From a virus, in IMG/VR virus record IMGVR_UViG_3300046167_000666, positions 1 to 30,641 of that record: a stretch of DNA of 30,641 bases; one strand, written 5' to 3'. Under the pieces are notes generated by a model. The model saw only the letters and a program-made list of their open reading frames with translations, had not been told where the DNA came from and did no database searches. The first letter of the stretch is position 1; each line of letters begins with the position of its first letter. Positions 1-30,641 of the stretch are shown piece by piece. The position numbers and the translations under genes were made by a program.

Positions 1-26
1 GGTCTGCTTCGCGATCCCACACTTCT

Positions 27-410
27 TCACTCATGTCCATCTCCCGTCGTCTTTGTATATAATCCAAACCATGCAGCACCAGCACCAACAATCACAGATA
101 TCAGAGCAGCCTGTTCTGACGTTGGTTGTTCAAGTGACATGAACCACATTGTACTATAGTATAATAACATCATATAGACTGTAATGAAAGCCCTTGGAAA
201 GAGCCGCCACTTATTTAACATCAACGCAAAATCTATCCATGATGACCATCGATTATCTGATATCGAATTCTCGAGTTCTGTGACTTGATGTTTCAGTGTT
301 TGATTCTCATGCATCAAATCGATGAATCGATCAACATTAACACTTACTTTATTCTGAGAAAAATTTGCAGAGAAATCCGAAACAGTTTTTTGCGGCGATT
401 CTTCAGTCAT
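27..410 (-). CDS. Holin-like small membrane protein
   Basis: 127 residues. The N-terminal half is soluble and partly helical (about residues 1-60). Two hydrophobic segments follow, roughly residues 72-92 and 100-120, split by a short polar turn containing PTSEQ. The pattern WRLFPR, membrane helix, WFMSLEQPT, membrane helix ending in AAWFGLYTK is one I recognise from small membrane proteins of many marine phages, often labelled holin. No catalytic motif is visible. It is the last gene at the left edge, and its ATG overlaps the stop of the small gene before it (ATGA), so the two are probably translationally coupled. A lysis role is inferred from topology and family resemblance only; any small inner-membrane protein is possible. 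Confidence 0.6.
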   Translation of the reverse strand: MTEESPQKTVSDFSANFSQNKVSVNVDRFIDLMHENQTLKHQVTELENSISDNRWSSWIDFALMLNKWRLFPRAFITVYMMLLYYSTMWFMSLEQPTSEQAALISVIVGAGAAWFGLYTKTTGDGHE

Positions 411-538
411 TTGTTACCTTTAGTTTTTTCCTTCTTTTTATCCTTGTTGAAAATTTTATCCCAATTATCTTCATATTGTTTACGGTCTTCTATCGGTCTC
501 GGTTTCGATCCTTTACCGCCGTGCCATTTTTCTCTCAT
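407..538 (-). CDS. Small basic conserved phage protein (43 aa)
   Basis: 43 residues, starting MREKWHGGKGSKPRP and ending in a lysine-rich tail. The HGGKGSKPRP start and a following YEDNWDKIF segment match a short protein I have seen in many phages; its function is unknown. The ATG lies inside the 3' end of the upstream transferase gene in another frame, and the TGA overlaps the ATG of the holin-like gene by four bases (ATGA). Because it has its own ATG and fills the gap exactly, I treat it as an independent gene and not as a frameshifted tail of the transferase. Confidence 0.72.
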   Translation of the reverse strand: MREKWHGGKGSKPRPIEDRKQYEDNWDKIFNKDKKKEKTKGNK

Positions 539-1460
539 TCTCTATCACCATATCTCTAAGCTCAGTGTCTTGTATTGTAGGATTTTCTTCCAACCAAAGA
601 TAACGTCGAGTCCAATATTGATGAGTTGTTTTCTCATGTTTATTTACGCAGACGTAACCTATTACTCCGCGACTCATCTTTGTATTTATGTAGTGTTCAT
701 TGCTTTGATGTTGATAATGATTAATCACAATCAAACACTTGTCCTGCTCTTCATCACTCTTATGTCTGTATTTAAAAATGCCGTGGTTTGTGGCCCGCCA
801 ACTATGAAAAAAATTATGAGCATCTTTATTAGAAGAATCAAACCATTTAGTTTTTTCTTCAAAATTCAAATCAGCGAAAACACTGTAACCACTATCGACC
901 GACGAAACTGTTATTTCTATTTTCGATATGTTTTCTCTTTTAACGATAGATTTATGCATAGAAGGAACATATGCGGTGTCATCATTCGGTGGTAAACCGT
1001 CATAACTATTTCTTTCAGTAAAAGATTTTCTAACAGAGTTCGGTTGTCTTATCAGTTTGTTGCTAGTGAAATTTCTCAGAGGAATTATTATCTGCGTTAC
1101 GTCTTCGTCTTCGCAACGTTGTAACAACTCCTTTATACTTTTGTCATTTCTCGTGTAAGTAAATTCGTCGAGGTCACAAATTAAAACCCAATCTTCCTTT
1201 ATCTTTTTAACATGCTTAGCATATAACCGAGGTTGACGATTCTGAAAATTATCAAGTTGAACTTTATTTGAAACCGTATCGTAAAAAAATATTTCAATGC
1301 GGTCAAGATAATCAGATATCTCATCTCGCCAATTATCGTCACTATCATTGTCTATCAAATAAAATCTATCGACACCAAGTTCTATATGGTGTTCAATAAA
1401 TTCTCGTATGATATGCGACTCATTACGAAAGACAGCTAGAATGGCCAGAGATTGTGACAT
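513..1460 (-). CDS. Glycosyltransferase, GT2/GT92-like
   Basis: About 315 residues. The N-terminus has the family opening: AVFRNESHIIREFIEHH, then GVDRFYLIDNDSDD, typical of Glyco_tranf_2_4 / GT92-type transferases. The metal-binding acidic motif is probably DLDEF near residue 98. An upstream GTG would add two residues, but GGGGTGAAG sits just before the ATG at 1460, so I place the start there. The substrate is unknown; transfer to a host surface sugar, a virion glycan or modified DNA are all possible. It directly follows the tmRNA, so it is probably on the same transcript. It ends CGG CGG TAA, overlapped by the next small gene. Confidence 0.75.
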   Translation of the reverse strand: MSQSLAILAVFRNESHIIREFIEHHIELGVDRFYLIDNDSDDNWRDEISDYLDRIEIFFYDTVSNKVQLDNFQNRQPRLYAKHVKKIKEDWVLICDLDEFTYTRNDKSIKELLQRCEDEDVTQIIIPLRNFTSNKLIRQPNSVRKSFTERNSYDGLPPNDDTAYVPSMHKSIVKRENISKIEITVSSVDSGYSVFADLNFEEKTKWFDSSNKDAHNFFHSWRATNHGIFKYRHKSDEEQDKCLIVINHYQHQSNEHYINTKMSRGVIGYVCVNKHEKTTHQYWTRRYLWLEENPTIQDTELRDMVIENERKMARR

Positions 1461-1530
1461 CTTCACCCCATTTCGTTGTTAGAATGTTGCTCCCATTGGA
1501 TAATAAGGGGGGGAGCGGAACCTCAGGTGA

Positions 1531-1572
1531 TTATGCCGCTAGGGCAACTTCACCGTAAAACGCATCGTTAGC
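1531..1572 (-). other. tmRNA proteolysis-tag reading frame
   Basis: Thirteen codons plus TAA read ANDAFYGEVALAA, giving AANDAFYGEVALAA with the alanine carried by the tmRNA. The start (AND) and the end (ALAA) match bacterial SsrA tags, so ClpXP-type proteases should recognise the product. The resume codon is GCT at 1572-1570. A likely pseudoknot 1 lies just upstream, where GAAC can pair with GTTC. Confidence 0.92.
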
Positions 1573-1666
1573 ATTTATTAATTTGAACCACCGTTTTTAC
1601 AGTCAGCGTTCATGGACTGATTCTCAATGATACTTTGGGGTCGCCTGTCGAATCCAGAACGCCCCC

Positions 1667-1730
1667 AACAGAAACGCACTAGCCACTTTATCAGATGTGT
1701 TCCAAACTTAACTGGACACTAATGCGTTTC
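1667..1730 (-). other. Excised spacer of permuted tmRNA, 12-bp hairpin
   Basis: The segment between the encoded CCA and the first base of the coding piece can fold back on itself. GAAACGCATTAG (1730-1719) pairs with CTAGTGCGTTTC (1682-1671) over 12 base pairs with one G-U. This hairpin sits directly beyond the acceptor stem, as expected for the internal spacer that RNases remove when a permuted tmRNA is split into two pieces. Confidence 0.88.
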
Positions 1731-1791
1731 TGGTGGAGGCGAGGGGAATTGAACCCCTGTCCATGCTTCCTACTGATACCACATCATCGAA

Positions 1792-1938
1792 TTATTTTAG
1801 ATTTTGGTTTGATCCGCCATTTTTGCCGCCACTACCACCGGTACCGTTACCGCTGTTAGAACCGTTGTCTCTATTCTTCACGATTAGATAGACTGCTGCC
1901 GCGACGATAACTAGACCTACAATAACTTCTGCTGACAT
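1792..1938 (-). CDS. 48-aa small membrane protein with Gly/Asn-rich tail
   Basis: The 48 residues start MSAEVIVGLVIVAAAVYLIV, a single membrane helix. A basic segment follows, then a flexible tail rich in Gly, Asn and Ser. AGGAG lies six bases before the ATG, so the start is well supported. Function is unknown; the size and topology fit a signal-anchor or small lysis/membrane-stress protein. Its stop codon directly abuts the first paired base of the tmRNA acceptor piece (1791), so mRNA and tmRNA precursor are probably one transcript. Confidence 0.7.
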   Translation of the reverse strand: MSAEVIVGLVIVAAAVYLIVKNRDNGSNSGNGTGGSGGKNGGSNQNLK

Positions 1939-1947
1939 ATTTTTCTC

Positions 1948-2529
1948 CTAATTTCCTGTTATCAGTTGATAAATTTCTTTCCAATTTTGCACACGTAAAG
2001 CGTCACCTTTATAATCAACGTTGTACCCATGACCCATTATAACACTATTTAGTCCTATTTTGCAACCAACGTCCGCATTTTCTGGTTTATCCTCTACCCA
2101 GTAACAACCACTATCTCGATATTTTTCTAACGCTTCATCCTTATCAGCACCACAGTCGAGATAGACATATTTCTCGAAAACACTATGGCCGAAAGTCTCA
2201 CATAGATTTTTTGTCCTAAGGTGTTGAGCATACTCGTTGTCGCTTAATGATGTGATCACATGAAAAACATAACCGTGTTCCTCATGTAGTTTGCGGATAT
2301 ACTTGATTGCGTCTCTCAGAGGTGGAATCTTACGAATAGAAGCCGACTCATTAAACATCCGGGTCAGTCTTTTTTTCTCAGCATAACCCACATCATATCT
2401 TTTACCAATGTCATAATCATTAACTGCTTTGATACGGTAACCGTGTCGTTTCATCCACTGGTCGAAAGCATACACCCAATCTAACATCACACCATCACAA
2501 TCGGTTAAGATTACTTTATCACTCACCAT
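1948..2529 (-). CDS. HAD-superfamily phosphatase/nucleotidase
   Basis: About 193 residues. Motif I is DCDGVMLDW near the N-terminus: the nucleophile Asp, then Asp two residues on. Motif II is the Ser/Thr of VITSLSD (about residue 90). A motif IV-like acidic site is WVEDKPENAD (about 145-155). The layout resembles phage 5'-nucleotidase/HAD-like hydrolases. A GTG nine bases upstream is possible, but AAGGTG sits seven bases before the ATG at 2529, so I prefer that start. It overlaps the preceding gene by 11 bases. The substrate, perhaps a nucleoside monophosphate, is inference. Confidence 0.75.
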   Translation of the reverse strand: MVSDKVILTDCDGVMLDWVYAFDQWMKRHGYRIKAVNDYDIGKRYDVGYAEKKRLTRMFNESASIRKIPPLRDAIKYIRKLHEEHGYVFHVITSLSDNEYAQHLRTKNLCETFGHSVFEKYVYLDCGADKDEALEKYRDSGCYWVEDKPENADVGCKIGLNSVIMGHGYNVDYKGDALRVQNWKEIYQLITGN

Positions 2530-2704
2530 TTTTTTCACCTTGCACCCTTTCGGCTAAGACCTCAAGCTCTGCCTTCTCCATAAGAAATAGTGCCTTTCTA
2601 AAACCTTCATCGAGACCCGTATAATATCCAGATCGATACACAAGAAAACATTGTATGATAAAGAAGGCGATACCCAATACTATAGGAAACTCAAATGTCG
2701 CCAT
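2519..2704 (-). CDS. Small single-pass membrane protein (61 aa)
   Basis: The N-terminus forms a membrane helix (about residues 6-24, FPIVLGIAFFIIQCFLVY). A charged helical tail rich in Glu and Lys follows. I do not recognise the family. It overlaps its upstream neighbour by 14 bases and its downstream HAD gene by 11, so translation is likely coupled. Confidence 0.6.
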   Translation of the reverse strand: MATFEFPIVLGIAFFIIQCFLVYRSGYYTGLDEGFRKALFLMEKAELEVLAERVQGEKNGE

Positions 2705-3065
2705 CGTCAGTCTCCTCGATTATGGGTTTTTTGTTGGTGCCAAAGTAAGAGGTGCCTTTCATTCGGTAGGCGACCTTTTTGTGTCGAAGTTCTTTGATGT
2801 TACCAGAGGCATAAAATTCTACCTCGTCTGTAAGAGGCACGTTGCCTTTTTCTCTCATGAAAATATTGGTCAACAAATCAAACCGTAACCATTGGTCTTG
2901 TGACATTGCTTGTCGCAATGTGGCGGTGCCGATATATGACACCTCGCGTTCCCAAACCTTAATAGGTTCGCCTGCATTATCAACAAACAGATCAGCGGTA
3001 TCGAAACCCGCAATCAAACGTTGACCCATACAACCAGTTCTAGCAGCAGCAGCTGTGTAACTCAT
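2691..3065 (-). CDS. Conserved-looking phage protein of unknown function (124 aa)
   Basis: A soluble 124-residue protein with no motif I can assign. The ribosome-binding site AAGGA sits four bases before the ATG. Near the C-terminus an in-frame CCC codon (2724-2726) is followed by ATA. A +1 slip there would stop at once, so this is not a frameshift that extends the protein. It lies in a run of small accessory genes of unknown role. Confidence 0.6.
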   Translation of the reverse strand: MSYTAAAARTGCMGQRLIAGFDTADLFVDNAGEPIKVWEREVSYIGTATLRQAMSQDQWLRFDLLTNIFMREKGNVPLTDEVEFYASGNIKELRHKKVAYRMKGTSYFGTNKKPIIEETDDGDI

Positions 3066-3066
3066 A

Positions 3067-3258
3067 TTATCCTTCCTCTCTCACTCTATTTAAAAATTGA
3101 TAAACTTCACTTGAGGTCAAACCTCTTTTTCGGGCATCGTCGGCGAGACCAGACCAGTCTGGGTGTTCAAGTATGTATAATCTATGCACCACACAATCAT
3201 GCAGGTACTCACCAGTCGCGCCCTTTGCAAACCATGGTAACTCAACCGTGACATTCAT
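3067..3258 (-). CDS. Small unknown protein (63 aa)
   Basis: The open frame extends upstream to 3342, but that part lies inside the neighbouring gene. The ATG at 3258, with AGAGG upstream, is the likely start and gives MNVTVELPWFAKG onward, 63 residues. The C-terminal half is helical and charged (HPDWSGLADDARKRGL). It overlaps the 3' end of the upstream gene by 17 bases. Function is unknown. Confidence 0.55.
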   Translation of the reverse strand: MNVTVELPWFAKGATGEYLHDCVVHRLYILEHPDWSGLADDARKRGLTSSEVYQFLNRVREEG

Positions 3259-3706
3259 AATCCATATCCTCTTGACAATATCCACAAACGTAATTATCGC
3301 TCTCGGCGCCGCATTGAGAGCAGAAACTAATTTCTTCGTCATCTAAATCAAAACAATCCACAGAATTCTCAATGGTCATTAACTGAGGATTGGTCATTAC
3401 CAGTTCAGTGGTCATCCGCACAATCTCATTAATACTATTGTGCATTTCGTCGCCTTCGTAACCGCCTTGATAGAAACGACCGACTGAATAATAATGCACG
3501 GTCTCCCATATTTCATCGGTGATAACTGATTCGCGTTTCAGAAAATTAACGCAACCGGACGTATTGTTGCCCATGCCGTTATTATAAAAATCATATTGCA
3601 ATCTGCCTGCTGCGCGAATTAACTCACCAGCATACGTATCGCAATGGCCTGAGCGAGGAACAAGAGTGTCCCAAAGTTTGTCAAAATCAGTTGTGTCTGG
3701 ATTCAT
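3242..3706 (-). CDS. Unknown phage protein with C-terminal zinc-ribbon-like motif
   Basis: 154 residues. The central segment, with HCDTYAGELIRAAGRL and then YNNGMGN, resembles a small domain I have seen in many phages without known function. The C-terminus carries CSQCGAESDNYVCGYC, two CxxC pairs spaced like a zinc ribbon, so nucleic-acid or protein binding is possible. GGAG lies six bases before the ATG. It starts the small cluster running to the HAD gene. Confidence 0.62.
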   Translation of the reverse strand: MNPDTTDFDKLWDTLVPRSGHCDTYAGELIRAAGRLQYDFYNNGMGNNTSGCVNFLKRESVITDEIWETVHYYSVGRFYQGGYEGDEMHNSINEIVRMTTELVMTNPQLMTIENSVDCFDLDDEEISFCSQCGAESDNYVCGYCQEDMDYECHG

Positions 3707-3715
3707 AATCTACTC

Positions 3716-4425
3716 CTAAGCTGCAACAGCGATCAATGAAGGGGCATTGTCGATCACAAAACCCGTGGTGTCTTTTTTAGCCTTGCCTTTCGCGTACAAG
3801 GCGACAATAGAATTTGTTTGGTCAAGGAAGCGGAGGTCATCACGGTCACCATCGATTACGGGACGACCATTGAAAAATTCTGGAATGGATTCTTTGTCAC
3901 GGAAAACAACCGCGATATTGTGACGCGAGCGCAGCACCTTCGATGCATACTTGGCGTTAGCGCCAGAGTAAGAAACGGTAAGGTGATAGTTAGCGGGCAC
4001 CTTGCGGCCGGGTAACTTGGTGTAATCATAAAACTGCACGTCGGGAAATTCTTGCATGATGGTATTGCCGTTCGAACCGGACAAATTCTCCCATGCAATA
4101 TCAGAAGTACCGTTGAAGGCCGCACTGCCAGTTTGACACCTTTTTTGGTGGCTTTGCGCTGTGCCTTGATAATATCGTCCTTGAGTTGATCGACAAAAGC
4201 AACAGGGTCAGCCTGAAAAGCATCCGTTTTACGTTGGCGCGCTGCTTGAATACTATTCATTGCGCCGCGTCCTGCGGTATTCAAACAAGCATCGATGCAC
4301 TGAGCAAGCTCAGACATAGCGCAAATGTTAAGGTTAGGACGCATATACATTATAGCGGTGAGGTATTCGCCAGACTTGTCCGACTTGATTGTTTTAGCAT
4401 TGTTACCAATCGCTAGATACTTCAT
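3716..4425 (-). CDS. Gp88-family protein, reading frame broken near 4110-4122
   Basis: The N-terminal part starts MKYLAIGNNAKTIKSDKSGE and reads GVKLAVR at the break. The C-terminal part has VQFYDYTKLPGRKVPANYH, GRPVIDGDRDDLRFLD and KGKAKKDTTGFV. Both match the Gp88 domain family found in many phages, but they lie in different frames. Two +1 steps, at CGG-C (4122-4120) and CGG-T (4112-4110), give VRLQRTSDI, close to the family's VRLNGTSDI. A single -1 step or a lost base would also join them. Total length would be about 235 residues. Function is unknown. The start is supported by a purine-rich AGAGAG site and an upstream promoter-like -10. Confidence 0.75.
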
Positions 4426-4463
4426 AAAAAAAACTCTCTCTGAATCATCAAATTACATATGTA

Positions 4464-4491
4464 ATTATACAGTAACCATCGGAGAACACAA
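4464..4491 (-). promoter_or_regulatory. Putative promoter of the gp88 gene with overlapping palindrome
   Basis: A perfect TATAAT lies at 4469-4464, with a weak -35 (TTGTGT, 4491-4486) 16 bases upstream. A 16-base perfect palindrome, AATTACATATGTAATT, spans 4451-4466 and overlaps the -10 and the start region, where a repressor could sit. The gp88 ATG follows 39 bases downstream of the -10. Confidence 0.45.
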
Positions 4492-4532
4492 GCGGTAAGT
4501 CGTTGATTTATAACGACTTTTTCCACGCTTGT
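4488..4532. repeat. Two-tier inverted repeat in the 4426-4617 intergenic region
   Basis: The inner arms are AAGTCGTT (4497-4504) and AACGACTT (4512-4519), with a seven-base loop. The outer arms are ACAAGCG (4488-4494) and CGCTTGT (4526-4532). All pairs are perfect. There is no U-run in the minus direction, so it is not a classic terminator for the genes here. It could be a processed RNA element, an attenuator or a protein-binding site. The rest of 4426-4617 is AT-rich, with no gene that I can see. Confidence 0.6.
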
Positions 4533-4617
4533 AAGTTATTGATTTCATTGAAGTTTTTCGTTGCAAAAAACTGACTTTTCTTAGATTTTTTTGTTATTAA
4601 TTCACAATTCCTTATAA

Positions 4618-4764
4618 CTATGTGCGTTTTTCTAGTATTTGCACCTCTTTTTCTACCCTAGACTGCCAATCCTTCTCCGATCGGCCTTTCTTTTCGAAGA
4701 AAACAGATGCCTTCAACCGTTGAAGGGCACCAATTCGTCGTGCTGTTCGGTTTTTACTTTTCAT
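4618..4764 (-). CDS. Small basic helical protein (48 aa)
   Basis: 48 residues, starting MKSKNRTARRIGALQRLK and containing FFEKKGRSEKDWQSRVEKE. It is highly charged and predicted helical, and similar small proteins follow the neighbouring gene in cyanophage-type genomes as I recall them. Its ATG overlaps the upstream stop by four bases (ATGA), strong support for a real coupled gene. Function is unknown. Confidence 0.7.
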   Translation of the reverse strand: MKSKNRTARRIGALQRLKASVFFEKKGRSEKDWQSRVEKEVQILEKRT

Positions 4765-5093
4765 CGCCTCATCCTCGCATGTTCTAAAGCGTCGTCTTGA
4801 CTGATAATTGGAACGGCATTTGACTTGTGTAAGGTCGAAATACCCTTTACAAGTGTTCCTGTGTATTCTTTTCTCTCGGGTTTTGCGGTCGATTCTGGTC
4901 TTGCGGTTGAGAAATCGGTATTGCTTGGTATTCGGTGTGCTTCTTCGAGTCTGACCATTGCATACGTCTTAACGATTGGTACCGCATGTTGTTCAAATGC
5001 CGGTTTCTTAAACTTACCATAGACCTCTCCTTTGACTTTCGACTTTCTTCTTTTACGGCCACTAAAATCGTGTTGTAAACTTCCGTACATCAT
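4761..5093 (-). CDS. Conserved T4-like marine phage protein (110 aa)
   Basis: 110 residues, basic, starting with a GSLQHDFSGRKRRK-like segment. The C-terminal stretch YTGTLVKGISTLHKSNAVP matches a conserved hypothetical of T4-like cyanophages and pelagiphages. No enzyme motif is visible. Two adjacent ATGs open the frame, with GAGG upstream. It overlaps the frame-shifted end of the GT8-like gene by 32 bases and is coupled to the small gene downstream. Confidence 0.7.
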   Translation of the reverse strand: MMYGSLQHDFSGRKRRKSKVKGEVYGKFKKPAFEQHAVPIVKTYAMVRLEEAHRIPSNTDFSTARPESTAKPERKEYTGTLVKGISTLHKSNAVPIISQDDALEHARMRR

Positions 5094-5749
5094 AATCTAA
5101 ACGCCTCGCCACATGTTGCCATTTATCTGCATGTTCACAATCTTTGGTATCCTCATAATAAGGGCCGCCGTTTGTGTAATGTATCATTTTAGGGAGGATA
5201 ACACGACTGATTTGCATTGTCAACCAAATAATTCCATTCTAAAGGTAACTCACCGATCTTGTTAAATGACGTCCACTTAAACTGGTGCAAATCGAGTCCA
5301 GATGCCGCATTGACATAATCTGGCAAAAGATTTGTGCACATCGTATTATTGAATAATATCACACTCGACCAGTTCTTGCAACTATATTTTGTCTGTTCGC
5401 GGCCTAAAAACTTCTTGTCATCTTTGACCACCTGAGAGTGTTTGCAGCACATAACGGAATATTTCATATTTCTGTGATCAAAAAGTTTTGCAATATCCGC
5501 CTGACAGATAATGTCGTTATCCATAAACAAAGACCATCCTTCGAATCGTGACAAATAAGGTGTCATGAAACGAGAGTTGGAGAATTCGGTGCTGTCGTAT
5601 TCTCCTCTCGGTCTGGTATATTCTGGAATGTTTTTTTGATTGAGGAATGTTATCTGAAGCGGAACACTACTATGATCCAGTAGGCTCTCAGCAGCAGTAT
5701 AAGACAGTTTAGGTATCGACGAATCGTACCCTATGAAAACTTTATACAT
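5062..5749 (-). CDS. GT8-like glycosyltransferase, needs a +1 shift at CCC-TAA
   Basis: The first 186 residues (from the ATG at 5749) carry YKVFIGYDSSIPKLSYTAA at the N-terminus and the metal-binding FMDNDI (about residue 77). They end ELPLEWNYLVDNANQS and CCT CCC TAA. In the +1 frame right after CCC (5194-5192) the sequence continues KMIHYTNGGPYYEDTKDCEH, the typical C-terminal HYTxGGP segment of this transferase family, for 42 more residues to 5062. The full product would be about 228 residues. The ATG overlaps the preceding TGA by one base. The acceptor is unknown; with the adjacent GT29-like gene it may modify a surface glycan. Confidence 0.75.
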
Positions 5750-6504
5750 CACCAGTTCGTAAACTTTGGATCATTGATTACTTCTTCCTGTAAGTCACTC
5801 AACATATGCCACTTTAGGTGACCATCTTCTTGCGCTCTAAGTGTATATTGTTTTTCGTTGTGATGATCGTGGTCCCAAGAGTATCTATCGTTTTCCCAAA
5901 TAACATCACGTATAGGTCTATGCCACGAGTGGTGTTTGACTTGATCGGCGCGCCGTATATCCGAAGTAGATTTTTTGAAGAAATCAAATCCTATTATGTC
6001 TAGAGATTTTTGAGTTTGAACCTTCTCTACCATAAACATAATGGCGATGATTCCACCAGATAATCTTGCTGTGCGTTCGTCGTTGTTATCAGACCATCCG
6101 TCATATTTGAATTTTTTATTTTTTTCAATAATTTCTTTATCGGTAAACATCTGATGAACTTTTTCTGGAGGTATTTTATCCACCCAAGATTTAACGGCTG
6201 GTCGTTCTATTCTCAATCTGTTGTTGTTGAATAGAATTAATTCGATTAGTTTGGTTTGATCCTCGGTATGATATTCAAAATACTCTTTCATCCTGAAGTC
6301 ACCTGAAGACCAGACGTTGCACTTTGTACCGAGTACTTCTGACCTGCCTTTCATTCTGATGCCATTACCTAAACGTATAACTTTATCGAAACTGTCAATG
6401 AAATCACCTTTGCGGTGATTAAACATCTCTACAGAATTACCGACGATCAAAACTCGTTGATCACGAAAATAATCCTTAACATGTGTCAGTGAAAGATCAG
6501 GCAT
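5749..6504 (-). CDS. GT29 (sialyltransferase-like) transferase
   Basis: 251 residues. The segment VLIVGNSVEMFNHRKGDFID followed by FDKVIRLGNG matches the nucleotide-sugar-binding start of GT29-type proteins. Later residues (DIIGFDFFKKS) match the second family segment. The start ATG directly follows the upstream stop, and the gene overlaps the next transferase by one base. GT29 enzymes use CMP-sialic acid or related sugars; whether this one does is not shown. It may act on host envelope glycans or virion fibres. Confidence 0.68.
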   Translation of the reverse strand: MPDLSLTHVKDYFRDQRVLIVGNSVEMFNHRKGDFIDSFDKVIRLGNGIRMKGRSEVLGTKCNVWSSGDFRMKEYFEYHTEDQTKLIELILFNNNRLRIERPAVKSWVDKIPPEKVHQMFTDKEIIEKNKKFKYDGWSDNNDERTARLSGGIIAIMFMVEKVQTQKSLDIIGFDFFKKSTSDIRRADQVKHHSWHRPIRDVIWENDRYSWDHDHHNEKQYTLRAQEDGHLKWHMLSDLQEEVINDPKFTNW

Positions 6505-6816
6505 TTAGTGCGTCTGACTTACTGAAGTTATTTCAGGTTTATTGGAACCTTGCCAAGCTAAAGTGGCATCGTCGCTTGCGTATGAAACGCTAACAACACC
6601 GTTGACACTAACCCAAGCAGTACTGACAAAAGGCGTCGCTGTCGCTGAGATTGACGGTGCTAATGCAAGTTGTCCATTGCCTTGTTGATCATTGACTGTG
6701 TAAAACAATCTAGGTTTGTGTAGTTTTATAATACCATCTTCAATTGATTCAACTTGTCCTATAACGTCACCAGCGGTTGTTACTATTGTGACGACCTTAT
6801 CTATCAATTCTTGCAT
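6505..6816 (-). CDS. Sm-like small beta protein (103 aa), unknown role
   Basis: The N-terminal half (LIDKVVTIVTTAGDVIGQV ... GIIKLHKPRLFY) has the strand-turn-strand pattern of Sm/LSM-like small barrels. The C-terminal half is also beta-rich. The segment AGDVIGQV...LHKPRLFY resembles ETDVIGRL...LTDVMKIY in the protein at 20539-20940. GGAG lies six bases before the ATG. RNA binding is a guess from fold alone. Confidence 0.55.
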   Translation of the reverse strand: MQELIDKVVTIVTTAGDVIGQVESIEDGIIKLHKPRLFYTVNDQQGNGQLALAPSISATATPFVSTAWVSVNGVVSVSYASDDATLAWQGSNKPEITSVSQTH

Positions 6817-6840
6817 GATTTACTCCATGATGTTAAATGA

Positions 6841-7510
6841 TTATTTTTTAGCGCGTTCTCTTTCGATCCACTTTTTAGCAACTGGTCGACGGATTTTTTG
6901 ATCTGCAAATTTACTTGCCCATTTGTAACCGGATTGTGTTGCCTTTTCATAGTTTGCGCCAACACTATTATCTATAACGATAAAATTTTTACCAAACATC
7001 GATTGAAACTTGCCGATATTTTTCTGTACGTCTTTCCACATCGCCTCTACCTGTTGATCAGGCAGTGAGCGTGGCCTCGCTTGGTTTCTTTTCATTGCCG
7101 TTTCGAGGTCTGTGTTGACAAAGATCATAGCAGTCTCATAACCCAGTGCATCGAGTTCCTTTGACTGCCTCTTAATTTTCTCGGCATCCTTACCAGTACC
7201 ATCAATTACAAGACCAAGACGACCTGCAAGGTAACCTTCCATACCGATACTGGGTTAGTTTCTTTGCCTTGCCGCGAATTTCTTGACCTTTCTGTGAGAA
7301 AACACCCTCGGCGTCCATCGAAATTTTCGCTTTATTCATGGCCTTTTCAAATGCATTGTCAGAGTTGACAATTTTAAAACCAAGAGAACCTAATCCTGTC
7401 TTGCCTACAATGAATGACTTACCTGATCCAGGTCCGCCAGCAAGAAAGATTGCCTTGAAGATTGCGGGATCATTGACCCCTTCTGCCATGAATTCTGAGA
7501 AACTTTTCAT
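6841..7510 (-). CDS. P-loop kinase, needs a +1 shift near 7244-7255
   Basis: The N-terminal frame has FLAGGPGSGKSFIVGKTGLG (Walker A, about residues 22-31), then NSDNAFEKAMNKA and GQEIRGKAKKLTQYR. The C-terminal frame resumes with MEGYLAGRLGLVIDGTGKD and MIFVNTDLETAMKRNQAR, and matches the second half of a kinase common in T4-like marine phages. A +1 step at CGG-T (7246-7244) joins them as TQYR-MEGYLAG; a step at ACC-C (7255-7253) gives the same length. The total is about 222 residues. It is a probable nucleotide or small-molecule kinase of zeta-toxin/AAA-like type; the substrate is unknown. Confidence 0.75.
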
Positions 7511-7516
7511 TTTATT

Positions 7517-8785
7517 TTACCTGCCGATTGCTTCGAGATATTTATCCTTCGTCTCTTGCCAGTCCAAATAAATTAAATCGTCATAGAATAAAGTTTCATC
7601 GGACACACGGTCGTTTTTAACGAGACTCTTAATGCGTTTACTCGCATATTTAGTCTTCCATAAATTAGACAAACCCTCGACACTTGTATCGAAAGCCTTA
7701 TCAAGTTGCGATTCTTCAATCTCACCACATAAAAACTCACGGGTGTTTGTGTACAACGGTGAGAAGTAAATACCACGAGCATGTGCGCTGTGAGTCAATG
7801 CCTTATCGACCTTCAACTTCTGATATGTCCAGTGAAACGATCGATTACGATGGTCACGTTTGAAAGGTTGACCGGTTGGTTTCACTGCGCCATACCATTC
7901 AAAGTATCGATAGGTGTGGTGTTTGTGTAACCAATCACGCAACATGTATTGTGTTTTCTTTGTCGCCTGATAGGCCACTGAACCAGAGGTGTAACCCATT
8001 TTCTTCCAGTGTTTCAAGTTATCATACTGTGACAGACCGCCTAACTTCGTTTTGCCGTACAGAGAAGTTGTGGTGACGCCTGCCAGTGTATCACCATACG
8101 ACTCCTTCCAATCGTCCTGCACGGTGTCAGATATACACAACAACGCTAACAGTTTACCACCAACATAATTAAAACCAAGTGGTTGCGTCGGTACGAGAGT
8201 AGAACCGATAGCAGTATAGTTAATCATGTGGCCTTGCGTTTTCTTCTCACGGTCCCAACCGATCCACTTATCACGCGGAGTTAGATCAAGGAAGTCCGAA
8301 GAAATACAGATGACACCGAGGTAGTTGCCAGTCACTTCATCAATTACGATGTATCCCAGATTACGACCGATATTGGAAGAGTTCTTCATTGACGAGGTGA
8401 ATGTTCGAAAGGCATTCCACTTTGCTGGTAGTCCAGGCTCTGTTGTAAGAACGAGTTTCGGTTTCAGATTCAAATAGTCTTCGACATTCTTTGGTCGCCA
8501 GATGTTGCTCTTTAGATGATTCAAGAGTTTTTTCTGTTCAAGGTTGACCAGTTGTTGCTCTTCACCAAACAAAGTACTGACGTTGTGTGTCGGATACTTG
8601 GTCTTCACCTCTTCGTGTTTTTGGTATAGAATGTATTCGCCTACGGACATTTGAGACACCTCCGACAAATCACGGACAAGAGCTTCTTTCAGTTCTTCGT
8701 CCGTGATATCGGGTACTTTATCCACAGGGTTTTGTTCTTGCCATAATTCCCATTGTTGTTCGATGGTTAGATTCTTAAAGTCCAT
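7517..8785 (-). CDS. DUF4338 (DruA-like) protein
   Basis: 422 residues from the ATG at 8785, which has GGAGG six bases upstream. The segment PGLPAKWNAFRTFTSSMKNS, then SSNIGRNLGYIV..VTGNYLGVICISSDF and GSTLVPTQPLGFNYVGGKLL, is characteristic of DUF4338, the family that includes DruA of the Druantia anti-phage system. DUF4338 genes also occur in marine T4-like phages. The biochemical function is not settled. No helicase or other Druantia partner is visible here. It overlaps the small upstream gene by 11 bases. Confidence 0.72.
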   Translation of the reverse strand: MDFKNLTIEQQWELWQEQNPVDKVPDITDEELKEALVRDLSEVSQMSVGEYILYQKHEEVKTKYPTHNVSTLFGEEQQLVNLEQKKLLNHLKSNIWRPKNVEDYLNLKPKLVLTTEPGLPAKWNAFRTFTSSMKNSSNIGRNLGYIVIDEVTGNYLGVICISSDFLDLTPRDKWIGWDREKKTQGHMINYTAIGSTLVPTQPLGFNYVGGKLLALLCISDTVQDDWKESYGDTLAGVTTTSLYGKTKLGGLSQYDNLKHWKKMGYTSGSVAYQATKKTQYMLRDWLHKHHTYRYFEWYGAVKPTGQPFKRDHRNRSFHWTYQKLKVDKALTHSAHARGIYFSPLYTNTREFLCGEIEESQLDKAFDTSVEGLSNLWKTKYASKRIKSLVKNDRVSDETLFYDDLIYLDWQETKDKYLEAIGR

Positions 8786-8950
8786 CAACTACCTCCGCGT
8801 CGCATTTCAAAACAAAGTTAATATAACCGGCCGGTTCTCTCGACCGGTATTCATAGTGATCGCCTTCATCACCAATGTAAGGTACACGTTCACCAACTTT
8901 ATTAGCGTACCATCTCAAGGGGGGTCAGAACACTGTTTGATTAACAACAT
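8775..8950 (-). CDS. Small protein (about 57 aa), frame broken at a C6 run
   Basis: The frame LRWYANKVGERVPYIGDEGD followed by YRSREPAGYINFVLKCDAEVV looks like a compact conserved phage protein, but it has no ATG in frame. An ATG at 8950 opens MLLIKQCSDPP and then stops just after the CCCCCC run (8924-8919). One added base, or two +1 steps (CCC-C then CTT-G), would join both parts. A TTG start after the run is the other option. It ends 11 bases inside the DUF4338 gene. Function is unknown. Confidence 0.4.
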
Positions 8951-9456
8951 TGGCTCTGGGATGGCATCGATACCTGTTTGCATTTCAAGTCTTCCATTGT
9001 CATTTTAAGTTTCGTTAGGTACTGAAGACTCAAACCGTACTCTCGGCCATGAGCTTCTATCTCCCAAGGATAATCATAATAGTCATAATTGTCAATCTTT
9101 ATTTTAGTGCCGCACCATCGGTACACCATACCTTTTTGTCTGTGTAAACGATACATCTCACCTTTTGCCCATTGTTTGACGTGGACGAGTTCATGCATAA
9201 TGGTAACAAGAAACTCCTCAAGAGGCAAAGTATTGTCGACACGGATTAAAAACACACGAGCGCGTCGTTCTTCATCGTCTGTAAAAAGACAGTCTGCTCG
9301 AATGTGTTCCTTTTTTTCAAGTTCTTCAATACCGGTTATACGTATGCTGAGTTTATCACGGAGACGCGGCATAAACTTATCGATTACAAAATCAATTGCA
9401 CCATAAGCGATTTTGCGCTGTTCTTTATTGAGTTTGTAAGATCGCTTAATTGCCAC
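8941..9456 (-). CDS. SprT-like zinc metalloprotease
   Basis: About 171 residues. The zinc-protease motif HELVHVKQW lies near residue 98 (two His and Glu), followed by a further WEIEAHGREYG segment that may supply the third ligand, as in SprT/Spartan-like proteins. The open frame reaches 9489, but that region contains the promoter -10 (9485-9480). The GTG at 9456 with GGAG eight bases upstream is therefore the likely start. Similar SprT-like genes are common in T4-like marine phages. A role in clearing DNA-protein crosslinks is known for relatives, not shown here. Confidence 0.78.
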   Translation of the reverse strand: MAIKRSYKLNKEQRKIAYGAIDFVIDKFMPRLRDKLSIRITGIEELEKKEHIRADCLFTDDEERRARVFLIRVDNTLPLEEFLVTIMHELVHVKQWAKGEMYRLHRQKGMVYRWCGTKIKIDNYDYYDYPWEIEAHGREYGLSLQYLTKLKMTMEDLKCKQVSMPSQSQCC

Positions 9457-9479
9457 GTATATCTCCACCGTAAAAGACC

Positions 9480-9509
9480 ATGATATCATATTTCATGACA
9501 CTACGTCAA
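9480..9509 (-). promoter_or_regulatory. Sigma-70-type promoter before the SprT-like gene
   Basis: TTGACG (9509-9504) and TATCAT (9485-9480) are separated by 18 bases, each five of six to consensus. Transcription would start about seven bases beyond the -10, leaving a short leader before the GTG at 9456. It lies between the tRNA-like genes and the SprT gene. Confidence 0.65.
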
Positions 9510-9539
9510 GCATTTTGTTTTTCAATGAAATCAATAGGT

Positions 9540-9607
9540 TGGAGCGGCGGTAGGGAATTTAACCCCACTATTCTTACGGGAAGTAAGAACTGTCACAGAC
9601 CCGCCGC
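9540..9607 (-). tRNA. tRNA-Gly(UCC)-like gene with vestigial D arm, copy B
   Basis: The 68-base minus-strand RNA folds as follows: acceptor GCGGCGG/CCGCCGC (7 bp), discriminator U, encoded CCA; T arm TGGGG-TTAAATT-CCCTA; anticodon hairpin TTCTTA-CTTCCCG-TAAGAA with U33 and anticodon UCC. Gly identity elements are present: G1-C72, C2-G71, U73, C35, C36. Only about 12 bases (GTCTGTGACAGT) replace the usual D arm, giving at most a 3-bp stem. The T loop has A where C56 is normal, consistent with lost D-loop contact. Base 37 is C, unusual. It could be a working minimal tRNA or a non-translational tRNA mimic. Confidence 0.75.
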
Positions 9608-9626
9608 AGAAACTTTTGCGATCGGT

Positions 9627-9695
9627 TGGAGCGGCGGTAGGGAATTTAACCCCCACTATTCTCGCGGGAAGCGAAAACTGTCACAGACCCGCCGC
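9627..9695 (-). tRNA. tRNA-Gly(UCC)-like gene with vestigial D arm, copy A
   Basis: This tandem copy has the same acceptor stem, U73, CCA, T loop and minimal D region as copy B, 19 bases apart. The anticodon stem differs by compensatory changes (U-A to C-G, A-U to G-C, C-G to U-G) while the loop CUUCCCG is kept. On the plus strand the third change would be a C-A mismatch, so the minus strand is the functional one. The T-stem side has one extra G compared with copy B (69 bases in all). Confidence 0.75.
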
Positions 9696-9702
9696 AAAAG
9701 TA

Positions 9703-9727
9703 TAAGGGGGCATTGCACCCCCCCTTT
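9703..9727. terminator. GC-rich hairpin, possible bidirectional terminator
   Basis: GGGGG-CATTGCA-CCCCC can pair. On the plus strand it is followed by TTTTT. On the minus strand it lies just after the winged-helix gene and is followed by a weaker U-rich stretch (TTATACTTTT). It may end the winged-helix transcript or partly attenuate read-through into the tRNA-like genes. Confidence 0.5.
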
Positions 9728-9731
9728 TTAT

Positions 9732-9989
9732 TTAGACTAGTCCGTTAGCGAGTGCTTTGTAGCCGGCAGCGACTACTGATCGTGATGCTGTACCGAGACG
9801 GTACTTGCTGGCGCGTGTACGGCCGCGAGAGTCTTGTGAGCCACTGTTCAAGTAGATAGAATAACCATCCATTCGAAGTGAGTTGACAACAGCTGTTGGG
9901 TTAGCCGCATTAAAACGAGATGAAATCTGTTTGGCGCTAAGTTGTTCGCCGTTCATAAACGCATTCAATACATTAGTTTTTTGAGACAT
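9732..9989 (-). CDS. Small winged-helix DNA-binding protein (85 aa)
   Basis: 85 residues. LSAKQISSRFNAANPTAVVN is a clear helix-turn-helix, followed by LRMDGYSIYLN and KYRLGT, a wing-like beta pair. The protein resembles a small HTH protein common in T4-like marine phages. GGAG lies six bases before the ATG. The gene has its own strong promoter with two inverted repeats (10021-10034, 10049-10066). Autoregulation is plausible but unproven. Targets are unknown. Confidence 0.72.
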   Translation of the reverse strand: MSQKTNVLNAFMNGEQLSAKQISSRFNAANPTAVVNSLRMDGYSIYLNSGSQDSRGRTRASKYRLGTASRSVVAAGYKALANGLV

Positions 9990-10020
9990 AATTTACTCCA
10001 TAGTTTTATTTAAACAAACA

Positions 10021-10034
10021 GAATCACTTGATTC
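10021..10034. promoter_or_regulatory. Inverted repeat downstream of the -10, candidate operator
   Basis: GAATCA and TGATTC are perfect arms around two bases, just past the transcription start of the winged-helix promoter. The position fits a repressor site. A second perfect repeat, with different arms (CAAACC/GGTTTG), lies between -35 and -10. Confidence 0.45.
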
Positions 10035-10041
10035 TTTTACC

Positions 10042-10070
10042 ATAGTAACAAACCAGTAACGGTTTGTCAA
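10042..10070 (-). promoter_or_regulatory. Sigma-70-type promoter of the winged-helix gene
   Basis: TTGACA (10070-10065) is a perfect -35. It is followed by 17 bases and TACTAT (10047-10042, four of six). The spacer holds the inverted repeat CAAACC/GGTTTG (10049-10066). The promoter begins directly after the RegA stop codon and gives the downstream gene independent expression. Confidence 0.7.
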
Positions 10071-10071
10071 G

Positions 10072-10470
10072 CTATTTCTTCTTGTTGCCAATACTATATT
10101 TGGCAACTAATTCCCACTCTGACTTATCTTTGTGAGAAATGATCTTAATGGTATTAATGGGTGCCACTTCCTGATCATCGAAGGCACTAACGATAGTCAA
10201 TAGTTCCCATTCTTGCAACAACTTCACAATCGCATTGCGACGTGACCGATCTTCTTCGGAAAAGTTTGTAGGCTTGCCGTCAAGAGCAAACAATTCCTTA
10301 AAATGTACAATGTAATACTTACCACGTTTATGTAAAATGTGACACGATTGAAAAAGTTTCTTATCTTTCGCAGAACAAATACCAATACGGGTTAAAGTTT
10401 CCCTAATCTTTAAGAAATCATCATTATCTTTCAGTGAGATTTCTACGAGTGTGTCAACAATATTTTGCAT
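10072..10470 (-). CDS. regA: RegA translational repressor
   Basis: 132 residues (T4 RegA is 122). Conserved segments are LKDNDDFLKIRETLTRIGI, LFQSCHILHKRGKYYIVHFK and SEWELVAKYSIGN, which line up with T4 RegA along the whole length. RegA is an RNA-binding protein that blocks translation of many early phage mRNAs at their start regions. It follows gene 62 by four bases, as in the T4 order 45-44-62-regA. A CCC codon at 10161-10159 (CCC ATT) is read normally, because the sequence after it is the conserved RegA C-terminus. Confidence 0.93.
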   Translation of the reverse strand: MQNIVDTLVEISLKDNDDFLKIRETLTRIGICSAKDKKLFQSCHILHKRGKYYIVHFKELFALDGKPTNFSEEDRSRRNAIVKLLQEWELLTIVSAFDDQEVAPINTIKIISHKDKSEWELVAKYSIGNKKK

Positions 10471-10474
10471 ATAC

Positions 10475-10859
10475 TCAACCGCCTTTCTCCAGTTTCTTTT
10501 TTATTGTTATGAGATTGTCTTGAGAGAGTACAGTGCAGGCTTGAATCGCCTTGGAATGACTATAACCATAATATTCCATAACCGATTCTACGTCGTCACT
10601 TTGCACCTTCTTAAACCACTCAGAAAACCTTTTCTTAGGGTCTAACGGTATTTAGTAAAAACTCATACTGAAGTTTGTTGTCGCAGTGAGTGTGTAGGTT
10701 CATTTCATTTGCAAACATAATGGTGTCTTGAAAATACGACAAACCACGGTTTATAAGGAACGGTTTATATTGTTGTTCCGCTAAATCGTCGTTATCAGTA
10801 CCGCGCATCATGTTATCTTTTGAAACATTGATACTTTTCAAATAATCAAAGGGACTCAT
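10475..10859 (-). CDS. 62: Clamp-loader small subunit gp62, needs a +1 shift at CCC-TAA
   Basis: The first frame, MSPFDYLKSINVSKDN to NKLQYEFLLNTVRP, matches the first half of marine T4-like gp62 and stops at CCC TAA. In the +1 frame directly after CCC (10640-10638) it continues KKRFSEWFKKVQSDDVESVM, then MEYYGYSHSKA and KKKLEKGG, the known second half, to a TGA five bases before RegA. The product would be about 127 residues. gp62 with gp44 loads the gp45 clamp and is essential in T4, so the shift is either real and functional or a sequence error. The ATG overlaps the upstream gene end. Confidence 0.85.
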
Positions 10860-11037
10860 CAAATAACTCCTGTGATTTTGCCTCTAAAGTTTCGAGCAGT
10901 CGCTCACACTCGTCACAAACAGCAATGTCCGTATAGTCACCTTCATCACCGACTCTAACGGTTGCGTGACTTTCGTTCAGTTTGTTTGAACAGTCGAACA
11001 ATCCGCATTGTCTATCCTTCTTTTTATTCAGAAACAT
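10846..11037 (-). CDS. Small zinc-finger-like protein (63 aa)
   Basis: 63 residues with two cysteine pairs, CGLFDC near the N-terminus and CDEC near residue 40, spaced for one zinc site. The C-terminus is an acidic helix. It sits between genes 44 and 62, overlapping the latter by 14 bases, so it is expressed with the clamp loader. The family is unknown to me. Confidence 0.6.
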   Translation of the reverse strand: MFLNKKKDRQCGLFDCSNKLNESHATVRVGDEGDYTDIAVCDECERLLETLEAKSQELFDESL

Positions 11038-11040
11038 ACA

Positions 11041-11982
11041 TCAACTTCCGAATTCGCAGTTAATCATAATTTCAGTAAGACAAGCTGTGGTATTAATCTC
11101 ATGGTCAGCAACAAAGGCCGCCTTGTATTGATAATCAGCAAGTGTCAAAACTAGTTGCGGAATCGCAGAGGTCGGCATGAAGTTTGTACATGTATCATAA
11201 ATCTGACGATACAATTCAGTCGACTCAACGTCACTGTTATTCGCGACCCATTTACGCATAGATGTAAAATCTTTTTCCTTTAGATGCTTGATCAGATCGT
11301 TGATTGTGGCATCTTTGAAATTTGCGAGTATACCGCTATCAATACTACCTGTTGCTGCGTATCGTTGCAATTCATTTAGAATACGGCGATTGTCTGGAAA
11401 ATACTTTTTCACAACCTCAACAACGGCCATCTTATCAAACGTAATGTTTTCTGTACCGAGTATATTCAACACACGTTTAAACATCTGTTGTGCCATGACA
11501 GCCTTATCTTCTTTTGTGAAAGAAAAGTCTATGACAGAACACCGAGAGTGTAGTGGTTCAATAATGCGATTCTTAAAGTTGCACGTTAGAATAAAACCGC
11601 AGTTACTCGAAAACTCTTCCATGAAGTTACGGAGAGCGGGTTGGGTCGAGTTTGCATTTAGATAGTCTGCCTCATCTAGTATCACGTACTTTCGTCCTCC
11701 TTGCAAGGAGACAGACGAGGCGAACAGCATAATCTCATTGCGAAGTGTATCGATATTACCGTTCATTGAACCGTTGATAACGATATAATCACATTGCAAC
11801 TGTTCAAGCATAGCACGAGCGATGGTCGTTTTACCGATACCAGCACCGCCAGATAGAATCAGATTAGGAATATTACCTTGTTCGACAAACGTTTGAAACG
11901 TTTCTTTCAGGTTAGTAGGTAGAATTGTATCTTCTACAGTTTTTGGCCGATACTTTTCGACCCAAAGAAATTCATCACGCAT
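11041..11982 (-). CDS. 44: Clamp-loader large subunit gp44
   Basis: 313 residues (T4 gp44 is 319). Walker A is GGAGIGKTT (about 45-53), Walker B is ILDEADYLN (about 100), and the arginine finger is in SRCSVIDF (about 147). The N-terminus WVEKYRPKTVEDTILP is the standard clamp-loader opening. It loads the gp45 clamp onto primer ends with gp62. GAGGTGG lies five bases before the ATG. Upstream, 11983-12091 has no convincing promoter. Confidence 0.95.
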   Translation of the reverse strand: MRDEFLWVEKYRPKTVEDTILPTNLKETFQTFVEQGNIPNLILSGGAGIGKTTIARAMLEQLQCDYIVINGSMNGNIDTLRNEIMLFASSVSLQGGRKYVILDEADYLNANSTQPALRNFMEEFSSNCGFILTCNFKNRIIEPLHSRCSVIDFSFTKEDKAVMAQQMFKRVLNILGTENITFDKMAVVEVVKKYFPDNRRILNELQRYAATGSIDSGILANFKDATINDLIKHLKEKDFTSMRKWVANNSDVESTELYRQIYDTCTNFMPTSAIPQLVLTLADYQYKAAFVADHEINTTACLTEIMINCEFGS

Positions 11983-12091
11983 AAAACCACCTCAATAATT
12001 ATATAAAGTGTACCAACCGCCCCGATGTTGCCCTTCGCGTTGACACTGTAATGACCTGGTCCCATAGTCACTACCCCTTTTGTTCTTCTAT

Positions 12092-12748
12092 CTATTCAAA
12101 CGTTGATGTACTTTCAATAGAAATCCAATAGTCAACGTCATCAGAAGAATATTGTGCAATACCTTTCTTTGAAATCTTGACATTATATGTCGAAGGTAAA
12201 ATCTTCATGTTTTCAATTTTAAACACAGCATTGAAGTTTAGATCAGTTTCAGCAACTTCAATATCGTATTTATCCGAAGAAGGATTCTTAGTATCCGTAC
12301 CACGAAGAATGATTTTGCCATTCTCACCGACCACTGTGAAGTGAGGCAAACTCATAACGCTCATAGCCTTCATGACTTGAGCAAAGTCTTCCTGTTGGAG
12401 AACAAACTCAACATCAGCATCATCGACAGACAGATCACGATTAGGTGGTGTAACGATTGTCGATGGGTCCGCGAATGTATAACTGACCTTACGGCCTTTT
12501 GATGTAATGTCGACCTTGCTTTCGTCTAACTCAAACTGAGGGTCTTCGAATAAAGATATTACACCAAGAAAACGTGACAACTCGTAAATCGAAAACGTAG
12601 AAGGAATTGAACCGTCAAGTTTCGCTTTAGCCATCACTGTCTTGTTTGGTGAAATGGTTCTCAGTACATCACCTTCTTGAAATTGCAGAGAGGGATTGAT
12701 CAAAGAATAGTTACGTAGAATTTGCATGGTTCTTTCAGATAATTTCAT
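12092..12748 (-). CDS. 45: Sliding clamp gp45
   Basis: About 218 residues from the ATG at 12748 (T4 gp45 is 228). The N-terminus MKLSERTMQILRNYSLINPS matches T4-like clamps. The rest is beta-rich, with the repeated two-domain pattern of PCNA-like clamps. GGAG is eight bases upstream; the longer open frame lacks such a site. In T4 the clamp also couples replication to late transcription through gp33 and gp55, and a gp55 homologue is present in this window. Confidence 0.88.
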   Translation of the reverse strand: MKLSERTMQILRNYSLINPSLQFQEGDVLRTISPNKTVMAKAKLDGSIPSTFSIYELSRFLGVISLFEDPQFELDESKVDITSKGRKVSYTFADPSTIVTPPNRDLSVDDADVEFVLQQEDFAQVMKAMSVMSLPHFTVVGENGKIILRGTDTKNPSSDKYDIEVAETDLNFNAVFKIENMKILPSTYNVKISKKGIAQYSSDDVDYWISIESTSTFE

Positions 12749-12761
12749 AATATGACTCCAG

Positions 12762-13735
12762 TTATTTAATTGGTTTCTTCTTGGTGAGTTTAGACGGATC
12801 AGCCGTACTTGTTGCACCGACAGAAGCTAAGTGTCTTAGACTTCCGCCAAAGATATAGGTACCTACATGTTTCAGTTCCATCCAAGGACACAACCAAATT
12901 TTCATACCCATCCTTTGTACATTATAACAGAACATGTAGTCTTCTGACAAGTACCTATTTGAATAATTTTCACGAACAATACCATGCCGTTTATCATCCA
13001 AGAATGCAATTACATCGTCACGTTGGGCATCAGGATTTTCTTCATAAAATGCCGTAATCTCTGGTACAAGATTCTGTGACTTATCATCAATGAGTGCATC
13101 GAAGTATGCCATGATTTCCCGCGAACCGTCAAAGTTTGCGGTTCGAACATGATCAGGCTTATAAAGAAACTGAGGATAATGTTTATCGTAAGCTTCAAAG
13201 ACCTTGCGTTGTATTAACATGAAACCAGTACCGCCTTCTGCTACTTCACACGGTTCACCGATTTTAATACGTGAACCACCTTTTGGGATTGAAGACGTAA
13301 TCACCAACATAATTTTCCAATTGATTGGGGGTCTTCATCAGCGGCACCCATATCAACTGCCTGCTTGATCTTCTCCCATGCAATTGTCTTCTTGGCATAA
13401 GGACCACAAACAATATCCATTTCATCGGGGTTTTGTACTGCGAGTCCCAACAAAGCGATTACATCTTTTGCTTTGAATCCGATATCTGCATCGATAAACA
13501 TCATATGCGTACAGTCTGAACGCATAAACTCATCAGCACAATAGTTGCGAGCGCGAGTTACAAGCGACTCATTGAACAAGAAATAAAACTGTAAAGGTAT
13601 ACCGTATTGTGTACAGACACCGGTGAGGTCAGCGAGTGATCTTGCGAACATACCAGCACATTGACCTCCGTACATAGGCACTGCGACAAATAGTTTTTGT
13701 TCTTTAAGTTCTTCAACTGGAATGGAAAAATCCAT
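12762..13735 (-). CDS. GT2-like glycosyltransferase, needs two +1 shifts at CCC
   Basis: The N-terminal frame has KLFVAVPMYGGQCAGMFARS, YFLFNESLVTRARN and the metal-binding MFIDADIGF. It runs out of frame after GAADEDP. At CCC-C (13330-13328) a +1 step gives NQLENYVGDYVFNP. A second +1 step at CCC-A (13287-13285) gives KGGSRIKIGEP. The remainder, GGTGFMLIQ, FLYKPDHVRT, RYLSEDYMFCYN and VGTYIFGGS, matches this phage transferase family. All three frames are used, for about 323 residues. GGAGGG precedes the ATG. Substrate unknown. Confidence 0.82.
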
Positions 13736-13736
13736 A

Positions 13737-14234
13737 TTATACCCTCCTTTTCATTCTTTTGATTTTCTTCATTTTCTTCATTGCTTGTTCTTTATGGAAC
13801 TTTGTTGCTAGATCAATGTGAGAAATGCCGTTCAAGTGGTCGAGTTCATGTTGAAAAACTCTCGCCGTCATGCCGTCAAATTTACCAGTCTTTACTTCGC
13901 CTAGTTCATTTGTCCATTTTGCACGAATCATCTTTGATCTTTTAATCTTAACAAATAGGTCAGGATAAGTCAAGCACCCTTCTTCTAAAAGAATGGTTTC
14001 TTCGCTTTCATAAGTTACCGCAGGATTAAAACATACGTTACAAGGGTTGCCGCGCATAATAAAAACGCGGTGATCCATTCCTATCTGGTTAGCCGCAAGA
14101 CCAAGGCCTTTGTATTCCACCAAACAGTTGAATAAAGTAGACGCTATTTCTTTCGCATCATGTTCTTCAAAATCAAAATTGTCAAGTTTACGGTGAAGTA
14201 AATCACTCGTCGAAGGTATCAGGTCTGTCTTCAT
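13737..14234 (-). CDS. def: Peptide deformylase
   Basis: 165 residues with all three deformylase motifs: GLGLAANQ (43-50), EGCLTYP (85-91, Cys is a metal ligand) and HELDH (129-133). It removes the formyl group from the N-terminus of new proteins. Deformylases are known in cyanophages and other marine phages, where they may favour phage or short-lived host proteins. The C-terminus is a basic helix (KKMKKIKRMKRR). The start overlaps the upstream gene by 32 bases. Confidence 0.92.
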   Translation of the reverse strand: MKTDLIPSTSDLLHRKLDNFDFEEHDAKEIASTLFNCLVEYKGLGLAANQIGMDHRVFIMRGNPCNVCFNPAVTYESEETILLEEGCLTYPDLFVKIKRSKMIRAKWTNELGEVKTGKFDGMTARVFQHELDHLNGISHIDLATKFHKEQAMKKMKKIKRMKRRV

Positions 14235-14889
14235 TCAATACTTTTCCTCTAATAGGCATAAAATCATAAAATCTTTTTTTGGTAGTTCTTTCAAATGGTT
14301 TTGGCGGTAGCCATACATTAAACCGCAAGAGTACACACACAGACCTAGGCCGTGCACGTAAAAATATATTTCTTGGCAAGTACATAATATCGGATTCCAT
14401 AGTTGTTTTTTCTACAATAGGAATATAAAGATCATTATTCACGGGTTGCCATAAATCCTTTTTGTTTTTGGCTCTGACTGGAAAAACTTCCCAATCTGTA
14501 CTGCCAATTAATTGCAAAAAGAATCCGTCCGTTTCGGATGAATATATCTCTGACCAATCACATGCTTCATTGTACATACACAATACAGGTTCACACTGAT
14601 AACCGGCACCGTAACGACTTTCAATCTCATCTCTTATTTCATATATGCGCGGATCAATCTTATCAAGGTCTTGAAACAATGAAAGTCGACCTTTCTCGTT
14701 CCACTCTTGATGCAAATCATCAACAGTCCACAGGGTGGTGTTGATGTAACGGTTTATCTTTTTCCATGAAATCATATCCGTAAGTTTCTTTTTGAAAAAC
14801 GGTCTTTCTTTTCTAAGGAAAAGAGGCCTTCGATCTTTTATCTTTTCGTCGAAATCTTGACAAGGTGATATGAAGTCATCGAAAATCAT
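14203..14889 (-). CDS. Cupin/JmjC-like protein with degenerate metal site
   Basis: 228 residues. RRPLFLRKERPFF near the N-terminus, GFFLQLIGSTDWEVFP in the middle (resembling the lQvxGxKxW strand) and DIMYLPRNIFLRARPRSVCV (resembling the DxLYxPrgxxH strand) suggest the Cupin_4/JmjC fold. The usual HxD and final His iron ligands are not apparent, so it may not be an active oxygenase. The assignment rests on pattern recognition and is moderate at best. Confidence 0.45.
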   Translation of the reverse strand: MIFDDFISPCQDFDEKIKDRRPLFLRKERPFFKKKLTDMISWKKINRYINTTLWTVDDLHQEWNEKGRLSLFQDLDKIDPRIYEIRDEIESRYGAGYQCEPVLCMYNEACDWSEIYSSETDGFFLQLIGSTDWEVFPVRAKNKKDLWQPVNNDLYIPIVEKTTMESDIMYLPRNIFLRARPRSVCVLLRFNVWLPPKPFERTTKKRFYDFMPIRGKVLNEDRPDTFDE

Positions 14890-14891
14890 AA

Positions 14892-15080
14892 TTATTCTTC
14901 CTTTTCCAGATCGATAACCCTATACAATTCTTCTTTGAGTTTTGCCGTCTTGACATAACCATTCACTTCTTTATCATTCATAAAAACTCTAACGACCGAT
15001 TTTGATCTTGACTTGGCCATGTCGATGACAGGATACCAATCTTCTAGGTCTTCTCTTTCTCTCGTTTCAATTCTAAACAT
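14892..15080 (-). CDS. Small charged protein (62 aa)
   Basis: 62 residues, rich in Glu, Lys and Arg, with VVRVFMNDKEVNGYVKTAKL as the only hydrophobic centre. No family recognised. It lies between the nuclease and the cupin-like gene, two bases before the latter's start. Confidence 0.55.
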   Translation of the reverse strand: MFRIETREREDLEDWYPVIDMAKSRSKSVVRVFMNDKEVNGYVKTAKLKEELYRVIDLEKEE

Positions 15081-15089
15081 GTTACTCTC

Positions 15090-15446
15090 CTATACAAAAA
15101 CTTCTGCTAATCCTTGTTCCAATAACAACTCACATAAATCGGTCCATCTATCGTCGTTGCCGTCGTACACCAAAAAACTACCAATAATGCGACCGTATTT
15201 TCCTCTCATATCACTACGCGACTGGAGTGTTCGTTCTTCTCCAACAGGCAACATTTTTTCAACAAAACGCATTGTCTCAAAACCCATTTCCTTTTCTTCG
15301 AGGTCTGTTGTTCTGATTGCTGGCGCGTCAATGCCTGCGAGTCTAACACGTTGATTATGTAACCAAACATCAAACCCAAGATCAATATCAACCTCAATGG
15401 TGTCACCATCGATTACTCTTTTAATCACACAACTATACTCGTACAT
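15090..15446 (-). CDS. Staphylococcal-nuclease-like (thermonuclease) protein
   Basis: 118 residues from the ATG at 15446, which has GAGG eight bases upstream; the longer frame lies mainly in gene 46. VIDGDTIEVDIDLGF carries the calcium-binding Asp residues, RVRLAGIDAPA the first catalytic Arg, and YGRIIGSFLV the second. SNase-fold enzymes cut DNA or RNA. There is no signal peptide, so it acts inside the cell, possibly in host DNA breakdown. Confidence 0.88.
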   Translation of the reverse strand: MYEYSCVIKRVIDGDTIEVDIDLGFDVWLHNQRVRLAGIDAPAIRTTDLEEKEMGFETMRFVEKMLPVGEERTLQSRSDMRGKYGRIIGSFLVYDGNDDRWTDLCELLLEQGLAEVFV

Positions 15447-15453
15447 GTTTACC

Positions 15454-17160
15454 TCACGCTGCCATCTGTGAAAAGTTTTTAACCTTTTCGAATTTAATAT
15501 TGGAGTGGAACTTATCAAACAATTGGTCGCCTTTGTGGCTGATTACAAATGTATTTGTATCAGAACTCAACGATGTGATAATCTTCAGAAATTCATCTGT
15601 GCCAGTAGTGTCCAACGAACTATCGAAAACCTCATCCATGATTAACAGATTGGTCGATATCGAGTTACGTAGTTTGGCGACTGCGCGCCATGTGAAAAGA
15701 AGTGATAGATCGATTCTCATCTTTTCGCCTTCCGAAAAAGACTGATAAGTAAATTCATCCCGAAATCGTGATTTGATTTTCTCGTTGAAGTTTTCGTCAA
15801 GTTCAAACTGTACAAAAAACTCCATCGCTGCGAGATATTTATTCATCAGTTTATTGATGATCGGAACATATTGTTTGATGATTTTGGACTTAATACCACC
15901 CTCTTTCAACAACGATGTAGAGATTTCGTGAATCTCTCGTTCAGCAATAAGGCCCTTATAAGTCATCTGTGAGTTCTGCAATTCATGCTGATACTGTTCC
16001 AATTCTTCAAGATCAACCTCGTCCTGCGGTAATTCTTCATTCAGGCTCGCCTTCAGTTCAGTCACTCGGTTGGAGTATGAACGGTGTTCCGCAGTCAACT
16101 CCATAATCTCCTTTTGACGGGTATTAATATCAGTTTGCACCGATGCGATTTGTTTAATTCTTTCTCTTACTTCAGCGAAGTGTGATTGCAGATCGTTTAA
16201 ACCATTCGTAATTTCTGACTGCTTCACGGCCTTTACATGTACATGATCAGTCTTAAACTGTGTATTAATTTCCTGCTGACAAGTAGGACACTCATCATGA
16301 TCCTCGAAAAAAGATATCTCTTTATCGATTGTTGTGATCTTACTCTTTAGCTGCATTTCAAGTTTTTCTAACTGTTTCAGTTTCTTCTGTACTTTATCCG
16401 AATCGGATATCTCATCCAACGCGATTCGGACGATATCAGTTACATCTTGCATCCTAGTATTAACATCAACGATCTTCGTCTGGAACTCAAGGAGGCGTTT
16501 CTCCTTCTCATCACGGTCAGATTGTTTGAGTGATCGAATCTCATTCATGTGCTTGCGAGTCATTTCAATCTTCTGCTCAAAAATATCAATGTCGTGTTTG
16601 GTAGACACTATCAGAGATTTGTTTTCTGAGACCTTTTCCTTTAAGACATTAAACATCTTTGTGAAGATTTCAATGTCCAGCAAGTCTTCAATCACTTGCC
16701 GACGATCTTGTGGTTTGAGCTGCATGAAAGGAACAAAGTTGGCAGAACCAACCACAACTATCTGAGTAAACGACTTGTGGTTTAGTTTCAGTACATTTTT
16801 CTCCAAGTAATCTTGATATTCTTTCACACTAGCATTCTGGTCTACTAATTTACCATCACAAATAATTTCAAAGATATTAGGTTTCATACCGCGACGAATC
16901 GTGTAGTGTTTACCTTTAATAAGAAACTCTATCTCTACAAGTAAATTTTTCTGGGTGATAGAATTCAATAACTGTGGTTTATTAATGTTGCGATATGGTT
17001 TACCATACAACGCAAAGAGAATGGCGTCAAGCATCGTGGACTTGCCTGCGCCATTCTCACCAACAATCAATGTAGACGCTGATCGGTTTAATTGTATCTC
17101 GGTGAATTGATTGCCTGTACTTAAAAAGTTACACCACCGAACCTTAGTGAATTTAATCAT
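15454..17160 (-). CDS. 46: Recombination nuclease ATPase subunit gp46
   Basis: 568 residues (T4 gp46 is 560). Walker A is GENGAGKSTMLD (about 34-45). Coiled-coil arms flank a zinc hook CPTC near residue 295. The ABC signature is SFSEGEKMRIDL, and Walker B is LLIMDEVFDSSLD. It is the Rad50/SbcC-like partner of gp47 in resecting DNA ends for recombination-dependent replication. It overlaps the gp47 stop by eight bases, so subunit synthesis is coupled. Confidence 0.96.
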   Translation of the reverse strand: MIKFTKVRWCNFLSTGNQFTEIQLNRSASTLIVGENGAGKSTMLDAILFALYGKPYRNINKPQLLNSITQKNLLVEIEFLIKGKHYTIRRGMKPNIFEIICDGKLVDQNASVKEYQDYLEKNVLKLNHKSFTQIVVVGSANFVPFMQLKPQDRRQVIEDLLDIEIFTKMFNVLKEKVSENKSLIVSTKHDIDIFEQKIEMTRKHMNEIRSLKQSDRDEKEKRLLEFQTKIVDVNTRMQDVTDIVRIALDEISDSDKVQKKLKQLEKLEMQLKSKITTIDKEISFFEDHDECPTCQQEINTQFKTDHVHVKAVKQSEITNGLNDLQSHFAEVRERIKQIASVQTDINTRQKEIMELTAEHRSYSNRVTELKASLNEELPQDEVDLEELEQYQHELQNSQMTYKGLIAEREIHEISTSLLKEGGIKSKIIKQYVPIINKLMNKYLAAMEFFVQFELDENFNEKIKSRFRDEFTYQSFSEGEKMRIDLSLLFTWRAVAKLRNSISTNLLIMDEVFDSSLDTTGTDEFLKIITSLSSDTNTFVISHKGDQLFDKFHSNIKFEKVKNFSQMAA

Positions 17161-18256
17161 TACTTAAAACTTCCTGATAAAGATCATTTAACATCGACGA
17201 TACATTTTTAGACTGAGTGTCACTGAGAGAAAGACTGCGAGAAAGACCTTCGACGTACTTTTTAACAATGGTCATTGTGTCTTCTGCCTCATCAATAAAA
17301 TCACTCTCATCACCGATATCAAGATTAAGATTGTCTTCAACTACCTGTACATGTACAGGTTCACAGGAGTTCAACTTGTCCATGAACAAATCAAACACAT
17401 ATGGATTGTTTTTGTTTTTAACAACAACTTTAACGTAAGTATCCTTCAGATGCGAGAAGTCGGGAATATCATCCACTTCTACGTCATCAAAGAATACCTT
17501 ATGAAACATAATAAACGGATTCTTAATGTATGTCAACTCTCTTGTTTCAGTATCAAAGATGTGAAATCCACGATCATCGTTATAATCAGACCAGGTCATC
17601 TGATAAGGCGAACCAAGATAGTGTACGTTGTCTTTCGAGGACTTGTGATGGAAGTGACCAGACATTACCATATCAAATTTTTCAAACAACGTGTGACTGA
17701 GGCCTGCGTCGATAGTTGCACCTTTATACATCTCAAATCCTCTTAACTCAAGGTGACCCATGACCACATCAGCGTTGCTGTTTTTGATTGTATCCATTGC
17801 GCGATCATAATTACCACTATTGATCCAAGGCATAAACATTATTTTACATCCATCAAAATCAATGTCGCTTGATGCGTCTTGGTATATAAACAATTCTGAT
17901 GGATTGCCGGTGATACAACTCTTGCATTTGCCAGCCATCCATCCAAGAAGTAACCGTGGTGCGTTTACGGCGTTAGTGTTCTTAAAGTAAGTATCATGAT
18001 TGCCAACGATGCAATGGAGATTGATGCCCTTACGAAAAATTGGACCAAAAAAATAATCAGTACAACGCTCAAGACTATCGAAATTGACGTACTTACGTCG
18101 ATCAAAAATGTCTCCCAATTCAATGATATCTTTGATACCATGTTCTTCCAAGGTTGGGAAAAATACTTCACTATAAAACTTTTTATAATATTCGTGAAAT
18201 TGTGTGCTGTCATTCCTAATTCCGAAATGTTGATCCGTTATCAGTGCTATCTTCAT
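17153..18256 (-). CDS. 47: Recombination nuclease subunit gp47
   Basis: About 367 residues from the ATG at 18256 (T4 gp47 is 339). Mre11-type metallophosphoesterase motifs are in order: DQHFG, GDIFDRR, GNHD and GHFHHKS. It forms the end-resecting complex with gp46. A start ten residues upstream is possible. The gene overlaps the carbamoyltransferase 3' end by about 41 bases. Confidence 0.94.
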   Translation of the reverse strand: MKIALITDQHFGIRNDSTQFHEYYKKFYSEVFFPTLEEHGIKDIIELGDIFDRRKYVNFDSLERCTDYFFGPIFRKGINLHCIVGNHDTYFKNTNAVNAPRLLLGWMAGKCKSCITGNPSELFIYQDASSDIDFDGCKIMFMPWINSGNYDRAMDTIKNSNADVVMGHLELRGFEMYKGATIDAGLSHTLFEKFDMVMSGHFHHKSSKDNVHYLGSPYQMTWSDYNDDRGFHIFDTETRELTYIKNPFIMFHKVFFDDVEVDDIPDFSHLKDTYVKVVVKNKNNPYVFDLFMDKLNSCEPVHVQVVEDNLNLDIGDESDFIDEAEDTMTIVKKYVEGLSRSLSLSDTQSKNVSSMLNDLYQEVLSND

Positions 18257-20033
18257 CGAGCAATGTTCTCCATAGGCGACCTTCATCGTCTAGATAACAG
18301 ATACAATCAAGATCGGTGTTATCTAATATATTTTTAGCGTCTTCGAATGTGTTCAGAATAGGTTTTCCGTTCACATTAAACGAGGTGTTCAGTAGAACAC
18401 CATCTATATGGGATAGTATCGCATATAATAACCCATTTGTAAAGCTCGTTACGGTCTGTAATCTTGCCGTACCGTCAATATGTGTAATTGACGAAAGTTT
18501 TTCTCTGTATTCTTCTTTCACTTTGACCGTATACGACATATGTTCGGTATTTCTAAAGTTCGGACTATCAAAATATTTTGCGGCATCTTCAAGCCTACAA
18601 ACAGGCGCGAATGGTCTATACCATTCTCTTTTCTTTACCTTCGCATTCAAGATTTCTTTCATACGTGGATAGGTCGCGTCACAAAGTATTGATCGAAATC
18701 CAAGTGCTCGTGGTCCAAACTCACAGTTGTCTTGTATGAGTCCAACTATCTTTCCTGATTTTATTGTTTCGACAATATCACGTAGACCTACTTTTTCCGC
18801 GTCGGGAAAATATTCTTTAAACTTATGCCTGTCGGTTACTCTTATGCCTTTGATACTATTGCTGTGATAGTCTTTGTAGTTCATAACGCGTTCATGCATT
18901 AGTTTCTTGGCAAGAAGACCTACACTGTTACCACCGTCGTTGGGATTCGGAGGTACATAAATGTTCAAGTGAGGAAATTCTTCTTTTATTCTTTGATTAC
19001 ACAATACATTAAGTGCACAACCACCTGAGAGCAATAGGTTACCACCAGATGCCATAATCTTTTCCATATTACTAGAAACTAATCTGATCAGAGCTCTTTC
19101 TAGGAACTCTTGTGCGGCCCAAGCAAAATCATATTCTTCTTTACCTTTTAACCAAAATCTATTCCAACGAGACTTATCTGACCATTCAGAAAAGTCCAGA
19201 GCAATCGCACCACCATACGGAGAATCAGCTGCTCTGATGTGGTTATTCAACACAACTCTTTTATCGATTCTTTCCCATGTTTGCCAACCTGTAAAACTCA
19301 TGGTCATGAATCCTTTTTGAGTTTTGTCCGGATGCAACATAACTTGACTTCTTCGTTCGAAAAAATCGATAGTTTTTTCTGTTTCCCACACAGCATCTTT
19401 ATCGGTGACTTCACCATAAGCAGAAAGACCCATTAGTTTTCCAGCTAAGTCGAGCATATTTTTTGTGTTCTTCAAACTACTGCAAGCTTGTGCGGCAGTA
19501 TTGTACATATTGCCATAACTTTTATTCATTGATTTAGATGAAACAATTTTGCCATTTCTTACTTCTGCCATTAGGGTGCAATCATCGTCGCCGGCAACGT
19601 CCCACGAAATACTAAAACAATCTTCGAAAGGTGACGTGATAAAGGCAGAATACAAATGCAATGTATGGTGTCTGTCCGATTCGTCGCAAACAACCAGTCT
19701 TTTAAAGTCTATGTTTGTGCCGGTGAAAACTTCTTGAAAAAAAGCAGTAGTCTGTCTATTATTCATCATTAGCTTAACATAAATCTTTTCGACTGTTCTA
19801 TCTTCAGTCGAATCGTAATGTGAATCCATAATAGAATCAAACGCCAGTTGTATATATCTGGTCGCTTTCTCTACCTGACCTTTTCTACCATCACTGAACA
19901 TTGCGCCAGACGAAAACAGATGATGCTTCTCACCACTGAGTCTTTCCAGTTCTACCGCATAGATATCTTTTCTGTTCGTATCGTGCATTGCTAAACTACA
20001 ATCGTGACCGAAATAAATCGCGACGTTCTTCAT
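18216..20033 (-). CDS. Carbamoyltransferase (NodU/TobZ family)
   Basis: 605 residues. IYFGHDCSLAMHD at the N-terminus, SGGCALNVLCNQRI in the middle, PPNPNDGGNSVG, and FGPRALGFRSILCDAT in the C-terminal domain are hallmark motifs of NodU/CmcH/TobZ enzymes, which transfer carbamoyl from carbamoyl phosphate via an adenylate. Homologues occur in T4-like cyanophages. The acceptor here is unknown; a sugar or a modified nucleotide are both reasonable. It sits between sigma-55 and gp47 and overlaps the gp55 stop (ATGA). Confidence 0.92.
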   Translation of the reverse strand: MKNVAIYFGHDCSLAMHDTNRKDIYAVELERLSGEKHHLFSSGAMFSDGRKGQVEKATRYIQLAFDSIMDSHYDSTEDRTVEKIYVKLMMNNRQTTAFFQEVFTGTNIDFKRLVVCDESDRHHTLHLYSAFITSPFEDCFSISWDVAGDDDCTLMAEVRNGKIVSSKSMNKSYGNMYNTAAQACSSLKNTKNMLDLAGKLMGLSAYGEVTDKDAVWETEKTIDFFERRSQVMLHPDKTQKGFMTMSFTGWQTWERIDKRVVLNNHIRAADSPYGGAIALDFSEWSDKSRWNRFWLKGKEEYDFAWAAQEFLERALIRLVSSNMEKIMASGGNLLLSGGCALNVLCNQRIKEEFPHLNIYVPPNPNDGGNSVGLLAKKLMHERVMNYKDYHSNSIKGIRVTDRHKFKEYFPDAEKVGLRDIVETIKSGKIVGLIQDNCEFGPRALGFRSILCDATYPRMKEILNAKVKKREWYRPFAPVCRLEDAAKYFDSPNFRNTEHMSYTVKVKEEYREKLSSITHIDGTARLQTVTSFTNGLLYAILSHIDGVLLNTSFNVNGKPILNTFEDAKNILDNTDLDCICYLDDEGRLWRTLLDEDSTDNGSTFRN

Positions 20034-20539
20034 AGAAACTTTTCAAGACCTCCATCTTTTTTCTTCTTTGAAGTTTTTTTCTTATCAAATTTTTCGATAA
20101 TGGGTTTCATCTTTTCGTTTTCGGTATCATACTTACTATACAGTTCACCCTCGACGTCGTTTAATCTTTCTTCGAGAGCCAAATGTTCTAAAGCTTTATA
20201 CTTAACATACGTCTGCTTCTTCTCTTTCTCGATACGCCGAAGAAAGGCATACCAGATAATTTGAGTGAAATACGCAAAAGGATTCTTAGATTTTTCTGGA
20301 TTAAAACTGTGTACCGCCACAACACAATTTTCTAATGCATCAGAAATCATTTCATCTTTGTACGTATAACCAACGAAGTTTCCTTTTGTGGCGAGTTTTG
20401 TTGCGATCATTACAAAACAATTGCCGATAGGTTCAGGTATTCTAGGCGTAGGTAAATTTTCGTCTTCAGCCTTATTACACTCTTCTTTGAATTTACAAAT
20501 CATAGCATAAAATTGTTTGTTATTAACATATTCCGACAT
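20030..20539 (-). CDS. 55: Late-transcription sigma factor gp55
   Basis: 169 residues (T4 gp55 is 185). The segment YKDEMISDALENCVVAVHSF followed by NPFAYFTQIIWYAFLRRIEKE is the reduced region-2 homology of T4-type late sigma factors. It directs host RNA polymerase to TATAAATA promoters, and such sites precede structural genes in this window. It has a lysine-rich C-terminus ending GGLEKFL, where a clamp-binding motif would be expected. It overlaps both neighbours by a few bases. Confidence 0.93.
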   Translation of the reverse strand: MSEYVNNKQFYAMICKFKEECNKAEDENLPTPRIPEPIGNCFVMIATKLATKGNFVGYTYKDEMISDALENCVVAVHSFNPEKSKNPFAYFTQIIWYAFLRRIEKEKKQTYVKYKALEHLALEERLNDVEGELYSKYDTENEKMKPIIEKFDKKKTSKKKKDGGLEKFL

Positions 20540-20940
20540 TAGTGTATGTCCTTCTTCAATGTATCTTTAAATTTATCGAATAGACTATCTTCTAGTTCTT
20601 CGTGTTCTTCTTCATTGTAAGAGTATTCTGTGCTCAACTTTAACCGACCATCCTGATTATCTTTATAAGATTTTACTGTGGTCATATAATAGTCAAGAAC
20701 AAGTTGATCAATATCGTACTCGGGTGTCTGATTTAAGATGTGGATATTTCTGAGAGTTACGTCATATCCTACCACGTATGGTGAAAACTTTCGGCAGTAT
20801 ATTACGGGCGGTGCTGATGCGTTGAGGCTTGGCATCATATAAATCTTCATAACATCTGTAAGATGAACTTGATCATGGCCATTTTTTATTAATCTACCGA
20901 TCACGTCGGTTTCATTAACTAAATTTATTAATACTATCAT
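20539..20940 (-). CDS. Conserved small protein, Sm-like N-terminus (133 aa)
   Basis: The N-terminal third (LVNETDVIGRLIK..HDQVHLTDVMKIY) has the strand pattern of a small Sm-like barrel; the C-terminal 50 residues are acidic. The gene is fixed between uvsW and gene 55, overlapping UvsW by four bases (ATGA) and gp55 by one, an arrangement I recall in cyanophage-type genomes. Function is not known. A link with late transcription is suggested by position only. Confidence 0.6.
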   Translation of the reverse strand: MIVLINLVNETDVIGRLIKNGHDQVHLTDVMKIYMMPSLNASAPPVIYCRKFSPYVVGYDVTLRNIHILNQTPEYDIDQLVLDYYMTTVKSYKDNQDGRLKLSTEYSYNEEEHEELEDSLFDKFKDTLKKDIH

Positions 20941-22376
20941 ACATCGATACTCACGTTATATATTTTATAGTTGAACTGTTCGTCATCGTAAATCTTAATA
21001 CGTTCCATCAGATGCCTCAGTGTGAAATTGTTTTTTGTTTTCCACGATAAGTCGTCCGCTATATCGTATAGAACCGCAGAGCTCTTAGTCTCTGAAGTTC
21101 TAAGTCCTCGGCCGATTGACTGGAGGTTTCTGATTTTGGATTTGGAAGGTGAAGCGAAGATGACATTATGTAAATTCCTAATATTAATCCCTGTAGAAAA
21201 AGTACCGTAACTAGCAACGACAATAGCATCGCGCTCCTTTTCAACGATGTTCCTGATTTCATTTCTTTCTTCACCTTTGACTCCTGCATGTACAAAAAAC
21301 ACCTTGCGATTTTCATCCTTAAGCATATTATACAACATTTGACCATGTTTTTCAACATACTGGAAAAGTATTAGTGTGTTACCGTTAAGTGACAACGTTA
21401 AATTTTTGATGAATTGATTACGTGAAGGCAATGTTACAATATAGTCCATTTCATCCTGATACTTCATTTTACTCACGATCTTTCTTGAGGTATCTGGATA
21501 TGTCAATGTAATTATTTTAATTTTAAAATCGGCAACAGTGCCAGCATCCATAAGTTCTTTCGTCGTGGTGACTTGATTTACTCGACCAAACAGACCTTCA
21601 AGTACAAGTTTATGTGTCTGAGTATCGTCGAGTGTACCAGTAAATCCATAACGATACTTTGTATTCTCAAGGTTTGTCATAACCGTCGATAAAGATTTTG
21701 CTTTGAATAGGTGTGCTTCATCACCAATAACAACATCATAGTTTTCAAACCAAGATTTGTCTAGTTTATAGATTGATTGCCATGTGGTGATAACGACCGG
21801 TTTGTCGGTAACTTTATCTTGACCGGAGTATATTTTATGACAATATTTTTCTGATTTAAATCCATAAGACTCAAAATCAGAGTACATCTGGTGTACAAGT
21901 GAGGTGGTGGGAACGATGATCAGTGTCGGCTTTAAATGCCAACGCAGAATCATATATATAATAAACGATTTGCCTGAGGCAGTGGGAGAAAGGAAAAGAC
22001 CACGGTTATAACGTACAGCATCCACAAAAGCGCTGACCTGATAGTCCCTAGGTTCGAGAGTGAATTTTTGCTCTCTAAGAAATTGATTAGCTTCGTTAAT
22101 AGAGAAGTTATTTGCTGAGTTATCATAGTGATACACATATTCGTATCCTCGCTCATCGCAAAATTTTTCGACGTAATGCATGAGCCCTGTGTAGAGTGTA
22201 TTTTGATTTAGATTGTATAACCTAACCTGACCATCCCAAATTTTGTTCCTGTACGCTGGCATAAATTGATATCCAGGTACCTTAAATGTAAAGTAATCAG
22301 ATAGTTCTCTGGCAAGGCCTCTATCGGAACATTCTATCTTGTTGTATACTTCATTTTGTTTATATATGTTTATCAT
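20937..22376 (-). CDS. uvsW: UvsW recombination helicase
   Basis: 479 residues (T4 UvsW is 502). SF2 motifs: SPTASGKSF (motif I, about 131-139), VVIGDEAHLF (DEAH), FTGTLDDT (motif III) and SIGRGLRTSE (motif VI). An N-terminal DNA-binding region of about 100 residues precedes the helicase core. UvsW unwinds branched DNA and R-loops and shifts replication from origin-dependent to recombination-dependent mode. It overlaps the radical-SAM stop (ATGA). Confidence 0.95.
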   Translation of the reverse strand: MINIYKQNEVYNKIECSDRGLARELSDYFTFKVPGYQFMPAYRNKIWDGQVRLYNLNQNTLYTGLMHYVEKFCDERGYEYVYHYDNSANNFSINEANQFLREQKFTLEPRDYQVSAFVDAVRYNRGLFLSPTASGKSFIIYMILRWHLKPTLIIVPTTSLVHQMYSDFESYGFKSEKYCHKIYSGQDKVTDKPVVITTWQSIYKLDKSWFENYDVVIGDEAHLFKAKSLSTVMTNLENTKYRYGFTGTLDDTQTHKLVLEGLFGRVNQVTTTKELMDAGTVADFKIKIITLTYPDTSRKIVSKMKYQDEMDYIVTLPSRNQFIKNLTLSLNGNTLILFQYVEKHGQMLYNMLKDENRKVFFVHAGVKGEERNEIRNIVEKERDAIVVASYGTFSTGINIRNLHNVIFASPSKSKIRNLQSIGRGLRTSETKSSAVLYDIADDLSWKTKNNFTLRHLMERIKIYDDEQFNYKIYNVSIDV

Positions 22377-23389
22377 CGACCTACTGCTAGTCCCAAATCA
22401 TAGACGTTATCGGAAAGTTCTTGGTAATATTCAGAGAATTCTTTACTGTCACGCAATTCACATATCGTCTCATAAGTTGAATTTTGAGATGTTTGAACAT
22501 CGTCACACTTAGCGCAAGGAAGTATCTCAGATCGTTTTCCCGTCAACAATAGTTCCTGTATTCTTTTCATTTTTGGATGTCTTAGATACATTTCTACAAC
22601 ATCGTTATCGTAACAACTACCGATGATTATCTGATTATTCCAATCATTGCAGCACATCTGATATTCGCCTTCGTAACTTATAAAAACTTGTCTGATTGGA
22701 TGCCAACAAACTCCGCGGTCTCTCACCCTTTGCAGTTTAACGTCACTAGTAAACTCGGCATCGAAAGAACCACTTCGATTGTTAAACTCATAAACAAAAA
22801 CGGTCTCGGCCTGTTGAGAATTAGGAAGTTTGTTTTTGCCGTTGGGCATGGTAAATGGATTCGCTTTACTCCAAGCATTGATTTCAGCTGGTCCCATTCC
22901 ATCCGGTTTATATTCGTGTTCTACAATCTCTCCGGATGGTAAAGTGACATACGTTTCAACACGATGCCAAAACTCTTCTCGGTCATCATAACTATTTAAA
23001 ATCAACTCATCAAGATAATGAGACATTTCATCCCACCATTCCTCAATGTTATGACCATTGGTGGTGAGTCTGACTCCGAATTTTCTATTAGGATAATTAT
23101 AGATGAATTTGAGAATCTTTTTCCATTCGGGATGCATTGTAGTCTCACCTCGACCGGCGAGTTCAATGAAAGCTGTCTTGCGATAACCAAATTCAGCATC
23201 GACCAACTCACCAATAACTTTTTCGACGAGTTCCATCGGCATATGTTTATTGATGTTGGGATAAATTAAATCGTCAACTCTCGGACAAAAAGTACATTGA
23301 CGGTTACACAGACCTGTAATATCAAGATCAACTCTAAAGAGCCTATTAAAAGACTGTAGTTCGTGCTCTCTGAAATCTTCCCTTTTCAT
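22373..23389 (-). CDS. Radical-SAM/SPASM protein
   Basis: 338 residues. CNRQCTFC (about residues 27-34, CxxxCxxC) binds the SAM-dependent iron-sulfur cluster. A C-terminal Cys-rich part (CWHPIRQVF, QMCCNDWN, LPCAKCDD) resembles a SPASM domain that holds extra clusters. Such enzymes modify peptides or perform other radical chemistry. The substrate is unknown. It is locked into the recombination operon between uvsY and uvsW with ATGA overlaps on both sides. Confidence 0.85.
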   Translation of the reverse strand: MKREDFREHELQSFNRLFRVDLDITGLCNRQCTFCPRVDDLIYPNINKHMPMELVEKVIGELVDAEFGYRKTAFIELAGRGETTMHPEWKKILKFIYNYPNRKFGVRLTTNGHNIEEWWDEMSHYLDELILNSYDDREEFWHRVETYVTLPSGEIVEHEYKPDGMGPAEINAWSKANPFTMPNGKNKLPNSQQAETVFVYEFNNRSGSFDAEFTSDVKLQRVRDRGVCWHPIRQVFISYEGEYQMCCNDWNNQIIIGSCYDNDVVEMYLRHPKMKRIQELLLTGKRSEILPCAKCDDVQTSQNSTYETICELRDSKEFSEYYQELSDNVYDLGLAVGR

Positions 23390-23823
23390 AATCCTCCGAC
23401 TTTAAATCTTTCCCAATCAATATACGATTTAATGTGAAACCCCATTGTCGATATTGTTTTCAATATTGAGTTAAGTGTTTCCACTTTTTCTGACTGATAT
23501 GATAATTTTAGGTTAGCCTTTATGATTTCACTATCAGCATCCAGATAATCATTAATCTGAGCTTTTAATATCTTACCTTTTGCAGGAAGTTTCCATCCTT
23601 TTTCAATCTGTTCTTGTGTCGGACCGTCTGTATAAAACTCGTATTTTTCCAATTTTAATTCTTTCGTTTGAGACTCCATCTTTTTAAGAAGAAGTCTTTC
23701 GCGAGACAAAAACTGGTAATACTTGTTATGTAACTTAGCAATCTCAAGGGCTGCATTTCCAATTTCTGCTTTGTCCAACTGGCTGTCTTTTGACCATTCT
23801 TCAAATATTTCGTCTAACGTCAT
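23386..23823 (-). CDS. uvsY: UvsY recombination mediator
   Basis: 145 residues (T4 UvsY is 137). It is mostly helical; the N-terminal LDEIFEEWSKDSQLDKAEI and C-terminal STMGFHIKSYIDWERFKVG match UvsY proteins. UvsY helps load the UvsX recombinase on gp32-coated DNA. It is first in the operon, with a strong sigma-70-type promoter about 40 bases upstream. Confidence 0.9.
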   Translation of the reverse strand: MTLDEIFEEWSKDSQLDKAEIGNAALEIAKLHNKYYQFLSRERLLLKKMESQTKELKLEKYEFYTDGPTQEQIEKGWKLPAKGKILKAQINDYLDADSEIIKANLKLSYQSEKVETLNSILKTISTMGFHIKSYIDWERFKVGGL

Positions 23824-23859
23824 ACTATATACTCTTTAAAAAGTTACACCTAATATAAC

Positions 23860-23888
23860 ATTATACTACATGGTTAAACTTTTGTAAA
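23860..23888 (-). promoter_or_regulatory. Strong sigma-70-type promoter of the uvsY operon
   Basis: TTTACA (23888-23883) and a perfect TATAAT (23865-23860) are separated by 17 bases. The -35 lies in the last codons of the gp19-like gene. It should drive uvsY to gene 46 before late transcription begins, and it is the best consensus promoter I see in the window. Confidence 0.82.
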
Positions 23889-24377
23889 GCGATAATTAGC
23901 AAACTTAAACGAAGCAGTTGCTTCTATGTAAGCAATCTCTGTATCTTTTGAATCGACCTGTATCGGTGTAAGTGATATAGGAAACATATCAATAATATCA
24001 ATACGCATTAATGGATTCCTGGCGCTACTGAGTATCATGATATTTGCATCGGAATATATTCCTCTACCTGAAAAACTGTCTTGATTCTCTATCTGTGCAA
24101 ACTGTTCGAATTCTTCTGGAAAACCAATTGCGGTAATCCAATCAAATATCTCAAGATAGTTACTCATATCTTCATTGATCTTAAATGTGACTTCTAGCGT
24201 TTCGTATTCTATGTGGTCACCATATACAGGAATCTTTTTGAACGGAGTTGGCATCTCTGTGAACGGTAGATTAACTCCAGGAAGGGTAATAGACTGTACA
24301 AAGAACTCCATTGATTCAGCTTTATTGATACTAAAGCTAAACCCTGTGGGGGATAACATATTCTTATTAATGGCCAT
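23874..24377 (-). CDS. gp19-like tail-tube protein
   Basis: 167 residues. FFVQSITLPGVNLPF, then KKIPVYGDHIEYETLEVTFK and NYLEIFDWITAIG, follow the strand order of T4 gp19-like tube proteins (T4 gp19 is 163). In T4 this position after gene 23 is taken by gene 24, so this is either a displaced tube gene or a second tube paralogue. A CATAAATA late-type promoter lies 43 bases upstream. Confidence 0.68.
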   Translation of the reverse strand: MAINKNMLSPTGFSFSINKAESMEFFVQSITLPGVNLPFTEMPTPFKKIPVYGDHIEYETLEVTFKINEDMSNYLEIFDWITAIGFPEEFEQFAQIENQDSFSGRGIYSDANIMILSSARNPLMRIDIIDMFPISLTPIQVDSKDTEIAYIEATASFKFANYRFTKV

Positions 24378-24419
24378 GGTGATTCTATGCTCCGCAAAGT
24401 AATTATAACAATATTCTTG

Positions 24420-24427
24420 TATTTATG
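24420..24427 (-). promoter_or_regulatory. T4-type late promoter variant (CATAAATA)
   Basis: CATAAATA on the minus strand, one base off the T4 late consensus TATAAATA, lies 43 bases before the gp19-like ATG. The spacing matches the other late promoters here. Confidence 0.55.
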
Positions 24428-24433
24428 TCAACC

Positions 24434-24461
24434 AAAAAAAAGAGGCGCCGAAGCGCCTCTC
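24434..24461 (-). terminator. Rho-independent terminator after gene 23
   Basis: AGAGGCGC, loop TTCG, GCGCCTCT, then a run of eight T on the minus strand. The perfect 8-bp stem with a stable UUCG loop lies 30 bases after the capsid gene stop and separates it from the next transcription unit. Confidence 0.92.
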
Positions 24462-24489
24462 AAAAATGTCCCTTTTGGGATTCTTTTTA

Positions 24490-25830
24490 TTACAGCAAGT
24501 TCTGTACAACAGTTCTGCGGTAGTAAACGTTTGAATCAACTTCAAGCGCTGCAGCTGCTTCAGGACTATTTGCACCTTTTGCGAATGGGTTTGGAGCCAT
24601 GCCATAACGGGTCTTGAAACCAATTTTTGGCTGGAACGTGTCTTGATCGACAGCGCGTACCATTTGCAGAGGAACATATGGGCAGTAGAAAAGACCAGCG
24701 TCGAATGCGTTAGCACCCTTATAACCGATAGTCATGTAGTTACCAGTTGTGTATGGATCGATATATACACGGTAACGACCATTCAGTACACCAGCGAAGG
24801 TGTTACCAGTATCGTCTACTTGGAGGTTGTTGCTGTTCAGAGCAGGAGTGTAATCGAGAACACCAGCCATCTGAAGTGCAGAAGCAACGTCAGAAGAACA
24901 GATGATTACGTTACCCTTTCCACGTCGAGTCTGCTTAGCAATTATGTTTGCTTCGCGTTCGATGTGGAACATAAGACCCTTGAACTTCTCAACAGACCAA
25001 CGGCCGTTTGCATCGACGTCGAGGTCGAAGAAACCGTCAGTAGTTACGCCGCCAACAGAACCGCGTACAGCAGTTACGTTGATTGAACGAATAACTTCGC
25101 GGTTGATTTCAGCAAGAATCTCAGCAGCAAGAATGTTTGACAACTCAGCTTCTGCGTCAAGACCGTGAACAGCTTTCAAGTCTTGTGCAAGTTCGAGTGA
25201 GTAGTCAGCTTTCAGAGCGCGTGACTTAGCAGTTACAGTCACCTTATCGATGCTGAATGCCATCTCGTTGAACGCAGCGTTTCCTTCAGTAGCGCCTGTC
25301 TCCATACCTTGAGTATAGTTGTAAGACTGAGTGTCGGGAAGGTTAAGGTTGTTAGCATCGCTATCGAAGTCAGTACCAACCTGCTCGCCACCGGGTGTGT
25401 TAGCACCAGATGCAGTAGACGAGTGTGCTGTGTCTGCTTCGTTGTAGAATGCTTCTGCGCCGCCTTGGTTGGTGTACTTAGTACGCAATGCAAAGATCAG
25501 TCCAGTAGGACCAGTCATTGGCTGCACACCACATACATCATATGCCATTAAGTTAGGCATAGCGCGACGAACGAGTGAGATAAGGATTGGATCGTAAGAA
25601 CCCAAGTTAGCGTTACCAGCCATGCCACCAACGCCGACAGCGTTAGTAGGTGCCGTTTCTGAAAGCAAAGATTGGTCAGCGCCTATCTCAGCAGATTCAC
25701 GCAGAGCGCGCTCAGTGTTTTCGAGAACCATAGCAGTCACTTGACGTTTGTGCTGGTCCTGAATCTCGGGAAGATCAGGATGAGAGATCACTGATTCCCA
25801 CTTGTTCTGAATTTGTTCGTTTAAATTCAT
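24490..25830 (-). CDS. 23: Major capsid protein gp23
   Basis: 446 residues. It begins MNLNEQIQNKWESVISHPDL, and the segments RRAMPNLMAYDVCGVQPMTG and LALRTKYTNQGGAEAFYNE-like are standard gp23 features. T4 gp23 is longer (521) and is cleaved by gp21 after about 65 residues; a similar removal here is likely. AGGAG lies nine bases before the ATG and a perfect late promoter further upstream. Placement after 21 and 22 is as in T4. Confidence 0.97.
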   Translation of the reverse strand: MNLNEQIQNKWESVISHPDLPEIQDQHKRQVTAMVLENTERALRESAEIGADQSLLSETAPTNAVGVGGMAGNANLGSYDPILISLVRRAMPNLMAYDVCGVQPMTGPTGLIFALRTKYTNQGGAEAFYNEADTAHSSTASGANTPGGEQVGTDFDSDANNLNLPDTQSYNYTQGMETGATEGNAAFNEMAFSIDKVTVTAKSRALKADYSLELAQDLKAVHGLDAEAELSNILAAEILAEINREVIRSINVTAVRGSVGGVTTDGFFDLDVDANGRWSVEKFKGLMFHIEREANIIAKQTRRGKGNVIICSSDVASALQMAGVLDYTPALNSNNLQVDDTGNTFAGVLNGRYRVYIDPYTTGNYMTIGYKGANAFDAGLFYCPYVPLQMVRAVDQDTFQPKIGFKTRYGMAPNPFAKGANSPEAAAALEVDSNVYYRRTVVQNLL

Positions 25831-25872
25831 TTAGTAGTACTCCTATTTTTGAATTTGGGCAGATACCGTTTA

Positions 25873-25880
25873 TATTTATA
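25873..25880 (-). promoter_or_regulatory. T4-type late promoter of gene 23
   Basis: A perfect TATAAATA on the minus strand lies 43 bases before the gene 23 ATG. It would be read by the gp55-directed polymerase. Confidence 0.85.
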
Positions 25881-25885
25881 TAAAT

Positions 25886-26923
25886 TTATCTTTTAATTGT
25901 TTTTGAGATTGCTTGAACATAATTTCTCATCTCAACAGGTACAACCTTCTCATCGGATCCATTGTCATTCGAACCAATGGTATCTTCTTCGATGATAAGA
26001 CCAGTATTAGTTTCTTCTTTTGACTCAGAGAAATATTGGCCCTTGATGATGGCTAATTTTTCTTTATATTCATCAATTGAAGCAAACTCAACATTCTCAC
26101 TCAAAGAACGAAGTTTCTCAACTTGTGTATCAACAAGGCCTTCAGTGACCTCTTCAAAAGCGGAGACGACCATGTTTTCGTTGATTTCGTTTGTCAAACG
26201 TACATTCTCTGATACTACAGACTCGATTTGATCTTCTAGTTCAGAAATTGCATTTTCCATTTCACCAATCATGTCAACCTTCTCAGAAGGAACATCGACA
26301 TAATTTTCAGCAAAGAGAGTCTTCAATCCTTCGATAAAGTTCTCTGTGCTTTCAACACGGAAATTGTTTTCGAGTTCGACAGAATTTTCTTCTAGCCACT
26401 TCTCGACTACGTAATCCATATATGTGTTGATCTGTTCATGCAGTTCAGAGATAGATTCGGAAACTTGCTCTTCGAGCTTAGTCTCGTATTCTTCTTCGAT
26501 ACGTGCAGATTCAATTGTAACTCGGTTTGAAACTGCCGCTTCAAAAAGAGTAGTAGCTTTTGCGTGAAAATCTTCAGAAAGTTCTTCACCGTCAAACAAG
26601 GACTCAACGTCTTCTTTTACGCCTGCAGCCATAGGTGCAGGTGCAGCGACAGAATTCATCTTAATGTCACCCATGTTTTGGGCAGAAGTAGCAAGACCTG
26701 AGTCAGCCTCTTTTCCAACTTGGTCGAGTGTCTTATCAAGAAACGCAGAAAGATCCTGCCTGGACATGCCAGCAAAATGTTTCATTGCCTTTGAAAGCAT
26801 CTCAGATTTTGATGCTGTTGGCTTTAGAGAGGCCATCGCCGAAGTTGTTTCTTCGATGCTCTCTTCAGCTATATTTTGGTCCTCTGAACTAGCAAGAGAG
26901 ACCTCTTTGTTTTCTTCAGTCAT
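25886..26923 (-). CDS. 22: Prohead core scaffold gp22
   Basis: 345 residues (T4 gp22 is 269). It is very acidic and largely helical or coiled-coil, with repeated Glu-rich helices (EEEYETKLEEQVSESISE). It lies between protease gp21 and capsid gp23, the fixed place of the scaffold gene. Scaffold is degraded during head maturation. GGGAG is eight bases before the ATG, and a late promoter lies 38 bases upstream. Confidence 0.88.
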   Translation of the reverse strand: MTEENKEVSLASSEDQNIAEESIEETTSAMASLKPTASKSEMLSKAMKHFAGMSRQDLSAFLDKTLDQVGKEADSGLATSAQNMGDIKMNSVAAPAPMAAGVKEDVESLFDGEELSEDFHAKATTLFEAAVSNRVTIESARIEEEYETKLEEQVSESISELHEQINTYMDYVVEKWLEENSVELENNFRVESTENFIEGLKTLFAENYVDVPSEKVDMIGEMENAISELEDQIESVVSENVRLTNEINENMVVSAFEEVTEGLVDTQVEKLRSLSENVEFASIDEYKEKLAIIKGQYFSESKEETNTGLIIEEDTIGSNDNGSDEKVVPVEMRNYVQAISKTIKR

Positions 26924-26960
26924 TGATCTAACTCCCTAAAAATTTTTGAAGTATACTGTG

Positions 26961-26968
26961 TATTTATA
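26961..26968 (-). promoter_or_regulatory. T4-type late promoter of gene 22
   Basis: A perfect TATAAATA on the minus strand, 38 bases before the gp22 ATG and just after the gp21 stop. Confidence 0.82.
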
Positions 26969-26980
26969 TGAATTTTAATT

Positions 26981-27637
26981 TTAAACTGATCGAAGAAATT
27001 TTTCGAACATCTGTATTCTTTTCTGTTCGTCGAGTTTCTTCTTTCGAGAGCTCTTTTCAATTTCTTCCTTAATATCTTCAAGTGTGTGTGCTACAGGTTT
27101 CCCATTGTTCCAAACCCATTCAACACCTTCCATGATGCCATTTACAAACGCATCAGGTGCTGAAGGATCAGCAACAATATCGGCCGCAGTTGCAAGATAA
27201 AAATCTTCTTGCACTTCCATAACGCCATCTTTGCCCTCTTTCAGAGAACCCATACCTCTTGAAGAAACACCTAATTGTGCACCGTCCTCGATGAGACCCG
27301 CTGCGATTTGACCCATAGGTGTTGAAGAAATTTTTGCCTTGCCGATGAAGTTATCTCCTTCTCGACGAAGTTGTGTGATCATATGTGAAACTCGGTCAAG
27401 ATTGATTGTGGGACCATTTGGATGACCAAGTTCGCCATAAGCGCGACCTTTTTCTACTGATTCGGACATGTAACGATTTACTTCTCGTTCGAGAATATCG
27501 GTATTATACCTACGACCATTTCTATTAGGAATATTTCCTTGAAGAAAAATACCCTCAATGAACATATTCTTTTTGCCGTTTTCATTCTCTTCGGTGAGTA
27601 CCTTTACCGTTTCAGTAACTTCTGTGATTAGTTTCAT
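26981..27637 (-). CDS. 21: Prohead protease gp21
   Basis: 218 residues from the ATG at 27637 (T4 gp21 is 212). NRNGRRYNTDILEREVNRY near the N-terminus, the His of GELGHPNGPTINLDRVSH and the Ser of GVSSRGMGSL mark the herpes-type serine protease fold. It cleaves prohead proteins during maturation. AAGG lies eight bases upstream of this ATG; the longer open frame runs into the preceding gene. Confidence 0.94.
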   Translation of the reverse strand: MKLITEVTETVKVLTEENENGKKNMFIEGIFLQGNIPNRNGRRYNTDILEREVNRYMSESVEKGRAYGELGHPNGPTINLDRVSHMITQLRREGDNFIGKAKISSTPMGQIAAGLIEDGAQLGVSSRGMGSLKEGKDGVMEVQEDFYLATAADIVADPSAPDAFVNGIMEGVEWVWNNGKPVAHTLEDIKEEIEKSSRKKKLDEQKRIQMFEKFLRSV

Positions 27638-27647
27638 TGTTTTTACC

Positions 27648-27881
27648 TTATGAGTAAGCAATCGATGTTGCCAAGACGGCGGCGTTTGATGTAAGCGTTT
27701 CTGTCGGTTCTTTAATAACATAAGCAACAGAACCTGCCGGCATTGTAAATGTCGCAGTGTTGCTGTTGGTAATCAGAAATGCGGTATCTGCACTTGAATT
27801 GTAAAGTCTAACCACAGACGCATTCGAAACTGTTGATGCAGAACCGATTGCTGCTTCTGCTGATAATACTTTCATCTTCAT
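27648..27881 (-). CDS. Small virion protein (77 aa)
   Basis: A beta-rich, Ala/Ser/Thr-rich protein with VVRLYNSSADTAFLITNS and TFTMPAGSVAYVIKEP. The TMPAGxxxxxxKEP pattern occurs in small head-region proteins of many marine phages. It sits in the head-gene cluster. Its exact role, such as decoration, is inferred. Confidence 0.6.
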   Translation of the reverse strand: MKMKVLSAEAAIGSASTVSNASVVRLYNSSADTAFLITNSNTATFTMPAGSVAYVIKEPTETLTSNAAVLATSIAYS

Positions 27882-27894
27882 TTTGATTTCTCTC

Positions 27895-28626
27895 TTAACT
27901 TAATCCGTTTTTAATCAGTGTGCCGTCAAACGCTGATGTAATACGTGCGTTGTTACCGGCAATCATTTCGACTCTAACATCAATGTCCGTTTTTTCCGGA
28001 ATAACAAGAAGCGATTCGAATTCATAAGAATACTGACCTGTCACCTCAAATGCGTGACCAATTCTAAAGTTACTTTGACCGTCAAATCTGAATTGCACAT
28101 CACCGCTACACGAATCTGTGCCCACTGTACTGCAAACAAAATGTTTAATAAACAATGTATAACCCGCGGGTACTGTATACACGGCCATCAATGTTTGACC
28201 TTTACCAGCAGTAATTTTGGCAACAGTTACTAATCCAACTTTAACATCAATATCGCCGGTATTTGTCAACGAGGTCTGATCGATATAAAAAACCCGAGAC
28301 ACACGGCGAAATGTATTAATTGAAGAATTGCCTGTTTGCAATGTTAGATCAACAATTTCTATTAGTGTGTTGTAGTTTGCATCAAGACCTTCGATCTGAA
28401 CTTGGCCGCCGACTTCAGCAGGGTCAGCACAATCTACAGTAACGAGACTGGGACCGGCATCCCATGTTGCCCAAGGATAAAAAGTATCGCTGATATCCCA
28501 AATCGTGCCTGTGTCACTAGTACTCATGGACGGCACAGCACCAAATTTATGAACGCCAGAGGTACCTTTTACAAGGCCTCTGGCGACGTTAATTTCAAAA
28601 TTTTCGTTGGGATAATATCTCGACAT
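27895..28626 (-). CDS. Virion structural protein (243 aa)
   Basis: A beta-rich protein of a type I recognise from marine phage genomes: N-terminal MSRYYPNENFEINVARG, central GKGQTLMAVYTVPAGYTLFI, and C-terminal DVRVEMIAGNNARITSAFDG. It lies in the head cluster before gp21. The function is probably structural, not determined more precisely. Its CCC codons are read in the normal frame, including CCC AGT. Confidence 0.6.
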   Translation of the reverse strand: MSRYYPNENFEINVARGLVKGTSGVHKFGAVPSMSTSDTGTIWDISDTFYPWATWDAGPSLVTVDCADPAEVGGQVQIEGLDANYNTLIEIVDLTLQTGNSSINTFRRVSRVFYIDQTSLTNTGDIDVKVGLVTVAKITAGKGQTLMAVYTVPAGYTLFIKHFVCSTVGTDSCSGDVQFRFDGQSNFRIGHAFEVTGQYSYEFESLLVIPEKTDIDVRVEMIAGNNARITSAFDGTLIKNGLS

Positions 28627-28629
28627 TTA

Positions 28630-29205
28630 TTACTTCTTATATTTTTCTTTCTGCAAAAACGACGGCTTCTCTTTCTTTTTGATAACTTCTTTATCATCGT
28701 CATCATCATCTTCGTCATCTTCGTCTTCGTCATCATCATCTTCGTCATCGTCTTCTTCGAAGATTAGATCAACCAACTCTTGATAACCTTCCTCAGTCGA
28801 AGTCATTTCGTCTATTAGTTCGCGCTCTTCGTCTGTTGCTTCTTCTCGGAATGTTTCAATTGCGCCGTCGATAATGTTCAAAAAATAACTAGGTGAACCT
28901 TCGACAAGATGTGATTCAATGCGATTGATAATATCTTCATCGATTTCTTCTGATGACAGGACAGCTTTAATGTCTTCGATGGAAAAAGTTTCTGTCGATT
29001 CGTACACAGACTCATCGTCGCCAGCATCATAACCTGCACGTTGCTCTTTACGTGAAGCATACGTATGGCCTTTGACTGCCTTCTCGATTTCAGCTACACC
29101 GGGTCCGTCCATGACAGAAACGTTTTCTGTGTGTTTTTCCATGAACCTCTGTTCGTCTTCGGCGTTCTGTTTGTACTTTTCTAATATGGTCTTTAGAGTG
29201 CTCAT
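28630..29205 (-). CDS. Acidic head-cluster protein in the gene 68 position
   Basis: 191 residues. The helical N-terminus (LKTILEKYKQNAEDEQRFME) is followed by acidic helices, a run of about 22 Asp/Glu, and a basic C-terminus (KKKEKPSFLQKEKYKK). In T4, gp67 has such an acidic tail and gp68 follows it; here the acidic run is in the second gene. It is likely a prohead core component, by position and charge. The start overlaps the gp67-like stop. Confidence 0.55.
   Translation of the reverse strand: MSTLKTILEKYKQNAEDEQRFMEKHTENVSVMDGPGVAEIEKAVKGHTYASRKEQRAGYDAGDDESVYESTETFSIEDIKAVLSSEEIDEDIINRIESHLVEGSPSYFLNIIDGAIETFREEATDEERELIDEMTSTEEGYQELVDLIFEEDDDEDDDDEDEDDEDDDDDDKEVIKKKEKPSFLQKEKYKK
28693..28759 (-). 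repeat. Imperfect triplet repeat encoding an Asp/Glu run
   Basis: Repeated GAT/GAC/GAA codons (TCA/TCG/TTC triplets on the plus strand) fill about 67 bases and encode the acidic tract. Such runs can change length by replication slippage in steps of one codon. Confidence 0.8.
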
Positions 29206-29372
29206 TCTTCTGTTTCCTGTTCGTCTTTATTGAATAGTTGTGAAGATATTTCTTCAACTTTCTTTTCTAAAGCCGCATCTATCTTAGGTTCCATTGCTGA
29301 TGAAAACGCCTTGATTGCCTCTAACGGTTTATCTTCTACAGCGGCACTAATAAAATTTGTGATATCATTCAT
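29202..29372 (-). CDS. 67: Prohead core protein gp67-like (56 aa)
   Basis: 56 residues from the ATG at 29372, with GGAG six bases upstream. FISAAVEDKPLEAIKAFSSAM resembles the short N-terminal helical part of T4-like gp67, a core protein cleaved during maturation. It ends in an acidic tail. The position, before 68-like, 21, 22 and 23, agrees. A perfect late promoter lies 36 bases upstream. Confidence 0.65.
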   Translation of the reverse strand: MNDITNFISAAVEDKPLEAIKAFSSAMEPKIDAALEKKVEEISSQLFNKDEQETEE

Positions 29373-29407
29373 AGTTGTCTCCATTCCAAATGATTTATGT
29401 TATTTAT

Positions 29408-29415
29408 TATTTATA
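29408..29415 (-). promoter_or_regulatory. T4-type late promoter of the head-gene operon
   Basis: TATAAATA on the minus strand lies 36 bases before the gp67-like ATG and just inside the small gap after the upstream structural gene. Confidence 0.82.
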
Positions 29416-29417
29416 TA

Positions 29418-30025
29418 CTATCTAAGTGCAATATCCTGCACTTTCGTTGCAATTCTTCCAAGCTTTTTGCCTGTAGTACCTGTGTCTCTATGATCAGCTA
29501 ACTGTTCATCCCATACAGAATCAACAATTGCATCAATATCTGCCTGTGTAATCGCTACAGACGCTGCTTCAATCGTAATCAAATCTACGATGTTAGACCT
29601 TACAAGAGAAGTAGAAACACCTTCAGCAAATAAAAATGGGTTTTCTCCAGTTTCTCTTGTATATAAATTACCGACTACTGTTAATGTATACGCGTCACCA
29701 GAAGCTGCTGGTTGAATTCTCCATCCGTTCTCTAAGAACAATGTAGTACCAACGTTTTGAACATCTGTAACTGGGGTCTCCACCTAACACACTTAAAGCT
29801 TTAGGGCCATGTCATTCCAGTGCCTTGTTCAGGTGACGCAAGTACCCATTCTTTCCAGGCTTCATAAATGTCTTCTTTAGCATTTATATCGGTGACGCCT
29901 GATGCAATATAAATTATTCTTGAGTAACCATCAAACGCAACTTTTTGATTACCAAACTGAAGCGTTGACGCGTTCTCGTCTGTCCAGTTGTTAAACGTTT
30001 GATGGTAGTGAAGTCCCATTCCCAT
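29418..30025 (-). CDS. Virion structural protein, needs two +1 shifts at CCC
   Basis: The first frame has IIYIASGVTDINAKEDIYEA and WKEWVLASPEQGTGMTWP and stops at CCC TAA. A +1 step at that CCC (29806-29804) continues KALSVLGGDP. A second +1 step at CCC-A (29775-29773) gives VTDVQNVGTTLFLENGWRIQ and the rest. GGDPxxxxQxVGxxxFLENGWRI is a familiar pattern of one continuous phage structural protein. The total would be about 201 residues. The start overlaps the upstream stop (TAATG). The C-terminal VWDEQLADHRDTGTTGKKL is also typical of such proteins. Confidence 0.78.
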
Positions 30026-30637
30026 TATTGATTAATCTCAGACCATCCAAGATTGAAGTGTGCTGTTATATCTCCAATAGATGTATTCGATGTTTTAAAA
30101 TCAATTGCTGGTTGCAATGGCTTAACTACTACAGTAAAGTAAATCTGATTACCATAGTCTCCACGCATACGACCGTTGCTTGTAATTGTTAATCCTTGAG
30201 TATTTACAGCAGTCGTAAACTCAATGTCTTCATAAAGTTCTGCTGTATTAATGCCAGTTACTTTAATATAAAAATCTTGACCGCCATTTTCGTCAAAGTT
30301 CAATACAGTACTAGCCGAACCAACTATGTCATAAAGTCGAATTGGATATCCCTTCTCTGTGCCGCAACACAGCTGGCATACTATACGAGGTAGTTGTTCC
30401 GGTTGTCCAAGAAAATACTCCGTGATCTTCAGTGCTACCATTCTCTGAATAGTTTTTAAATGCACCATCTTGGAAATTATTGAATGTTTGGTTTACATCA
30501 ACAAACCCTTTACTACGTACATACGTTGATAACATATGAGCGCCACCACCCCAAAACTTTGGGCGATCTGCAAGAACATAATTATTTGGCTTATACACTT
30601 CTACGGCGTTATTAGGTAATTGACTTACTGGTACCAT
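30025..30637 (-). CDS. Virion structural protein, frame change near 30362, may extend beyond window
   Basis: The first frame (LADRPKFWGGGAHMLSTYVR ... EDHGVFSWTTGTTTSY, MPAVLR) loses protein-like character after GTG TTG CGG. The +1 frame from there gives TEKGYPIRLYDIVGSASTVL, ENGGQDFYIKVTG and a beta-rich C-terminus. CGG-C (30364-30362) is the candidate site; a slip at TTG-C is also possible. About 203 residues if started at 30637, which is only four bases from the window edge, so the true start may lie outside. Family unknown; a structural role is inferred from context. Confidence 0.55.
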
Positions 30638-30641
30638 CCAA

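Follow-up and report, generated by a model that had tools for sequence, protein, structure and literature searches.

The window analyzed here spans an entire IMG/VR virus record (30,641 bases) and represents a fragment of a T4-like myophage. On its minus strand, ARAGORN called one tmRNA, a complete circularly permuted gene at 1489–1793 that encodes the tag ANDAFYGEVALAA. The merged permuted tmRNA model of Rfam (RF04321; cut-off 47 bits) aligned to positions 1793–1531 across its full length (model 1–213) and scored 101.3 bits (E 6.9e-19), a match far beyond chance. Read along the minus strand, an acceptor piece and an encoded CCA come first, followed by a spacer and then the coding piece. A sequence-only reading had proposed a circularly permuted two-piece tmRNA in a phage and had suggested an Infernal-type check with permuted tmRNA models; both the ARAGORN call and the RF04321 match above its cut-off bear this proposal out.

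All parts of the gene lie on the minus strand, and their limits were taken from the RF04321 alignment and from pairings. The acceptor piece (1731–1793) contains a P2 strand (AUUC at 1792–1789 onward), the T arm GGACAGGGGUUCAAUUCCCCU, the 3′ acceptor strand CGCCUCC and A73, with CCA encoded at 1731–1733. Next is the 64-nt excised spacer (1667–1730), which holds no ORF and is closed by a 13-bp terminal stem with G-U pairs (1730–1718 with 1683–1671). The coding piece (1517–1666), for which we additionally used the alignment of relatives, starts with the acceptor strand GGGGGCG (1666–1660) and a D-like loop, and continues with the 3′ strands of P2 (GUAUCAU at 1633–1627 and GAAU at 1623–1620) and the PK1 stem (CAGUC/GACUG at 1619–1615/1604–1600). 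The tag reading frame called by ARAGORN (1531–1572) has an alanine resume codon, specifies ANDAFYGEVALAA with a hydrophobic LAA-type end, and terminates at TAA. A 3′ hairpin of the coding piece (GCUCCC/GGGAGC, 1489–1516) recurs in relatives with other stem letters and a similar loop (CCUUGUUAUCCAA). The acceptor stem forms 7/7 pairs, including a G3-U70 wobble, a mark of alanine tRNAs and tmRNAs, and the trans P2 helix consists of a 4-bp part and a 6–8-bp part (7 bp in the window). The parts listed by the sequence-only reading were thus all found, its essentials were right, and its perfect 7-bp acceptor stem (GGGGGCG/CGCCTCC) stands. Its spacer hairpin is present as well, at 13 bp including G-U pairs rather than the 12 bp claimed. 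It had placed the gene at 1489–1791; the left boundary is explained by the 3′ hairpin (GCTCCC/GGGAGC, 1489–1516), whereas the acceptor end falls at 1793 in the Rfam alignment.

The T4-like identity of the carrier is given by homologues of gp22, gp23, gp44, gp45, gp46/47, UvsW and gp55 (PHROGs, tblastn). The major capsid protein gp23 (24490–25830, minus strand; tblastn) has Stenotrophomonas phage DLP_6 as its best named relative (68% identity). The clamp loader gp44 and sliding clamp gp45 (11041–12817, minus strand; PHROGs, synteny, tblastn) occupy a region that is syntenic with the tmRNA in relatives and marks the phage identity. By tblastn, the nearest named phages were DLP_6 (gp23 68%, gp44 62%), Methylophilales phage Melnitz and cyanophages. 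Immediately upstream of the tmRNA is a 48-aa ORF (1792–1938, minus strand) whose sequence looks like a single-helix membrane protein; it has no PHROG match, and it ends with a stop codon that overlaps the first bases of the acceptor piece. Farther upstream lies an NT5C-like (HAD-fold) gene (1948–2538, minus strand; Pfam PF06941, phrog_420, synteny), and directly downstream of the tmRNA is a glycosyltransferase gene (513–1466, minus strand; Pfam PF13704, PF01697). Additional glycosyltransferase-like genes were seen at 5189–5752 and 5749–6504, a phage peptide deformylase gene at 13737–14234, and a NolO-type carbamoyltransferase gene at 18216–20033 between the gp47 and gp55-like sigma factor genes. 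In the window, no late promoter of the T4 type was seen immediately before the tmRNA; TATAAATA or CATAAATA closely precedes gp22, gp23 and the gene at 23874–24377, with overall motif counts not above those of a shuffle. At the nucleotide level, megablast of 12 kb returned no match, named phages gave short matches only (mostly T arm and acceptor), and the plasmids searched gave T-arm matches only. Of the named phages, C48C1 carries the closest NT5C-like gene; it showed no tmRNA match.

We then looked for the subfamily to which the gene belongs, using a motif that spans the D loop to PK1 (TGGANTCGACNGG...GAGAANC...ATGANCGC). The motif was present in 23 IMG/VR viral contigs, which are fragments. 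Among 84,980 species genomes of bacteria and archaea it was absent, in a scan for exact matches to a pattern designed from phages that could miss a diverged bacterial relative. The exact window tag had no match in the viral and genome collections, the 84,980 genomes included, so it is so far unique. Tags of the relatives follow ANDD(N/S)YYG(D/E)(Y/V)ALAA, with close variants, and every one is intact with an LAA end. Contigs of this subfamily (L086, L124, L137, L191, L228–L246) share with the window the PK1 motif, acceptor stem, P2 pattern, 3′ hairpin and synteny, whereas the window tag is one residue shorter than theirs; their spacers range from 12 to 150 nt (64 nt in the window), and in one contig pair the spacer contains a protein gene.

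Pairing was intact in 15/15 distinct relatives for the acceptor stem, P2a and P2b alike, with compensatory changes such as AUUC/GAAU to GUUC/GAAC in P2a. Spacer ends also pair where the spacer is at least 55 nt, mostly over 11–13 bp and with differing sequences. The trans and spacer helices keep pairing via compensatory changes. Although a few weak pairs were flagged in the Rfam alignment, as a decaying, non-functional copy might show, we consider decay most improbable given this pairing across all 15 distinct relatives, the open tag and the full-length Rfam match. In many motif contigs, homologues of gp44 (67–75% amino acid identity), of the NT5C-like gene (78–81%, close upstream of the tmRNA) and of the gene at 10072–10470 (71–72%) lie near the tmRNA in the order seen in the window. 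Such synteny, together with the conservation, is what inheritance of the gene within a clade of phages would leave.

The sequence-only reading had suggested transfer from a host among the alphaproteobacteria or a few other bacterial groups, and permuted tmRNAs are indeed typical of alphaproteobacteria; Melnitz, the best described phage example, is also of the alphaproteobacterial type (PMC9004378). A recent pick-up from such a host, with the gene as a mere passenger, would fit these observations. However, the best lineage model for the window was beta_tmRNA (RF01850), at 60.1 bits and below its cut-off of 84, while no match to alpha_tmRNA (RF01849; cut-off 50 bits) was retained. The window gene has permuted order and trans helices in common with both models, and its sub-cut-off score does not assign it to the betaproteobacterial lineage either. 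In seven relatives tested, the retained lineage matches were mostly beta (64 to 83.7 bits), with one alpha. A best match that is beta yet below cut-off, in a subfamily whose matches are mostly beta, leaves the alphaproteobacterial donor unsupported. Comparing the tag with possible donors, as had been proposed, yielded no match in the 84,980 genomes, and neither tag nor motif occurred in any bacterial genome scanned. The synteny across the phage clade likewise argues against a recent pick-up, as do the compensatory changes, which speak for long selection in phages. We therefore regard recent acquisition from an alphaproteobacterial host as very unlikely; the gene looks like an old one, vertically inherited in phages.

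Permuted tmRNAs in phages have already been published, and the window gene joins that kind. The Melnitz paper reported tmRNAs in 402 of 18,146 phage genomes in 2021, 133 of them unique; 53 of these 133 were two-piece, and 50 of the 53 came from marine or aquatic phages (PMC9004378); by these counts the permuted form is not rare. Counting every form of the gene, a 2025 tmRNA database includes 79 unique sequences from phages (PMC11915505), and its permuted tmRNAs number roughly 12,000 in total. We found that RF04321 also matches DLP_6, Melnitz, Mosig and S-CAM1. Like the carrier of the window gene, Melnitz and Pelagibacter phage Mosig are T4-like and have a permuted gene above the Rfam cut-off without SmpB. 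Their tags (ANDNYVPVDYALAA and GEDNFALAA) and PK1 differ from those of the window, and relatives of Melnitz match the alpha model while the window prefers beta. Melnitz and Mosig also carry a glutamine riboswitch in or near ssrA (PMC9004378), whereas Rfam found none in the window, and the Melnitz spacer holds an ORF that the window spacer lacks. In Melnitz-like loci (L286, L288, L295, L298), the riboswitch aptamer was seen just downstream of the coding piece, as published. DLP_6, the closest named phage (gp23 68%, gp44 62%), likewise has a permuted tmRNA (RF04321, 136.8 bits), but its tag (ANDDSFAPMAIAA), PK1 and spacer are different, and it belongs to a different tmRNA subfamily. This DLP_6 gene (L212, L249; KU682439.2, about 102838–103059) is missing from the GenBank feature table. 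Unusual tags, among them GNDDIYDMAA, GNDYELQMAA, ADAELVAA and, in S-CAM1, ANTSDSAANNIVAFSRSTVAA, were noted in other phage permuted tmRNAs (L098, L101, L105, L158, L172, L214); degradation may differ for such tags.

Based on these features, the window very probably carries a functional two-piece tmRNA gene that is the phage's own and was not recently taken from a sampled bacterium. A single precursor transcript would be made, its acceptor stem lengthened by the spacer stem. Cleavage by RNase P would generate the 5′ terminus of the coding piece (1666), 3′ processing would leave CCA at 1731, and the two pieces would be held together by the acceptor stem and P2. Host alanyl-tRNA synthetase would then charge the tmRNA through G3-U70, and host SmpB and EF-Tu would deliver it to ribosomes stalled on broken or nonstop mRNA. 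The tag ANDAFYGEVALAA would be added, the ribosomes freed, and the product passed to a host protease such as ClpXP. Ribosome rescue or tagging, as the sequence-only reading had suggested, is the likely role, and the phage may gain from a supply of free ribosomes at a time when host messages are being degraded and its own are made in excess.

A search for SmpB found no such gene in the window or in nine related records, of which four are deposited phage genomes; it recovered SmpB in 10 of 14 control genomes, and for the window, a 30.6-kb fragment, its own absence weighs little. With no phage SmpB found, host SmpB must serve, and the predicted phage RNA must use host AlaRS and EF-Tu as well. The lack of a phage SmpB would also suit a decoy or competitor of host tmRNA, which would occupy SmpB or redirect tagged proteins via its own tag. 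A tag without a match in the 84,980 genomes at the pattern tested points the same way, and the tag-less tmRNA of mycobacteriophage DS6A inhibits endogenous tmRNA (PMC11915505). Yet the tag frame is intact and the LAA end is kept in all relatives, as for a working degradation tag, and this favors functional trans-translation with proteolysis carried out by host enzymes. A decoy is consequently unlikely in our estimation, and we retain ribosome rescue and tagging by a functional tmRNA as the preferred reading. With its own tag and no phage SmpB, this would be a tmRNA lineage kept and evolved by phages, and phage use of host trans-translation becomes a testable question.

Spacers of phage permuted tmRNAs vary from a few nt to about 186 nt, and those of 40 viral loci contain a small ORF from one of three mutually unrelated families. 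Each nested ORF is flanked on one side by the encoded CCA and on the other by a coding piece with 7/7 pairs in its acceptor strand, and all nested representatives tested exceeded the permuted-tmRNA cut-off of Rfam. Family 1 (52 codons, core KLKELQENLAKDL...KSL) is nested at 17 loci (L250–L260, L267–L272), with its stop codon 1 nt before the coding piece in 17/17. Family 2, the Melnitz type (MFKWLSKTRLVVITRDYF...), is nested at 18 loci (L285–L302); the predicted Melnitz spacer protein is MFKWLSKTRLVV..., and its ORF is unannotated in the Melnitz record. Family 3 (MRI(Q/P)MKGGDE(Y/F)D...) is nested at 5 loci (L306, L307, L313–L315) that belong to two tmRNA subfamilies with different tags.

Comparison of L250 with L251 in family 1 gave 15 synonymous and 5 non-synonymous changes (pN/pS 0.08); values were 0.14 for L307 against L313 in family 3 and 0.19–0.29 in family 2, all from short ORFs and related sequences. 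These ratios point to purifying selection on the predicted spacer protein genes of all three families. A terminal stem of 9–12 bp is kept in the nested loci and, in families 1 and 3, includes a Shine-Dalgarno-like sequence. In families 2 and 3 the ORF often extends into the coding piece, so cleavage at that point would produce a message lacking its stop codon. Members of families 1 and 3 were also found elsewhere than in spacers: family 1 immediately before the acceptor piece (L265, L276, L282) and family 3 at L308–L312.

Among intervening sequences, the tmRNA database paper mentions a single case containing a tRNA gene and another containing a repeat (PMC11915505). Among open-licence papers, we found no earlier report of this architecture, a protein gene nested in the segment removed from an RNA gene. 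Translation of the excised or the unprocessed RNA, if it occurs, would couple tmRNA processing and protein synthesis in one transcript. Since the window spacer is without an ORF, the nested genes bear on the class and not on the window gene itself. On balance, we favor an old, phage-only lineage of two-piece tmRNAs in which the excised spacer also accommodates small protein genes, such that one precursor would yield a rescue RNA as well as a protein from the discarded segment, with only the spacer stem remaining in the window. At two further loci (L263, L264), a family 1 ORF is flanked by apparent relics of an acceptor end and a coding-piece start, and in L263 a permuted tmRNA match lies downstream of it; these loci are possibly a snapshot of a tandem duplication moving the ORF out of the spacer.
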